This document shows, piece by piece, positions 1-64,000 of a stretch of 64,000 bases of DNA. Both the position numbers and the translations under genes were made by a program. Below the pieces are notes generated by a model. The model searched no databases and was not told the origin of the DNA. It saw only the letters and a list, made by a program, of their open reading frames with translations. The stretch's first letter is position 1. Each line of letters begins with the position of its first letter. Source of the DNA: Bacteroidia bacterium (lineage in GTDB: Bacteria > Bacteroidota > Bacteroidia > Cytophagales > JAAEPT01); assembly GCA_030431525.1 (NCBI GenBank), contig JAUIJC010000004.1, forward strand, positions 62,001-126,000, read 5' to 3'.

Positions 1-683
1 TTGATGTGTTGTTGGTAGGCGATTCCGCTTCTAACGTGATGGCAGGTCATGAAACCACGCTTCCCATCACCCTCGACCAAATGATTTATCACGCTTCTTC
101 GGTGATTCGTGCCGTTGACCGTGCGTTAGTGGTCGTGGATTTGCCGTTCGGTTCCTATCAGGGTAACTCCAAGGAAGCTTTGAATTCAGCCATCCGCATC
201 ATGAAGGAGGCCGAGGCGCATTCCATCAAGATTGAAGGTGGCAGCGAAATCAAGGAATCCATCGCTCGAATCATCAGTGCAGGAATTCCTGTGATGGGTC
301 ACTTGGGATTAACTCCTCAATCCATTTACCAGTTTGGTACTTACACCGTACGTGCCAAAGAGGAGGAAGAGGCAGCCAAGCTATTGGAGGACGCTCGTCT
401 GTTGGAGCAGTTGGGCTGTTTTGCCATCGTACTTGAAAAGGTACCAGCAAAATTGGCAAAGAAGGTGGCCGAACAATTGAGTATTCCAGTCATCGGGATT
501 GGTGCTGGCGACGTAGATGGACAAGTTTTGGTCGTCAATGATATGTTGGGCATCACCAAGGATTTCTCTCCAAGGTTCCTTCGCCGATATGCGGACTTGA
601 ATAAAATCATCGGAGAGGCCGTAGGAAACTACGTCAAAGACGTAAAGTCTGGGGATTTCCCGAATGAGGACGAGAGTTATTAA
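1..683 (+). CDS. panB: 3-methyl-2-oxobutanoate hydroxymethyltransferase, 5' truncated by window edge
   Basis: [31 protein letters not shown] and [30 protein letters not shown] are PanB hallmarks; the reading frame stays open to the left edge. Confidence 0.96.
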
Positions 684-764
684 GGATGATAGGCACAGGT
701 ATTAAGTCCTTTGTCAAAATAAATAGTGTTGGAGTTGGGCCATTGCCCTAGGCGAAAGTGAAAT

Positions 765-899
765 AATAAACTGGCCCACTAAGGCACAGTTATTTTGTTC
801 GTTGTTTGTGGCAAGTTGATGTGGGGATAGCCGTAGCTATCGCAAATCAACTTGCCACGAACAACGGGCAAAAGAACAAGACGACTGGGTCAGCTTATT
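765..899. repeat. Long imperfect intergenic palindrome (about 135 bp)
   Basis: Inner arms cgttgtttgtggcaagttgatgtggggatagc / gctatcgcaaatcaacttgccacgaacaacg; outer arms aataaactggcccact / actgggtcagcttatt. Confidence 0.8.
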
Positions 900-983
900 G
901 TTTTTCTTTTGCAAAGAGGCTGTTGGAGAAATAGTACGCTGTCCGCTTCAATACTGAGTTAAAAGAATTGAGCACGGAAGGTT

Positions 984-1730
984 ATGAAACCACAACCATT
1001 TACCATTGCCTACGAGGACAACCACCTCATCATTGTCAGTAAAGACAGCGGGGTGCTTGTACAAGGCGACAGGACTGGGGATAAAACCTTGATGGATCAC
1101 GTCAAGGAGTATATCAAAGAAAAGTACGAAAAGCCGGGAGCTGTCTTTTTGGGCTGTATCCACCGCATTGACCGTCCTGTAAGCGGTTTGGTGGCATTCG
1201 CCAAGACTTCCAAAGGGCTTGATCGGATGAATGAATTGCTTCGCAAAAAGAAGCTGTATAAGACCTATTGGGCGGTGGTGAAAAACCATCCTCCACAGAA
1301 ACAAGGGAAGCTGACTAATTGGTTGGTCAAGGACCCGAAGAAGAACACGGTGGAGGCCTTTGATGAAGAAGTGGAGGGAAGCCAAAAGGCGGAACTTACT
1401 TACAAGGTGATGGGCAAACTGAACGACCATTTCCTCTTGGAAGTAAAACCAATTACGGGTCGTCCGCATCAGATTCGAGTGCAATTGGCTACGGCTGGTT
1501 CCCCGATTCGTGGTGATGTGAAGTATGGTTTCCCAAAAGGAAATCCAAACAGAAGGAGCATCAACCTGCATGCGCGTCGCTTGGATTTTGAACATCCAGT
1601 AAAGAAAGAGCCAATCATGGTTATTGGCGGTTTGCCAAACGACCAATTCTGGGAGCAGTTCTTGGTCTTGGATGAACTGAAAAATAGGCATGTGAACCGA
1701 ATTATCGGGAACGAGTACAATCAGGCCTAA
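984..1730 (+). CDS. RluA-family pseudouridine synthase
   Basis: HRIDRPVSGLVAFAKTSKGLDRMNELLR and ITGRPHQIRVQLA motifs. Confidence 0.94.
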   Translation: MKPQPFTIAYEDNHLIIVSKDSGVLVQGDRTGDKTLMDHVKEYIKEKYEKPGAVFLGCIHRIDRPVSGLVAFAKTSKGLDRMNELLRKKKLYKTYWAVVKNHPPQKQGKLTNWLVKDPKKNTVEAFDEEVEGSQKAELTYKVMGKLNDHFLLEVKPITGRPHQIRVQLATAGSPIRGDVKYGFPKGNPNRRSINLHARRLDFEHPVKKEPIMVIGGLPNDQFWEQFLVLDELKNRHVNRIIGNEYNQA

Positions 1731-1784
1731 ATCGGGGGAGCCATTGAGGAAGGACGGTAGTCCGAATCAAAATGTGAAGACATT

Positions 1785-2135
1785 ATGTTTGAGAAACTGA
1801 AAGAACGTTGGGGGGTTGAAAGCAATTGGAGTTTGACTTTGATTCTGATCACATTTGCTGTGACGGGTTCATTGTCAGCAAAGGTTGGAGGTTATTTGGT
1901 AAAGGAAATGTGGGGCTTTTCATGGGAGAATGACCCATGGTATCAGTATGTGCCTTTGCGTTTCATTACCACGTTTGTCTTCTATCAGATTTTGTTGTTG
2001 ATCGTGGGGACCTGTTTGGGACAGTTCAAGTTCTTTTGGGCGTTCGAGAAGAAAATGTTGAGCCGATTCGGAATTAAGTTTCCAGACCAATCTGTGGCTA
2101 CCGAGAAAGGGGGTAAAAAGGAAGAAGAGAAGTAA
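1785..2135 (+). CDS. Small membrane protein, DUF6787-like
   Basis: MFEKLKERWGVESNWSLTLILITFAVTGSLSAK N-terminus and TM segments resemble the Bacteroidota DUF6787 family. Confidence 0.65.
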   Translation: MFEKLKERWGVESNWSLTLILITFAVTGSLSAKVGGYLVKEMWGFSWENDPWYQYVPLRFITTFVFYQILLLIVGTCLGQFKFFWAFEKKMLSRFGIKFPDQSVATEKGGKKEEEK

Positions 2136-2137
2136 GA

Positions 2138-3430
2138 ATGGCGGAATTTGAAATGATGGCCAAAACCTTCCATGGTTTGGAAGATGTGTTGGCTGAGGAG
2201 CTAAAGCAGTTGGGTGCCAAGAATGTGCGTCCAAAAAACCGCTTGGTTTATTTTCATGGTGACAAGACCTTGATGTATACTGCCAACTATCGTTGTCGCA
2301 CGGCCTTAAGGATTTTGAAGCCAATTCTTCATGGCAATGCCGAAACCCCTGAAGAGCTGTATGATGCGGTTCTAAAGGTGGATTGGGCAAGCTTGCTTAC
2401 TCCAGAAGATACCTTTGCGATCGACTCTGTGATGACTGAAGGCACTGAAGAGCTTCGTCATTCCAACTTTGTTTCCTTAAAAGTAAAAGATGCGATAGCG
2501 GATCAAATCCGTCGCAAATACAACCGCCGTCCAAATGTGGATGTGGAGAACCCAGATCTTTTGGTGCATATCCATTTCTTCAAAGGGCGATTCACGATTT
2601 CCCTCGATAGTTCTGGGGAGGCACTTCACCGCCGTGGTTACCGTAAGTCAACGGGTGGTGCACCAATTAACGAGGTGCTGGCCGCTGGCTTGGTAATGTT
2701 GTCTGGTTGGGACCGAAAGGAGAATTTCCTTGATGGCATGTGTGGTTCTGGAACGATTGTCATTGAGGCGGCGATGTACGCCAACAACATCGCTCCAGGC
2801 AGACTCAGAAAACGTTTTGGTTTCCAAGGATGGCGTGATTTTGACGCTAAGCTTTGGCGCCAGATTAAGCGTGATGCCCGTCGTGAGGAGGTGGAATATG
2901 AAGGGAAGATTATTGGTTCTGATTTGGACAAAAGTGTCATTCAGATTGCCACCCAAAACATTATTGCTGCCAAGTTGGATGACCATATCATCCTAAAGCG
3001 AAAAGGTTTCCAAGACACCACACCGCCGTCTGGTGGAGGTGTGGTAATTATGAACCCTCCGTATGATGAGCGTTTGGAAGTGGACGATATCAATTTGCTG
3101 TACAAGGAAATTGGACGCACGCTCAAGACCAATTATGTGGGGCACAGGGCTTGGGTAATCAGCTCAAATGCTGAGGCTTTCCAGTACATCGGCATGAGGC
3201 CAAAGCAAACCTTGCAGCTTTACAACGGTAAGTTGGAGTGTCAGTATTGCCAGTACGAGGTGTTTGAACAATCAGCGGATGAAGCGCCAGCTGAGCCAAT
3301 CAAACCTCAGAGAGAGGAAAAGAAGGCGCCAAGCGTAGCCGCTTCGAAACCACGAGAAGAAAAGCCAGTTAAGCCAGCTTCTACAGGTGAGGAAAAGCCT
3401 ATAAAGCGAGGGTTTAGCCGTCCAAAATAA
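2138..3430 (+). CDS. THUMP-domain class I SAM-dependent RNA methyltransferase (RlmL/Trm14-like)
   Basis: FLDGMCGSGTIVIEAA motif, NPPYDERL catalytic motif, N-terminal THUMP region; low-complexity basic tail. Confidence 0.93.
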   Translation: MAEFEMMAKTFHGLEDVLAEELKQLGAKNVRPKNRLVYFHGDKTLMYTANYRCRTALRILKPILHGNAETPEELYDAVLKVDWASLLTPEDTFAIDSVMTEGTEELRHSNFVSLKVKDAIADQIRRKYNRRPNVDVENPDLLVHIHFFKGRFTISLDSSGEALHRRGYRKSTGGAPINEVLAAGLVMLSGWDRKENFLDGMCGSGTIVIEAAMYANNIAPGRLRKRFGFQGWRDFDAKLWRQIKRDARREEVEYEGKIIGSDLDKSVIQIATQNIIAAKLDDHIILKRKGFQDTTPPSGGGVVIMNPPYDERLEVDDINLLYKEIGRTLKTNYVGHRAWVISSNAEAFQYIGMRPKQTLQLYNGKLECQYCQYEVFEQSADEAPAEPIKPQREEKKAPSVAASKPREEKPVKPASTGEEKPIKRGFSRPK

Positions 3431-3438
3431 TATAGTAC

Positions 3439-3921
3439 ATGTCCTATCAGCCAAAGTTTCGACAATTGACCGATGAGGAGCTCCAAGAGTTGGAAAAGGA
3501 GTTTGTACAGTTCCTCTGTGCAAACACTGTAACAGCCGATGACTGGGTGAAGGTGAAGGAGGAAGAGCCTGAGCGTGCCCATCAACTCATCGACATGTTC
3601 AGTGATGTAGTGATGGAAAAGGCCCTGACCAACATCAAATACTTGGAGCATCGCCAAGAGAAGGAACTAATGCTTTTTCATTGCAAGGAGGAAAGCATGG
3701 AACTAATTGGCTTGAATGTCCCTGCTGACGCTGATGTTGATTTACGGGAACCAGCGTCGGTTCAGGCTTACGTGGAAAATTCTGAGGATGGAGGACTTTC
3801 TGTTTTTAAGGTGGAAAAGCCTTATGCCAAATCCCGTGAGGAAGAGATGTTTGATATGACAAATACAGGGTGTTTGGTTTCTGATGGCGCCTTGTTTTAT
3901 CTGTTAGAAAAAATGGTCTAA
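3439..3921 (+). CDS. DUF6495-like protein
   Basis: RQLTDEELQELEKEFVQFLCANTVTADDWVKVKEEEPERA pattern; conserved neighbour type in Bacteroidota. Confidence 0.65.
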   Translation: MSYQPKFRQLTDEELQELEKEFVQFLCANTVTADDWVKVKEEEPERAHQLIDMFSDVVMEKALTNIKYLEHRQEKELMLFHCKEESMELIGLNVPADADVDLREPASVQAYVENSEDGGLSVFKVEKPYAKSREEEMFDMTNTGCLVSDGALFYLLEKMV

Positions 3922-3950
3922 CGGGCAGATATCCCTGTTGATAGAAAAGT

Positions 3951-3989
3951 AAAGCCGCTGGTTTCTAAATGGAGAAACCAGCGGCTTTT
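3951..3989 (+). terminator. Rho-independent terminator
   Basis: aaagccgctggtttct-aaatgg-agaaaccagcggctttttt, 16-bp stem plus T run. Confidence 0.9.
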
Positions 3990-4025
3990 TTAGTGCGTAA
4001 TAAAAAGAGGATAAATGGATATAAA

Positions 4026-5153
4026 ATGCCTCTTTCTCGTCTGTTGATTATTGGTCTGTTTTGGCTCGGAGTTGTTTTTGGGGCCTCTGCACAGAAGAAG
4101 TACTTCACTCAGGATGCCGAAGCTGTGAGCCATGTCAAAAAGGCCATGGGGCAGATTTATGACGGTAATTTCACAAGTGCAAAAAAAACGATTCAGTGGT
4201 TTGAGAAGGACTATGAAAACCATGCTGTTTACTGCTTGCTAAACTATTATTTGGGCTATTATCAGGAGGCTTTCAAGATGAGTCCAAGTAATGAGAATAT
4301 TCAAGCGTATTTGGCTTGGTTGAACAAGGCGGAGGCGCAATCTGAGAAAATGCTGGAGGCCGATTCCAATAATTCAGAGGCCGTTTATCTGGCCTTGGCC
4401 AGTTATGCCTTCCAGTCATTACACTATTCCGAAGAGAAGAATTATATGAAGTCCGCAGGTGCGGCAAAGAAGGCCTATAAGTTTGTGAAAGATGGCTTTT
4501 CACGAACGGAAGAAAACCCCGATTTTTTGCTCACCTCAGGGCTTTATGATTATTACGTCGTTCAATACCCTGAAACTCATCCAGGGATGAAGCCCTTCAT
4601 GCCATTCTTTAAGGGTGGTGATAAGAAACGTGGGCTGAATTACCTGAAGCAGGCAGCGCAGAAAGGCATTTTCACACAAGTGGAAGCCTTGGCCTATCTG
4701 GGCCACATCTATATGCGCTATGAAGCGAACTATGCGGAAGCTGTGAAATGGGCGGCAAAACTTCATCAGCGACATCCAAGCAATCAATATTTCACGGCAA
4801 GATATGCGGAGGCCTTGTTGCAGGCCAAGCAATTTGAGGAGGCCAAACCCTTAATCGATCAATTGGTGGGTTCAAAACAGGAATTCTTCAAGATGGTGGG
4901 GAAAACGCTGAATGGCTGGTATGTGGAGAAATACCTAAAGGATGATGAGCTCGCCCAAAAGGAGTATTCCGAGGCTGAAAAGCTTGGTCTGAAACGCACC
5001 AAACTCACCTTTGATTACTTGGGTTTCTGTTATGCGGGCCTTGCCCGAATTAGTGACCGAAAAGGAGATAAAAGTACTGCTAAGGATTACTATAAAAAGA
5101 CACTTGCCTTTTCGGAAATCCCAGCTCTTCGTGAAGAGGCCAAATCCTATTAG
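4026..5153 (+). CDS. Secreted TPR-repeat protein
   Basis: Signal peptide MPLSRLLIIGLFWLGVVFGASA; TPR-like helices. The ORF-track start at 3969 lies in the terminator, so 4026 is preferred. Confidence 0.8.
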   Translation: MPLSRLLIIGLFWLGVVFGASAQKKYFTQDAEAVSHVKKAMGQIYDGNFTSAKKTIQWFEKDYENHAVYCLLNYYLGYYQEAFKMSPSNENIQAYLAWLNKAEAQSEKMLEADSNNSEAVYLALASYAFQSLHYSEEKNYMKSAGAAKKAYKFVKDGFSRTEENPDFLLTSGLYDYYVVQYPETHPGMKPFMPFFKGGDKKRGLNYLKQAAQKGIFTQVEALAYLGHIYMRYEANYAEAVKWAAKLHQRHPSNQYFTARYAEALLQAKQFEEAKPLIDQLVGSKQEFFKMVGKTLNGWYVEKYLKDDELAQKEYSEAEKLGLKRTKLTFDYLGFCYAGLARISDRKGDKSTAKDYYKKTLAFSEIPALREEAKSY

Positions 5154-5374
5154 GAAAGGATAAGGTTTTACACAGTCCATGATTGTGAAAACTTTAGGTT
5201 TCTTGAGTGGTTGTCTTTCAGTAGCTTATCTAATCAATTCTTCTTCTCATCTTCTTAAAGGGCCTTTTTAGCCAAAAGCACCTTGATTCTTGGCAAGATT
5301 TTTCGTTTTTATTGCACCATGAAAAATGGGCATGCATTGTAGAAGTCTTATAGTTCTTACTAAATGATATACTC

Positions 5375-6067
5375 ATGCAGCGCATTCAAAAACTATTCAT
5401 TGCCCTCACGTTCTTCTTGCTGCCCTGGTCATTGTTTGCGCAGGTTACTATGGTCGTGGAGAATAGGAAGGTAACAGGTGTGGTCCTTGACTCTAAGAGC
5501 AGGGAACCCGTAAAAGCTGAGATTACCTTCATCAAGCTTCCTGATCAAGAGCATGTGGGAAAGTTGAGTTTCAATCCCGTCAGGGACAGCTTTCAGTTAA
5601 CGTTGAATGCACAGTCTGATTACTTATTGTCCATATCATCTAATGGGTATTTATCCTTCGTAGATACCTTGGCCAAGGAGGATACGTTGGCGCTGCGGAT
5701 TGTTTTGGAACCCGTGAGAAGCGGTCAGAAAATCGTGTTGAAGAATGTGGTCTTTGAGCGGGATGACTATAAGCTGATGCCCCAGGCCAAACTGGACTTA
5801 GATCAGTTGGTAAGTCAAATGAGAAAGAATAAGTCTATGCGGATTCGATTGCATGGGCATACAGACTATAAAGGTAACTCTGAGCAGAATATTGTTTTGT
5901 CCGAAAAGCGGGTCCAAGTGGTTAAAGACTACTTGGTCCAGCATGGCATCAAATCGAAACGGATAAAGACGGAGGCACATGGAGGGGGGCAGCCCTTGGT
6001 GAAAGATCCAAATGCGTCAAATAGGGCAGCCAACCGGCGTGTGGAAATGGAGGTACTGAAATTTTAA
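5375..6067 (+). CDS. OmpA-family protein with N-terminal carboxypeptidase-regulatory-like domain
   Basis: Signal peptide; MRIRLHGHTDYKGNSEQNIVLSEKRVQVVKDYLVQHGI ... ANRRVEMEVL OmpA motif. Confidence 0.92.
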   Translation: MQRIQKLFIALTFFLLPWSLFAQVTMVVENRKVTGVVLDSKSREPVKAEITFIKLPDQEHVGKLSFNPVRDSFQLTLNAQSDYLLSISSNGYLSFVDTLAKEDTLALRIVLEPVRSGQKIVLKNVVFERDDYKLMPQAKLDLDQLVSQMRKNKSMRIRLHGHTDYKGNSEQNIVLSEKRVQVVKDYLVQHGIKSKRIKTEAHGGGQPLVKDPNASNRAANRRVEMEVLKF

Positions 6068-6078
6068 TTCAAAGAGCT

Positions 6079-8097
6079 ATGAAGGCAATCATTCGAAAGA
6101 TGAGCTTGGTAATGTCTATGATGGGCATGGCCTTGTTCGGGACGGCCCAATCCGTCCAATGGGCGAGTGAGCTGATAGACTATTCCAAGTCTGATGTAAA
6201 GGATGAGTTCAATGGACCAAGAGAGGTGTTGGGTGAACCATCTGTCTATCCAGGTTTTGGGATGAAATCAGGGGTTTGGGTACCTCTAAGCAAAGACAAG
6301 GAGGCCTTTGTAATGGTGGAGTATGCCGAACCAATACAGGTACGTCAAGTGCTGATTGCTGAGGTGTTTAACCCAGGTGCGATTTCCAAGGTGTACTTGT
6401 ACGATGAAAGCGAGCAAGAATATTTGGTGGCCGAGCCAGAGGTGGGACCAATTACCCCGAGGTCGAGGCTTCTTTCCTTGGTAGTTGATGAAACGCCTTA
6501 CAAGGTAAAGGCTGTGAAAGTGGTGATGGATGGTAAAGCCGTCAGTGGTTACAATGGCATTGACTGTATTGGTATTTCCGGAAGTGATGAGCCTGTTTCT
6601 GTGGAACCAAAAGTAGCGGACTTCGTGAACCCTGATGTCGTTTCCTATGAGATTCCAGGTAATGTGAATAGCCCAACGCCAGAGATTAAGCCGCTGCCTT
6701 CGCCAGATGGTAAATACTTGTTCTTTAGCCGTTCTTTCCACCCGGATAATGTGGGTGGAGAAGATGACCAAGAGGATATTTGGTACAGTGAGTGGGATGC
6801 AAGTGGGAAAAAGTGGAAAGATCCTGTTAATGCGGGTAAGCCGGTGAATACGCCTGATCCTAACTTTATCTCCACGATCACTCCAAATGGCCTGATTGTT
6901 TTGGGTAACAGGTATAAGAAGAGCGGGCGTTTGACTTCCGGGGTGTCCACCACTAGGATGGATGAAGACGGCTACTTTGAGGTGCCAACCAACCTAGAGA
7001 TTGCAAAATATATGAACGTGGCGGAGAAGGCGGACTTCTATATGCTCGATAACGAGCTGGTCTTGCTGATGGCCATTGATGATGGGCATTCCATCGGGGA
7101 GATGGACTTGTACGCATCGTTCCTTTTGGAGGATGGTACTTGGACTCAGCCTTTGAACCTTGGTGAAACTATCAACTCAAAAGGTAATGAGGAGGGACCT
7201 TATATGGCTCCAGACGGTAAAACCATTTATTTCTCCACTGATGGACGCTCTGGTTATGGTGGTTCCGATGTCTATGTGTCACGTAGGATAGACGACAGCT
7301 GGACGAACTGGACAGAGCCAGAGAATCTTGGTCCAGGGATTAACAGCGAAGATGATGACAAGTTCCTCTTTATGCCTGGTCAAGGTGACTTCGCTTACTA
7401 TTCTCAAGGTAATGAGGAAGATGGAACCATGAACCTGATGACCTTCGCCATTCCGGATTTCTACAAGCCAGAACCTGTGATTGATGTTACGGGTCGAATC
7501 TTCAATAAGAAAACAGGAGAGCCGGTGGATAGTGCTTATATCGTCTATGAGCGTCTATCTGATGGTAAAGAGGTAGGTCGAGTGCAAATCACTGACGGTC
7601 AATACAACATTGCTTTGCCAACAGGTGAACAATATGGTTACTTGGCAGAGGCACCAGGATTCTTGGCCTTGGGTGAGAATATGGACTTGGCGAAACTCTC
7701 TGAGAAAGGGGAGTTGACCAAAGACCTCTACTTGGTACCAGTGGAAAAAGGTGCGTCCATTACCTTGAACAACATCTTCTTCGACTTTGATAAGGCAAGC
7801 CTCAAGCAAGAATCCTTTGCAGAGCTTAATCGTCTTGCGAAGTTCATGAAGGAGAATCCGGATATGGATGTTGAGATTGCGGGTCACACCGATAATGTCG
7901 GTACCGAAAAGTATAACCAAAAGCTGTCTGAACGTAGGGCTAAGGCTGTAGTGGATTATCTGGTCAAACAGGGTGTTGATAAGAAGAAAGTTGCTGCCAT
8001 GGGTTATGGTGAGGCTGAACCTCTGAATGATAACAGTAATGCAGGTTTGCGTCAGGCAAATAGGCGGGTAGAGTTCAAGTTACTCGAAGAGAAGTAG
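6079..8097 (+). CDS. OmpA-family protein with PD40 beta-propeller repeats
   Basis: PD40-like APDGKTIYFSTDGRSGYGGSDVYVSRR; C-terminal FDFDKASLKQES...IAGHTDNVGTEKYNQKLSERRAKAVVDYL OmpA domain. Confidence 0.93.
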   Translation: MKAIIRKMSLVMSMMGMALFGTAQSVQWASELIDYSKSDVKDEFNGPREVLGEPSVYPGFGMKSGVWVPLSKDKEAFVMVEYAEPIQVRQVLIAEVFNPGAISKVYLYDESEQEYLVAEPEVGPITPRSRLLSLVVDETPYKVKAVKVVMDGKAVSGYNGIDCIGISGSDEPVSVEPKVADFVNPDVVSYEIPGNVNSPTPEIKPLPSPDGKYLFFSRSFHPDNVGGEDDQEDIWYSEWDASGKKWKDPVNAGKPVNTPDPNFISTITPNGLIVLGNRYKKSGRLTSGVSTTRMDEDGYFEVPTNLEIAKYMNVAEKADFYMLDNELVLLMAIDDGHSIGEMDLYASFLLEDGTWTQPLNLGETINSKGNEEGPYMAPDGKTIYFSTDGRSGYGGSDVYVSRRIDDSWTNWTEPENLGPGINSEDDDKFLFMPGQGDFAYYSQGNEEDGTMNLMTFAIPDFYKPEPVIDVTGRIFNKKTGEPVDSAYIVYERLSDGKEVGRVQITDGQYNIALPTGEQYGYLAEAPGFLALGENMDLAKLSEKGELTKDLYLVPVEKGASITLNNIFFDFDKASLKQESFAELNRLAKFMKENPDMDVEIAGHTDNVGTEKYNQKLSERRAKAVVDYLVKQGVDKKKVAAMGYGEAEPLNDNSNAGLRQANRRVEFKLLEEK

Positions 8098-8120
8098 AGG
8101 AATTAGCTATGGAAAATGTG

Positions 8121-8164
8121 CCTCCAAGTTATCCCGATAGGGAATGGCTTGGAGGTTTTCTTTT
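8121..8164 (+). terminator. Probable rho-independent terminator
   Basis: cctccaag ... cttggagg followed by ttttctttt. Confidence 0.65.
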
Positions 8165-8246
8165 GTGGAAAGCCCTAACTTCATCCTTTAAGGGAAAGGA
8201 CATCACGACTTGTGTCCATTGAAGAACAGGAAAAAAGAAAGCGCTT

Positions 8247-8843
8247 GTGAGTACGGATACCTTTCAAACCATCAATGCAATTTCAGAGGGAATATATAAG
8301 GAAAAGGGGAGTAAGTTTTTTGCCTATGCCTATCCTATTAAAACCGAGGAGGAGGCCAAGAAAATTGTAAAAGGCCTTCGCAAAGAATACTATGATGCCC
8401 GCCACCATTGTTCTGCCTTTGTGCTTGGGGCTCAAGGGGATCGTTATTTAGCGAGCGATGATGGGGAGCCATCCAATTCTGCAGGTAACCCAATTTTAGG
8501 ACAAATCCGTTCTCGGGAATTGACGAATGTATTGGTGGTTGTTGTCCGCTATTTCGGTGGAACAAAATTGGGTGTTTCGGGATTAATTCACGCATACAAA
8601 ACCTCCGCAGCGGATGCCTTGGACAATGCAGAAATTGTCCAAGAGTATGAAAAATGCATTTTTAGCATTGCTTTTGAGTACCCAGAAATGGACAAGGTCA
8701 TGCGCCAAGTAAAGGTGCATGAGCTCGACATCGTTTCTCAAACGTTTGAAATTTCCTGTGAATTGGTCTTTGCCGTCCGAAAATCAAAAGTTGAAGAGGT
8801 ATTGAAGGAATTGGATGATTTCGGGAAGTTGAAGGAGCTGTGA
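8247..8843 (+). CDS. IMPACT/YigZ family protein
   Basis: KEKGSKFFAYAYPIKTEEEAKKIVKGLRKEYYDARHHCSAFVLG, DDGEPSNSAGNPILGQI, VVRYFGGTKLGVSGLIHAYK. Confidence 0.95.
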   Translation: MSTDTFQTINAISEGIYKEKGSKFFAYAYPIKTEEEAKKIVKGLRKEYYDARHHCSAFVLGAQGDRYLASDDGEPSNSAGNPILGQIRSRELTNVLVVVVRYFGGTKLGVSGLIHAYKTSAADALDNAEIVQEYEKCIFSIAFEYPEMDKVMRQVKVHELDIVSQTFEISCELVFAVRKSKVEEVLKELDDFGKLKEL

Positions 8844-8904
8844 ATTTTTGAGAAACGCTGTTTGTTCCTACATTATGAGAGGTAATTGTCGTTTCACCCC
8901 CTAA

Positions 8905-9993
8905 TTGTTGCTCCCTATGGTAGAAGTATTCACTGATTCCGGCAATGTTCAGGGCTCTGTAATGGGCCAAATGACGGCTATGGGCCACGAACAAGTGGCA
9001 TTTTGTGTTGATGAACAAACAGGATTAAAATCTATTATTGCGGTCCATAACACCAATTTGGGGCCTTCTTTGGGGGGTGTTCGCATGTGGCCTTATGCCA
9101 ATGAACAGGAGGCTTTGAAAGATGCCTTGCGACTCTCAAGGGGCATGACCTATAAGTCGGCTTTGGCGGGTTTAAAACTCGGAGGGGGTAAGTCTGTAAT
9201 CATTGGCGATTCACGCACTCAAAAGACTGAGGCGCTGATGCGTCGATTTGGACGTTTCGTGGAAACACAGAATGGAAAATACATTGCCGCTGAAGATGTG
9301 GGGATGTCGCCGAGTGACATGCAAGCCATCCGTAAGGAAACAAAGCATGTGGTAGGCTTGCCGGAGTCCGATGGTGGCGCTGGAGACCCATCACCATTTA
9401 CCGCCTATGGCGTGTATATGGGAATGAAGGCGGCAGCCATGAAAACGACTGGTGAAGACAGTTTGGAAGGATTCCGTGTGTTGGTTCAAGGAGTTGGCCA
9501 TGTTGGCGCCTATTTGGTTGGGCATTTAGTGAGGGAGGGTGCACATGTCATGGTAACAGACATCCATGAACAAAGTCTCCAAAAATTGGCCAAGCAATAT
9601 CCCGTAGAAGTCGTAGCACCAGATGCCATTTATGACCTTCCAATGGATGTTTATGCGCCTTGTGCATTAGGAGCAACCTTGAACGATGCGACGCTGGATA
9701 AGTTGCGCTGTTCGATTGTGGCTGGAGCTGCCAATAACCAGTTGGCCGACGAAACCATTCACGGTCAGCGGTTGATGGAAAAAGGTATCCTTTACGTGCC
9801 TGATTTCTTGGGAAATGCCGGAGGAATAATCAACTGTTATTATGACCTTGTTGGGTATGATGCCAAGAAGGTGGAGCATAAAGTGGAGGAAATTTATAGC
9901 ACCGCTATGAAGGTGTTTGAGAAAGCGGAACTGGAAAATATTCCTACTTACTTGGCGGCGAATAGGCTTGCTGAGGAGCGCTTTATGAAATAA
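8905..9993 (+). CDS. Glu/Leu/Phe/Val dehydrogenase (leucine-dehydrogenase-like)
   Basis: AVHNTNLGPSLGGVRMWPY, YKSALAGLKLGGGKSVI, Rossmann VLVQGVGHVGAYL; start may be 8917. Confidence 0.94.
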   Translation: MLLPMVEVFTDSGNVQGSVMGQMTAMGHEQVAFCVDEQTGLKSIIAVHNTNLGPSLGGVRMWPYANEQEALKDALRLSRGMTYKSALAGLKLGGGKSVIIGDSRTQKTEALMRRFGRFVETQNGKYIAAEDVGMSPSDMQAIRKETKHVVGLPESDGGAGDPSPFTAYGVYMGMKAAAMKTTGEDSLEGFRVLVQGVGHVGAYLVGHLVREGAHVMVTDIHEQSLQKLAKQYPVEVVAPDAIYDLPMDVYAPCALGATLNDATLDKLRCSIVAGAANNQLADETIHGQRLMEKGILYVPDFLGNAGGIINCYYDLVGYDAKKVEHKVEEIYSTAMKVFEKAELENIPTYLAANRLAEERFMK

Positions 9994-10068
9994 AGTATAA
10001 CGTAATGGACATTAATTCACGTTATAAGTAAGATGGATAGTGTTCAGTATTAAATAGATTGTTGAATT

Positions 10069-10257
10069 ATGATACTTGGAGTTTGTCAGTGGTTGGCCCA
10101 TAAGTTCGGTATTGACGTGGCCATAGTTCGTGTGGCTTTTGTGCTTTTTACCTTCTTGGGTGGCTCAGGAGTACTGTTTTACTTGGTGCTCTATGTGGTG
10201 ATGAAGTTGTCGGACGATGACGAAGGGTATCATTATCGAAACAACCGAGATTGGTAG
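10069..10257 (+). CDS. PspC-domain protein
   Basis: ILGVCQWLAHKFGIDVAIVRVAFVLFTFLGGSGVLFYLVLYVVM. Confidence 0.88.
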   Translation: MILGVCQWLAHKFGIDVAIVRVAFVLFTFLGGSGVLFYLVLYVVMKLSDDDEGYHYRNNRDW

Positions 10258-10261
10258 AATA

Positions 10262-10726
10262 ATGACGAAGAAGAAAGTCCTATTTGTCTGCTTGGGGAAC
10301 ATTTGCCGTTCCCCGATGGCAGAGGGAATTTTTAAGCATAAAGTGGAAGAGCGTGGGTTGACCCACCTCTTTGAGATTGATTCGGCAGGTACTGCTGCTT
10401 ATCATGTAGGAAACTTGCCTGATGAACGAATGCGGGAAACGGCCTATAGCCATGGAATCCTCTTGAATTCAAAAGCGAGACAGGCCGTGGCGGAGGACTT
10501 GGAGGAGTTCGACCTGATTTTGGCAATGGATAAATCCAATCACAGGAATCTACTAAAACTCGCTTTAAACGGAAATGCTGAAAAAGTCCGTCTGATGCGG
10601 GAGTTTGACACTAAAGCCGAGTCTATGGATGTTCCAGATCCGTACTACGGCGGAGTCGCTGGCTTCGAGGAAGTGTACCAGATTTTGGATCGTTCTTGCA
10701 ATCAATTGCTCGACGAATTGGCTTAG
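10262..10726 (+). CDS. Low-molecular-weight protein tyrosine phosphatase
   Basis: VLFVCLGNICRSPMAEGIF P-loop and VPDPYYGG; start trimmed from 10217 to MTKKK at 10262. Confidence 0.95.
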   Translation: MTKKKVLFVCLGNICRSPMAEGIFKHKVEERGLTHLFEIDSAGTAAYHVGNLPDERMRETAYSHGILLNSKARQAVAEDLEEFDLILAMDKSNHRNLLKLALNGNAEKVRLMREFDTKAESMDVPDPYYGGVAGFEEVYQILDRSCNQLLDELA

Positions 10727-10749
10727 TTCATAGCCATCAACTCATACCA

Positions 10750-10786
10750 AGCCTTCAGGGGATATAAACCTCTGAAGGCTTTTTTT
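10750..10786 (+). terminator. Rho-independent terminator
   Basis: agccttcagggg-atataaa-cctctgaaggct + T7. Confidence 0.88.
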
Positions 10787-10888
10787 GTGCTTTGGCTACA
10801 TTGAAAAAGTCCGTAAATGCCAGAATTAGCACCAAGACTGCAAAACGCTCTTCCCATTTTTGAGTTATAGAAATTTAAAACAAGACGT

Positions 10889-12130
10889 ATGAGGAAGTTT
10901 GTGGTGTTTCTGGTTTTTGTTGTGCTCGTAGCCTTTGCTGGAATTTTCTTCTTTAGAAAAATGGTGGGGCAGGTGGAACCTCAAGGGATGAAGAACTTGA
11001 GTGGTGAGGCCAAGGAGTTGATGGATAGTGCCTTTGTAGGCGTGCCTGATTTCCGTGATTATCACTGTCATTTGGTGGCCGCAGGTTCCCATTGCCAAGC
11101 CTGTTATGTGAACCACAAAATGACTCATGGATTTCATGTCGGTGAGCGCTTGAAGTTTTTAGCTTATCTCAAGGCTTCGGGGGTGAACGATCAGGAGCTG
11201 ACTGATCAGCAATTTTTGGAACGTTTGGGTGTGCTGGTAAATGATTTTTCAAAAGCCCAACATGCGGTGGATGCCTCAGCCAGTTCAAGATTTAGCTTGC
11301 TGGCTTTTGATCAGCGGTATGACTTTACAGGGAATGCCGATACTAACCAAACGCCATTTTATGTTTCCAATCACTATTTGGATTCGGTAGCCAAAACCAA
11401 TGAGGAGCAGTACATCCGCTGTGTGTCTATTCATCCCTATCGAAAAGATGCCGCCCAAGAACTGGAAAAATGGGCAAAAGGGGGAGCCCGTCAGGTCAAG
11501 TGGTTGCCAAACGCCATGGGCATTGACCCTTCCGACCCACGTTGTGATCCCTTTTATGACATCATGAAAAAGTACGACATGGTCTTGCTTTCACATGCTG
11601 GCCATGAAAAGGCGGTGCATGCCGAGGAGGATCAAAAGTTTGGGAATCCATTGCTTCTTCGTCGTCCATTAGATAAAGGAGTGAAGGTGATTATTGCTCA
11701 CTGCGCTTCTCTTGGTCAAAACCCAGATTTGGATGCAGAAGGGGAGCCCTTGGTGGATAACCTGAGTTTGTTCCTTCGCTTGATGGATGAGCCCAATTAC
11801 GATCAATTGGTGTTCGGAGATATTTCGGCAGTTACCCAATACAATCGGCTTGAGGCCTTGGAGGTGTTGTTGCGACGAACGGATTTGCATTCCCGTTTGG
11901 TGAATGGGAGTGATTACCCACTGCCTGCCATTAATGTGGTGATTCAGACGGGCAAACTGGTGGAGGCAGGATTCTTGACTGAGCAGCAGGCTGAGCTATT
12001 GGAGGAACTTTATGAAGCCAATCCTCTGATATTCGATTTTGTGTTGAAGCGCTGCCTACGCCACCCAGAAAATGCGGAATGGAGATTTAAAGCAAACGTT
12101 TTCCAGACCAATAAAACCTTGGGCTTTTAA
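10889..12130 (+). CDS. Membrane-anchored amidohydrolase-family (TIM-barrel metal-dependent hydrolase) protein
   Basis: N-terminal TM; DFRDYHCHLVAAG, LLSHAGHE, VIIAHCASLG, LVNGSDYPLPA metal-ligand-type motifs. Confidence 0.8.
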   Translation: MRKFVVFLVFVVLVAFAGIFFFRKMVGQVEPQGMKNLSGEAKELMDSAFVGVPDFRDYHCHLVAAGSHCQACYVNHKMTHGFHVGERLKFLAYLKASGVNDQELTDQQFLERLGVLVNDFSKAQHAVDASASSRFSLLAFDQRYDFTGNADTNQTPFYVSNHYLDSVAKTNEEQYIRCVSIHPYRKDAAQELEKWAKGGARQVKWLPNAMGIDPSDPRCDPFYDIMKKYDMVLLSHAGHEKAVHAEEDQKFGNPLLLRRPLDKGVKVIIAHCASLGQNPDLDAEGEPLVDNLSLFLRLMDEPNYDQLVFGDISAVTQYNRLEALEVLLRRTDLHSRLVNGSDYPLPAINVVIQTGKLVEAGFLTEQQAELLEELYEANPLIFDFVLKRCLRHPENAEWRFKANVFQTNKTLGF

Positions 12131-12171
12131 GGCTTGAAAAGAAGGTTAGTGAAAGGTGAAAGAGTTGATTC

Positions 12172-12282
12172 TTTTAACCACGGAGAGAAGGAGGTAAGGA
12201 GACTAAGTATTCTCCAGAGGTGTATTCCTTTTCTCTTCTTAACCATTTTTTGCTCCCTTTCTCCCAACCTCCGTGGTTAAAA
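12172..12282. repeat. Intergenic inverted repeat of the 'ttaaccacggag' type
   Basis: ttttaaccacggagagaaggaggtaaggag ... ctccctttctcccaacctccgtggttaaaa. Confidence 0.75.
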
Positions 12283-12307
12283 TACCAGACCTCTAACGAA
12301 AATATAT

Positions 12308-13603
12308 ATGTCAAAAGCAGTCTTAAAGGAACTTCCCAAACTATTGGAGGCTCAGGTCATCGACCAAAGCACCGTGGGTAGAATCCAATCTTATTACAAA
12401 CAACAAAAGGCGAATAGTCCCAACAAACAGCTACTGGTGTTTGGCGTGTTGGGCGCCCTGCTGATTGGTTCAGGCCTGATCCTGATTTTTGGGTACAACT
12501 GGGATGGATTCCCATGTTCGGTTAAAACCTTTCTCGCCTTTTTACCATTGGTTCTTGCTCAGGGTTTTGCCTTTTTCACCCTGTGGAAGAAACCTGAAAA
12601 TCGGGTTTTTAGGGAGGTAAGCGGAACGCTATTGTATTTCGCCATAGGTGGTTCCATCGCCCTTATTAGTCAAGTTTACAACCTTGGTGGGAAGTTTACC
12701 AACTTCCTTATGGTGTGGCATTTTTTGGCGTTGCCAGTGGCTTATCTTCTCCGTTCCTCCGCAGCTTCCTTGCTATACATTGGTGGGATTACCCTCTTCG
12801 CGAGCTATTCAGGCTACTGGAATCGAGGAGGAAGTCCTTGGGTGTATTTGCCACTTCTCGCTGGTATTATTCCGTTTATCATAGGTCTTTTTAAACAAGG
12901 CCGTCAAGGAGCGGTGATGGTGTTCCATCATTGGGTGTTGGCTTTCTCGATAGCCATTGGTTTTGGGGCGATGATTCCCAGAACAAAGCTTGATGACCTA
13001 GTTATAATCTCCGTGGCAGGCGTATCCGTGATTTATCTGGCATTTGCTCAAATGCCGATCTGGCAAGGAATGAAGAAAAGGCAAAACCCATGGTTGCTAT
13101 TAGGAGGCCTTGGAATGGTGTTTTGTGGTTTGGTGATGAGTTTTGAGGATTATTGGAGTGGCTTTTTTTATAAGGCCAATGAGATTAAGAGTATGTGGTT
13201 TTTGTTGGTGGCAACTTTTGGAATTACTGCATTTGCTTGGTCTGCTGTGAAGAGGAAAAAGCAGCTTGAGTATGTGACGACCCTATTTCCGCTAATGGTA
13301 TTGGGGCATGTGATAGGAGGAGAGTCCACTGTGATTGCGTCAATTATTATCAGTTTGGGGATTTTGGCGGTAAGCGTCTTGACTATTTTGAAAGGAGCCA
13401 ATGCCAATAATTTGGGACGTCTCAACTTTGGGTTGGTGATGTTGTTACTCCTGATTGGTTTCAAATTTTTCTCGGTGGATATCTCATTCCTAATCAGGGG
13501 GTTGGTGTTTATAGTGTTGGGAGTATGCTTCCTCATGCTTAATGTTTGGATTATGAGGAGAAAAAAGCAGGATGATTCGAAGGGTGAGTTGTCAGAAGTA
13601 TAA
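12308..13603 (+). CDS. DUF2157-domain multi-TM membrane protein
   Basis: About ten TM segments; VFGVLGALLIGSGLILIFGYNWD motif; paired with a GDYXXLXY protein downstream. Confidence 0.85.
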   Translation: MSKAVLKELPKLLEAQVIDQSTVGRIQSYYKQQKANSPNKQLLVFGVLGALLIGSGLILIFGYNWDGFPCSVKTFLAFLPLVLAQGFAFFTLWKKPENRVFREVSGTLLYFAIGGSIALISQVYNLGGKFTNFLMVWHFLALPVAYLLRSSAASLLYIGGITLFASYSGYWNRGGSPWVYLPLLAGIIPFIIGLFKQGRQGAVMVFHHWVLAFSIAIGFGAMIPRTKLDDLVIISVAGVSVIYLAFAQMPIWQGMKKRQNPWLLLGGLGMVFCGLVMSFEDYWSGFFYKANEIKSMWFLLVATFGITAFAWSAVKRKKQLEYVTTLFPLMVLGHVIGGESTVIASIIISLGILAVSVLTILKGANANNLGRLNFGLVMLLLLIGFKFFSVDISFLIRGLVFIVLGVCFLMLNVWIMRRKKQDDSKGELSEV

Positions 13604-13616
13604 AAATGAGACGATT

Positions 13617-14201
13617 ATGAAATTAGATAAGAAAGTCATTCTCGGCCTCTTTGCAGCGGTGGCCATCATTCAGTTGGCTGTGCCAGCCAGCATGGTGTTC
13701 AAGTTTGAAAAGGTAAAGTCAAGTGGAGTCCTTTATCGCTTTAGAACAAAGCCTGTGGATCCAGCGGATGTTTTTCGTGGCCGCTATGTTCGATTGTCTT
13801 ATGGTCGCCAGCGTTTGTGGGTAAATAATCCTGAGGCTTGGAAAGATGTTTCCGAGGCCTATGCAGTGTTAGGAACGGATGAGGAGGGCTTTGCATTAGT
13901 CACTGAGTTAAGGCAAAACAAGCCTTCCAAGGGTGATTTTATTGAAGTGGAGCGTGTCCATCTTCCTTATCATTGGGATATCAGAGAGGAGGATTGGGAT
14001 TCGGTTGCATTGGAATTCAGCTATCCATTTGATCGCTATTATATGAGAGAGGATAAGGCTCCCAAGGCGGAAAGCTTTTTCCGAGAAGTACAAAGGAAAG
14101 ATAGTGTAGAGACTTTTGCTCAAGTCAAGGTTATGGGTGGAAAGTATGTTTTGGAGGATGTGGTTGTGGGTGACAAGTCTTTGAAGGATTGGGTGGAGTA
14201 G
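13617..14201 (+). CDS. GDYXXLXY-domain protein
   Basis: KPVDPADVFRGRYVRLSYG motif; start trimmed to 13617. Confidence 0.85.
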   Translation: MKLDKKVILGLFAAVAIIQLAVPASMVFKFEKVKSSGVLYRFRTKPVDPADVFRGRYVRLSYGRQRLWVNNPEAWKDVSEAYAVLGTDEEGFALVTELRQNKPSKGDFIEVERVHLPYHWDIREEDWDSVALEFSYPFDRYYMREDKAPKAESFFREVQRKDSVETFAQVKVMGGKYVLEDVVVGDKSLKDWVE

Positions 14202-14232
14202 GGCCACAGATACCTAGAAAAATCCTATATGA

Positions 14233-14272
14233 ATCGGTTGTTGCAAATGCGGCAGCCGAATTTTTTTTGTTT
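14233..14272 (+). terminator. Probable terminator (G-U containing stem)
   Basis: tcggttgttgc-aaat-gcggcagccga + T8. Confidence 0.55.
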
Positions 14273-14439
14273 TGGGAATGTTCTCCCCTTTGTGGCCTAC
14301 CTCCCTATATGAGGAAACCACGAAAAAATGGTACATTTAAGGTTACATAAGCCTTAAATCTTGTATCCACGGGTAGTATGCCAAAAAGTTTCGTTGTCCG
14401 TCGCTTATTGGTGCTAACGCTGGAAAACCACAAAAACTT

Positions 14440-17400
14440 ATGATGAAGTCTTTACTTGTAAGGCACCTTGTGTTATTACTGCTTCTTTTGGGAGGAGGAT
14501 TACAACACGTTGCCTTTGCTCAATGTGACGTGCCCAATATTCCCAAAAAACAGTTCTGTATTGGGCAGCAAGCAGAAATTCAGATTGACGACTCTGATCC
14601 TGATGTTGATTACCATTGGTATTATGAATCAGGTAATGGACTCTTTGATGGTCAGTATGGTGTTGATGGGGATGGTAGAAATTTTCTTTCACCAACGAAA
14701 ATTCTTTCATCTGGGACTTATGACTACTACTATATTAAGGAGGTCCTTCAAAATGCGGGTCCTACATATCAAGCACCAACTGGTGGAGGGCTTTATGCCC
14801 CTGATCAGACTGAGTATTCAATGACGTTTGATGCTCAAGAAGCTTTTTCGCTTGATTCTGTAACCGTTGTGGTAGAGCTGACACAACCTAATAAGGACTA
14901 TTACTTTGAATTTGCTCACATATTCGGGACTGATACTACCTATTCCACTGGTTTTGTGGGAATGCAGTCTGATTTTGAGAATATTTCTGGAAATCTCTAT
15001 AAGGTGAGGCTTCCTGTTACTGGTATTGATAGCATCCCTGTCGGTAATGGCCAAAGGCTTGAATTACGCTCTTCAAAGGGGCCAGATGGAAATAGTATTG
15101 CTGTCGATAATTTTTATTGGTGGGATAAAGATGTGTATCCAGGAGGTGACTATGCGAGTAGTACTATCCAAACAGAAAATCCAACCACTAAGGTGGGTAC
15201 TGATGACAGATCACCTTTGATTTTTGATTGGGCAATCACTACCCTCTGTAATTTGGAGACTGTTCAGGTGACGGAATCATCAGATTGTTGTACTCCTGTT
15301 GAAGATGATTTTAACTTAACCACCATTTCTCCGGTAAATACCTTTAAGGCGAGCGAACTTCCAGTTAATATTGATGCAGCAGGCAATGATATTAATTCAT
15401 CCATGCATTACTTCTGGTATGATGCTGATGGTAACCTTTTAAGTTCCTCCAGTGGTGCTGGTCAATCATCATTAAGTGCAACTGCCTTCGGAAACTATAC
15501 CTTGCGTGTTGTGAATGATGCTGCTGATATTGATGCTGCAGTGTGTTACGCGCAGAAAACCATTAAAATTGATTCTGCCAACCTCGTTGTTTCAGTCGTT
15601 TCTGATGCTTGTGGAGGGATTGTTGACTTAGAAGCTCAAGGAGGAATTGGAAATTATACTTGGTCAGATAAGAATATTCAAGGTTATGGTGTGATGAGCA
15701 CTAAGACAGGCCCTACGACTACTGTAGAGTTTTCTGAAAATGGTACTTATACTGTTGAAGTTACGGCGGATGTATTAGGAGGGGAGGTCGCTATTGATGG
15801 TACCTTTGATGCTTACGATAAAGATAATCCTCGTTTTTCTACCACTTATGCATTGCCTACGCAATATGACTGGGCTACCGTGCCTAGCGGATATTGGGTA
15901 GATGATGAAGTTTATGCTTATAGTCAGGGATGGTGTACAGCCAATACAGACTTAACGAAAAGGACTGACCCTATTACTGGGCAAGTATCTGATAGGGGTA
16001 ATTTTTTGCTCTTTGATGCAGCAACTGGTGGAACCGCAAATTCTGCAGATCAAGGAAGAAATAATCCAATTTGGAAATTGGTTTCTCAACCGGTGAAGCC
16101 AAATACAGATTATACTTTTTCAGTTGATGTATTGCCATGGCCTGAGGCAGGATCATTGAATATGATGCTCTTAGTAGGAGGAAACAATGATGCACAACCT
16201 GAACCTATTGATCTTACGATTGATGGGTCTGGAGCTTTAACTGCAGGTAATAAGGTAGCTTTGGTTTCTGGTGGATGTAATTGGAGTGTTGTTTCAGGGA
16301 CTTGGAATTCGGGAACAAATACCTCTGTAACATTCATGGTGTCAGAAGTTGGAAGCACAACGTCAGGTCATGAGGGAGCAATTGATAATATCTCCTTTAA
16401 TACAGGTGTAGTAAAGGAAACTGCTGTTGTAGAGTTGGTAGTAAACTTTCCTCAAACACCAGATCAAATTGATTTTTGTACCAATCAAAGTAATGTTGAC
16501 TTAGAAATTGGTGATGGGAAAAAATGGAAATGGTGTGAAGATGCTTCTTGTGCCAATGAAATTGGTATTGAAGATGGTGCACCTGTTCAACTTCCTGACC
16601 TTTTGAAAGTAGAAGGGGAGAGCTATGTGTATCTTCAGAGTGCTGAAACTAAGGCTCTCAGTCCAACTCTAGGTCCAGATACTCGCACTGGTTATCCAGA
16701 TGGCAATTATCAAATGACTCTTGAGGTCTATCAAACGGTTGAGTTAAAGTCATTTGCTGTGACAGCAGCCACTTGGGTTGGTGGTTGTGGAAATGCATCA
16801 TCTAAGGGTAACGCAAATTTTAGTATAACAGGACCAGTTAATTATTCAGCAAATGGGGTATCCACTAATTGTGGTTCCGAAACTATTATTCCTGTAGGTT
16901 GGGTTTTGACTCCAGGATCATATACTCTCTCGTCTAATACTCAATTTCAATTTAATAATGGAGTTGGCACAGTTAGTATTCCTGGATATGTAGATGTTAC
17001 TTCTACTGGTAAGACGGAATTTGGAAAGCTCACTTTTGAATCCTCTTCAGCATGTGCACCAGTTCCCGTTAAGCTTGTTGGTACTAATTGCTGTACACAG
17101 TTGGCTCCAACTGCCTCCGTAAAAACTGGAACAGCAAGCATCTGCCAGGGTGAGACGTTAGTATTGACAGCTACTCCTGATGCTGCCACTACTGGTACGA
17201 TCACTTACCAATGGTATAATGACGATGGCGCTATTTCTGGAGCTACCTTCCAAGATTATACCGTTCCTACGACATCCGCTGCAGCAGCTAAGGATTATTG
17301 GGTAACGGTTACAAGCTCTGGATCTTGTACAGGTGAATCACCTGAGAGTAATAAGGTTTCTGTTACTGTAAATGCAACTCCAAGTGCTCCAACAGTAACT

Positions 17401-20400
17401 TCCCCAGTAGAATACTGTGAGGGAGAAACAGCCTCTACATTGAGCGCAACGGGTACGGGATTGACTTGGTACACCACTTCAACAGGTGGTACAGGCTCAT
17501 CTTCAGCTCCAACGCCTACAACAACTTCCGTTGGAACAACCTCTTATTATGTAAGCCAGACGGTTACCGGTTGTGAGGGCCCCCGCGCTCAGCTTGACGT
17601 TACGATCAAAGCTTTGCCTTCTGCTCCGACTGTTACCTCCCCAGTAGAATACTGTGAAGGAGAGACAGCCTCAGCCTTGAGTGCCACGGGTACGGGAACC
17701 TTGACTTGGTATACTTCTGCCACAGGCGGTTCGGGTAGCACCAGCGCACCAACCCCTTCAACAGCTACTGCCGGTACGACTTCTTATTATGTAAGCCAGG
17801 TTGAAAATGGCTGTGAGGGCCCCCGCGCTCAGCTCGATGTTGAGGTGAATGCCATTCCAAGCACTCCGACGGTGACCTCTCCTGTGGAGTACTGTGAGGG
17901 AGCGACAGCCTCGGTTTTGAGTGCGACTGGCACAGGAACTTTGAACTGGTATACTTCGGCGACTGGCGGAACAGGCAGCACCACTGCTCCTACGCCATCC
18001 ACAGCTACTGCCGGTACGACTTCTTATTATGTAAGCCAGGAAGAGAACAATTGTGAGAGCTCCCGTGCTCAGCTTGACGTAGTGGTTAACGCTGTTGTTT
18101 CCGGAACTCCTGTGATTTCTGGTGATTTGACGGTGTGTGAGAGCACCACCAATGAGACATACACAGTAACAGGAGTTAGCAATGCTGACGACTACACCTG
18201 GACAGTGGGTGGTACCGCTCTTGGTACGACAACTAGTGCTTCAGTGACCGTACCGAGTTTTGCCGGCCAGGCTGGAAATAGCCTTGTGGTTGAGGTTGAG
18301 CCAAGCAATGCGAAATGCGGTGCTGGTACCAAAGGCTCAGCTACTGTGGTTGTTGACGCGGAGCCATCGGCTCCTGCCTTGTCCTCTACCAGCTTTGACA
18401 TCTGCCCGAACGATCCTGTGATCAAGATGCCTGGAACAAACGCTACAAGCGGTACGGGTAAATGGGAGAACGTCTCCGTCGCTGGTCGAGTGGTGGACGT
18501 TAACGCTTATGATTCTGATATCTCTGGTTTGACAGGAGGTAGCTCATTCACCGCCGATTGGGTGGTGCGCAGCGCCAATGACGCCTGTCCTGCAGACGTT
18601 CAATCTGTGACCATCAATGGAACCTCCATTGTAACTCCATCTGTGTCGATCAACGAGGATGCCGGCCAGACCGATATCTGTGTGGGCACAGGCTTGAACT
18701 TTACAGCTGCTCCAGTAAATGGAGGAGGCACGCCTACCTATGAGTTCTTCGTAGACGCTGGAAGCGGCTATGTGAGTCAGGGTACAGCCTCTGGCACGGC
18801 GACTTTCTCGGTGACACCATCTGCGGCCGGAACCTATAAGTATAAGGTGGCAATGGTTTCCAGCTCGAATTGTGTGACGGCACCAAATGCGGAGTCCCCA
18901 GAGTGGGAGGTAAAGGTGGATGCCGAGCCAAGCGCCGCGGTGATCCAATCACCTACAGGTGGAACGAACATTTGTACGACTGGCCTTACCTTGACGGCTG
19001 ACGCCATTACGGTCGGTACCGGTGCCTGGAGTGTTGATGATGCGACCAAGGGTAGCATTAGCTCTGCTGGAGCGTTGACCATCAACAACGAAGGTGAGTC
19101 CGTGACGGTAACCTACATCGTGACCAGTCCGAATGGCGTATGTACGGCCAAGACGGACGATATCACCATTACCCGTGTGGGTAGCATTACCGCTCCTGAT
19201 GCTGGCAGCGCGACTACCATCTGTGAAGGAACTTCCCATCAGTTGGGCGCAAATGCAAGCCTAAAAGCAACCGAGACTGGTACTTGGAGCTTTGTTTCCA
19301 ACAGCAACGGTGATGCTGGAACTTCTGTTTCTTTCAGTGATTTGAACGCCCATGACGCAACCGTATCGAACCTTCCGTTTGGTGACAACGTGTTGCAGTG
19401 GGAGGTGGCTGACGCCAGCAGCCCTTGTGCTGCTCAGACAGCGACAGTGACCATCAGTGTTGACGAGGCACCTGAAACGGCGGCCTTGGCTGACCCAACC
19501 ATGACGACTGTACCAACCTGTGCGAACCCAACCAACCTTGACGCCGAGGCAGCTAGCCTGGCATCTGGTGGTACCACGGCTACAGGTGCATGGACCTTGA
19601 TAAGCGGTCCAGGTAATATTGTTTCTGGACAGGAGAACAATCCTGCTGCCCAGGTGGAGAACTTGGTGAATGGCAGTCAATCGGTGTTCCGCTGGACGGT
19701 GTCTAATGGTACATGTGTGGATCACTCCTCTGTGGATGTGACGCTCGATAAGCTTTCTGACATCACAGTAGCCGAGATTACTTACGGCACTGCGACCCTT
19801 GCGCAAGACGAGGAGGTAGATGTTTGTCTTGATGATGGAACTATCAATTTTAATGGCTCCTCGGCCGCTAGCGGTGAGCAAGGTACCTGGACAGTTGTTT
19901 CAGGGACGAGCGTTGCCTTGGTCAACGGCTCGAACACGGCTTCCCAATCAGGGGTGACACTAACGGGAATGGGCAAGACTGAGGTGACTTGGTCGATTGC
20001 CAAGACCACGGCCAGCGGCTGTCCAGCCAGCGAGCGTACGGTCGTGTTCAACGTGACTGACGTACCGGAGGATCCGACAGCGATTATTGCAGCGGGTGGT
20101 GTGACCGACGTTTGTGCTGGAGAGACGGTAAACCTGTCTGTAGCGACACCATTCCCAGCCCGCGTGGTGGACTATGTTTGGTCCAGCGGCATTGCTGGTA
20201 ACAGCGACAGTGAGAGCCATACTTTCACGAGTGACCCGACGGAGACAATCACTGTACATGCTCGCAATGCCTGTGGTCAAAGCGCGAATCCTGCTTCTTA
20301 TACGATGAACGTTGTGCCTGCACCTTCTGTAGACTTTAGCTTGCCTGCTGGTTGTAAGGACGAGGAAGTGACCTTTACTGCCAATGCAAATGCTTCGGTG

Positions 20401-21642
20401 TCCAAGCTTGAGTGGTTTGTTGACGGCCTTTCAGAGTCCACCTCCAACCCGTTCTTGTACACCTTCATGGATGGAGCTCTCCACAAGGTGAAGGTGGTCG
20501 GCGAGTTGGCCTCTAATGTGCAGTGTACTGCAGGCATGACTGATGAGTTTGAGCTTGACTTTACGGCCCTTGCTCCAACCATTGCTTTGATTAGTTCAAA
20601 TGAGGATAATAAGGAGGAGCTTTCTTCCAGCCCATTGGTTTACGTGCAGCACCTCTGTGGCGCTGAGTCGGTAAACTTTACGGAGACTGGCGCTGAGAGC
20701 GGTACTTATACCTGGACGTGGATGCCGAGCAACACGCCAGCCAGCCAGACGGTCAGTGGTACTGATCCGATGCTGACTTCAGACATCTTGCAAGTGACCA
20801 AGGAAGCGGGCTGTAACGCACCGCTTGTAGCGCGAGTTTCCTTTGATGTCATTGCACTTCCAAATACGGAGATCATTCCTGATGGCGATTCGACGCTTTG
20901 TAAGAATGACGATCAGACGGTGTTCCTGCTTAGCGGTGAGTCTGACCCAAGCTATGCTTACCAGTGGTACTACCGTCCAGTGGGTGGCATCTGGTCTGCA
21001 TACTCAAACGATATCGAGCGCACGACGGTTGCACAACCTGGCGATTACAAAGTGTATATCGAGAAGGACTGGAGTTGTGGCCAAGAAGGTCCGGCTTACT
21101 CGGTTGGCGAGCTTGACGTAAACGTGGTGCTTCCAGGCATTATTGAGCTTGACCGTACGGACGACGAGGACGCGACTGTTGAGGTTGCTGCCGAGGAGAT
21201 TGGCGCGAGCAAGAACTACACATACACATGGTCTTCGACCAGTAACAATGTTGGTTTCTCACCGGACAACGCTCAGGTAACAATGGTTGACGCCTCTGAG
21301 CTCTCTCAGATCAACGTGACTGCTGAGTTGGGCAGGTGCCGTGATACAGCTTCAGCCATCCTTTATGTGTACAAGCCAGTTCAAATCCCTGCGGCCTTCA
21401 CACCGAACGGTGACGGCTACAACGACAACTGGATTGTCGGCGGTCTTGAGAGCTACCCTGCAGCCAGCGTGAAGATCTACAACCGCTGGGGCAACGAGGT
21501 TTACCGCAAGTTTGAAGGCTATAACGGTGACTGGTACGGTACGCGCGACGGCAAGGAGCTTCCTGACGGCGTTTACTTCTACGTGATTGAGTTGGGTACG
21601 GGCGACAAGTCGTACCGCGGTTCAGTGACCATCGCGAGATAA
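14440..21642 (+). CDS. Giant secreted multi-domain (Ig-like/PKD-like) protein with gliding-motility-associated C-terminal domain (T9SS type B CTD)
   Basis: Single 2400-aa ORF; N-terminal signal peptide; C-terminus VQIPAAFTPNGDGYNDNWIVGGLESYPAASVKIYNRWGNEVYRKFEGYNGDWYGTRDGKELPDGVYFYVIELG. Confidence 0.93.
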   Translation: MMKSLLVRHLVLLLLLLGGGLQHVAFAQCDVPNIPKKQFCIGQQAEIQIDDSDPDVDYHWYYESGNGLFDGQYGVDGDGRNFLSPTKILSSGTYDYYYIKEVLQNAGPTYQAPTGGGLYAPDQTEYSMTFDAQEAFSLDSVTVVVELTQPNKDYYFEFAHIFGTDTTYSTGFVGMQSDFENISGNLYKVRLPVTGIDSIPVGNGQRLELRSSKGPDGNSIAVDNFYWWDKDVYPGGDYASSTIQTENPTTKVGTDDRSPLIFDWAITTLCNLETVQVTESSDCCTPVEDDFNLTTISPVNTFKASELPVNIDAAGNDINSSMHYFWYDADGNLLSSSSGAGQSSLSATAFGNYTLRVVNDAADIDAAVCYAQKTIKIDSANLVVSVVSDACGGIVDLEAQGGIGNYTWSDKNIQGYGVMSTKTGPTTTVEFSENGTYTVEVTADVLGGEVAIDGTFDAYDKDNPRFSTTYALPTQYDWATVPSGYWVDDEVYAYSQGWCTANTDLTKRTDPITGQVSDRGNFLLFDAATGGTANSADQGRNNPIWKLVSQPVKPNTDYTFSVDVLPWPEAGSLNMMLLVGGNNDAQPEPIDLTIDGSGALTAGNKVALVSGGCNWSVVSGTWNSGTNTSVTFMVSEVGSTTSGHEGAIDNISFNTGVVKETAVVELVVNFPQTPDQIDFCTNQSNVDLEIGDGKKWKWCEDASCANEIGIEDGAPVQLPDLLKVEGESYVYLQSAETKALSPTLGPDTRTGYPDGNYQMTLEVYQTVELKSFAVTAATWVGGCGNASSKGNANFSITGPVNYSANGVSTNCGSETIIPVGWVLTPGSYTLSSNTQFQFNNGVGTVSIPGYVDVTSTGKTEFGKLTFESSSACAPVPVKLVGTNCCTQLAPTASVKTGTASICQGETLVLTATPDAATTGTITYQWYNDDGAISGATFQDYTVPTTSAAAAKDYWVTVTSSGSCTGESPESNKVSVTVNATPSAPTVTSPVEYCEGETASTLSATGTGLTWYTTSTGGTGSSSAPTPTTTSVGTTSYYVSQTVTGCEGPRAQLDVTIKALPSAPTVTSPVEYCEGETASALSATGTGTLTWYTSATGGSGSTSAPTPSTATAGTTSYYVSQVENGCEGPRAQLDVEVNAIPSTPTVTSPVEYCEGATASVLSATGTGTLNWYTSATGGTGSTTAPTPSTATAGTTSYYVSQEENNCESSRAQLDVVVNAVVSGTPVISGDLTVCESTTNETYTVTGVSNADDYTWTVGGTALGTTTSASVTVPSFAGQAGNSLVVEVEPSNAKCGAGTKGSATVVVDAEPSAPALSSTSFDICPNDPVIKMPGTNATSGTGKWENVSVAGRVVDVNAYDSDISGLTGGSSFTADWVVRSANDACPADVQSVTINGTSIVTPSVSINEDAGQTDICVGTGLNFTAAPVNGGGTPTYEFFVDAGSGYVSQGTASGTATFSVTPSAAGTYKYKVAMVSSSNCVTAPNAESPEWEVKVDAEPSAAVIQSPTGGTNICTTGLTLTADAITVGTGAWSVDDATKGSISSAGALTINNEGESVTVTYIVTSPNGVCTAKTDDITITRVGSITAPDAGSATTICEGTSHQLGANASLKATETGTWSFVSNSNGDAGTSVSFSDLNAHDATVSNLPFGDNVLQWEVADASSPCAAQTATVTISVDEAPETAALADPTMTTVPTCANPTNLDAEAASLASGGTTATGAWTLISGPGNIVSGQENNPAAQVENLVNGSQSVFRWTVSNGTCVDHSSVDVTLDKLSDITVAEITYGTATLAQDEEVDVCLDDGTINFNGSSAASGEQGTWTVVSGTSVALVNGSNTASQSGVTLTGMGKTEVTWSIAKTTASGCPASERTVVFNVTDVPEDPTAIIAAGGVTDVCAGETVNLSVATPFPARVVDYVWSSGIAGNSDSESHTFTSDPTETITVHARNACGQSANPASYTMNVVPAPSVDFSLPAGCKDEEVTFTANANASVSKLEWFVDGLSESTSNPFLYTFMDGALHKVKVVGELASNVQCTAGMTDEFELDFTALAPTIALISSNEDNKEELSSSPLVYVQHLCGAESVNFTETGAESGTYTWTWMPSNTPASQTVSGTDPMLTSDILQVTKEAGCNAPLVARVSFDVIALPNTEIIPDGDSTLCKNDDQTVFLLSGESDPSYAYQWYYRPVGGIWSAYSNDIERTTVAQPGDYKVYIEKDWSCGQEGPAYSVGELDVNVVLPGIIELDRTDDEDATVEVAAEEIGASKNYTYTWSSTSNNVGFSPDNAQVTMVDASELSQINVTAELGRCRDTASAILYVYKPVQIPAAFTPNGDGYNDNWIVGGLESYPAASVKIYNRWGNEVYRKFEGYNGDWYGTRDGKELPDGVYFYVIELGTGDKSYRGSVTIAR
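17389..18099 (+). repeat. Three tandem in-frame repeats of about 237-240 bp inside the giant gene
   Basis: APTVTSPVEYCEGETAS.LSATGTG.LTWYT..TGG.GS..APTP...(A/V)GTTSYYVSQ...CE..RAQLDV, three times. Confidence 0.92.
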
Positions 21643-21682
21643 GAATGGAAATTTAGGATAGGGCCCAAGCCCTTAGAAATAG

Positions 21683-21716
21683 AAACCCCCGCTTCAGGAA
21701 TGAGGCGGGGGTTTTT
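21683..21716 (+). terminator. Rho-independent terminator of the 2400-aa ORF
   Basis: aaacccccgc-ttcaggaatga-ggcgggggtttttgt. Confidence 0.88.
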
Positions 21717-22092
21717 GTATGATTGATAGAGTGTGTAATTAATGGTTATTGTCCATTTCAGCCTGGGATTTCCTCTTATATTTTGTTGAATAATTGAGTT
21801 GCTGAAGAATGCACCTTTATGTGGTTTACAGCCAATAGCAAGTCTTTGATTTGAGCTTCATTTAGCTAACCTTCAAATTCTGTTTTTAATCCATCATCAG
21901 CACAGAGGGAAGAGTATTTGAATGGGACTTTAGGTTGGTTATTTCAAGGATAGTCCCTTTCATGACTAACCATATTTGTGGATTGCCTTCTGTGAGGTGT
22001 TGAGGGTGCTTGAGTAAACAATAAGGGTTTTTGTGTATCAAGGGTTAAGAGGTTGGAGAGAAGGCTTTATACTGGCTTGTGGGGAATAAAAA

Positions 22093-22122
22093 AAGGCTGT
22101 CCCCAAATGGAGACAGCCTTAA
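22093..22122 (-). terminator. Terminator of rpsF-rpsR-rplI operon
   Basis: aaggctgtccccaaatggagacagcctt with a poly-A (minus-strand T run) on the left. Confidence 0.85.
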
Positions 22123-22144
22123 AATGCTTAAAGCAGTGTTTAGC

Positions 22145-22588
22145 TTACTCAGCTACAACAGAGAATTTCACTTCAGCAGAAACCTCTTTGTGGAGGGCGA
22201 TGCTAGCAGTGTAGTCGCCAAGTTCTTTGGCTTCACCGTTGATGCTGATTTGCTTACGGTCAACTTCAACACCTTCACCTTTGATGGCGTCAGCCAACTG
22301 GAGGGTAGTGATGGCACCGAAAATACGGCCAGACTCACCAGCTTTAGTAGCGATAGTGAGGGCAATTTTAGCAATCTTCTCAGCTTTCTCTTGAGCGTCA
22401 GCTTTTACCTTCTCAGCTTTGTGAGCGGCTTGCTTGAGGTTCTCAGCGAGTTGCTTTCTGTTTGACTCGTTAGCGATGATTGCATAGCCTTGAGGAATCA
22501 AGTAGTTGCGACCATAGCCAGGCTTAACTGAAACGATGTCGTTTTTGAAGCCGAGTCCTGTGATATCTTGTTTCAGGATAACATCCAT
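22145..22588 (-). CDS. rplI: 50S ribosomal protein L9
   Basis: MDVILKQDITGLGFKNDIVSVKPGYGRNYLIPQGYA. Confidence 0.98.
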   Translation of the reverse strand: MDVILKQDITGLGFKNDIVSVKPGYGRNYLIPQGYAIIANESNRKQLAENLKQAAHKAEKVKADAQEKAEKIAKIALTIATKAGESGRIFGAITTLQLADAIKGEGVEVDRKQISINGEAKELGDYTASIALHKEVSAEVKFSVVAE

Positions 22589-22603
22589 TAGATCAAATCT
22601 TTT

Positions 22604-22675
22604 GGTGTATCATGTACGGTGTATTATGTACAATGACAGTGCAAGTCATAATACATGCAACATAATACGTGACAC
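22604..22675. repeat. Intergenic 'GTATTATGTACAATGA' palindromic repeat, copy 1
   Basis: gtgtatcatgtacggtgtattatgtacaatgac ... gtcataatacatgcaacataatacgtgacac, imperfect inverted arms. Confidence 0.65.
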
Positions 22676-22678
22676 AAT

Positions 22679-22936
22679 TTACTTCAAAGAGTCGGCAACG
22701 TATGGCAACAAAGCGATGTGACGAGCGCGCTTAACAGCTTGAGTCACTTTACGCTGAAATTTCTGAGAGTTACCAGTAATACGACGTGGAAGGAGCTTAC
22801 CTTGCTCGTTGAGGAACTTCAACAAGTACTCAGGATCCTTATAGTCGATGTACTTGATACCGTTTTTCTTGAAACGGCAGTACTTTTTACCAACTTGTTG
22901 GTTTTTGCTGTGGATGGGTTCGTTTACCAAGCTCAT
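22679..22936 (-). CDS. rpsR: 30S ribosomal protein S18
   Basis: [52 protein letters not shown]. Confidence 0.97.
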
Positions 22937-23295
22937 TATGCTTCTTCTTTTTGTTCAGCTTTAGGGAAACCTTTTCTTCTCTTCTCGTTGTAAGCAACAC
23001 CGTGCTTATCGAGAGTAACAGTCATGAAACGAAGCAAACGCTCGTCACGACGGTACTCGAGCTCAAGCTTAGCCACCACTTCTGGGTTAGCTTTGAACTC
23101 GAAGAGTTGATAGAAACCTGTTTTCTTGTTATCGATAGGATAAGCAAGCTTTTTAAGGCCCCAGTTCTCCTCGTGAACCATTTCGGCACCAGCCTCTTTA
23201 AGGATGTTTCCGAACTTGGCGACGGCGTCCTTCATCTGATCTTCAGACAAAACGGGAGTCAAAATGAACACCGTCTCGTAGTTACGCAATTCCAT
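22936..23295 (-). CDS. rpsF: 30S ribosomal protein S6
   Basis: [32 protein letters not shown]; operon order S6-S18-L9. Confidence 0.97.
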
Positions 23296-23326
23296 TTTTT
23301 CTAAAATGTTTTGGTTTTTAGAACCG

Positions 23327-23357
23327 CAAAGGTAGCATGGTTTTCGTTTTTTATCAA
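23327..23357 (-). promoter_or_regulatory. Putative Bacteroidota-type promoter of rpsF
   Basis: Minus strand: TTG-N20-TACCTTTG, matching TTTG/TTG-N(about 19)-TAnnTTTG, about 32-40 bp upstream of the rpsF ATG. Confidence 0.6.
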
Positions 23358-23405
23358 TGGTTTTATTCGTAGTTTATTAGATAAGTGTTTCAGAGAATTA
23401 GATGA

Positions 23406-24380
23406 ATGGCTATGAGGTTAGAGAAAATAGTTGCTTTTGGCTTGATATTCATGCTGTTGGGAGGGATGGGCGCATCCGCTCAATCACTTCAATTGTTTGA
23501 AGGAAGTTATGAGGAATTGGTCAAGGAAGCCTCTCGCAAGGGAAAGCCCTATATGGTGGATTTCTACACCAGCTGGTGTGGATACTGTCGGAAATTAGAC
23601 CAAACGACTTTCAGGGATGCCCAAGTAGTCGAGGCCTTGAACAATGGCTTCCTGGTTTTAAAGGTGAATGCGGAGCAGGGGGAAGGGCCTCGGTTGGCGC
23701 GTCAGTTTAGGGTGACGGGTTTTCCTACCATGTTGTTTTTCGATAGCAAAGGAAATTTGAAAGGGAAGATTCCTGGATATGTTCCTGCTCAGCGGTTTTT
23801 GGGAGAGCTCAAACGATATGAGGAAGATGTCCCAAAGAAGGAAGAGAAAACCGAGTTGACGGCTTACTTCAACGTTCAGAAGGATTTGGTGGATTCATTG
23901 GAGGCTGTAGTTTTAGCACAAAGGCCTGAAAATGATCGTGCCTTGGAGCAAAAGGCGTTTACGTTTGGTCAAGGCCAACGGAGCATTCAGTTTCGGGAAA
24001 TGATGCTGGAAGTGGATGGTGATGAGCGCATCAAGCGTTTGAATCTGCAATATGCTTTGGGAGCCAGAAATTCAGAGATGGTGTGGAAGCTGTTGAAAGG
24101 TTTGGAAGGACAACTTTCTGAAGAGGAGAAGCATTTGTATGCACTAAAGCGCTTTGAGGAAGGGGACCAGTCGCTGGCATTGAACCAATGGCTTAACCAA
24201 TTGGGGAGAGAGAATAAGAATGATGTGTGGCTGATGGGAACCAAGGTAGCCTTGGCCATTGCTTCAGGAGAGCAAGAAGATGCCAAGGATGGTTTGAAGA
24301 AGATGAAGAAGGAGGTGAAGAAGCAAAAAGTGGAACCACCTACCTTTGAGGTGTTAGAAGCCTTGGTGAAAGGCCAATAA
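23406..24380 (+). CDS. Secreted thioredoxin-family protein
   Basis: Signal peptide and VDFYTSWCGYCRKLDQTTF active site. Confidence 0.9.
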   Translation: MAMRLEKIVAFGLIFMLLGGMGASAQSLQLFEGSYEELVKEASRKGKPYMVDFYTSWCGYCRKLDQTTFRDAQVVEALNNGFLVLKVNAEQGEGPRLARQFRVTGFPTMLFFDSKGNLKGKIPGYVPAQRFLGELKRYEEDVPKKEEKTELTAYFNVQKDLVDSLEAVVLAQRPENDRALEQKAFTFGQGQRSIQFREMMLEVDGDERIKRLNLQYALGARNSEMVWKLLKGLEGQLSEEEKHLYALKRFEEGDQSLALNQWLNQLGRENKNDVWLMGTKVALAIASGEQEDAKDGLKKMKKEVKKQKVEPPTFEVLEALVKGQ

Positions 24381-24385
24381 AAATG

Positions 24386-24419
24386 AAACGGGCAATGTGT
24401 TTATCATTGCCCGTTTTTG
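24386..24419. terminator. Bidirectional terminator between convergent genes
   Basis: aaacgggcaatg-tgttta-tcattgcccgtttttgttt. Confidence 0.88.
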
Positions 24420-24420
24420 T

Positions 24421-24852
24421 TTAATCGATGGTTTCGTTTTGATTTTCATTGAACTTTTGCTCAAGACTTTTTACCCGTTCGGTGATGTTTTGCCAATCCT
24501 CGGGGCTCAATTTTTCCTTACCGTTCAGCTGTTCCCGAAACTGTTGGACTTCTTCTAAGACAAGCGCTATTTCTTCTGTGGATTCTCCTTTGGCTTGTGC
24601 TTCATCCAAAGCTTCCTGAAGTGTGTTTTCCACAATCATTAGCTCGTTGTCCCCCAGATTACTTGGGTCGCCTGTTTCCAGTGTTTGAGCCATGTTATAA
24701 AAGCCTTTGCCCAAGACTGAAACATCTTGATAGAACTGATAGGCGCCAATGCCAAAGGAAATGACTTGATAGCCAACAAAAAGTAACACAAGGGAAACGA
24801 CAAGAATCAGGATTTTCTTCGAGCCTTTCATGGACTCAGCAGGTTTGTTCAT
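24421..24852 (-). CDS. Hypothetical single-TM protein
   Basis: KKILILVVSLVLLFVGYQVISFGIG TM; start trimmed from 24897, since the N-terminal extension derives from terminator DNA. Confidence 0.65.
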   Translation of the reverse strand: MNKPAESMKGSKKILILVVSLVLLFVGYQVISFGIGAYQFYQDVSVLGKGFYNMAQTLETGDPSNLGDNELMIVENTLQEALDEAQAKGESTEEIALVLEEVQQFREQLNGKEKLSPEDWQNITERVKSLEQKFNENQNETID

Positions 24853-24882
24853 GGGATGTCTGATAAAAGTGGGAAAAAGAAA

Positions 24883-24924
24883 AAAGCTGTCGCACAACCT
24901 GTTGATAGGTGTGGGACAGCTTTA
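24883..24924. terminator. Terminator of the 24945-25886 gene
   Basis: aagctgtcgcacaacct-gttgat-aggtgtgggacagctt. Confidence 0.75.
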
Positions 24925-24944
24925 AAGTTTTTTGTTGGAATGGA

Positions 24945-25886
24945 TTATTTCACACGGAAGAATCCAGTACCAATCTTGTGGCCTTCACAGAAGATGTCTA
25001 CGCTGTAACGTCCAGCTTTATACTCGTATTCGTTTGGCTGGAAGCTGAAAGTCATTTGAGTGCCATCGTTTTCGTAGAGAACGTCCTGCTTAGAAGTGTA
25101 AAGCTGGGTTCCGCCCTCTGCATCAAACTCACCGCCACCCAACAATGCGTCGGAAACAGTAGCACCTGAAGGCTCATGCAATTGCATGTAAACCGTTTTG
25201 CTTTCTACGTCGGCAACTTTGTTTGGCGCCAATTCAAAGTCGATCAAGAGGGTTTCAATGTCTTTGGAGCGATACTCTTGATCCTCCTCAAATTTGATTT
25301 TACCCTTCTTGTTTTTTCCCTTCACCTTGAACTCACGAACAGAAAGCACCTGAGCCAATTTGATTTGGGCGTTTTTCTCGTCAAGCTCGTTACGAACCTC
25401 GGAGAGGTTGTCCTCACGCTCAGAGATGTTGCCTTTCAGCTCCTGAATCTGCTCGTGTTGCTTTTCTGTTTGTGCTCGAAGATCCGCAATGTCCTTGTCA
25501 CGTTTTTCCAAAAGCTCTTGGTAACCGCTGATTTTGCTGGAAAGAGCATTGATTTTACTTTGACGGTTCCTATTGTCCTTCTTGAGCTTCTCCTTTTCCT
25601 CTTTGATTGATTCCAAGGCTGTTTTCAAGTCCGTAATCTCAAGACCCATTTCTTGAGCTTTTTCGATTTCCGCTTGGAAACGTTGCTCTAATTGGTCAAG
25701 CTCCTGCTCCTTTTCGGCGATAGTTTCAGCTTGTTGCTCTGTTACTTCCTGAGAAGCTTCAAGTTTTTTCTCAGTGTCCACACCCCAGTAGAGGAGGATG
25801 CCATAAAGGCCAAGTAGGACAGCGATAATAGCGACAAAAAGGATCTTTTGTCCGTTTTTGCGTGGTGGCGTTTTAGTTTCCGTCAT
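24945..25886 (-). CDS. Membrane-anchored coiled-coil protein with C-terminal beta-rich domain
   Basis: N-terminal TM (ILFVAIIAVLLGLYGILLYWGV), about 120-aa coiled coil, C-terminal domain with KTVYMQLHEPSGA...YEYKAGRYSVDIFCEGHKIGTGFFRVK. Confidence 0.8.
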   Translation of the reverse strand: MTETKTPPRKNGQKILFVAIIAVLLGLYGILLYWGVDTEKKLEASQEVTEQQAETIAEKEQELDQLEQRFQAEIEKAQEMGLEITDLKTALESIKEEKEKLKKDNRNRQSKINALSSKISGYQELLEKRDKDIADLRAQTEKQHEQIQELKGNISEREDNLSEVRNELDEKNAQIKLAQVLSVREFKVKGKNKKGKIKFEEDQEYRSKDIETLLIDFELAPNKVADVESKTVYMQLHEPSGATVSDALLGGGEFDAEGGTQLYTSKQDVLYENDGTQMTFSFQPNEYEYKAGRYSVDIFCEGHKIGTGFFRVK

Positions 25887-26079
25887 AGCTACACAAAGAA
25901 GTATTTATGCTTAGATGGTTTGTAAGAGGCGACTGGTAAATTTAGAGGATTCATACCTCGAAAAGCAAGGAAGATAGATTATTTCCGAAACTGGACCAAG
26001 TCTGTCAAAAGGGGAACAATGATTTTTTAGCAAAGAGTTCAATATAGACGTTGTTTGCTTGATATTTTCCCTTTGAAAT

Positions 26080-26889
26080 TTAAATCATCCAAGGATGTTT
26101 CTCGGGTTGTGTGGTCAAGGTAAAGTGCTGTTTGCCTTGTTCTTTGCGGAAGAAGACAAGCCCGAAATCAAACAGGTCGATACTCACCGTGACTTTCGGG
26201 TGTTTACAAATGGCTTGCCAAGCTTTGGTCATGCCCTTCGACCAATAGATGTCATCAAAGATAAAGACCGATTCATTATGCGCCTTTTCCAAACACCACT
26301 CAAAATAACGTAAAGTACTTTCTTTTTGATGATTGGCATCAAAGAAGATGACGTCTTGTGGTGGGAGGTCTTTTAAGGCTTTAGGGAGTGTGTGTTCAAT
26401 ATTGCCTTGATGGATATTGATATCCTCAATCTCAAGTTTGCTGAAAGTGGATTGGGCAAAATTGGCGGTGTTGGGACAGCCTTCAAAGGTATGCACAATG
26501 GCGTCTTTGGAAGAACTCGCCAAGTAGGCCGTGGTAATACCCAGACTTGTTCCGAGGTCAAGAATGTTCTTAGCCTTCAATTCACGAAGGATTCGGAAAA
26601 GCATTTCCGCCTGTTCCTTTGGCTTCAGGGAGTATTGAGCAATGGAGCTGACTTTCCTGTGTTTGGAGGTATCAACCGCTCCAGCACCAAAATCAGTGAT
26701 TTCAAGGCGTTCATCCGATTGAAGAAGCTCTTCGCGAACGGCCTCAATAGCATCAAAGACATAGTATTTTTCCCTTGCCCTGATGCTGTCCAGATAAAAG
26801 TTGAAAACGAAGGGAGAGTGGACACTATGTTCGTCTTTGGCGAACAAGCGATGCCTCAGGAAGTTATAAGCGTAGTGAATTCGATCCAC
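26080..26889 (-). CDS. Class I SAM-dependent (O-)methyltransferase
   Basis: KNILDLGTSLGITTAYLA motif I, DVIFFDANHQKESTL. Confidence 0.86.
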   Translation of the reverse strand: MDRIHYAYNFLRHRLFAKDEHSVHSPFVFNFYLDSIRAREKYYVFDAIEAVREELLQSDERLEITDFGAGAVDTSKHRKVSSIAQYSLKPKEQAEMLFRILRELKAKNILDLGTSLGITTAYLASSSKDAIVHTFEGCPNTANFAQSTFSKLEIEDINIHQGNIEHTLPKALKDLPPQDVIFFDANHQKESTLRYFEWCLEKAHNESVFIFDDIYWSKGMTKAWQAICKHPKVTVSIDLFDFGLVFFRKEQGKQHFTLTTQPEKHPWMI

Positions 26890-26933
26890 TCTTTAAGCGA
26901 TTGATTTTGGGCTTAAAGATAGTGGGAAAAAAC

Positions 26934-27320
26934 TTAGTTGAGGAGATAGGGCACAATGAGGTTGAACTCTGGAATGGTCACCTCGAATTCTTGGTCATCC
27001 ACCAACCTTTTGAAAAGGTAAGTGCCTTTCATTTTGCCCATGCCTGTTTTCAGGTTACACCCAGAGGTGTACTCATGGTTTTCACCTTGTTCCAAAATTG
27101 GTTGTTGACCAATCACACCTTCGCCGTCCACTTGGCGGTAGGTTCCATTGGCATCAAAAATTTCCCATTTCCTGCGAAGCAACTGAACGGTATAGTCGCT
27201 ATTGTTCTCAATCTGAATCTGATAGATGAAGACAAAATGCTCCTGAGAAGGGCTGGAATACTCTTCTTGGAAACTTGTTTTCACGCTTACGCGGATGTTT
27301 TGGGTAATTTCACTGACCAT
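26934..27320 (-). CDS. apaG: ApaG-domain protein
   Basis: VFIYQIQIENNSDYTVQLLRRKWEIFDANGTYRQVDGEGVIGQQPILEQGENHEYTSGCNLKTGMGKMKGTY. Confidence 0.96.
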   Translation of the reverse strand: MVSEITQNIRVSVKTSFQEEYSSPSQEHFVFIYQIQIENNSDYTVQLLRRKWEIFDANGTYRQVDGEGVIGQQPILEQGENHEYTSGCNLKTGMGKMKGTYLFKRLVDDQEFEVTIPEFNLIVPYLLN

Positions 27321-27466
27321 AAAAAAGCGATTAGTGGCCGATTATTCAGCTTCTGTGTTTCTCTCACATCATGAGGAATTCTCCATTAAGATAACGAGAA
27401 CAGTCAAATGTTAGCCTTTATCTACCTTAAAATTTGCTCATAACAGGATGGGTAAGCAGATTACTT

Positions 27467-27474
27467 TATCTTTG
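27467..27474 (+). promoter_or_regulatory. Possible -7 element TATCTTTG upstream of ferredoxin reductase gene
   Basis: Matches TAnnTTTG; no well-spaced -33 element recognised. Confidence 0.35.
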
Positions 27475-27565
27475 TTTTCCTATACGTGATTTGAAATATC
27501 GGAAGAGGCTTTTCTTTTTAAAGAAGTCAAAAGGCTCATTCTCCGAAGACTAACCCATAAAGATT

Positions 27566-28660
27566 ATGATTGCTGAGGCAACCTTAAAGGTTAAGCAGAT
27601 TATCAAAGAGACTGCTGACGCCATCACTATTGTATTTGAGAAGCCTGCTTCGGGCATGAATTATTTGGCAGGCCAGTTCCTGACATTGATTGTGAAGATC
27701 GATGGCAAGGAGTACCGTAGGGCTTATTCCCTGTGTTCTGCGCCGAAGGTGGATGCTGACCTTGCTGTAACGGTGAAGCGTGTGCCAAAAGGCATTGTTT
27801 CCAACTACTTGCCAGATAACCTGAAGGTGGGTGATGAGATGGAAGTGTTGGAGCCAATCGGAAATTTCGTGGTGAATCCAGAGGCTTCAAACCAGCGTCA
27901 TTTGATGATGATTGGTGGTGGTAGCGGTATCACGCCTTTGATGTCCATGATCAAGACGGTGTTGACAGAGGAGTCTGCCAGCATGGTTTCCCTTCTCTTT
28001 GTGAATCGCAACGAGGAGTCTGTGATTTTCAAACAAGCCTTGGATCAGTTGGCTGAAAAGTATGCAGGTCGATTCCGCTTGGTGAACCATTACAGCAATG
28101 GAAATGGAGAGGAGCCTAAGAAGAAAAAGGGCTTGTTTGGTTTGTTCTCCAAAAAATCAGCCCCAGCCTCAAACAGGTTGGATGTAAGTGCAATGGGCAA
28201 TCTCCTATCTCAATTTAACATTGAGCAAGGTGATAACACTGAGTATTACATCTGTGGTCCTGAGGGCTTGATGGCTGTGGCTGAGGATTGCCTCAAGCAA
28301 CGTAAGGTGGACAACTCCAAGGTGTTCCGAGAAAGCTTTGTGAGCAATAAGGAGGATAATTACCGTAAGGAGCATTCAGATGAAAGCGACCAATCGGTAA
28401 AAGTGATTGTTGGTGGTGAGGAATTCTCACTGGATGTGCCAGCAGGACGTAGCATTTTGGATACGGCCTTGGATGCTGGAATCGATATCCCATTCTCTTG
28501 CCAAAGCGGACTTTGTACGGCTTGTATGGGTCGTTGCACTTCAGGTGAGGTGGCCATGTCGGAGAGTGATGGCTTGACTCCAGACCAGATTGCCCAAGGC
28601 TATGTGTTGACCTGTGTTTCCCACCCGAAAGGAGGGAATGTGGTTATCGAATACGATTGA
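27566..28660 (+). CDS. FAD/2Fe-2S NAD(P)H oxidoreductase (PaaE/HMP-reductase-like)
   Basis: RRAYSLCSAP, MMIGGGSGITPLMSMI, C-terminal 2Fe-2S PFSCQSGLCTACMGRC. Confidence 0.92.
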   Translation: MIAEATLKVKQIIKETADAITIVFEKPASGMNYLAGQFLTLIVKIDGKEYRRAYSLCSAPKVDADLAVTVKRVPKGIVSNYLPDNLKVGDEMEVLEPIGNFVVNPEASNQRHLMMIGGGSGITPLMSMIKTVLTEESASMVSLLFVNRNEESVIFKQALDQLAEKYAGRFRLVNHYSNGNGEEPKKKKGLFGLFSKKSAPASNRLDVSAMGNLLSQFNIEQGDNTEYYICGPEGLMAVAEDCLKQRKVDNSKVFRESFVSNKEDNYRKEHSDESDQSVKVIVGGEEFSLDVPAGRSILDTALDAGIDIPFSCQSGLCTACMGRCTSGEVAMSESDGLTPDQIAQGYVLTCVSHPKGGNVVIEYD

Positions 28661-28667
28661 TTTTCAT

Positions 28668-28702
28668 TGGCGCCCCAGCTTGCTGTGGGCGCTTTTTTGA
28701 TT
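28668..28702 (+). terminator. Rho-independent terminator
   Basis: gcgccccagcttgctgtgggcgctttttt. Confidence 0.8.
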
Positions 28703-28785
28703 TTTATATAAACAATATAAAGCAATATTGCGATAAAATTTGGTTGGGATTGAATCCGTTCATTAGGAAACAACAGAGCGGATTG

Positions 28786-29193
28786 ATGAGGATTCAAGCT
28801 TTATTGTGTGCTTTATGTCTGATGTTGACGGGAAAGCTGTTTTCACAGCGTGTCTATCCCGTTTATGATTCTCTCTATGCGACCGCAATGGTTGAGATAG
28901 TGGATGATTCGCTGGAAGCTGATTTATTTGTGTGGCGAGCACCAACCAAAGATCAATCTCAGGGAAATCATGGATGGTGGTATTTCTCAGCAAGGGAACA
29001 TGAAGGAGACCGAAAAATTTTTTATGTACAACCCGAAGAGCGGTCTGATTTTAAAGTGTTTTTTGTGGCTGATAGAGCTTCGGCTGGCTGGAGAAACCGT
29101 CGAGCAAAGGTCTTTTTCGAAGATCAAAAACCAGTAAGGCTCCCGACAAGTAGGGATCGTTATGGAGGCTTTAAACAATGGCAGGACAAGTGA
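28786..29193 (+). CDS. Small secreted protein, DUF6150-like
   Basis: Signal peptide MRIQALLCALCLMLTGKLFSQ; ADLFVWRAP...WWYFS...FKVFFVADRASAGWRN; start trimmed from 28657 because the upstream stretch is terminator. Confidence 0.6.
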   Translation: MRIQALLCALCLMLTGKLFSQRVYPVYDSLYATAMVEIVDDSLEADLFVWRAPTKDQSQGNHGWWYFSAREHEGDRKIFYVQPEERSDFKVFFVADRASAGWRNRRAKVFFEDQKPVRLPTSRDRYGGFKQWQDK

Positions 29194-29200
29194 TAAAAGA

Positions 29201-29238
29201 AAATAGGCCGTGAGCGTTAAGATGTTCACGGCCTATTT
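29201..29238. terminator. Bidirectional terminator
   Basis: aaataggccgtga ... tcacggcctattt. Confidence 0.88.
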
Positions 29239-29251
29239 CTTTTCTTAATCC

Positions 29252-31210
29252 TTACGCCACCATATTCTTTTTGATGGCGTTGAGGAGATCATCGGGCTTG
29301 AATGGTTTGGTCACTAAATCATTCATGCCGTGGTTCATGATGCGTTCGCGCAGGTCGCCTTCGGATTCAGCAGTCAGGGCGATGATTGGCACTTTATTGC
29401 TGAGCTTTTCAGAGCGAAGGACTTTGGAAGCTTCATAACCATCCATTTCAGGCATCTGAAGGTCCATGAGCACCAAGTGGAAATCTTTCTCCAAGAAGTG
29501 GTCAATGGCTTGTCGGCCGTTCTCGGCCACGGTTACCTTGGCACCCCATTTTTCAAGGAATTCTTGGGCGACCATCACATTGAGGAGATTGTCCTCAGCC
29601 ATCAAAACGTTCATCCCAGTGAGCGGTTGGGTTGTCATTGGCTGATGTTTTGGAAGGAGTCTTTGAGGTGCTTTGGCGACATCAACTTTAATGGTAAAGT
29701 GGAAGTTGGCACCTTGCCCTTCCTCGCTTTTTACCTGAAGGTTTCCACCATGGAGGTCAACCAGTTGTTTTGAAATACTTAGTCCCAACCCTGAGCCACC
29801 GAATTTTCGGGTCATTTCATCGTCCGCTTGGCAGAAATGTTCGAAAATATGCGCCTGTTTTTCTTTCGGGATTCCGATACCAGTGTCCTTGACCTCAAAG
29901 TGTATTTGCGCCTTTTTGCCCTTCTGTTCTTTCATGGAAAGATGTAGGGAAACTTCGCCTTGTTCGGTGAATTTGATGGCGTTTCCAAGCAGGTTGATAA
30001 GGATTTGACTCAAGCGGAATCGGTCTCCATGGATGTGTTCTGGAACTTCTTGATCCACCTCCAATTTTAAGTTGAGTCCTTTAGTATCAGCTTGTGGACG
30101 AAGGGTTTGGATGGTTTCGTGTACAAAGTTGTGCAAGTCAAAATCCTCCTTGTGTAATCTCACTTTTCCTTCGCTGAGCCTATTGAGGTCCAACACATCA
30201 TTGATTAATGATAGGAGTGTTTCAGAGGAAAACTTCAACGTTTCCAGCTTGTCGCGTTGGCAATTATCCTTGCTCTCTTCCAACAGAAGGTGAGCCAATC
30301 CAATGACAGAATTTAGCGGTGTGCGGAGTTCATGGCTCATGGTGGAAAGGAAGCGTTCCTTTGCCTTGCCAGCTTCTTCGGCCTTTTTGTTCGCCTCGAT
30401 CAAGGTTCGCTTTGTCCGTCGGATTTGTTCGATGGTCTGGCGCAAGCGATGTTCGTTGTTTAGCAATTGGCGGTTGCTGAGCTCCAAGCTGTTGGTGAGT
30501 TTTTTCTGCTTGAGGTTTTCTTTTTTGACTTGGCAGAGGGCAGGAGTGAAGATGATTTTCCAAACCATGATAAGTGCCCCGCCACTTAGGAGGACTGTTG
30601 CCATCAATTGGAGGAACATGGTCCAGTCCATTTTTTTGCTGTGGATGCTACCAAACTGGGTGGCCGTGGCAATGATGGATTGGTTGTATTTGTCCTCGTT
30701 GTTCAGAATGGATTCCAAGCTGGCTTGGTTGTCCGCATAGTTGGTAGAAATCACCTGCTCGACTTCCTCCTTGATGGTGAGGAAACTCGGTGTAGCGGTT
30801 TCAAGAAGGCGGACAATGCTATCCGAGTTTTTCCATTCCGTATTGGAGCTGAACTGAAGAAGGTCTGAATCACTCCAAAAGAAGGCATTGTTCAGAAAGT
30901 CTTCCTTGTTATTACTTCCTCCGTTTACCAAAAGGAAATGTTGCTTTTTCCATTGGTTAAAAAGGTCTTCAAACTTTCCTTTTAGCTGGGTGAGTTCTTT
31001 GTCCTTGCTGGTGTGATGCTCGATGGCAAGGAGGGTTTTGGTCATTTCCTGTCCCGTATGAGACTGTTGTACGGCTGATTGAATAGCCATCATGTCCGAC
31101 TCCTGAGCGCCGATGCTAACACGGATGAAAGCTTGCACTGCAATGATGAGCGAGACAATGGAAATAGAGAAAAAAATGAAGCGTCGTTTGAGCTGGTGTA
31201 TCGGTCCCAT
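29252..31210 (-). CDS. Hybrid sensor histidine kinase / response regulator
   Basis: TM + periplasmic region; RFLSTMSHELRTPLNSVIGLAHLLLEES H-box; GSGLGLSISKQLVDLHGG; receiver LVLMDLQMPEMDGYEA. Confidence 0.95.
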   Translation of the reverse strand: MGPIHQLKRRFIFFSISIVSLIIAVQAFIRVSIGAQESDMMAIQSAVQQSHTGQEMTKTLLAIEHHTSKDKELTQLKGKFEDLFNQWKKQHFLLVNGGSNNKEDFLNNAFFWSDSDLLQFSSNTEWKNSDSIVRLLETATPSFLTIKEEVEQVISTNYADNQASLESILNNEDKYNQSIIATATQFGSIHSKKMDWTMFLQLMATVLLSGGALIMVWKIIFTPALCQVKKENLKQKKLTNSLELSNRQLLNNEHRLRQTIEQIRRTKRTLIEANKKAEEAGKAKERFLSTMSHELRTPLNSVIGLAHLLLEESKDNCQRDKLETLKFSSETLLSLINDVLDLNRLSEGKVRLHKEDFDLHNFVHETIQTLRPQADTKGLNLKLEVDQEVPEHIHGDRFRLSQILINLLGNAIKFTEQGEVSLHLSMKEQKGKKAQIHFEVKDTGIGIPKEKQAHIFEHFCQADDEMTRKFGGSGLGLSISKQLVDLHGGNLQVKSEEGQGANFHFTIKVDVAKAPQRLLPKHQPMTTQPLTGMNVLMAEDNLLNVMVAQEFLEKWGAKVTVAENGRQAIDHFLEKDFHLVLMDLQMPEMDGYEASKVLRSEKLSNKVPIIALTAESEGDLRERIMNHGMNDLVTKPFKPDDLLNAIKKNMVA

Positions 31211-31251
31211 AACACCAAAAACAAACGACGCTTCGCAGAAGTTCAAAAATT

Positions 31252-31325
31252 TAAGACGTTAGACATTAGATGTTAGACTTTAGCTCCTTTCTAATGTCTA
31301 ATGTCTAATGTCTAATGTCTAATGG
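31252..31325. repeat. Intergenic hairpin built from heptamer repeats (ctaatgt)n
   Basis: gttagacattagatgttagac ... (ctaatgt)4 ctaatgg. Confidence 0.85.
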
Positions 31326-31331
31326 CTGTTA

Positions 31332-33698
31332 TTACTCATCCACTGATGTATTTGCCTGAAAGCCCTGTGGGGCTACAGGTTTGTCATAGTCGTAGTAGGT
31401 GAAGTACAATGTCTTTTGTTGCTTCTTGCCCTTTTCATCACGGTAAGTGATTAAGTAGCGCTCCAACAAAGCTTGGCCGTTAAGACCATTTTTTGATGGG
31501 TGAGGGCAACAAGATCCTTGGCGGATAAATTCGACTGGGTTTCCCTTGGCGTCACGCAACAGGCTTAGGTAAGCCTCGATGTTAGTCGTAGGAATTGGAT
31601 TCTCGCTGGTGCCTACCTGAATTGGTTTTTCAGGCTGGGAGCCATACACCTCATCATTGGAAACTCCAGTGATTTGATGGATGGAGTAGTAGCGCTTTAC
31701 TTCTTTGCCACAGTTTTCTGCCAACTTTTGTGAAGCTCTGGTATCCCCATTTTTTTGGCCTTTGGTCCAGTCTTTACAAGCACGATCAAACTCATTGAGG
31801 TAATCATTGTAGAGAATTGCTCGCTGATAACGTGCTTCTGTGTGGAGGCTGTCCACGAAAAGGATGAGGGAATAATCCTCGGATGCCCCGAGATAATCTC
31901 CACGGCCTTTATTGATTTCGGCACGAAGAAGATAGCTTCGGAAATCCTTTGGAGCTATCGTAATCATCTGCTCAAGGTTGACCAATGCTTCTCTTGATTT
32001 ATTGAGCATATAGTCCGTGTAACCCGCCAAATAGAAAGGCATCGGGTTTTGATTAGCGGTTTCCTTGGCCTTTGAGAATTTCTTGGAAGCACCTTCAAGG
32101 TCTTTGGCCAAGCCAAGTTGAATACCAGCAAGAAGGATGTCCTCAGACTTGTTTTCCAAGGCTTGCAACTGGGCGTTGAGCGCCTCCAATTTTGGCTGAA
32201 GGATTTCCTTTTGGTGTTTGTTGTTCTCCAAAGCCCGCTGAGTCTGGTGCAGGGCATCTTCTTCACTGAGAATCAATTGTCCCAAAGAGTCAATGCTGGC
32301 GGGTAGGAGCGCCTGCAATTTCAGGTTTGCCTGTTGTGATTTCTCCAGCGATTGGATTTTAGCGGTAGAGGTTTCCGTTTTTCGGGAAACGACATCGTAA
32401 GCTTTTGATGCCTCAAAGGAGCGTTCCTGTTGGGCAGTGATTCGCTTGGAAATGGCTTGTTGTTGGTTGGAGGTTTCCTCCAATTCTTTTTGAAGATGCC
32501 CGCCTTCCTTGGTGAGCGAATGAATGGAATGTTCAGCCTCTTTCACTGAAGCGTGAAGGGTGTGTTGCTCCGCTTTGAGTCTTTCCAATTCTTTGATGAG
32601 GATGTCACGACGTTGCGACTGACCCTTGTTTTCACCCTCTAACAAGGCGTATTGAGTTTGAAGGGAATCAATATCCGAGAGCATCTTTTGGTCATGGGCC
32701 TCAAGTTGTTTGCGCTCGTCATTATGTTGCTTGATGGAAGCATTCAATTTGATGATGTCTCGCTCAAAACCTTTTTGTTTGTCCTCAAGCTGTTTTGCTT
32801 GATGGTTGCCCTTATTGACCTCTTGCTTCAGGGTGTGCAGTTCGTCATGCGAAAGGTTAGGGTTGTTCAAAGCTTTACGCTTTGGTGCCAATTCTTTATT
32901 CAGTTTGGCCAATTCCTTTTCGCTCTCTTTCTGCTCTTTGGTGGCTTGATCACGTTTTGTGGTCAAGTCGGTGATAGCGGTCTGGTTGTCTTCCAGCTTT
33001 TTGACGCTGGAATGGTGATCCTTGAGCAAGTGGTCCAGCGTTTGGCTGGTCTTGTGGAGGAGGTTAAAGCTGTTTTTAACAGAGTCTTTTACTAAAGCCA
33101 AGCTGGCTTCTTTCTCTTTTAACAGGTTTTCGTCCTTCTGATAGTTTTGTTCAGCTTGTGCCTTCTCTTTTTGGAGAGCTTCAATTTTAGCTTGATTCTC
33201 TTTCCAAGCAGTACTTTTTGCACTCAGTTGTGCAGATACCGCCGAAAGGCTGTCTTGAATCCTGCCAAGAATGGTTTTTTCTTCCTCCTTTCGGGTGGAT
33301 AAGGCTTGCAGTTGGGATTGTTGTTGGGCAAGGGAATCTTGCCAAGCAGTTTTTTCTATTACAATGGATTTTCCCTCAACCTGATGGTTTTTCAGGGAGG
33401 CTTCCCGTCGTTGTTTTTCTTGGCGGTTTTTGCCAATGGTTTCAGTCAGGTTGGAAACTTGGGTAGTTTCTTTCTGAATGTTTGTGTGGACTTTGGAAAG
33501 GGAGTCCCTGACTTGTTGTTGTTCCGCGGCTGTCTTTGCCCTAAACTCCTTGTCTGATGCTATTTTGGCTTTTGCCTCCTTTAGCGTATTGGTATAGGTT
33601 CCTTCGTTTTTATAGTGTTGAGCACTGGCGGTCAGGCTTAATCCCAAAGAAATTAAAGAGGCAAAACAGGTGATGTAAAGTTTATTTTTCATTGGCAT
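31332..33698 (-). CDS. Secreted coiled-coil/TPR protein with Cys-containing C-terminal domain
   Basis: Signal peptide; about 480 aa heptad-rich coiled coil; TPR region; terminal RQGSCCPHPSKNGLNGQALLERYLITYRDEKGKKQQKTLYFTYYDYDKPVAPQGF. Confidence 0.8.
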   Translation of the reverse strand: MPMKNKLYITCFASLISLGLSLTASAQHYKNEGTYTNTLKEAKAKIASDKEFRAKTAAEQQQVRDSLSKVHTNIQKETTQVSNLTETIGKNRQEKQRREASLKNHQVEGKSIVIEKTAWQDSLAQQQSQLQALSTRKEEEKTILGRIQDSLSAVSAQLSAKSTAWKENQAKIEALQKEKAQAEQNYQKDENLLKEKEASLALVKDSVKNSFNLLHKTSQTLDHLLKDHHSSVKKLEDNQTAITDLTTKRDQATKEQKESEKELAKLNKELAPKRKALNNPNLSHDELHTLKQEVNKGNHQAKQLEDKQKGFERDIIKLNASIKQHNDERKQLEAHDQKMLSDIDSLQTQYALLEGENKGQSQRRDILIKELERLKAEQHTLHASVKEAEHSIHSLTKEGGHLQKELEETSNQQQAISKRITAQQERSFEASKAYDVVSRKTETSTAKIQSLEKSQQANLKLQALLPASIDSLGQLILSEEDALHQTQRALENNKHQKEILQPKLEALNAQLQALENKSEDILLAGIQLGLAKDLEGASKKFSKAKETANQNPMPFYLAGYTDYMLNKSREALVNLEQMITIAPKDFRSYLLRAEINKGRGDYLGASEDYSLILFVDSLHTEARYQRAILYNDYLNEFDRACKDWTKGQKNGDTRASQKLAENCGKEVKRYYSIHQITGVSNDEVYGSQPEKPIQVGTSENPIPTTNIEAYLSLLRDAKGNPVEFIRQGSCCPHPSKNGLNGQALLERYLITYRDEKGKKQQKTLYFTYYDYDKPVAPQGFQANTSVDE

Positions 33699-33830
33699 TT
33701 AGCTTGTTATGAAGTATAAAAAAATGCCCTTTTGGGGTGTCTGTGCGAAATTACATATTTCGTGAGTGATACGCCAAAGCAAACAAATAACTGTGCCGAA
33801 GAGTGCCCTGATTTTGGACTTTTTTCAAAA

Positions 33831-33861
33831 AAAGAGGCGGTCCCAATGGAACCGCCTCTTT
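33831..33861 (-). terminator. Terminator
   Basis: aaagaggcggt-tcccaatgga-accgcctcttt, A run on the left. Confidence 0.8.
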
Positions 33862-33884
33862 ATGAATTCGTTGTGAAAGTTCGA

Positions 33885-34070
33885 TTAGAACTTGATCACT
33901 TTCGCCATACCTTTTGGGTACTCCTTGATGTCGTAACCAGCGAGGTTGCCACGTACGCCAGCCTCGAATTTGTCAGCGTAAGCTTTGATGAGTTCTTCCT
34001 TGCCATCGAAGAGGGAAAGGTTATCGATGAACTTGCTGATTTGCGGTACTCCGAAATTGTTGTCAGCCAT
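33885..34070 (-). CDS. Hypothetical 61-aa protein
   Basis: MADNNFGVPQISKFIDNLSLFDGKEELIKAYADKFEAGVRGNLAGYDIKEYPKGMAKVIKF; flanked by terminator and mdh. Confidence 0.6.
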   Translation of the reverse strand: MADNNFGVPQISKFIDNLSLFDGKEELIKAYADKFEAGVRGNLAGYDIKEYPKGMAKVIKF

Positions 34071-34094
34071 GTGTGAAATATGGTTTAGTCTTTT

Positions 34095-34172
34095 GTACAA
34101 AGTATCATGTATTAAGTATAATGATTTGCGAAGAGCTATTCATTGTACTTGGTACATTGTACATAATACTTG
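34095..34172. repeat. 'GTACAATG' palindromic repeat, copy 2
   Basis: gtacaaagtatcatgtattaagtataatga ... tcattgtacttggtacattgtacataatact. Confidence 0.7.
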
Positions 34173-34177
34173 AATAA

Positions 34178-35119
34178 TTAAGCCTTTTCAGCAGCCAAGT
34201 TGTCGTAAGCAGCCATCACGTCGTTTACCGCTTTGGCAGAATCCTCGAGCAATGCTTGTTCGTCGGCGTTCAACTTGATTTCGAACATGCGCTCGATGCC
34301 GTTTTTACCCAAAACAACTGGAACACCAAGGTAGCAGTTGTCGATGCCGAACTCACCTTCGAGCTTCATGCAAACTGGGAATACACGCTTCTGGTCTTTA
34401 ACGATAGCCTCAACCATCTGAGCAGCAGCAGCACCTGGAGCATACCAAGCAGAAGTACCCATCAATTTCACGCACTCACCGCCACCGCGCTTCGTACGAA
34501 CCAAGATAGTCTCCAACTTGTCAGCGTCAACCAACTCAGTTACAGGGATACCACCAACAGTAGTGTAACGTGGCAATGGAACCATAGTGTCACCGTGGCC
34601 ACCCATCAATACAGCGTTGATTTCCTTAACAGAAACGTTCAACTCCTCAGCGATGAAGTGACGGTAGCGAGCAGTATCGAGGATACCAGCCATACCCATC
34701 ACCTTGTTGCGTGGCAACTTAGAAGTGGCGTGAGCGGCGTAAGTCATCACGTCCAATGGGTTGGAAACAACGATGATGATAGCATCAGGAGAATATTTTA
34801 CGATTTGTTCCGTAACGGAGCTAACGATGCCAGCGTTGGTAGCGATCAAGTCGTCACGAGTCATTCCAGGCTTACGTGGAAGACCAGAAGTGATCACAAC
34901 AACGTCAGAACCAGCAGTTTTGCTGTAGTCGTTAGTAGAACCAGTCACCCAGCTGTCATAGCCAGTAACGGGAGCTTTCTGGTTGATGTCCAATGCCTTG
35001 CCTTCTGCAACACCTTCTTTGATGTCCAACAAGACGATTTCTTTGGCAACCTCACGGTAAGCCAAAACGTCAGCGCAAGTTGCGCCCACGTTTCCAGCAC
35101 CTACTACGGTAACTTTCAT
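34178..35119 (-). CDS. mdh: Malate dehydrogenase
   Basis: MKVTVVGAGNVGATCADVLAYREVAKEIVLLDI, GLPRKPGMTRDDL, MGGHGDTMVPLPR. Confidence 0.98.
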   Translation of the reverse strand: MKVTVVGAGNVGATCADVLAYREVAKEIVLLDIKEGVAEGKALDINQKAPVTGYDSWVTGSTNDYSKTAGSDVVVITSGLPRKPGMTRDDLIATNAGIVSSVTEQIVKYSPDAIIIVVSNPLDVMTYAAHATSKLPRNKVMGMAGILDTARYRHFIAEELNVSVKEINAVLMGGHGDTMVPLPRYTTVGGIPVTELVDADKLETILVRTKRGGGECVKLMGTSAWYAPGAAAAQMVEAIVKDQKRVFPVCMKLEGEFGIDNCYLGVPVVLGKNGIERMFEIKLNADEQALLEDSAKAVNDVMAAYDNLAAEKA

Positions 35120-35209
35120 CGTATATGAGTTTTAAGAATTGAAAAAACAGGTTTCAATCCCTAAAGCTATCAAATTTTTAGGCTTGATGGAAAGACCTTG
35201 GGAAGTTTC

Positions 35210-36043
35210 CTACGGGGTAGGTAACGAAGCCTCTTCTTTTCCAAAGGTAATGAGGCGAATAGGGTAGGAGACGGATATTGCAAACATGCTCCCTCTGGAA
35301 ATTGTTTGAAATGAGTTTGGTGTCGAATTCCCCAAGCCCATGGTCCATTCAGTGAATAGCCTTTGCTGAAGTCCTTGTTGATAGATAAAGGCGAAGCGAA
35401 GACGCTCTTTGCCACTGTTTAGAAATTGGATGAAAAAGCCTGTGTAGATGCTCCAGCCATGTTTTTTAAGTATCTCGGATTCTTGTATGTTTTCGGTGAA
35501 TTGATAGGAGTTTCCACCTGAGGAATAATTGATGCTAAAGAAACCCGTATCAGCGTTGTAGAGATGGTCATAGGTCAATCCTAAGATGCCTTGGATTGAA
35601 AAAATGCTGAGGTAATGTTTCTTCCTAAGAAACGGAAGATTGTTAAAAATGCTTTTGGGGCTTTTCCTGATGCGAATCTCTTTGAGGTGTTTTCCAATTT
35701 GTACAAACACTCGGGAAACAGGTAAGTAATTTCCTTCGTTCGAAATGAACGCAGAGGATTTTAGCCTTATGGCTTGTCCTATCCCGCCGTAGTTCCAGCC
35801 AGTTTCTAAATGCCATACCTCTTGAAACTTGATTTTTAGTCCAAGCCCGTATCTGTCGGCAGGGTAAGTTGTAATCCGACTTACATAATCAGGTGCTTCA
35901 CTTTTATCCGCAAACGACGAGAGTAGGAATTCAACTCCCGTTTCTGGAACCAGATAAATGGAAACAGGTTTTTTGGCATGTTGTCCAAACAATGTCAGGG
36001 AAGAGGACAGGGTGAGGATGCAACACAAAAGGCGTTTCATCAA
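35210..36043 (-). CDS. Hypothetical secreted / outer-membrane beta-barrel-like protein
   Basis: Signal peptide MMKRLLCCILTLSSSLTLFG; alternating beta pattern, terminal aromatic-rich strands. Confidence 0.6.
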   Translation of the reverse strand: MMKRLLCCILTLSSSLTLFGQHAKKPVSIYLVPETGVEFLLSSFADKSEAPDYVSRITTYPADRYGLGLKIKFQEVWHLETGWNYGGIGQAIRLKSSAFISNEGNYLPVSRVFVQIGKHLKEIRIRKSPKSIFNNLPFLRKKHYLSIFSIQGILGLTYDHLYNADTGFFSINYSSGGNSYQFTENIQESEILKKHGWSIYTGFFIQFLNSGKERLRFAFIYQQGLQQRLFTEWTMGLGNSTPNSFQTISRGSMFAISVSYPIRLITFGKEEASLPTP

Positions 36044-36120
36044 AAAACTGGTTTGGTGTGAAAAATCCGTTGTTGAACGTCACCAAATCAAGTTTAGTGT
36101 ATGGAGGTTTTGAAATATTT

Positions 36121-36200
36121 GTATCAAGTACAATGTATTATGTACAATGACCTTAGCTGTGTAGGAGTCATTGTACATAATATACGATACATTGTACAAT
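36121..36200. repeat. 'GTACAATGTATTATGTACAATGAC' palindromic repeat, copy 3 (best preserved)
   Basis: gtacaatgtattatgtacaatgac ... gtcattgtacataatatacgatacattgtac. Confidence 0.85.
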
Positions 36201-36220
36201 TACCCAGTTTGGATTTTGGA

Positions 36221-36994
36221 TTACATATAGCCTTTCACCTTATAAGCAACCACGCCCAACATCTCATGGAAAAGGATATGCCAAGAGGGCATGCACACCA
36301 AGGATGGGATGATGAGGTGTTTTGGGGTAATCCGTCGGTCAGAGGTGTGGAAATCTGCTGAAAAGGTATCCACCTTTAGCCCCTGTTTCTCGAAACACCC
36401 TTTAGCTCTGCGCATGTGGAATGCTGAGGTAATCAGGAGCAATTTCGCATTGGGGTATTGGCTTTTGATGATTTTAGCGGACTCTTCAGCGTTTTTATGC
36501 GTGTTGTGGGAGGTAGGTTCAATGATGAGGTCTTCCTTGGGAACTCCGGCCATTTCAAGAAACTGGGCAAGTTTAACAGCCTCCTGCTTTTCGCTGGCAG
36601 GCCCCATTAATGCGCCTGAACCACCGCTGAGCAAAATCTTTTTCACCTTGCCCATTTTGTAGAGTTGAAGAGCGTGGGTAACACGGTCAGCTCCTTTTTG
36701 GAAATAGACGCGGTCCTCTGGTTCGATGCTCATGTTAATGACACCCGCCAAAACGATGGCAATGTCATAATCGGAATCCAACTGCTCGATGGGCGTGGGT
36801 CTTCCTTCCCAAAGCCTGAATGATTCAGCTGTTAGTAAAGGATTGGTGAAGATGAAAAAGAGGATTCCCACTCCCCAAAGGCTCCATTTTTTTAAGTGCT
36901 CTCGTTTTCCAAAAATGGCGTACAACAGCAAGATGGAAAGCCAAATCGCTGGCATGGCAAGGTAGAACAGCGTTTTGGAGAGGAAGAAGAACAT
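36221..36994 (-). CDS. YdcF/ElyC/SanA (DUF218) family membrane protein
   Basis: DIAIVLAGVIN, ILLSGGSGALMG, SEKQEAVKLAQFLEMAGVPKEDLIIEPTSHNTHKNAEES. Confidence 0.92.
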   Translation of the reverse strand: MFFFLSKTLFYLAMPAIWLSILLLYAIFGKREHLKKWSLWGVGILFFIFTNPLLTAESFRLWEGRPTPIEQLDSDYDIAIVLAGVINMSIEPEDRVYFQKGADRVTHALQLYKMGKVKKILLSGGSGALMGPASEKQEAVKLAQFLEMAGVPKEDLIIEPTSHNTHKNAEESAKIIKSQYPNAKLLLITSAFHMRRAKGCFEKQGLKVDTFSADFHTSDRRITPKHLIIPSLVCMPSWHILFHEMLGVVAYKVKGYM

Positions 36995-36996
36995 TG

Positions 36997-37854
36997 TTAC
37001 GAAGCGTTCGGATTGATATGCACATCCCGTTGTGGAAACGGAATACGAATGTCGTGCTTTTTGAACTTGCGTTCAATTTCTATCCTGATCTCGCTTTGGA
37101 CAAATTCGATTTCAAAAATGTAGGAGCTCCAAAAAAACAAGGTGAATTCGAGGCCGTCTGCGCCAAAGTTTTTTAAGGATACTCTTGGGTGAGGTGACTC
37201 TTCTACCTTTGAGTTGCTTCTGGCAGCTTCTTCCAGAAGTTGGATCACCAATTGAACATCTGTGCCATAGGCGACAGAAACTTCCACAGAGAAGCGGGTT
37301 TCATAGCGTTGGTAGCTCCAGTTGAGTATGCTTCCGTTGACTACTTTGGAATTGGGAAGAATGATATAGGTTTGGTCTCTTGTGTAGAGTTTTGATGTTC
37401 GAAAGTGAATTTGGGTAACCCTTCCAATCTCTCCGTCCACCTCGATGATGTCACCTACAGAGACAGGGCCTTCAATCAACATGATAAGTCCTGAAAAGAT
37501 GTCGTTCAGGAACTGTTGCAACCCCAATCCAAGTCCCACCAATAAAGCTGCGGAACTGGTTAGTAAGAGGGTGGCATTGGTTCCAAGGATGTTTAAAGAT
37601 AGGAGTGCGGCTAAGGCAATAATGACATACTTGGAGATTTGATATTGGGCATATTTCCGTCCTTTCTGCTGAGAGTCTGTCACATCGGGCTTGATGAGGA
37701 TGAGCCTCATCAGCCAAATGCTTAGCCTTCCAATGAGTATCATTAGGGCAATGCCCAAAAGATGACCAATCTTGATTTTGAAGGTGCCAATCTCGATGGC
37801 GGTCATCTCAATGATGTCTTGGAGGCGTTCCAGAAAAATGTTCAACAGGTCCAT
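36997..37854 (-). CDS. Mechanosensitive ion channel (MscS family)
   Basis: LLVGLGLGLQQFLNDIFSGLIMLIEGPVSVGDIIEVDGEIGRVTQIHFRTSKL. Confidence 0.95.
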   Translation of the reverse strand: MDLLNIFLERLQDIIEMTAIEIGTFKIKIGHLLGIALMILIGRLSIWLMRLILIKPDVTDSQQKGRKYAQYQISKYVIIALAALLSLNILGTNATLLLTSSAALLVGLGLGLQQFLNDIFSGLIMLIEGPVSVGDIIEVDGEIGRVTQIHFRTSKLYTRDQTYIILPNSKVVNGSILNWSYQRYETRFSVEVSVAYGTDVQLVIQLLEEAARSNSKVEESPHPRVSLKNFGADGLEFTLFFWSSYIFEIEFVQSEIRIEIERKFKKHDIRIPFPQRDVHINPNAS

Positions 37855-38058
37855 AAAAAAATGTCGGCCTTAGTAAAAAGAAGTACCTTGCTGTTAATGG
37901 TACTTTAGAAGCGTAGGAGGGGGGAACTTATGAATTAAGTAGTGATTTTCAAACCCCTGAGAACTTCCTATTCGTAAAGTAACTGTTCAAGTTTTGTTCA
38001 AATAGTTGTATTTGGATTTTTAAGGGGGGAAATTTGCCCCAAATTTTTCTTTGAAACA

Positions 38059-38766
38059 ATGAAGAACAGGAACTTGGGGGCCTTGTTGATGGTCGCTTTT
38101 TTAACCTTGCCAGGCTTTGCTAAAGCCACGGAATGCATTGGACTAAGACTTAAAGTAATGCTTGAAGGCGCGATTTCTCCTGGGGGAGGATATGGTGGCC
38201 AATTGCAGGAAGTTTTAAGTCTTCGCTTTGAGGGGGAGAATGTGCCTGAGGACGCCGTGGATGCCATTACGGTTTACCTGCGCAGTGCCAATGATTTTTC
38301 TTATGTGGATTCAACCAAGGCTTGGGCTACGAAGAATGGCATTGCCAAAGATTTCAACACAGGCTTGGAGGAAGAATTGAGGTTTTGTCGGGCAGTAGCT
38401 GGCGAGGCCTACTACATCGAGGTTCGCCATCAAAACCACCTTGCATTGATGAGCTCCATGCCCATACCTTCTGACGCTGGAATTTTTCTTGTCGATTTGA
38501 CAAATCCCTCAGAGGTTTTTGGAGAGAAGGAAGCAGGTACCTTGAACAACAATGCGCTGTTCATGAGGCTTGGTGACTTAAACGGGGATAACAAAGTAAA
38601 CATGGCCGACTACATTAACATGGTGGCTTCCCAGTTTATGTATGAGGGTTACGGTTATCACAAGGCCGACCTCAATATGGATGGCTGGGTAAATGAGCTC
38701 GACTTCCAACTTTTTGATGAATCGTTGGCGGGGGATATCGTCATTTCCCCTGTTCCAAAAGGCTAA
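38059..38766 (+). CDS. Secreted protein with C-terminal dockerin-like paired Ca-binding repeats
   Basis: Signal peptide; GDLNGDNKVNMADYINMVASQF...ADLNMDGWVNELDFQLFDESL. Confidence 0.8.
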   Translation: MKNRNLGALLMVAFLTLPGFAKATECIGLRLKVMLEGAISPGGGYGGQLQEVLSLRFEGENVPEDAVDAITVYLRSANDFSYVDSTKAWATKNGIAKDFNTGLEEELRFCRAVAGEAYYIEVRHQNHLALMSSMPIPSDAGIFLVDLTNPSEVFGEKEAGTLNNNALFMRLGDLNGDNKVNMADYINMVASQFMYEGYGYHKADLNMDGWVNELDFQLFDESLAGDIVISPVPKG

Positions 38767-38797
38767 AGGATAATTTCAGCAAGAAAAGTATTACCAA

Positions 38798-41700
38798 ATG
38801 GGGATCGCTAAAACGGTCCTTCTTCTACTTATGCGTTTTTTCAAAGGGCATTTAATTCGACTGTTGCTTGTGGTGTTGGGACTAACTTCCCTGAGCCATG
38901 TTTCGGTCGCGAATTGGAACACCTTCGACTATGGCTTGGTGCTTAACGCCAATGTCCAGAACGACAGCTTGGTCATTCAATTGGGGGTGAAGGATGCAAC
39001 TGATCCATTTGCCTTCGTTGGGGCTGACTTGATTTTGGGGATTTCCAATATCAATCACCTTGATATGGCGAATGCCAAAATCACGGACCAAGGCTTTTGG
39101 AGTCAAGAGACCTTTGGGCCAGATTTCGAGCCGATTGTTCTTGGGGCTGTAGTGCCTGCTTCTCCTCACGAGCTGAATGTTCAAATCAAAGTGAGCAACA
39201 CGGTGGATTTAAATATGGATCCACCGCCAGGGTTTCTGGCTGGGCCTGGCACAGGGCTGGATTCTGTGTTTTTGGCGGAGGTGAGCATTCCATTGAGCAA
39301 AAATTGCTACAATGACTTTATCGTGAAGTATGTCAAGGGTAAGGGAGCCATCATGGCTTGGGCAGACTTTCCGCAAAAGGTTTTTGATGTTAGTTCCCAA
39401 GGAAACTTCGGTTCAGTAACTGTTCCTGGCGTGAGTGCTTCGGCAGGTTTTTCAGGGCTCGAACCCGAATATTGTACCTCAAGTTTCCTTTCTCAATTGG
39501 TACCTCAGGTTGAGGGTGGTGTTTTCTCTGGCAATGGTGTGAAATACGACGTAGCTGGAGATTTTCACTATTTCGACCCCTATGAGGCAGGAGAGGGAAC
39601 CCATCAGATTTCTTATAAGATTTGTGGTAAGGAGCAGGTAGAAACTGTACAAGTTTATGCCTCACCTTGTAACTCTACGGTGAGCTCGGCAACGTCTTCC
39701 GTGGCGATTGCATCTCCACAAGGCATAGCGACAGATTGTGACGGAAATATTTTTGTGTCCAGCCGTACCATCTCTGGAGACTATGTGATTTATCGCATCG
39801 ACAATTTTGGTCAGAAGACTGAAATCGTCAACAACCTGAACGGGGCTGTTGGAGTTAGCTTGGATCCATCTGGAAACCTCTATGTTGTGGAGACCGTGGA
39901 TGACTGGGTGCGGAAGATTGATTACAACGCTGGCACGGATTCATATTCAAAAGGTGCAACTTATTCATTGCTTCTTGGTGGCGAGCTTTCAGCCGACCAC
40001 GATTTTTTGGGTCTGACGATTGATGACACCCACACATTCCTCTATACTTCGGACTCCAAAGCGGATTTGATTCGTGAGTTGGACCTTTCCAACGGCAATG
40101 TTAGAACTGTTGCTGGCGGGGGAGGTGAGTTTACTGAAATTCATCACCTGGCCTACGACGATGGAAAACTTTACGTCGCTGACAAGGCATCTTATTCTAT
40201 TAAAGAGGTTGATGTCGCTTCTGGTGTAGTGACTACTGTTACAGGTAGTACGCCTGGTTATTCGGATGGTACTTTGGCTTCGGCTCAGTTTATCTCGCCA
40301 GTTGGTGTGGCGGTTGATGGCCAAGGCCGTCTATTCGTTTCTGATGATGTAACTCATGTGGTCCGTCAGGTAGATTACTTAAATGATGAGGTAACTACGA
40401 TTCAAGGTTCTGCTTTTAGTACAATCAGCCCAGGGGATTTGAATGGCCCAACTGCCGTATCTGCATTCATTCGTGGTTTTGTGGACATCGCTGACACCAA
40501 AAATGATGAGGTGCGCAGGGTGCAAATTGAGGACTATCTCAGGAATCCATTTGATAGCTTGAATTCGGATTACTGTCTCAATGATTTGGCGGACACCCTT
40601 AACCCAACTACTGTTGATGGTTATTATACTTCTGATGCGGGTTTGATCTCTAAAACGGCTGATAATAATTATTGGGTGTTCAACCCAACAGTAGCTGGAA
40701 CGCATAAGCTGTATTTCCACCACACATTAGGTGTTTGTAAGGATTCCGTGGAGTTTGAGGTGAATGTTCATGGCTTGCCTGTTCCAAACTTGGGAGCCGA
40801 TTACTCGATTTGTCCACCGTCCTTGAATAAGGATACTGTTTCGGCAGGTAGTTCTTATACTTCTTATTCTTGGCAATTCACTCCAGAGGGAGGAGGTTCC
40901 ACCATTGCCTTGGGTACAGATACTTTTGAGGTTGTGACGGATTATGGTCGTTTTGACCTTTCTGTGGTTGACACCAATGGCTGTCAGGGTGCAGGAGCAG
41001 TTTCCGTCAGCGGTTTTGCGGGGGTTGAGTTTGCTTTGGCAGGGGAGGATACCCTATGTTATGGCGATTCCACGGAAATTGAGGTGATCCGTTCTGCTGG
41101 TTCCACTGGCCCTGCTTATGCTAGCTATGAGTGGAATACTGGAGAAACTACTTCTAAAATCACCGCCGATGCAACTGGAGAATATGTTGTTAAGGTCACC
41201 GATAACGACGGATGTTGGGCTTATGATACCTTGGCCCTCCATGTTCACGATCCTATTTATGTGAACATCGATTCGGTTGATCACTTGCTTCGTGGTAAGC
41301 AAAAGTTGGAAGGGGATACTCTTTTGATTTGTGACTTTTTGAATGCCGATTATACATTCTCGGCTGTAGCATCTGGCGGAAGTGGAGCCTTCCAATATGC
41401 TTGGTGGATTCAGGCCAAGGATTTAGTGGTGTTGAGCCCAGATTTGGATACAACAAAAACGAGCTTCGATGTTACTGCTACTTCTCCGATTCCTCGTGAT
41501 GCTCCAATCTTCTTGAAGGCTACCGATGTTGTTTCAGGTTGTGAGGTCTGGGATACGGTAACGCTTTATTTGAATTCCCTTGAGGCCGAGATTATTGCTC
41601 AGCACAATATCATTTGTCCAGGGATGATTGATACGTTGGAAGCCCAGGTGATTCAAGGCCCAAGCTTGCAGTACAATTATAAGTGGACGGGTGATGCCAG

Positions 41701-44700
41701 CTCCACAGGAACGGCTACTGTAAAAGATTCATTGGCCATCATCCAAACAACTAACGAAGGCGTTAAGCGCTATTTCTTGACCGTTGAGGATGTGGACAAA
41801 AAGTGTCGTGCGAAGGATACGCTTGAGATTACGGTTCGCAAACCTGTCGCAAGCCTTGAAGTGATTAGCGACATCTCTTGTGATTCTTCCATGATGGTGG
41901 ATATGTGGGGATACAATTCGGAGGGTGTAGTGCCATTCACTTCGGGTGATGCCTTGCGTTACTCATGGTCGATTGGTTCTCCGAGCACCAGCTACTTTGT
42001 TGCGGGAGACGATAGCTCTTCAGCGGTTGCTATTCAAGGAGGCACGCCTGGAAGCACTACTAAGATTTACATGGGAATGACCGATTCCCTTGGAATTGAG
42101 TTGGCGAAACAAGGCCGAGCGGACTCATTGACCTGTTGGGCTTATGACTCAGCCGAGGTGTATTGGAACCCGCCAATGTCTGTTCAAGCTACCCAAGACA
42201 CTTTCTATATATGTACTCCTTCTTCGGGTCAACTTTTGGGTAACACTGCCACGGGTGGTACGCCAGGGTATAATCACTGCTGGGGCTTTGAAGGAACAGC
42301 ACCTGCAACCATGACTTTGGATACCTTGACTGGAGAGATTTCAGGTATTGATAATGATACCGCTCAGGTGATTTATCATGCTTACGACAAGTATTACTGC
42401 TACACAGCTGATACAGTAACGGCTATTGCTGTTTCGTTCCAAGTGGAAGCGGTAGCAAAATATGACAGCATTTGCGCTGGTTTGGGCGACAGCCTTTTCG
42501 CTAACGTGTTGAATGACGGAAAGGGAGGTTTCACTTATTCATGGACGCCGGCTTCCAATGTGGATGATGCTTCAAAAATGAATCCTGTGGCCACCCTACA
42601 AAACACCACCACTTTTGAGGTGGAGGTTACGGATGCTGGAACCCAATGTAAGGCAACGGTCAGCAAGGAGGTTGAGGTGATTGATTTTGTAGCGGTTGCC
42701 GGAGCCAATGGGGTACTTGATACACTTCAAACTTGCTTTGACCAACCAACGGTGAAGTTGGATGCTTCCAATACATATGGAGGTTTTGGAGGAAACACCT
42801 TCGCTTGGACTTCGGATGATCTTCAAGTGTTGGTTGCCGATGCGGATAGCGTCATTGCCGAGGCGTCTGACAATGGGGTTGTTCGTCCAAGCTATTCATT
42901 GCTTCGGGTGAATGTTCAGGATTCTATCGGATGTAAGGCCGAAGATTCCATTGTAGTTGCGTGGAATGAGCAGTTGCAAACCGTTGTTTCCGACACGGTA
43001 TATCTCTGTGGAGGTAGCGCAAAGCAATTGACTGTGAACAATACTACTGGTGGCGTTGCAGACTATAATTATTCTTGGAGCCTTCTTACTAGTAATTCGG
43101 CTTCCGCTTCCATTGATGCTTCCGGTAATGTGAGCGTCATGGATAATGACACTGCTACAGTGGTGGTCAAGGCGATTGATGCGGTTGGTTGTGAAACCAC
43201 GGATACTGCTGTGGTGATTGGGTTGGATTTCGTAGTGGAAGCAACTGCCCAGTACGATACCACCTGTGCCGAATTGGATAATGTGTTGGATGTGTCTACC
43301 GCAAATGACGGGAAGGGACTTTTCAACTATGCATGGACACCAGCTTCCAGCCTTGATGTAACGAATAGCAAGAATCCAGTAGCCAGCCCAACTGCCACGA
43401 CCATGTATAAGGTGTTGGTGACAGATTTGGGAACAGGCTGTCAGGCTGAGGATTCAGTTCAAGTTGTTATTGAGGATTTCATAGCTGTGGCGGGAGACCT
43501 AAATGTGGTCGATACCATCATGGCCTGTTACGGTGTGAATGAAGTTTCCTTGAAAGCCACAAACACTTATGGTGGTGACGGGAACTATACTTATAACTGG
43601 TCCACCTCAGCTTCAGGCGCTGATGTAAAAAACGGCACCTTGGACTTGGACCAGTTGCTTGATAATGGTGTTTCCCGCCCATCCATTAGCGAAGTTTATT
43701 TGGAAGTGAAAGACGGCATCGGCTGTACTTCGAAAGACTCTTTGTATGTCGATTGGCGCAAAGCCTTGGTCGTAAATGCAGTTGATGACACCTTATATAT
43801 ATGTACTCCAAATGAGGCGGTGCTTATTCCTGGTGTAGTTCAGACAGGTGCTAATTATCATGTGAAATGGTTGCCATCTTCTTCGGCTCCATCAAGTGTA
43901 AACCTTTCAGGAAATAAAGTCACTGCACTGGATAATGATACCGCTCAAGTGTATCTCCAACTCAGGGAGGATAACCCTGATGGTGCATGTTACGGCTATG
44001 ACACGGTAACGGTAATCGGGGTCAATTTTGAGGTTGAGGCCTTGACCCAATATGACAGCCTATGTGCTGGATTAGAAAACCAGTTGGAGGTCAATGTAAC
44101 GGATGACCAGAAAGGTCCTTTGACTTATGTTTGGTCACCGGCTGGTGATTTGGATGATGCTTCCATTGCTAATCCATTGGCAACAGTAAATGCCACTACG
44201 ACTTACAAGGCTTTGGTCACTGATAATGGAACTGGCTGTCAAGCCGAGGATTCTGTGTCAGTAAAGGTGATTGACTTCCAAGCGGTGACAGGAGTAGATA
44301 CCTTGTTGGCTTGTTATGGTGTTGACACCCTTGCCTTGGATGGCACAAGCACTTTTGGAGGGGATGAAAACTATAGCTTTGCTTGGTCTACGGCCGATGC
44401 GAACATCAATATTGATGACGCCAATCAGGCCTTGGCAGAGGTGATTGACCAAGGTGTTACTCGCCCAACGCAAAGCACCATCTACTTGGATGTGACTGAC
44501 GGTATTGGCTGTACTTCCCGAGATTCACTAGTGGTGGATTGGAGAGAGGTCTTGCCTTTGGAGGCCATGGATGACACCCTTTATGTGTGTACTCCAAACA
44601 GCGCCCAACTTGAGATTAAGACAGTGCCAACTAGTGGTAATTATTCTTTGAAGTGGGGCATGGACGCTTCTGCTCCTGCAGGAATGTACTTGTCTGGAAA

Positions 44701-47700
44701 CAATGTCGTTTGGGCGCAGGATAATGATACCAGCTTCGCTTACGTGACTTTGACTGATTCAAACAGCACAAGTAATTGTCAGAATTTTGATACCGTAACG
44801 GTCATTGGAGTTCACTTCGAACTGGAAGCAGTGACCCAATACGACAGCCTTTGTTCTGGATTGGAAAACCAGTTGGAGGTGAATGTTGTGGATGACCAAA
44901 AAGGTCCATTGACTTATACTTGGTCACCAGCTGGTGATTTGGATGACGCTTCGATTTCCAACCCATTGGCAACTGTAAAGGCAACCACCACTTATAAGGT
45001 ATTGATAACCGACAACGGTACCGGTTGTGAGGCTGAAGATTCAGTTTCAGTGAGGGTCAATGACTTCCAAGCTGTGGCAGGGGATGCCAATGTGGTGGAC
45101 ACCATCATGGCTTGCTACGGTGTAAATGAAGTTTCGCTGAAAGCTATCAACACTTACGGCGGTGATGGCAACTACACCTATAAGTGGTCAAGTTCAGCCT
45201 CTGGCGCTGATGTGAAGGACGGAAGCTTGGATCTGGATCAGTTAATTGACAATGGCGTTTCCCGCCCATCTATCACCAAGGTTTCTTTGGAGGTGACTGA
45301 TGGCATCGGCTGTACTTCGAAAGATTCCCTGTATGTCGATTGGCGCAAAGCCTTGGTGGTAAATGCCGTTGACGATACACTTTATATCTGTACTCCAGAT
45401 GAAGCCGAGCTTATCCCAGGTGTGGTTCAGACAGGAGCCAATTACCATGTGGATTGGGTGCCTTCTTCTTCGGCTCCATCAAGTGTAATTGTTTCCAACA
45501 ACAAAGTCACTGCGCTTGATAATGATACCGCTCAAGTATATCTCCGCCTAACGGAGGTAAATCCTGATGGCGCATGTTTTGGCTACGATACGGTAACCGT
45601 GATTGGGGTCAACTTTGTGGTGGAAGCCACATCTCAGTTCGACAGCCTTTGTGCCGGTTTGGATTCCCAATTAGAAGTGGCAGTCGTGGATGACCAAAAA
45701 GGCCCATTGACTTATACTTGGACACCAAATGCTGATTTGGATGATGTAACTATTGCTAACCCAGTAGCGACCATCAATGCCACGACAACCTATAAGGCCG
45801 TGGTTACAGACCAAGGCACAGGTTGTGAGGCCGAGGATTCTGTCTTGGTAAAAGTCATCGAGTTTAAGGCGGTTGCCGGAGAGGCAGATATGCTCGATAC
45901 TTTGGTGGCTTGTTATGGCATCGAAGAAATGCAGGTGGATGCGTCCAATACTTTTGGAGGGGATGGCAACTACAACTTTACTTGGTCCACCTTGGAAGCT
46001 GATTTGACCCTTACAGATGAGGCAACGGTTTTGGCTAAGGTGAAAGACCAGTCAGTTACCCGTCCTCATTACTCCTTGATTCAGCTTGAAGTCACTGACG
46101 GCACAGGCTGTAAGGACAATGATTCCCTTTATGTGTACTGGAATTCTCAACTCACTTTAGATACCGACACTGTGGTGTATGTGTGTGTGGGCGAGAATGA
46201 CACTTTGAACACTTCCGTAACGGGAGGTGCAGGTTCTTATGAGTATGGTTTCATTGAGAATTCAGGCAGTCTTCCACTCGTATCGGATGTGGATGGACAA
46301 ATGATTATTGATGGAAGCCAAGCGCAGTCTCCTGTAACCATTACTCGTTTTGCGGAGGACCTTTATGGCTGTCCTTCGGATTCCATTGAGGTCGCCATTT
46401 CATTCCCAGAATTGAAAGGCGCATTGACATTGGATTACCCAGTGGTTTGTCCTGAAATCTCAGTGACTGCAAAAGTTGATCAGTTGGTGGCGGATGATGT
46501 TGCCAGTCTCAAATACAGCTGGGATGGAAGCACTTTTGGCTATGCCGATAGCTTGGTGTTCGACGCCCTGAATGACACGACGGTTCAAGTGGTTGTCAAA
46601 GACACGCTCCGCAATTGCATGACGCAAATGGATGTGGACTTGATGATCAAAGAATTGGTAACGGACATTGATACCAGCTACTACACCAAACTCTGTTTCG
46701 AGGATGAAATGATTTTGAGTTCGGTTTCAGATGGTGGTACTGGGGTGTACACTTATGAATGGAAGGAAGATGGAGTTGATTTCTTGTTGGATACAATCGC
46801 CCTTCAGGTGAATCCTCCAGCCCAAGGCTTGGACACAGCTTCCCGTTATTCATTGACTGTAAAAGACGAGACAGGCTGTACAGTTGAAGACTCCATCGAT
46901 GTTTATCGCAACCATGAAATCAAGGTTACTCTTGGTAGAATGGCAGATGTGTGTTTGGGTGATACCATCCAGTTGAGGGCTTCGGCTAAGGGCGGTTCAG
47001 GTGCTGATTCTTCTCTGACAGAATCTTGGGAAGATTTCGGGGTGTACAACATCATTCAAGAGGATACCCTTTGGAAGTTGATTGGTGATGAGGCTGACGA
47101 CTACTACGTCAGGGCAGTCTTCACGGACAGCTTGCTTCCACGTTGCTACGGCTTGTCGGCTTGGGATACGGTGGTTGTTCACAAACTTCCAGAAATGAGC
47201 TTGCCTGATACCTTAGCATTCTGTGAAAATGAATCTGTGCAAGTGAACCCAGTTGCCGAGGACAGCTTGACTTACCTCTGGTCAACGGGTAGCACGGATT
47301 CGATGATCGTTGTGAACCTTTCTGGTACTTATGATCTCTCCGTGACGGACTCCTTAACAGGTTGTTCGATTTCTGACACGGTTGAGGTGATTGAAAAGGA
47401 ATTGCCTGTCGTGACCTTGGATAGCTTGCCAGCTTATGCTTGCGGTGGCGTGCCATTGGCATTGACGGCATCAGCGAGCACAGTAGGAGGAACATACACT
47501 TGGGAGTTGGCTCAAGGAAAAGGCAGAATTGATTCCACTGGTTTGGGCCAGACCATTTATTGGCCAGAAATAGGCCAGACCACTTCTGTAGGAATCAGGG
47601 TGCTTTACGATGATGGCTGTGTGGCCTCAGATTCTTCAGGCATGGATGTAGCGCCAAACCCAGAGGTGGAGATTCTTGCTTCGGACACCTTGATTTCCTT

Positions 47701-48217
47701 TGCCAACAACCATGTCAACTACGAAGGAAATTTGCTTGTAGGGACTGATGTGACTTGGAACTGGGAATTCGAAGGAGGCGACTTGTTGGATGCCACCACG
47801 GTTGGCCCACATGACATTGCTTATGACATTGAAGGGACTTACCACACCACATTGACGGTGACTGAAAAGGAAACGGGCTGTGTGGATATGGATACCGTTC
47901 AAATCCGTTTGGCGGACATTCGCTTGGTGTATGTGCCAAATGCCTTCTCGCCATACGCAACCATGGCGGAGAACCAGACCTTGAAGGTCTATGGCACTGG
48001 ATTGTCAGACGAGAACTTCCGCTTCGTAGTCTATGACCGTTGGGGGCATGTCGTGTATGAAACAGACAGCTACGACGTGGCGAGCCAAGTGGGATGGGAT
48101 GGAACAGGCACGAATGGCGAAATGCAAGTGCTGGGTGTCTATACCTACGTCTTGGAAGGGCAGTACAATAACGGTATTTCCCTGTCACAGGCTGGCACGG
48201 TTAACCTGATGAAGTAA
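38798..48217 (+). CDS. Giant (3139 aa) repeat adhesin-like protein with NHL-type N-terminal propeller and gliding-motility-associated C-terminal domain
   Basis: NHL-like repeats; five ~265-aa repeats; C-terminus RLVYVPNAFSPYATMAENQTLKVYGTGLSDENFRFVVYDRWGHVVYETDSYDVASQVGWDGTGTNGEMQVLGVYTYVLEGQYNNG. Confidence 0.93.
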   Translation: MGIAKTVLLLLMRFFKGHLIRLLLVVLGLTSLSHVSVANWNTFDYGLVLNANVQNDSLVIQLGVKDATDPFAFVGADLILGISNINHLDMANAKITDQGFWSQETFGPDFEPIVLGAVVPASPHELNVQIKVSNTVDLNMDPPPGFLAGPGTGLDSVFLAEVSIPLSKNCYNDFIVKYVKGKGAIMAWADFPQKVFDVSSQGNFGSVTVPGVSASAGFSGLEPEYCTSSFLSQLVPQVEGGVFSGNGVKYDVAGDFHYFDPYEAGEGTHQISYKICGKEQVETVQVYASPCNSTVSSATSSVAIASPQGIATDCDGNIFVSSRTISGDYVIYRIDNFGQKTEIVNNLNGAVGVSLDPSGNLYVVETVDDWVRKIDYNAGTDSYSKGATYSLLLGGELSADHDFLGLTIDDTHTFLYTSDSKADLIRELDLSNGNVRTVAGGGGEFTEIHHLAYDDGKLYVADKASYSIKEVDVASGVVTTVTGSTPGYSDGTLASAQFISPVGVAVDGQGRLFVSDDVTHVVRQVDYLNDEVTTIQGSAFSTISPGDLNGPTAVSAFIRGFVDIADTKNDEVRRVQIEDYLRNPFDSLNSDYCLNDLADTLNPTTVDGYYTSDAGLISKTADNNYWVFNPTVAGTHKLYFHHTLGVCKDSVEFEVNVHGLPVPNLGADYSICPPSLNKDTVSAGSSYTSYSWQFTPEGGGSTIALGTDTFEVVTDYGRFDLSVVDTNGCQGAGAVSVSGFAGVEFALAGEDTLCYGDSTEIEVIRSAGSTGPAYASYEWNTGETTSKITADATGEYVVKVTDNDGCWAYDTLALHVHDPIYVNIDSVDHLLRGKQKLEGDTLLICDFLNADYTFSAVASGGSGAFQYAWWIQAKDLVVLSPDLDTTKTSFDVTATSPIPRDAPIFLKATDVVSGCEVWDTVTLYLNSLEAEIIAQHNIICPGMIDTLEAQVIQGPSLQYNYKWTGDASSTGTATVKDSLAIIQTTNEGVKRYFLTVEDVDKKCRAKDTLEITVRKPVASLEVISDISCDSSMMVDMWGYNSEGVVPFTSGDALRYSWSIGSPSTSYFVAGDDSSSAVAIQGGTPGSTTKIYMGMTDSLGIELAKQGRADSLTCWAYDSAEVYWNPPMSVQATQDTFYICTPSSGQLLGNTATGGTPGYNHCWGFEGTAPATMTLDTLTGEISGIDNDTAQVIYHAYDKYYCYTADTVTAIAVSFQVEAVAKYDSICAGLGDSLFANVLNDGKGGFTYSWTPASNVDDASKMNPVATLQNTTTFEVEVTDAGTQCKATVSKEVEVIDFVAVAGANGVLDTLQTCFDQPTVKLDASNTYGGFGGNTFAWTSDDLQVLVADADSVIAEASDNGVVRPSYSLLRVNVQDSIGCKAEDSIVVAWNEQLQTVVSDTVYLCGGSAKQLTVNNTTGGVADYNYSWSLLTSNSASASIDASGNVSVMDNDTATVVVKAIDAVGCETTDTAVVIGLDFVVEATAQYDTTCAELDNVLDVSTANDGKGLFNYAWTPASSLDVTNSKNPVASPTATTMYKVLVTDLGTGCQAEDSVQVVIEDFIAVAGDLNVVDTIMACYGVNEVSLKATNTYGGDGNYTYNWSTSASGADVKNGTLDLDQLLDNGVSRPSISEVYLEVKDGIGCTSKDSLYVDWRKALVVNAVDDTLYICTPNEAVLIPGVVQTGANYHVKWLPSSSAPSSVNLSGNKVTALDNDTAQVYLQLREDNPDGACYGYDTVTVIGVNFEVEALTQYDSLCAGLENQLEVNVTDDQKGPLTYVWSPAGDLDDASIANPLATVNATTTYKALVTDNGTGCQAEDSVSVKVIDFQAVTGVDTLLACYGVDTLALDGTSTFGGDENYSFAWSTADANINIDDANQALAEVIDQGVTRPTQSTIYLDVTDGIGCTSRDSLVVDWREVLPLEAMDDTLYVCTPNSAQLEIKTVPTSGNYSLKWGMDASAPAGMYLSGNNVVWAQDNDTSFAYVTLTDSNSTSNCQNFDTVTVIGVHFELEAVTQYDSLCSGLENQLEVNVVDDQKGPLTYTWSPAGDLDDASISNPLATVKATTTYKVLITDNGTGCEAEDSVSVRVNDFQAVAGDANVVDTIMACYGVNEVSLKAINTYGGDGNYTYKWSSSASGADVKDGSLDLDQLIDNGVSRPSITKVSLEVTDGIGCTSKDSLYVDWRKALVVNAVDDTLYICTPDEAELIPGVVQTGANYHVDWVPSSSAPSSVIVSNNKVTALDNDTAQVYLRLTEVNPDGACFGYDTVTVIGVNFVVEATSQFDSLCAGLDSQLEVAVVDDQKGPLTYTWTPNADLDDVTIANPVATINATTTYKAVVTDQGTGCEAEDSVLVKVIEFKAVAGEADMLDTLVACYGIEEMQVDASNTFGGDGNYNFTWSTLEADLTLTDEATVLAKVKDQSVTRPHYSLIQLEVTDGTGCKDNDSLYVYWNSQLTLDTDTVVYVCVGENDTLNTSVTGGAGSYEYGFIENSGSLPLVSDVDGQMIIDGSQAQSPVTITRFAEDLYGCPSDSIEVAISFPELKGALTLDYPVVCPEISVTAKVDQLVADDVASLKYSWDGSTFGYADSLVFDALNDTTVQVVVKDTLRNCMTQMDVDLMIKELVTDIDTSYYTKLCFEDEMILSSVSDGGTGVYTYEWKEDGVDFLLDTIALQVNPPAQGLDTASRYSLTVKDETGCTVEDSIDVYRNHEIKVTLGRMADVCLGDTIQLRASAKGGSGADSSLTESWEDFGVYNIIQEDTLWKLIGDEADDYYVRAVFTDSLLPRCYGLSAWDTVVVHKLPEMSLPDTLAFCENESVQVNPVAEDSLTYLWSTGSTDSMIVVNLSGTYDLSVTDSLTGCSISDTVEVIEKELPVVTLDSLPAYACGGVPLALTASASTVGGTYTWELAQGKGRIDSTGLGQTIYWPEIGQTTSVGIRVLYDDGCVASDSSGMDVAPNPEVEILASDTLISFANNHVNYEGNLLVGTDVTWNWEFEGGDLLDATTVGPHDIAYDIEGTYHTTLTVTEKETGCVDMDTVQIRLADIRLVYVPNAFSPYATMAENQTLKVYGTGLSDENFRFVVYDRWGHVVYETDSYDVASQVGWDGTGTNGEMQVLGVYTYVLEGQYNNGISLSQAGTVNLMK
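42440..46170 (+). repeat. Five tandem in-frame repeats of about 789-798 bp
   Basis: Equivalent anchors (aatgacg/gatgacc...) at 42512, 43304, 44102, 44891 and 45689. Confidence 0.9.
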
Positions 48218-48253
48218 TACAGCATTTAGAAACACTCATAAAACACTAAAGAG

Positions 48254-49318
48254 ATGAAGTCGCTGAAAAGCTTAATGGGCTGGTGGGCATTTTTAGGCCT
48301 GGCGCTGGTGGCGGGAAAAGGCATGGCACAGGATGCCACCTTTTCTCAGTTCTACGCCTCGCAACTGTACCTCAACCCGTCGTTGGCTGGCACGGAGAAG
48401 GAGGTGATGGGAACCCTCAACCATAGAAACCAATGGTCGTCTATTGTTGACCCGTATGTCACCTCTCAGTTGTCTGCCGTGGTGCCGTATTACAACCGTG
48501 ATGTCCGTCGGAAACACATCGGAGGTTTTGGGGTTTCCATTTACAGGGATCAGGCGGGAAGCGCTTCCCTGAGGACCTTGGGAGCAAACCTGAGTTTGGC
48601 TTACAACCTTCATTTGACCGATGATGAGTCCCAAGGCTTGAGTTTCGGAATGCAGGCGGGCATTGTCCAGAAAAGGATTGATGCAAATGCTTTGCAATGG
48701 GGGGAGCAGTTCAATCCGTTTGTAGGTTTTGATGCCAGCATTGAGTCGGGTGAGTACACTTTTAACCAGACCAGTTTCTACCCTGATTTCAGTGCTGGAA
48801 TAGTGTATTACTATGACGGCAACCAAACCAAGAGTTACCATCAGCAAAGGGATAAATTGAGCTGGTTCGTTGGAGCGTCGGCTTATCACCTGAACCGCCC
48901 GAATGAATCCCTTTTCGATGATCAGAAAAGCAATTTGCCAGTCCTGTGGCATTTCCATGGAGGCATGGATTTGCCAGTGAGTAATTCATTCACGCTGTCC
49001 CCGAATTTGTTGGTCAATCTTCAGAATCAGATGAACCAAGTCAACATGGGGCTTTATGGCACTTATACCTTGCCGATTAAGGTGATGGATCCGTTCACGC
49101 CAAACCAGTTGCTGGCGGGTTGTTGGTACAGGTTGGAGGACTCATTCATCTTTATGGCGGGTATTGGGGGCAAGGCCTACACTTTTGGCTTTAGCTATGA
49201 TTTGAACACCTCCAATCTGAGGTACAATACCAAGGGGCGCGGTGCCTATGAGTTCTCCTTGACGCTTCGTAGGGTGAATGACCGCAAGATGAAGCGTATC
49301 GCTACGCCAAGAATGTAA
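48254..49318 (+). CDS. PorP/SprF family type IX secretion-associated membrane protein
   Basis: QDATFSQFYASQLYLNPSLAGTEKEVMGTLNHRNQW; FGVSIYRDQAGSASLRTLGANLSLAYNLHL. Confidence 0.95.
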   Translation: MKSLKSLMGWWAFLGLALVAGKGMAQDATFSQFYASQLYLNPSLAGTEKEVMGTLNHRNQWSSIVDPYVTSQLSAVVPYYNRDVRRKHIGGFGVSIYRDQAGSASLRTLGANLSLAYNLHLTDDESQGLSFGMQAGIVQKRIDANALQWGEQFNPFVGFDASIESGEYTFNQTSFYPDFSAGIVYYYDGNQTKSYHQQRDKLSWFVGASAYHLNRPNESLFDDQKSNLPVLWHFHGGMDLPVSNSFTLSPNLLVNLQNQMNQVNMGLYGTYTLPIKVMDPFTPNQLLAGCWYRLEDSFIFMAGIGGKAYTFGFSYDLNTSNLRYNTKGRGAYEFSLTLRRVNDRKMKRIATPRM

Positions 49319-49358
49319 TCTGTTTATAATTGATACCAACCAGCAGAATTCCAATACA

Positions 49359-52268
49359 ATGAATTCAGTGAAATATTTTAGGGCATTTTGGGTGATTGCC
49401 CTCAGTTTTTTGCTTTCGACAGCCTTTGCCCAGCCGAGTGGAAGAGATGTGAATCTTGGGGACAAACTCTTTAAGGTGGAGGATTACTTCCATGCCAAGG
49501 AGTATTACCTCAAGGCCATGGAGGAGAACCCTGAGGACCTTTACCTGTTGTATCAGGTGGCAGAATGTCATCGATTGATCTATGCCTATGATGAGGCGCA
49601 GGAGGGCTACCACAAAGTAATGACCTTGGACCAAGGGCAGAAGTATCCACTGGCAAGGTATTACTATGCTCAAATGCTCAAGGACAATGGTCAGTTTGAT
49701 CAGGCCGAAAAGCAGTATGAGGATTTCTTAACCTCCTATAGTCAAACTGCAGGTGAGGTCAACTTTATGGAGATGGCCAGCTTGGAGCGAGAGGGCTGTT
49801 TGTTGGCCCTTGAGGAGTTGAAGCGTCCACGTCAGGATTTCAAATTCCAAAACTTGGGCGAGCCAATTAACTCTACAAATTCGGATTTCTCTACGGCGCT
49901 TTATTTGAATGACACTTCCATTGTCATTGCCTCGGACAGGATTTTGGAAAAGAACCAAGAAATCTATGGGCGCTATGGTGGAGCTTTCTTGGATAACTAT
50001 CGCTTTGATAAGAACGATAGCATGTGGGTGGATTTGTCCCATGAAAGCCAAAGCAAGTTTGAGCGGGTGAACAGTAAGTTCAATGATGGTACAGGTGTCT
50101 TTACCCCAGACCAAAGCAAGTATTATTTCACGCGTTGCGATGACGCCAATAAAGAGGCGGTAGAGTGCGCCATTTATGTGACCAGCCAAAAGGATGGGAA
50201 ATGGCAGTCTGCTGAAAAGCTGAATAAAAACATTAACCTACCTGGCTATTGGAATGCTCAGCCAAGTTTGAGTGCTACAGGTGATACGCTGTACTTCTCT
50301 TCCAAGCGTCCTGGTGGCCAAGGAATGCACGATATCTGGTATGCTGTATTGGAGAATTCGGACGAGGAAGATAATTGGGGAGAGGCCGTGAACATGGGCA
50401 AGGAGATCAACACTCCTTATGCTGATGTTTATCCTTATTACTATGCCCCAGAAAAGCTGTTGTTCTTTTCTTCCAATGGCCGAGAGGGTTTTGGTGGATT
50501 GGACATTTTCTTGGCGAGAGGGGAGAACTTGGATACGATTCGTAACCTTGGTTTGCCGTTCAACTCCCACCGCGAGGATTTTGGTTTTGTGTTGGGTGAC
50601 ACTGTCGGTTACATGTCTTCGAACCGTGTTGGCGGATTAGGCGGTGATGACATCTATACGTTCAACATCGAGAGTATGGAGGCTTTGATCACCGAAATCG
50701 AGCGTGACACCTTGGGTGAGATTGATTTGATTACAATCCGTGGAAAAATCTACGATAAGGATAACAATCCTGCAGTAGGTGTGGGCGTATTGCTGACTGA
50801 TACCACTGGAAAAGTATTAAAGCGAACACTTACGAATGATCAGGGTGAGTTTGTCTTTGCGGACCTTCCTGCTGATAAGGATTATAGGGTATTGCTCGAA
50901 CAGCCAGACAACAGCTTATTTACGGATGAGCAATACAAACTGGATAGTCTTCAGATTGAAGGAAGCAAGAATGAGAACTTCATTGTCTCTGATGACCAGA
51001 GCGGTCCGATTTCTATCTCTGGAGTGATTGTCGATGATGATGGCAATCCAGTTGCAGATGTGGGTGTTGGCTTGTTTGATCAAGAAGGCAACCAATTGAA
51101 GCGAACCAATACTGATGAAGATGGCGCCTTTGTCTTCAGTGATTTGGATCCTTCAAAAGCTTACAAGGTTGAAGTGCTGGACGATGGTAATTACCATGTG
51201 GAAGGTGTCAGGGTAGATGTGGCTAAAGGGCAGGTGAATACCACTTCTTTGGCGGTAGCGGAGCAAGGCTTGATTTCATCCAAGGTTCTTTTTGAAAACA
51301 TCTATTTCGACTACGATAAGTCTTTCCTTAGGCCGGAGGCCAAAAAAGTCTTGGACGAGTTGGTCGCCTATGCCAAGAAGAATCCAAAGCTCAAGCTTGA
51401 AATTAATGGGCATACGGATTCTCAGGGAACCAATGACTATAACTTGAACTTGGGACTGAAGCGTGGTAACACGGCTTACAATTATTTGATTGCCAAAGGT
51501 CTTTCCCGAAGTAATATTGTCGTGAATACCATTGGCGAGTCCAACCCAATTGCTTCTAACAGTGATGCCTCTGGCCGAAGCTTGAACCGCCGAGTAGAGT
51601 TTTATGTGGTTGGCGGTGGTGCTTACCAGTCTAAGGCTCGTGCTTATGTGGTGCCACCACGCACTTCTTTGCGTGATGTTGCCCGTCGATTCAATATGTC
51701 TGAGCAAGAGTTGAAGGAGTTGAATGACATTAAGGATGACGAGGTGAAAAGTTACCGTCCACTTCGTGTCAAGAATGCTGAGGAAAGTGAAGGGGAAGCT
51801 GAGGAGCAAGATTCCACTACTAAGAAGACTTTTACCGTAACGGCAAAAGGATATAACAAAGGGGTGCTCTATGCAGAGTATGATGGCTCTGGCTATTATC
51901 AGGTAATGCCTAAAAACACACTCTCTTCGATTGCCAAGGTTTGTGGAACGCAAGTGGAAGACATCAAGCGCTGGAACCAGTTGAACAAAAACAGGATTTT
52001 TGTCGGTCAAGTGCTTCGCGTGGCAGAGAACGTTAAGATGACTCCAGATGAGTTCGTTCGTACCCACAGGGTAGAAATGGGCGATTACTCCATGGATCAA
52101 CATGGGAATGCTCAAGTTGTGGATTATCAGGACTATAAGGTTAGGGAGGGAGATACCTTCTATTCGGTGGCAAAACGCTACCAAATGACCTTTGAGCAAC
52201 TCCGTAAGGCAAACCAGTTAGAGCATTATTCTTTGACTCCAGGCACGACCATCAAGGTGAGAAAGTAA
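49359..52268 (+). CDS. OmpA-family protein: TPR + PD40 + regulatory-like domains + OmpA + C-terminal LysM-like repeats
   Basis: PD40 segments, FDYDKSFLRPEAKKVL...INGHTDSQGTNDYN, then LysM-like YQVMPKNTLSSIAKVCG... and YKVREGDTFYSVAKRYQMTFEQLRKANQL. Confidence 0.93.
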   Translation: MNSVKYFRAFWVIALSFLLSTAFAQPSGRDVNLGDKLFKVEDYFHAKEYYLKAMEENPEDLYLLYQVAECHRLIYAYDEAQEGYHKVMTLDQGQKYPLARYYYAQMLKDNGQFDQAEKQYEDFLTSYSQTAGEVNFMEMASLEREGCLLALEELKRPRQDFKFQNLGEPINSTNSDFSTALYLNDTSIVIASDRILEKNQEIYGRYGGAFLDNYRFDKNDSMWVDLSHESQSKFERVNSKFNDGTGVFTPDQSKYYFTRCDDANKEAVECAIYVTSQKDGKWQSAEKLNKNINLPGYWNAQPSLSATGDTLYFSSKRPGGQGMHDIWYAVLENSDEEDNWGEAVNMGKEINTPYADVYPYYYAPEKLLFFSSNGREGFGGLDIFLARGENLDTIRNLGLPFNSHREDFGFVLGDTVGYMSSNRVGGLGGDDIYTFNIESMEALITEIERDTLGEIDLITIRGKIYDKDNNPAVGVGVLLTDTTGKVLKRTLTNDQGEFVFADLPADKDYRVLLEQPDNSLFTDEQYKLDSLQIEGSKNENFIVSDDQSGPISISGVIVDDDGNPVADVGVGLFDQEGNQLKRTNTDEDGAFVFSDLDPSKAYKVEVLDDGNYHVEGVRVDVAKGQVNTTSLAVAEQGLISSKVLFENIYFDYDKSFLRPEAKKVLDELVAYAKKNPKLKLEINGHTDSQGTNDYNLNLGLKRGNTAYNYLIAKGLSRSNIVVNTIGESNPIASNSDASGRSLNRRVEFYVVGGGAYQSKARAYVVPPRTSLRDVARRFNMSEQELKELNDIKDDEVKSYRPLRVKNAEESEGEAEEQDSTTKKTFTVTAKGYNKGVLYAEYDGSGYYQVMPKNTLSSIAKVCGTQVEDIKRWNQLNKNRIFVGQVLRVAENVKMTPDEFVRTHRVEMGDYSMDQHGNAQVVDYQDYKVREGDTFYSVAKRYQMTFEQLRKANQLEHYSLTPGTTIKVRK

Positions 52269-52286
52269 ATTGTCAATTTTGGAATC

Positions 52287-52319
52287 AGAGGCTGTTCATT
52301 CGGACAGCCTCTTTTTTTT
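52287..52319 (+). terminator. Rho-independent terminator of adhesin/PorP/OmpA cluster
   Basis: agaggctgttcattcggacagcctctttttttt. Confidence 0.9.
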
Positions 52320-52334
52320 GGTTTTGGTTAACTT

Positions 52335-53216
52335 GTGACTATGGTAAAGGAACAACAAGAAGATAAGTGGCTCGACAACTTGGTGGGGAAACTTGTGGAT
52401 GGGGAAACCGTCAACTGGGAATGGGAAACCTTGGGGAAAGGGGTGCCGACGACCGCCATTTTCTTGAGGGACTCTGTATTGTTTGCACAGCCAAATATGG
52501 ACCTCTCCCTGAATTATCATGACACGGTTCATATTGTGGTTCCCTTGGAAGGAAAACTTTCTTTTCGGCCTTTGGATGGGGAATGGCAAGAGCAATCTGC
52601 GGTGGTGATTGATTCGGATGCTACTTATGAGTGCAAGGTGGACGGTGTAGGGCTCTTGATTTGCTTGATGCTGGATAGCAAGAAAGAGGATTCCTTTCGT
52701 GTTAAGGCTTTGAAGGGAAAAAAATATGCTTGTTTGGGTGAGTTGGATAAGAACCTCCTGGAAGAGCTTGGGGATTATTTCCAACGAAAAAACCTTAAGG
52801 GTTTGGGTACCTTGATGGACAGCGTATTCAGCAACTGGCTGGATGAGCCACATCATCTTCAAGAGCTTTCGCCGAAAGTGGACAATGCGTTTCAAATGAT
52901 TGAACGAAACCCTTCCCACGATATCTGGGAAGAGGAGGTCGCCAAAAAAGTGAACTACACCTTCGGTCGCTTGAATTTTCAATTCTATGGCCAAACAGGA
53001 GTGTCTGTCAAGGAATTTATCTTGTGGACAAGCCTTGCTGTGGTAGTGGCGGGATTGTTAAATAAAGAAAAAACGGACCTTATCCTTAACCATGCAGGCT
53101 TTGCCAGTTTCTCTGATTTTTCCCACTTGTTCAGCAAACGCTTTGGGGTTTCGCCTCAGCGACTTTTGGCAGGCTTCAAAGATGGAGTGAGGGGTGGAGC
53201 TTACTTTAGAAAGTGA
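52335..53216 (+). CDS. AraC-family transcriptional regulator
   Basis: C-terminal HTH: LNKEKTDLILNHAGFASFSDFSHLFSKRFGVSPQRLLAG. Confidence 0.87.
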   Translation: MTMVKEQQEDKWLDNLVGKLVDGETVNWEWETLGKGVPTTAIFLRDSVLFAQPNMDLSLNYHDTVHIVVPLEGKLSFRPLDGEWQEQSAVVIDSDATYECKVDGVGLLICLMLDSKKEDSFRVKALKGKKYACLGELDKNLLEELGDYFQRKNLKGLGTLMDSVFSNWLDEPHHLQELSPKVDNAFQMIERNPSHDIWEEEVAKKVNYTFGRLNFQFYGQTGVSVKEFILWTSLAVVVAGLLNKEKTDLILNHAGFASFSDFSHLFSKRFGVSPQRLLAGFKDGVRGGAYFRK

Positions 53217-53235
53217 TTCCTTAGAAATAAAAAAC

Positions 53236-53268
53236 GCACAGGACTGAAGTCCTGTGCTGTGAAAAAAA
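53236..53268. terminator. Terminator hairpin between convergent genes
   Basis: gcacaggact-gaa-gtcctgtgc followed by tgtgaaaaaaa. Confidence 0.65.
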
Positions 53269-53293
53269 GCCCTTTTAGGGAAGCCCTGAAAAC

Positions 53294-53872
53294 TTATATC
53301 ATTTTGCGCTGACGCAATATTTTTTCGGCCTTCAAAAGGCCAGCAATGCTAATGGCGTCCGTAATGCGGTTGTCCATGACCATTTCAATGGCCTCCTCAA
53401 AAGGAACGCGAATCAAGGTCAAATCTTCGGTGTGCTCGGGTTCCCATTCTCCGTGGGTCAACCCTGTCGCCAAGTAAGTGTAGCCCTCTTCATCAGTGAC
53501 TGAGTTGGAGGTGTGCAGGCGCATGATGACTTCCCAGTTTTCGGCATCCAATCCAGTTTCTTCGCGAAGCTCACGTTTGGCTGAATCCAAGTCATCATCT
53601 TCCAAGGGGCCTCCGCCCATCGGAATCTCCCAAGAATACTCCTCCAAAGGGTAACGGTATTGCCCCACCAAAAAAGTGAATCCTTCTTCATCCACAGGTA
53701 CAATGGCAATGGCGCGATTCTTAAAACTGGTGACCCCGTAAATGCCTTCTTGCCCGCCAGGGGAAATGACTTTGTCTTCACGGACCGAAATCCATGGATT
53801 GTCATATACCTGTCTGGTTTCAAGTATGGTCCAAGGGTTTTTTGATTCGTCCACTTTGTTTTCGTTGATCAT
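53294..53872 (-). CDS. NUDIX hydrolase (ADP-ribose pyrophosphatase-like)
   Basis: GGGPLEDDDLDSAKRELREETGLDAENWE Nudix box; start trimmed to MINEN. Confidence 0.93.
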   Translation of the reverse strand: MINENKVDESKNPWTILETRQVYDNPWISVREDKVISPGGQEGIYGVTSFKNRAIAIVPVDEEGFTFLVGQYRYPLEEYSWEIPMGGGPLEDDDLDSAKRELREETGLDAENWEVIMRLHTSNSVTDEEGYTYLATGLTHGEWEPEHTEDLTLIRVPFEEAIEMVMDNRITDAISIAGLLKAEKILRQRKMI

Positions 53873-53983
53873 GGGCCTAAAAGAATGGTCTTGGAGGTTG
53901 GGTTCCTGACTTAATGCAGAACACACTACCTCGCTTCGGAGAATACGCTTAATTTTGCCAAAAATTGTTTCCCAACAAACCTT

Positions 53984-54604
53984 TTGTGCGTGCTCAAGTC
54001 ATCATTTACCCCTGATAAGTTGGAAGCTGGTTTGGATGAGGTAGGTCGAGGTTGCCTTGCCGGACCCGTAGTGGCGGCGGCGGTCATCTTGCCCAAGGAT
54101 TATAAAAATGCCGACCTCAACGATTCCAAGAAGCTTTCAAAAAAGGCACGCCAGTCCCTGAGAGAGCAGATTGAACGCGATGCTATTGCCTTTGCGGTAG
54201 CAGAAGTTTCTCCTGAAAAGATTGATGAGATCAATATCCTGAACGCCTCTTTCTTGGCGATGCACCGCGCTACGGATGCATTGGATGAGATACCAGAATT
54301 TCTTTTGGTGGATGGAAACCGTTTCAAGCCTTATAAGGCAGATGAAGCCTTCATTCCCCATGAATGTGTGGTGAAAGGTGACGGTAAATTCCTTTCGATT
54401 GCGGCGGCCTCTATCTTGGCAAAGACCTATCGCGATGATTTGATGGAGAAATTAGCCGAGGAATACCCAGGCTATGGTTGGGAGAAAAATGCGGGGTATC
54501 CAACCAAGGCCCACCGCCAAGGGTTAAGGGATTTAGGGATTACACCACATCACCGCACCTCGTTTGCTCTCTTGCCACAAGGGGAGCAGATGGAATTGTT
54601 TTGA
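53984..54604 (+). CDS. rnhB: Ribonuclease HII
   Basis: AGLDEVGRGCLAGPVVAAAVILP, DSKKLS, AAASILAKTYRD. Confidence 0.97.
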   Translation: MCVLKSSFTPDKLEAGLDEVGRGCLAGPVVAAAVILPKDYKNADLNDSKKLSKKARQSLREQIERDAIAFAVAEVSPEKIDEINILNASFLAMHRATDALDEIPEFLLVDGNRFKPYKADEAFIPHECVVKGDGKFLSIAAASILAKTYRDDLMEKLAEEYPGYGWEKNAGYPTKAHRQGLRDLGITPHHRTSFALLPQGEQMELF

Positions 54605-54607
54605 GTG

Positions 54608-54687
54608 AGTACCAAGTATTGAGTACCAAGTACAAAGCAATGAGTGTGTGCTGTTCTTGGTACCTGATACTTGGTACTTGATACTGA
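54608..54687. repeat. 'AGTACCAAGTA' palindromic repeat, divergent member of the GTAC family
   Basis: agtaccaagtattgagtaccaagtac ... ggtacctgatacttggtacttgatact. Confidence 0.75.
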
Positions 54688-54695
54688 ATTAAGCT

Positions 54696-55772
54696 ATGAA
54701 AAAAACAGCCCTTTTCGATAAACACGTTTCCTTGGGAGCCAAGATGGTTCCATTCGCCGGTTTTGATATGCCGGTGCGTTACTCCTCAGACAAGGAAGAG
54801 CATATGACCGTCCGCGAGGGCGTAGGCGTATTTGACGTTTCGCACATGGGCGAGTTCTTAGTAGAGGGTGAAGGCGCTTTGGAGTTGTTGCAGTTTGTGA
54901 CCTCTAATGACGTCTCAAAATTGCAGGATGGAGGCATCCAGTATTCATGCCTTCCGAATGAGCAAGGAGGAATCGTTGATGACCTGTTGGTTTACCGCCT
55001 TGCAGAGGATATATACCTCTTGGTTGTGAATGCTTCCAACATTGAAAAAGACTGGAATTGGATTTCCTCCAAAAACAGCTTTGGGGCGAAGATGACCGAT
55101 GTGTCTGATGAGTATTCCTTGTTTGCCGTTCAGGGTCCAAAAGCCGTAGCAACCATGCAAAAGCTGACGGACGCTGATTTGTCCGCCATGAAGTATTACA
55201 CCTTTGCCGAGCTGACGCTTGCTGGCTTGGAGAATACCTTTATTTCGGCCACAGGTTACACTGGTGCCGGTGGCTTTGAGGTGATGGTCAAGAATGACCA
55301 AGCCGAGATGCTTTGGGACAAGATTTTTGAGGCAGGCGCCGAGTTTGACATCAAGCCGATTGGTTTGGGAGCGCGGGATACCCTCCGTTTGGAGAAGGGC
55401 TATTGTCTCTATGGCAATGATATTGACGATGCGACCTCGCCGTTGGAGGCTGGCTTGGGATGGGTGACCAAGTTCACCAAGGAGTTTGTGAACAGTGAGG
55501 CTCTGAAAGCCCAAAAAGAGCAAGGAACCTCCAAGAAATTGGTGGGCTTCAAAATGATTGACAAGGGCATTCCACGTAAAGACTACGAGCTGAAGGATGC
55601 CCAAGAGCAAGTGATTGGAGTGGTAACTTCAGGAACCATGTCTCCAAGTTTGAATGTGGGGATTGGTATGGGCTATGTGCCTAAAGAATTGTCCAAGGCT
55701 GGCACTGAGATTTATGTGGCTGTCCGCAAGAAGTTGTTGAAGGCCGAGGTGGTTGCCTTGCCGTTTTTGTAA
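54696..55772 (+). CDS. gcvT: Glycine cleavage system T protein (aminomethyltransferase)
   Basis: KKTALFDKHVSLGAKMVPFAGFDMPVRYSSDKEEHMTVREGVGVFDVSHMGEF. Confidence 0.98.
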   Translation: MKKTALFDKHVSLGAKMVPFAGFDMPVRYSSDKEEHMTVREGVGVFDVSHMGEFLVEGEGALELLQFVTSNDVSKLQDGGIQYSCLPNEQGGIVDDLLVYRLAEDIYLLVVNASNIEKDWNWISSKNSFGAKMTDVSDEYSLFAVQGPKAVATMQKLTDADLSAMKYYTFAELTLAGLENTFISATGYTGAGGFEVMVKNDQAEMLWDKIFEAGAEFDIKPIGLGARDTLRLEKGYCLYGNDIDDATSPLEAGLGWVTKFTKEFVNSEALKAQKEQGTSKKLVGFKMIDKGIPRKDYELKDAQEQVIGVVTSGTMSPSLNVGIGMGYVPKELSKAGTEIYVAVRKKLLKAEVVALPFL

Positions 55773-55794
55773 TTGCTAAATCGCGGTTTTTTAC

Positions 55795-55860
55795 CGTGGA
55801 GGCGGACCTATGTGTCCGTCCGTCGCATTTTAGGCAGACACACAGGTCTGCCCCTACACG
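55795..55860. repeat. Intergenic 'GTAGGGGCAGACC' inverted repeat
   Basis: cgtggaggcggacctatgtgtccg ... ggcagacacacaggtctgcccctacacg. Confidence 0.8.
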
Positions 55861-55873
55861 AATTACATTTCAA

Positions 55874-56578
55874 ATGAGATCCATAGATGTTTGCCTCAGC
55901 CCTGAGCTGATTCACTTATACAACCTTTCTGATAAAATTGTGGTGGTGGTTGACGTACTACGCGCCACTTCCTGTATGACCACTGCCTTGGCTAACGGCA
56001 TCGAGCGCATCAAGCCAGTCAGTGATTTGGAAGAATGCAGAGCCTTGCAAGCCGAAGGCTTTTTGGGTGCCGCCGAGCGCAATGGCCAAAAGCAGGAGGG
56101 CTTCGACTTCGGCAACTCGCCATTCAGCTATATCGACAATGATGTCAAGGGTAAGCAATTGGCCATGACGACTACCAATGGCACCTTGGCCATTAACAAG
56201 TCAAAGGACGCTGTTCAGGTATTGGTAGGTTCCCTGCTCAATCTCTCGGCTATGGCCGAATACCTCAAGACCCGTTCTGAGGATATTGTGGTGCACTGCG
56301 CTGGCTGGAAAGGCCGAGTAAATTTGGAGGACACCTTATATGCTGGAGCTTTGATCGATGCTTTGGACGGTGAGGTATCCTTGGAAAATGATGCTGCCAT
56401 GGTGGCCTTGGCAACATATAAGGCTTCCAACGATGAGTTCTACTCCTTCCTTTCCAACTGTTCTCATTTCCGTCGCCTTAGCAAGATGAACATCGAGCGT
56501 GATTTACGTTTCTGTCTGACGACGGACGAGTTTGATGTGATTCCTGTTCTGGAAGGGGATTATTTGGTAAGGATGTAG
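55874..56578 (+). CDS. comB: 2-phosphosulfolactate phosphatase (ComB family)
   Basis: VVVVDVLRATSCMTTALANGIERIKPV, TTTNGTLAI; start trimmed from 55796, which lies in the repeat. Confidence 0.9.
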   Translation: MRSIDVCLSPELIHLYNLSDKIVVVVDVLRATSCMTTALANGIERIKPVSDLEECRALQAEGFLGAAERNGQKQEGFDFGNSPFSYIDNDVKGKQLAMTTTNGTLAINKSKDAVQVLVGSLLNLSAMAEYLKTRSEDIVVHCAGWKGRVNLEDTLYAGALIDALDGEVSLENDAAMVALATYKASNDEFYSFLSNCSHFRRLSKMNIERDLRFCLTTDEFDVIPVLEGDYLVRM

Positions 56579-56588
56579 GTTTTGAAAG

Positions 56589-56622
56589 GACATCTACGCA
56601 AACCGTTTTTTGCGTAGATGTC
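56589..56622 (+). terminator. Terminator-like hairpin
   Basis: gacatctacgcaaaccgttttttgcgtagatgtc. Confidence 0.6.
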
Positions 56623-56657
56623 TTATATTGTTTGAATCTTTTTTAAATCATTTTTCT

Positions 56658-57404
56658 ATGAAAGCGTTCCTGTTTGTCTCCTTTTTCCTTTCCTGCTTTT
56701 TCTTTTGTCATGCACAAGGCACCTATCTATCAGCTGTTCAAAATGATTCCGTCTTATTTCAGTTGAGAGAGGAAAACAGAGAAAATGAATATGGGAGCGA
56801 TATGATAATGTGGGTAAGGGGTAATGAAATTAGTTTTTTTGGAGATTCAACTGGAATACTTCCACTGAGAAAGGGGGATGTGGTTGACAGTACTTTGAAT
56901 TTTATATCAGGAGATTCGTTAAGGGTAAGCTTTTCCTTTGAGATGTATGGTGCGGAGGAGTTTGCTGGATTTCTATACCAACGGGAAGGAGCAGTTTTTT
57001 ATGGTTGGGTGGCATTAAACGTTATCAATCCCTTGTACTGTGAGTATCAAGGTGAATTTGGGACCTGTGTTCATAGGCCTGAGTTCTGGATTGAGAATTA
57101 TTATTTGTCCTCGACAAAAGATTCTTCTGTAGTGGTGGGAGAGCAGGAAGCATCAGAGTTTATCATTTTGTCTACGATTTCAGAAAAAGTAGAGGAGGGC
57201 GGAGTTTTTCCAAATCCAGTGAATGATCAGTTTGAACTTAGAGCCAAAGAAGGACAAGTCTTTGATCTCTATTCCTTAGAAGGGAGATTGATACAAAATG
57301 GCCTAAAAGCTAATACCCTCATCCAAATAGAGAATTTGAATGAGGGTATCTATTTGCTCAAGGAGCAGGGAGGAGCGATGGTGTATCGACTCCTGAAAAA
57401 GTAA
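56658..57404 (+). CDS. Secreted protein with T9SS type A C-terminal sorting domain
   Basis: Signal peptide; GGVFPNPVNDQFELRA...FDLYSLEGRLIQNG...NEGIYLLKEQGGAMVYRLLKK. Confidence 0.85.
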   Translation: MKAFLFVSFFLSCFFFCHAQGTYLSAVQNDSVLFQLREENRENEYGSDMIMWVRGNEISFFGDSTGILPLRKGDVVDSTLNFISGDSLRVSFSFEMYGAEEFAGFLYQREGAVFYGWVALNVINPLYCEYQGEFGTCVHRPEFWIENYYLSSTKDSSVVVGEQEASEFIILSTISEKVEEGGVFPNPVNDQFELRAKEGQVFDLYSLEGRLIQNGLKANTLIQIENLNEGIYLLKEQGGAMVYRLLKK

Positions 57405-57809
57405 TTAGGGCTTGATCATTCCAACCTCACCAAGCTCAGAGATCAACATCAGCCTATCTTCTTTCAATTCCTCAGGGCTGAAGCTGAAGCTGATTTCAAA
57501 CATTTTCCCGTTGGCAAAATAGCTGACTCGGAAATGGTTATTCAGTTTGAGGACTTCAGGAATAAGCTGCTCAATGCGTGCAATTTTGTCGGCCTCCAAT
57601 GAGTTGAAGAGCTTCCGAACCGTTGCCGTTTTTTTCGATTCCCCATTGATTTCACCTTCGCCCCAACTATTGATAATCACTGTTTCTAAAGTGAAGTCGT
57701 TTTCGTTGAGCAAGGAAGCAATCCATTCATAAACGCCCGCATTGTTTTTTCTGCGGGTGATGGCCAAGGAGACTTTTTCAGCGGTAGGGATTTTAATGTC
57801 TTTCTTCAT
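57405..57809 (-). CDS. Conserved-looking hypothetical protein, translationally coupled to lipB
   Basis: 134-aa ORF overlapping the lipB stop by 4 nt (57806-57809). Confidence 0.7.
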   Translation of the reverse strand: MKKDIKIPTAEKVSLAITRRKNNAGVYEWIASLLNENDFTLETVIINSWGEGEINGESKKTATVRKLFNSLEADKIARIEQLIPEVLKLNNHFRVSYFANGKMFEISFSFSPEELKEDRLMLISELGEVGMIKP

Positions 57810-58531
57810 GGCTGGTAGGTTTTGCTTTCTTCAAGGGTCATTTCAAACAATTGAGCCAAATGGCCTTTTACTTTTTCCTCCACCTCTTCCATGGAAGGAG
57901 CTTGCCCCAATTCCCTTTCCAAAGAAGTCACATCCTTGTCCGTGATGCCACAAGGCACGATGTTTCCGAAATAATTCAGGTCTGTAGATACGTTAAAGGC
58001 AAAGCCGTGCATAGTCACCCAACGGCTGGCTTTCACACCGAAAGCACAGATTTTTCGTGGGTTCTTTTGTTCGATATGGTCAATCCAAACACCTGTGAGT
58101 CCATCAATGCGTCCGGCCTCAATACCATAATCTCCACAGGTGAGAATGATGGCTTCTTCTAAAAAGCGCAGGTATTTGTGGATGTCCGTGAAGAAGTTGT
58201 CGAGGTCGAGAATTGGATAACCGACTAATTGGCCAGGGCCGTGATAGGTAATGTCACCTCCACGCCCGATAGGGTGGAAGGTAGCGCCTTTGGCTTCCAA
58301 GTCTTTATCCGCAATCAAAAGATTGTCCTTTGAACCGCTTTTACCCAAGGTGTAAGTATGTGGGTGTTGGCAGAAGAGGAGGTGGTTCTCCGTAGGCTGT
58401 TCGTTTTCCGGCTCCTTGCGGTTAGCAATTTTTAGCTGGACTGTTTGATCAAACAGTGATTTTTGGAGTTCAAGGGCCTCCTCGTAGGGAATAAGGCCAA
58501 GCTTGTGGAACTGGACAACACGATTCTGCAT
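57806..58531 (-). CDS. lipB: Octanoyltransferase
   Basis: GRGGDITYHGPGQLVGYPILDL, GLTGVWID, KICAFGVKASRWVTMHGFAFNV. Confidence 0.97.
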   Translation of the reverse strand: MQNRVVQFHKLGLIPYEEALELQKSLFDQTVQLKIANRKEPENEQPTENHLLFCQHPHTYTLGKSGSKDNLLIADKDLEAKGATFHPIGRGGDITYHGPGQLVGYPILDLDNFFTDIHKYLRFLEEAIILTCGDYGIEAGRIDGLTGVWIDHIEQKNPRKICAFGVKASRWVTMHGFAFNVSTDLNYFGNIVPCGITDKDVTSLERELGQAPSMEEVEEKVKGHLAQLFEMTLEESKTYQP

Positions 58532-58597
58532 AAGCTCGCGGGGATAATTTCATGCAAAGTTACGATTATGTCTCCCGCTTGCCAAGAGGCGGAGTAA

Positions 58598-58662
58598 GCT
58601 CCATTAGTCTAATCACCTGCCAACAGCTGTAAGCTTTGGCAGTGTGAATTGACTAATGGAGC
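58598..58662. repeat. REP-like hairpin A with locus-specific outer arms
   Basis: gctccattagtc taat[cacctgccaacagctgtaagctttggcagtgtg]aatt gactaatggagc. Confidence 0.88.
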
Positions 58663-58674
58663 AGGTAAAAGATC

Positions 58675-58741
58675 AGGTTATGTTGCCAAAACACCCTGCC
58701 AAAGTTTCCAACTGTTGGCAGGTGTTTTTGCAACATAACCT
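58675..58741. repeat. REP-like hairpin B (inverted) with locus-specific outer arms
   Basis: aggttatgttgccaaa[acaccctgccaaagtttccaactgttggcaggtgt]ttttgcaacataacct, ending at the RAYT stop codon. Confidence 0.88.
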
Positions 58742-59359
58742 TCAATCCAAAAGAAGATTATCGGGAAGGTTCAAGGTGGTTGATTGTTGATGAAAGGCAA
58801 TGAAATTCCTTTTCCCACCAAACCATTCCCAAATCTCGTTTCGCTCTAAAAGGGTTTTTGTATCAGAACAAAGGGCTTTGAATGAGGAATGAGGCCATTT
58901 CTCAAAGTTATTGGTCAATAGATGGGATTGCGGGTTGTGATGAATGTATTGGATTAGCCTTGTAAAATGGGATTCTTGTTCAATGGCAATTCTGTGGAAA
59001 GGTTGCTCAAAAAGGGTTCCTGTGCGTGAATATTTGAAGTTTATGGATTGTGTGTGGGAACTGAAAAAATGGGAGAATTGACGTGAGGGGAAGTTTTCCC
59101 TCCGAGATGCTGAAAATGTTCTCCATTCTTTAATGGTATTTTCAAGATGATCTTCAGTTTGAATTTTCACCAGCAAATGGAAATGGTTCTTCAGTAGGCA
59201 GTAAGCGTAAACTTTGGCTATTGGTGTGATGTACTTCTTTAGTCGCTCTAAAAATCCATTGTAATCTTCTTGCTCCAAAAAAAGATTGGTGCTGTTAATT
59301 CCTCGGTTGTAGATATGGTAGAAATGCCCAAACTGGAGTTTTCCTTGGTCGGAAAGCAT
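58742..59359 (-). CDS. REP-associated tyrosine transposase (RAYT; Y1/HUH, IS200-like)
   Basis: FGHFYHIYNRGINSTNLF, HUH motif KNHFHLLVKI, Tyr motif LIQYIHHNPQSH. Confidence 0.93.
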   Translation of the reverse strand: MLSDQGKLQFGHFYHIYNRGINSTNLFLEQEDYNGFLERLKKYITPIAKVYAYCLLKNHFHLLVKIQTEDHLENTIKEWRTFSASRRENFPSRQFSHFFSSHTQSINFKYSRTGTLFEQPFHRIAIEQESHFTRLIQYIHHNPQSHLLTNNFEKWPHSSFKALCSDTKTLLERNEIWEWFGGKRNFIAFHQQSTTLNLPDNLLLD

Positions 59360-59399
59360 TGTTGAAAAAGTTTAAAAAAAATGGGGTATGAGCGTGGTA

Positions 59400-59435
59400 C
59401 ACCTGCCAACAGCCGATAGGCTTTGGCAGTGTGTG
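59400..59435. repeat. REP-like hairpin C
   Basis: cacctgccaacagccgataggctttggcagtgtgtg. Confidence 0.85.
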
Positions 59436-59449
59436 TGAAAAAGAGCTCT

Positions 59450-59528
59450 TTATGTTCCGGCTTAGACTTATTCACACTGCCAAAGCTTCCAGCTGTTGGC
59501 AGGTGAATAAGTCTAAGCCGGAACATAA
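59450..59528. repeat. REP-like hairpin D (inverted) with 26-nt locus-specific outer arms overlapping the manA 3' end
   Basis: ttatgttccggcttagacttattcac[actgccaaagcttccagctgttggcag]gtgaataagtctaagccggaacataa. Confidence 0.93.
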
Positions 59529-60499
59529 GCCTCCAAAACCTTGAATTCAGGAGAAGGAATCAATTCCACTTTTTTAATCGATGCAGGAAGAAGGATTGCG
59601 TCTCCTTTTTCAAACTTGTACTCCTTGTCTTCATGTTTGATGGTCAACGCACCTTCAAAGCAAACAAAAATCACGAAGGAATCTAGGGTAGAGTAATCAC
59701 GGGTAACTGGCTGATTGCAGTTCAGTTTGTTCGTCGTGAAGTACTCGCAATCCACCAATGAAATTGGTTGGTTACGTTTACAAACGTAGTTTGTGCGGTA
59801 ATCTGAGTGATGGGTATAATCGATGGCCTCTAAGGCCTGATCAGTGTGCAACTCGCGAGGTTTACCGTCCTTGTCGATTCTATCGAAATCGTAGATGCGG
59901 TAAGTGATGTCCGAGGTTTGCTGAATCTCTGCCAAGAGCAATCCTTTACCGATGGTATGCACCCGTCCGGCCGGAAGGAAGAACACGTCACCTGCTTTCG
60001 CATTCTCATAATTGAGAATTTCAAGTAGGCGTTTTTCTTTTAGAAACTTAAGGTAGGTTTCAGGGTCGATTTCCCTGTTGAATCCACTAACCAATTGAGC
60101 TCCTTCGTCCGCCTGAAAAATATACCACATTTCGGTCTTACCGAAGGAGTCGTGGCGCTCTTGTGCTAAGCTGTCATCAGGGTGAACTTGGACGGAAAGG
60201 TCCGCGTTGGCATCGATGAATTTGACTAGAAGGGGGAACTCATCGCCGAATTGCTCATAGACTTTCTTACCCAGCAATTCGTCCTTGAAGGAGCTGATTA
60301 GTTCGGTAAGCGGTTTACCGTCTAAACTTCCACCATTAACGTGAGACACATTTCCTTCTACACCAGAAATTTCCCAAGTCTCCCCACAATTTGGTAGGGG
60401 TGAGAAGTCTTTGTTCAGAATGGATTTTATCTTTTGGCCTCCCCAGATTTTCTCTTTAAAGATGGGGTGAAATTTCAAAGGATAAAGGTTGTCTCGCAT
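59513..60499 (-). CDS. manA: Mannose-6-phosphate isomerase, type I (class I)
   Basis: YPLKFHPIFKEKIWGGQKI, VKFIDANADLSVQVHPDD, VFFLPAGRVHTIGKG. Confidence 0.95.
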   Translation of the reverse strand: MRDNLYPLKFHPIFKEKIWGGQKIKSILNKDFSPLPNCGETWEISGVEGNVSHVNGGSLDGKPLTELISSFKDELLGKKVYEQFGDEFPLLVKFIDANADLSVQVHPDDSLAQERHDSFGKTEMWYIFQADEGAQLVSGFNREIDPETYLKFLKEKRLLEILNYENAKAGDVFFLPAGRVHTIGKGLLLAEIQQTSDITYRIYDFDRIDKDGKPRELHTDQALEAIDYTHHSDYRTNYVCKRNQPISLVDCEYFTTNKLNCNQPVTRDYSTLDSFVIFVCFEGALTIKHEDKEYKFEKGDAILLPASIKKVELIPSPEFKVLEAYVPA

Positions 60500-60543
60500 A
60501 ATCTTCCTCTTGCCACAAACGACAAAGATAACAAAATTAGTAA

Positions 60544-60585
60544 AGAGGCTCCGGTTTCAGATGGAAGGGAACCAGAGCCTCTAAT
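60544..60585 (-). terminator. Hairpin downstream of pgi
   Basis: agaggctccggtt ... aaccagagcctct. Confidence 0.6.
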
Positions 60586-60587
60586 AC

Positions 60588-62367
<1,780 letters not shown>

Positions 62368-62406
62368 CTTTTTTCTCCAATTCTTATCTGAACAATCCAT
62401 CTTTTT

Positions 62407-62757
62407 ATGGTTTCAAGAAAAAATCTCGGCAATCGGGGAGAGGACCAAGCGGTTGAATTCCTCAAGCAGAAAGGGTTTTCGTTGTTGGAACGACAATACC
62501 GTCATGGAAGGGCGGAGATTGATCTGATTATGCGCAAGGACGATTTGATGATTTTTGTCGAAGTGAAGACGCGAACAGGAAAGGCCTATGGACGGCCAGA
62601 AGATGCCATCAGCCAAGGACAGATTGAACGAATTATGTCTTCAGCGGAACATTACATTTTTGAACAAGGCTGGGAGGGACGCCTGCGCTTTGATGTTATT
62701 GCGGTGCAATGCTATCAAGGGCGGGTGGAGTTGACGCATCTTGAGGATGCTTTTTGA
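62407..62757 (+). CDS. YraN family (UPF0102) nuclease-like protein
   Basis: NRGEDQAVEFLKQKGFSLLERQYRHGRAEIDLIMRKDDLMIFVEVKTRTG. Confidence 0.95.
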   Translation: MVSRKNLGNRGEDQAVEFLKQKGFSLLERQYRHGRAEIDLIMRKDDLMIFVEVKTRTGKAYGRPEDAISQGQIERIMSSAEHYIFEQGWEGRLRFDVIAVQCYQGRVELTHLEDAF

Positions 62758-64000
62758 TGAGGCTATCCTTGGTGGGTTGTGGATTTTTGAGAAAATGCTT
62801 TTCATAATCAGGAACGGCGGGCAGAACCTCACCCTCGCTTGGAATGGGTTGGATGATTTTGATTTCCTCTTCCAATTCTTCCCTTAAATCATCTGAAATG
62901 GTCCACTGATTCTTTTTTAGGATTGCTTCAATCATTTCCATGTCGGCAGGAAGGCTGTCAATGTATGATGGGCATGGAATCCATGTTCGCTTGAATTCCC
63001 CGAAATAGCTTTTCCTGAATTGCTTTTCCTTTTGAAGTGACGAGAAAAATTCCGCCCAGATAGGCATTGCTGTTTTAGCCCCTTGACCAAGTTTTGTGGA
63101 TAGGTAGTGGATTCGTGGGTCATCGGCGCCTACCCAACAGCCCGCCAGAAGTTTTGGGGTATAACCGATGTACCAGCCATCCCTGTTTTCTTGGGATGTT
63201 CCTGTTTTTCCAGCCATTTGGGCACTGAATTTAAATTTTCGACGAAGTGAACCAGCGGTTCCGTTGTCCACGGTTTGGCGAAGCATCTCGTTGATTTGCC
63301 TTGCGTATTTTTTCTTCAGTACAGGCGTTGAGCTTGGCTTTGCTTCATAAATGACATTTCCTTGGGCATCCTCAATGCGTTGGATGACATGCGCTTTTTG
63401 ATACTTTCCGTCATTGAGAAAAACCCCAAAGGCTGTGGTCATCTCCAATAAGGAAACCGAACCTGAGCCCAAACCAATCGAAGGGTCGGAAGGGAGGTAT
63501 GAGCTGATGCCCATGGCTTTGGCAAGCTCAACTGTATTTTCCACGCCAGAGCGAATTGTGAGCTGGGCAGTGACGGTATTGACCGAACGAGCCAATCCAC
63601 CTGCCATGGTATAATAGCCTTTGTATTCGCGGTTTACATTTCGTGGTGCCCAAGGCTTGTCCCCAGTTTCCTTACTTGGAAACTCAATGAGCGTGTCTGA
63701 AAATAGACGACAAGGACTGATTCCTTGATTTAGTGCATTGGCATAGACTATTGGTTTAAAAACGGAACCAGTCTGTCTTTTGGCTTGCACATGGTCATAG
63801 GGATAATGTTTGTGATAGATTCCACCCACATAGGCCAGCACCTCAAGGGAGGCAGGGTCAATGGCAACAAAGCTTGTTTGAAGCTGTGTGTGTTGGTGGA
63901 TGATGGAGTCATATACGCTCATGGTGGTGTCCCGTTCTCCATACAGATTGTCGAAGGTTTCGAAGGTGAGCTCAATCCGTTTGAGGCTGTCCAATGTCTT
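62696..64000 (-). CDS. Class A penicillin-binding protein (PBP1A-like) C-terminal transpeptidase portion, truncated by window edge
   Basis: RQTGSVFKPIVYANAL, MAGKTGTSQENRDGWYIGYTPKLLAGCWVGAD; frame open to right edge. Confidence 0.94.
   Translation of the reverse strand, partial: KTLDSLKRIELTFETFDNLYGERDTTMSVYDSIIHQHTQLQTSFVAIDPASLEVLAYVGGIYHKHYPYDHVQAKRQTGSVFKPIVYANALNQGISPCRLFSDTLIEFPSKETGDKPWAPRNVNREYKGYYTMAGGLARSVNTVTAQLTIRSGVENTVELAKAMGISSYLPSDPSIGLGSGSVSLLEMTTAFGVFLNDGKYQKAHVIQRIEDAQGNVIYEAKPSSTPVLKKKYARQINEMLRQTVDNGTAGSLRRKFKFSAQMAGKTGTSQENRDGWYIGYTPKLLAGCWVGADDPRIHYLSTKLGQGAKTAMPIWAEFFSSLQKEKQFRKSYFGEFKRTWIPCPSYIDSLPADMEMIEAILKKNQWTISDDLREELEEEIKIIQPIPSEGEVLPAVPDYEKHFLKNPQPTKDSLIKKHPQDASTPPALDSIAPQ

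Follow-up and report, generated by a model that had tools for sequence, protein, structure and literature searches.

Among the described REP-associated systems, the closest to the locus analysed here are the RAYT genes (REP-associated Y1/HUH transposases) of Bacteroidetes. In the passages of PMC6006769 that deal with TnpAREP subclass 2.6, the Bacteroidetes subclass, these genes are reported to be flanked by 'atypical secondary structures' found by manual inspection, and are characterized by the motifs NH[LIV]H and YIH[QN]NP and by hairpins devoid of GT[AG]G. Two further processes serve as points of reference; namely, IS200/IS605-type transposition, which makes no target duplications (PMC2817692), and template switching, the mechanism of which has been described (PMC8794818).

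The locus lies in the window (the whole 64-kb stretch of DNA that was analysed), and its features are listed in Table 1. The initial annotation had read the 205-aa ORF as a RAYT with HFH and YIHHNP motifs, and both points hold. The protein carries KNHFH and YIHHNP, the HxH and Tyr motif columns are conserved (alignment, 32 homologs), and the sole match in an NCBIfam search was NF047646 (REP_Tyr_transpos) at 55 bits, below the cut-off of 80, with similar scores obtained for the other related RAYTs tested. A fold search with the AlphaFold model (pLDDT 91.6) returned the E. coli RAYT-REP complex 4er8 as top PDB match (E 3e-6), ahead of IS608 (E 5e-4) and ISDra2. The PDB sequence search with the RAYT gave no matches, and a weak Pfam match to PA_Ig-like, below cut-off, was disregarded. 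Identity as an IS200/IS605 element was rejected, the RAYT gene being single-copy in the genome and the doublets described below being surrounded by target duplications. Like members of subclass 2.6 (RAYT group 5), as characterized in the passages cited above, the protein is a Y1 HUH enzyme with NH-x-H and YIHxNP-type motifs, no GT[AG]G was seen at the foot of its flanking hairpins, further hairpin copies occur in the genome, and its relatives are mainly from Bacteroidota, by which the host organism would be one as well. YIHHNP conforms to the described motif, whereas NHFH departs from it, F being outside the listed L/I/V. Judged by these sequence features, the RAYT probably belongs to that Bacteroidetes clade and is of a kind already known. 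The locus type, too, is known, and what is new in it is the REP family; the passages of PMC6006769 on the subclass make no mention of private arms that covary, of the capture of a gene end, or of inverted ends with target duplications.

Table 1. Features of the RAYT locus (positions refer to the window)
Feature	Position	Strand	Remarks
RAYT (REP-associated Y1/HUH transposase)	58742..59359	-	205-aa ORF
REP core A, Y type	58614..58646	+	loop CTGTAAG
Core A 5' outer arm	58598..58613	+	pairs with 58647-58662, 14/16
Core A 3' outer arm	58647..58662	+	
REP core B, Y type	58692..58724	-	loop TTGGAAA
Core B outer arm	58725..58741	-	abuts RAYT stop codon directly
Core B inner arm	58675..58691	-	complementary to 58725-58741, 16/17
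REP core C, X type	59400..59433	+	no outer stem; loop 1 nt longer
REP core D, Y type	59473..59505	-	loop CTGGAAG
Core D outer arm	59506..59528	-	59513-59528 = last 16 nt of manA including stop codon
Core D inner arm	59450..59472	-	exact 23-nt inverted copy of 59506-59528
Mannose-6-phosphate isomerase (manA)	59513..60499	-	3' end copied into core D hairpin

Related RAYTs are widely accompanied by hairpins. In a set of 80 relatives, which show 37-48% identity and come mostly from Bacteroidota and in part from Chloroflexi, a hairpin of at least 11 bp lies no more than 500 bp away in 72 cases and on both sides in 48; the corresponding figures for distant control windows are 3/55 and 1/55. The earlier view, which placed REP-flanked RAYTs mainly in Enterobacteriaceae, Pseudomonas and Stenotrophomonas, is not supported by the passages of PMC6006769 that described Bacteroidetes subclass 2.6 in 2018, nor by the flanking hairpins of these 72 relatives. 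RAYTs of the same clade were also observed in nine Chloroflexi/Anaerolineae loci (L070, L071, L078, L079, L088, L091, L092, L136 and L139), most of them with flanking hairpins; the occurrence of the clade in these lineages suggests transfer between phyla.

All four cores of the locus are exact and stand in the order given by the initial annotation, A(+) B(-) RAYT C(+) D(-), and, as it had also stated, the core search of the window revealed no extra copy. Two BIME-like pairs do bracket the gene; they are not, however, the equivalent units they had been taken for, since both hairpins of A-B are of kind Y and C-D combines an X with a Y, where X and Y denote two hairpin kinds with loops of the CCGGAGG and CTGAAAG type, respectively. 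The long private outer stems had been overlooked: they measure 16, 17 and 23 bp in A, B and D, respectively, and are absent from C. The folding z-scores of A, B, C and D are -8.5, -8.2, -3.6 and -14.1, and no shuffle folds as well. At core D, the stop codon and last codons of manA lie within the outer arm and are copied exactly in the inner one, which is situated between C and D. Alignments with manA orthologs extend to residues 326-327 of 328; the orthologs have similar ending residues and no REP, and no such hairpin was seen downstream of their stop codons. Since this C-terminus is ancestral in the orthologs, the gene side is taken as the original and the inner arm of the hairpin as the copy. 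Another Y arm, at L034, likewise includes the stop codon of a gene, here that of a photolyase.

The whole-genome core search (4.24-Mb draft in 75 contigs) retrieved 66 matches at up to 3 mismatches, compared with none for the reversed-pattern control, so that further copies do exist. Among the 391 genomes of the order, with one genome per species, a dense core set occurs only here, and seven others have 1-3 weaker matches; the distinct REP family proposed at the outset is thus genome-specific, with 66 cores here and no dense set in the 390 others. Core-pattern matches in G135, G122 and G104 were set aside as unrelated or convergent, no long variable outer stem pairing being seen by inspection. 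The genus is represented by this genome only, and neither the RAYT nor the REP occurs in the single further genome available for the family. X(+)/Y(-) doublets account for most copies, with a spacing of about 61 bp and some 28 bp separating the cores. As in the REPIN/BIME systems of Pseudomonas and E. coli (PMC3116915), the replicating unit consists of two inverted REPs, the doublets are extragenic, one RAYT is linked to the family, and stem changes are compensatory. The family differs from them in the asymmetry of the X-Y doublet, the restriction of the variable stem to Y, the 14-bp ends, the 7-bp duplications and the absence of a 5' GTAG-type foot motif, the foot of Y being buried in the variable stem. 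Separately, a second, unrelated RAYT was observed at L032:1441-1941 (G000 C36:58091-58645; NF047646, 87.7 bits), flanked on both sides by a hairpin family of its own (GGTTCGAGAGTTCAGCGAAGCGCTCTCGGACC), which gives the genome two RAYT/REP systems.

The X-Y doublet constitutes an element of about 142 bp with 14-bp inverted ends, CTGRAGTTACGCAG being present at both. In the 13 copies whose two ends were placed by CTGRAGTTACGCAG, the flanking 7-mers match at 4.46 of 7 positions, versus 2.57 between copies (permutation p<5e-5); boundaries were set by eye on the end motif, and two of them were moved by 1-2 bases without gain in duplication score. In the same 13 copies, target duplications of 4, 5, 6, 9 and 10 bp gave no signal, and a length of 8 bp gave a weaker one (p=0.005), which was attributed to spill-over from the 7-bp signal. 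The clearest duplications are TAAAGCA/TAAAGCA (C73:88042), TAAAAA, TTAATC and TTATTC. The RAYT-adjacent cores A, C and D have no clear inverted ends. Two shortened derivatives were observed: L192 (G000 C73:88042-88122; 81 bp), with one hairpin, both inverted ends and a perfect 7-bp duplication, and L195 (G000 C22:43007-43056; 50 bp), with no hairpin and both inverted ends kept. In its length, non-coding nature, terminal inverted repeats, target duplications of fixed length and internal-deletion derivatives, the element resembles MITEs, from which it differs in holding two REP hairpin cores common to a RAYT locus. The doublet is MITE-like, and its ends and duplications are unexpected for single-strand HUH transposition; together they imply that its spread involves staggered double-strand cutting of the target. 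A search of the 75-contig draft for an autonomous partner or parental transposase with the same ends found none at up to 2 mismatches, the control count being equally high.

These ends and duplications also bear on whether the RAYT itself could move the doublets as single-stranded hairpins, with pairing selected in the transposition intermediate. This is possible but, on balance, somewhat doubtful: the cores flank the RAYT gene, 72/80 related RAYTs are flanked by hairpins, and compensatory changes have been reported in Pseudomonas REPIN hairpins (PMC3116915), whereas the doublets have 14-bp inverted ends and a 7-bp duplication of a sort that IS200/IS605 elements do not make (PMC2817692), and selection acting before insertion leaves the capture of the manA end unexplained. 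The initial annotation's claim that the REP family is served by this RAYT was likewise not confirmed, such 7-bp duplications not being made by IS200/IS605-type transposition, and it is still plausible.

The second distinctive property of the family lies in its Y hairpins. Outer stems, some 10-23 bp long, occur in 31/31 Y hairpins and in 0/36 X hairpins; the sequence of their arms is private to each copy, yet paired, with a pairing score of 14.2 for an arm and its own partner, 3.1 across copies and 0.5 after shuffling. When 30 Y copies are aligned, pairing is seen in 93% of the arm cells (62% in shuffles), covariation reaches 0.813 (0.215 shuffled; at most 0.165 with slid partners), and arm cells changed on both sides number 147 versus 37. 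Divergence from the consensus is 33-34% in the Y arms and 1.3% in the core stems, double transversions are frequent in the arms, and at pairs 2-15 Watson-Crick pairs fill 397 of 420 cells, with 3 G-T and 7 A-C. Most Y arms have a recognisable common consensus, and part of the arm variation is accordingly inherited with the element.

Selection at the RNA level, with the Y hairpins serving as terminators or 3'-end stabilisers and the arms kept paired by compensatory mutation, would account for the position of these hairpins: by longest-ORF gene calls, 19/30 Y copies have their outer side turned towards the stop codon of a gene, at a distance of -16 to 22 nt in 16 cases, and T runs follow some Y hairpins. 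We nevertheless regard it as unlikely. G-T pairs are nearly absent from the arms and no commoner than A-C, although RNA would tolerate G-U, which DNA copying would not favour; double transversions are frequent, core D repeats manA codons exactly, and a block change in the related RAYT locus L103 fits a single copying event. An Rfam search gave nothing above threshold; the matches below it, to microRNA-type and leader families, were due to the hairpins.

Locus L103 belongs to a small set of relatives (L099, L103, L102, L144 and L166) in which private extended stems were also found. Loci L099 and L103 have a hairpin in common, which occupies the same position within their RAYT genes; its 3' arm is alike in the two and partly so in L089, and the complementary 5' arm occurs only in L103, where it arises through the block change. 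Locus L103 is a polarised case, one arm having been copied onto the other. In L102, the members of a paralogous pair are set apart by a block through which one arm comes to match its partner. The genome of L103 was searched for a larger covarying hairpin set, and only three copies were found, all at the RAYT locus. In-frame REP hairpins were also observed in the same region of the RAYT genes of L083, L089, L094, L099, L103, L105, L117, L128 and L135, and the RAYT CDS of L106 (gene 3001-3633) contains, about 227 nt in and in frame, a 46-bp near-perfect palindrome.

Taken at the level of sequence, the private paired arms, the exact copy of the manA end and the rewritten arms of relatives point to DNA template switching. 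Quasipalindrome mutation (PMC8794818, PMC7202029) is comparable in that reverse-complement blocks create or repair stems, and differs in that here the process recurs at one REP family and the 3' end of a host gene is copied too. That terminator hairpins were there first and received REP cores in their loops, the outer arms being old host terminators, would agree with arms that lie near stop codons and differ between loci, but is very improbable, given that many Y arms have a common consensus continuing into the inverted end of the element, that arms occur on the Y partner only, with the inner one between X and Y, and that the D arm covers conserved manA codons whose orthologs have no such hairpin after the stop.

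The best explanation, in which we place moderate confidence as a whole, is that of a REPtron-like locus, in which a Bacteroidetes-clade RAYT (subclass 2.6) would be joined to its cognate REP family, combined with template-switched Y arms and spread of the doublet by staggered cutting. It builds on five observations, namely the copy number, the covariation, the copied end of manA, the inverted ends and the target duplications. The bulged core of about 33 nt would be the conserved hairpin probably recognised by the RAYT, and elsewhere in the genome it would travel as the X-Y inverted doublet, mobilised within its element probably by a transposase acting in trans. Folding of the core on the nascent strand would cause the polymerase to switch template and to copy one flank onto the other, which would homogenise the arms and sometimes capture neighbouring DNA, as may have occurred at manA. 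A more radical possibility, which we consider quite improbable, is that the REP hairpins of this RAYT clade are self-extending, growing outwards, the RAYT or a nicked intermediate priming fold-back synthesis that copies flanking host DNA, and the same system inserting the doublets with 7-bp duplications. If true, HUH enzymes would have a route of transposition that has not been described for them.

The way in which REPs spread is not yet clear, and a doublet with clear ends and a fixed duplication length offers a direct handle on the question; in this genome, its ends and duplications argue for a double-strand transposition step. The approximately 30 Y copies of a single genome would likewise form a natural record of stems whose perfect pairing is maintained through DNA copying and not through stepwise compensation. 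In this family, very strong covariation may arise without RNA selection, which bears on the use of covariation as evidence of functional RNA.
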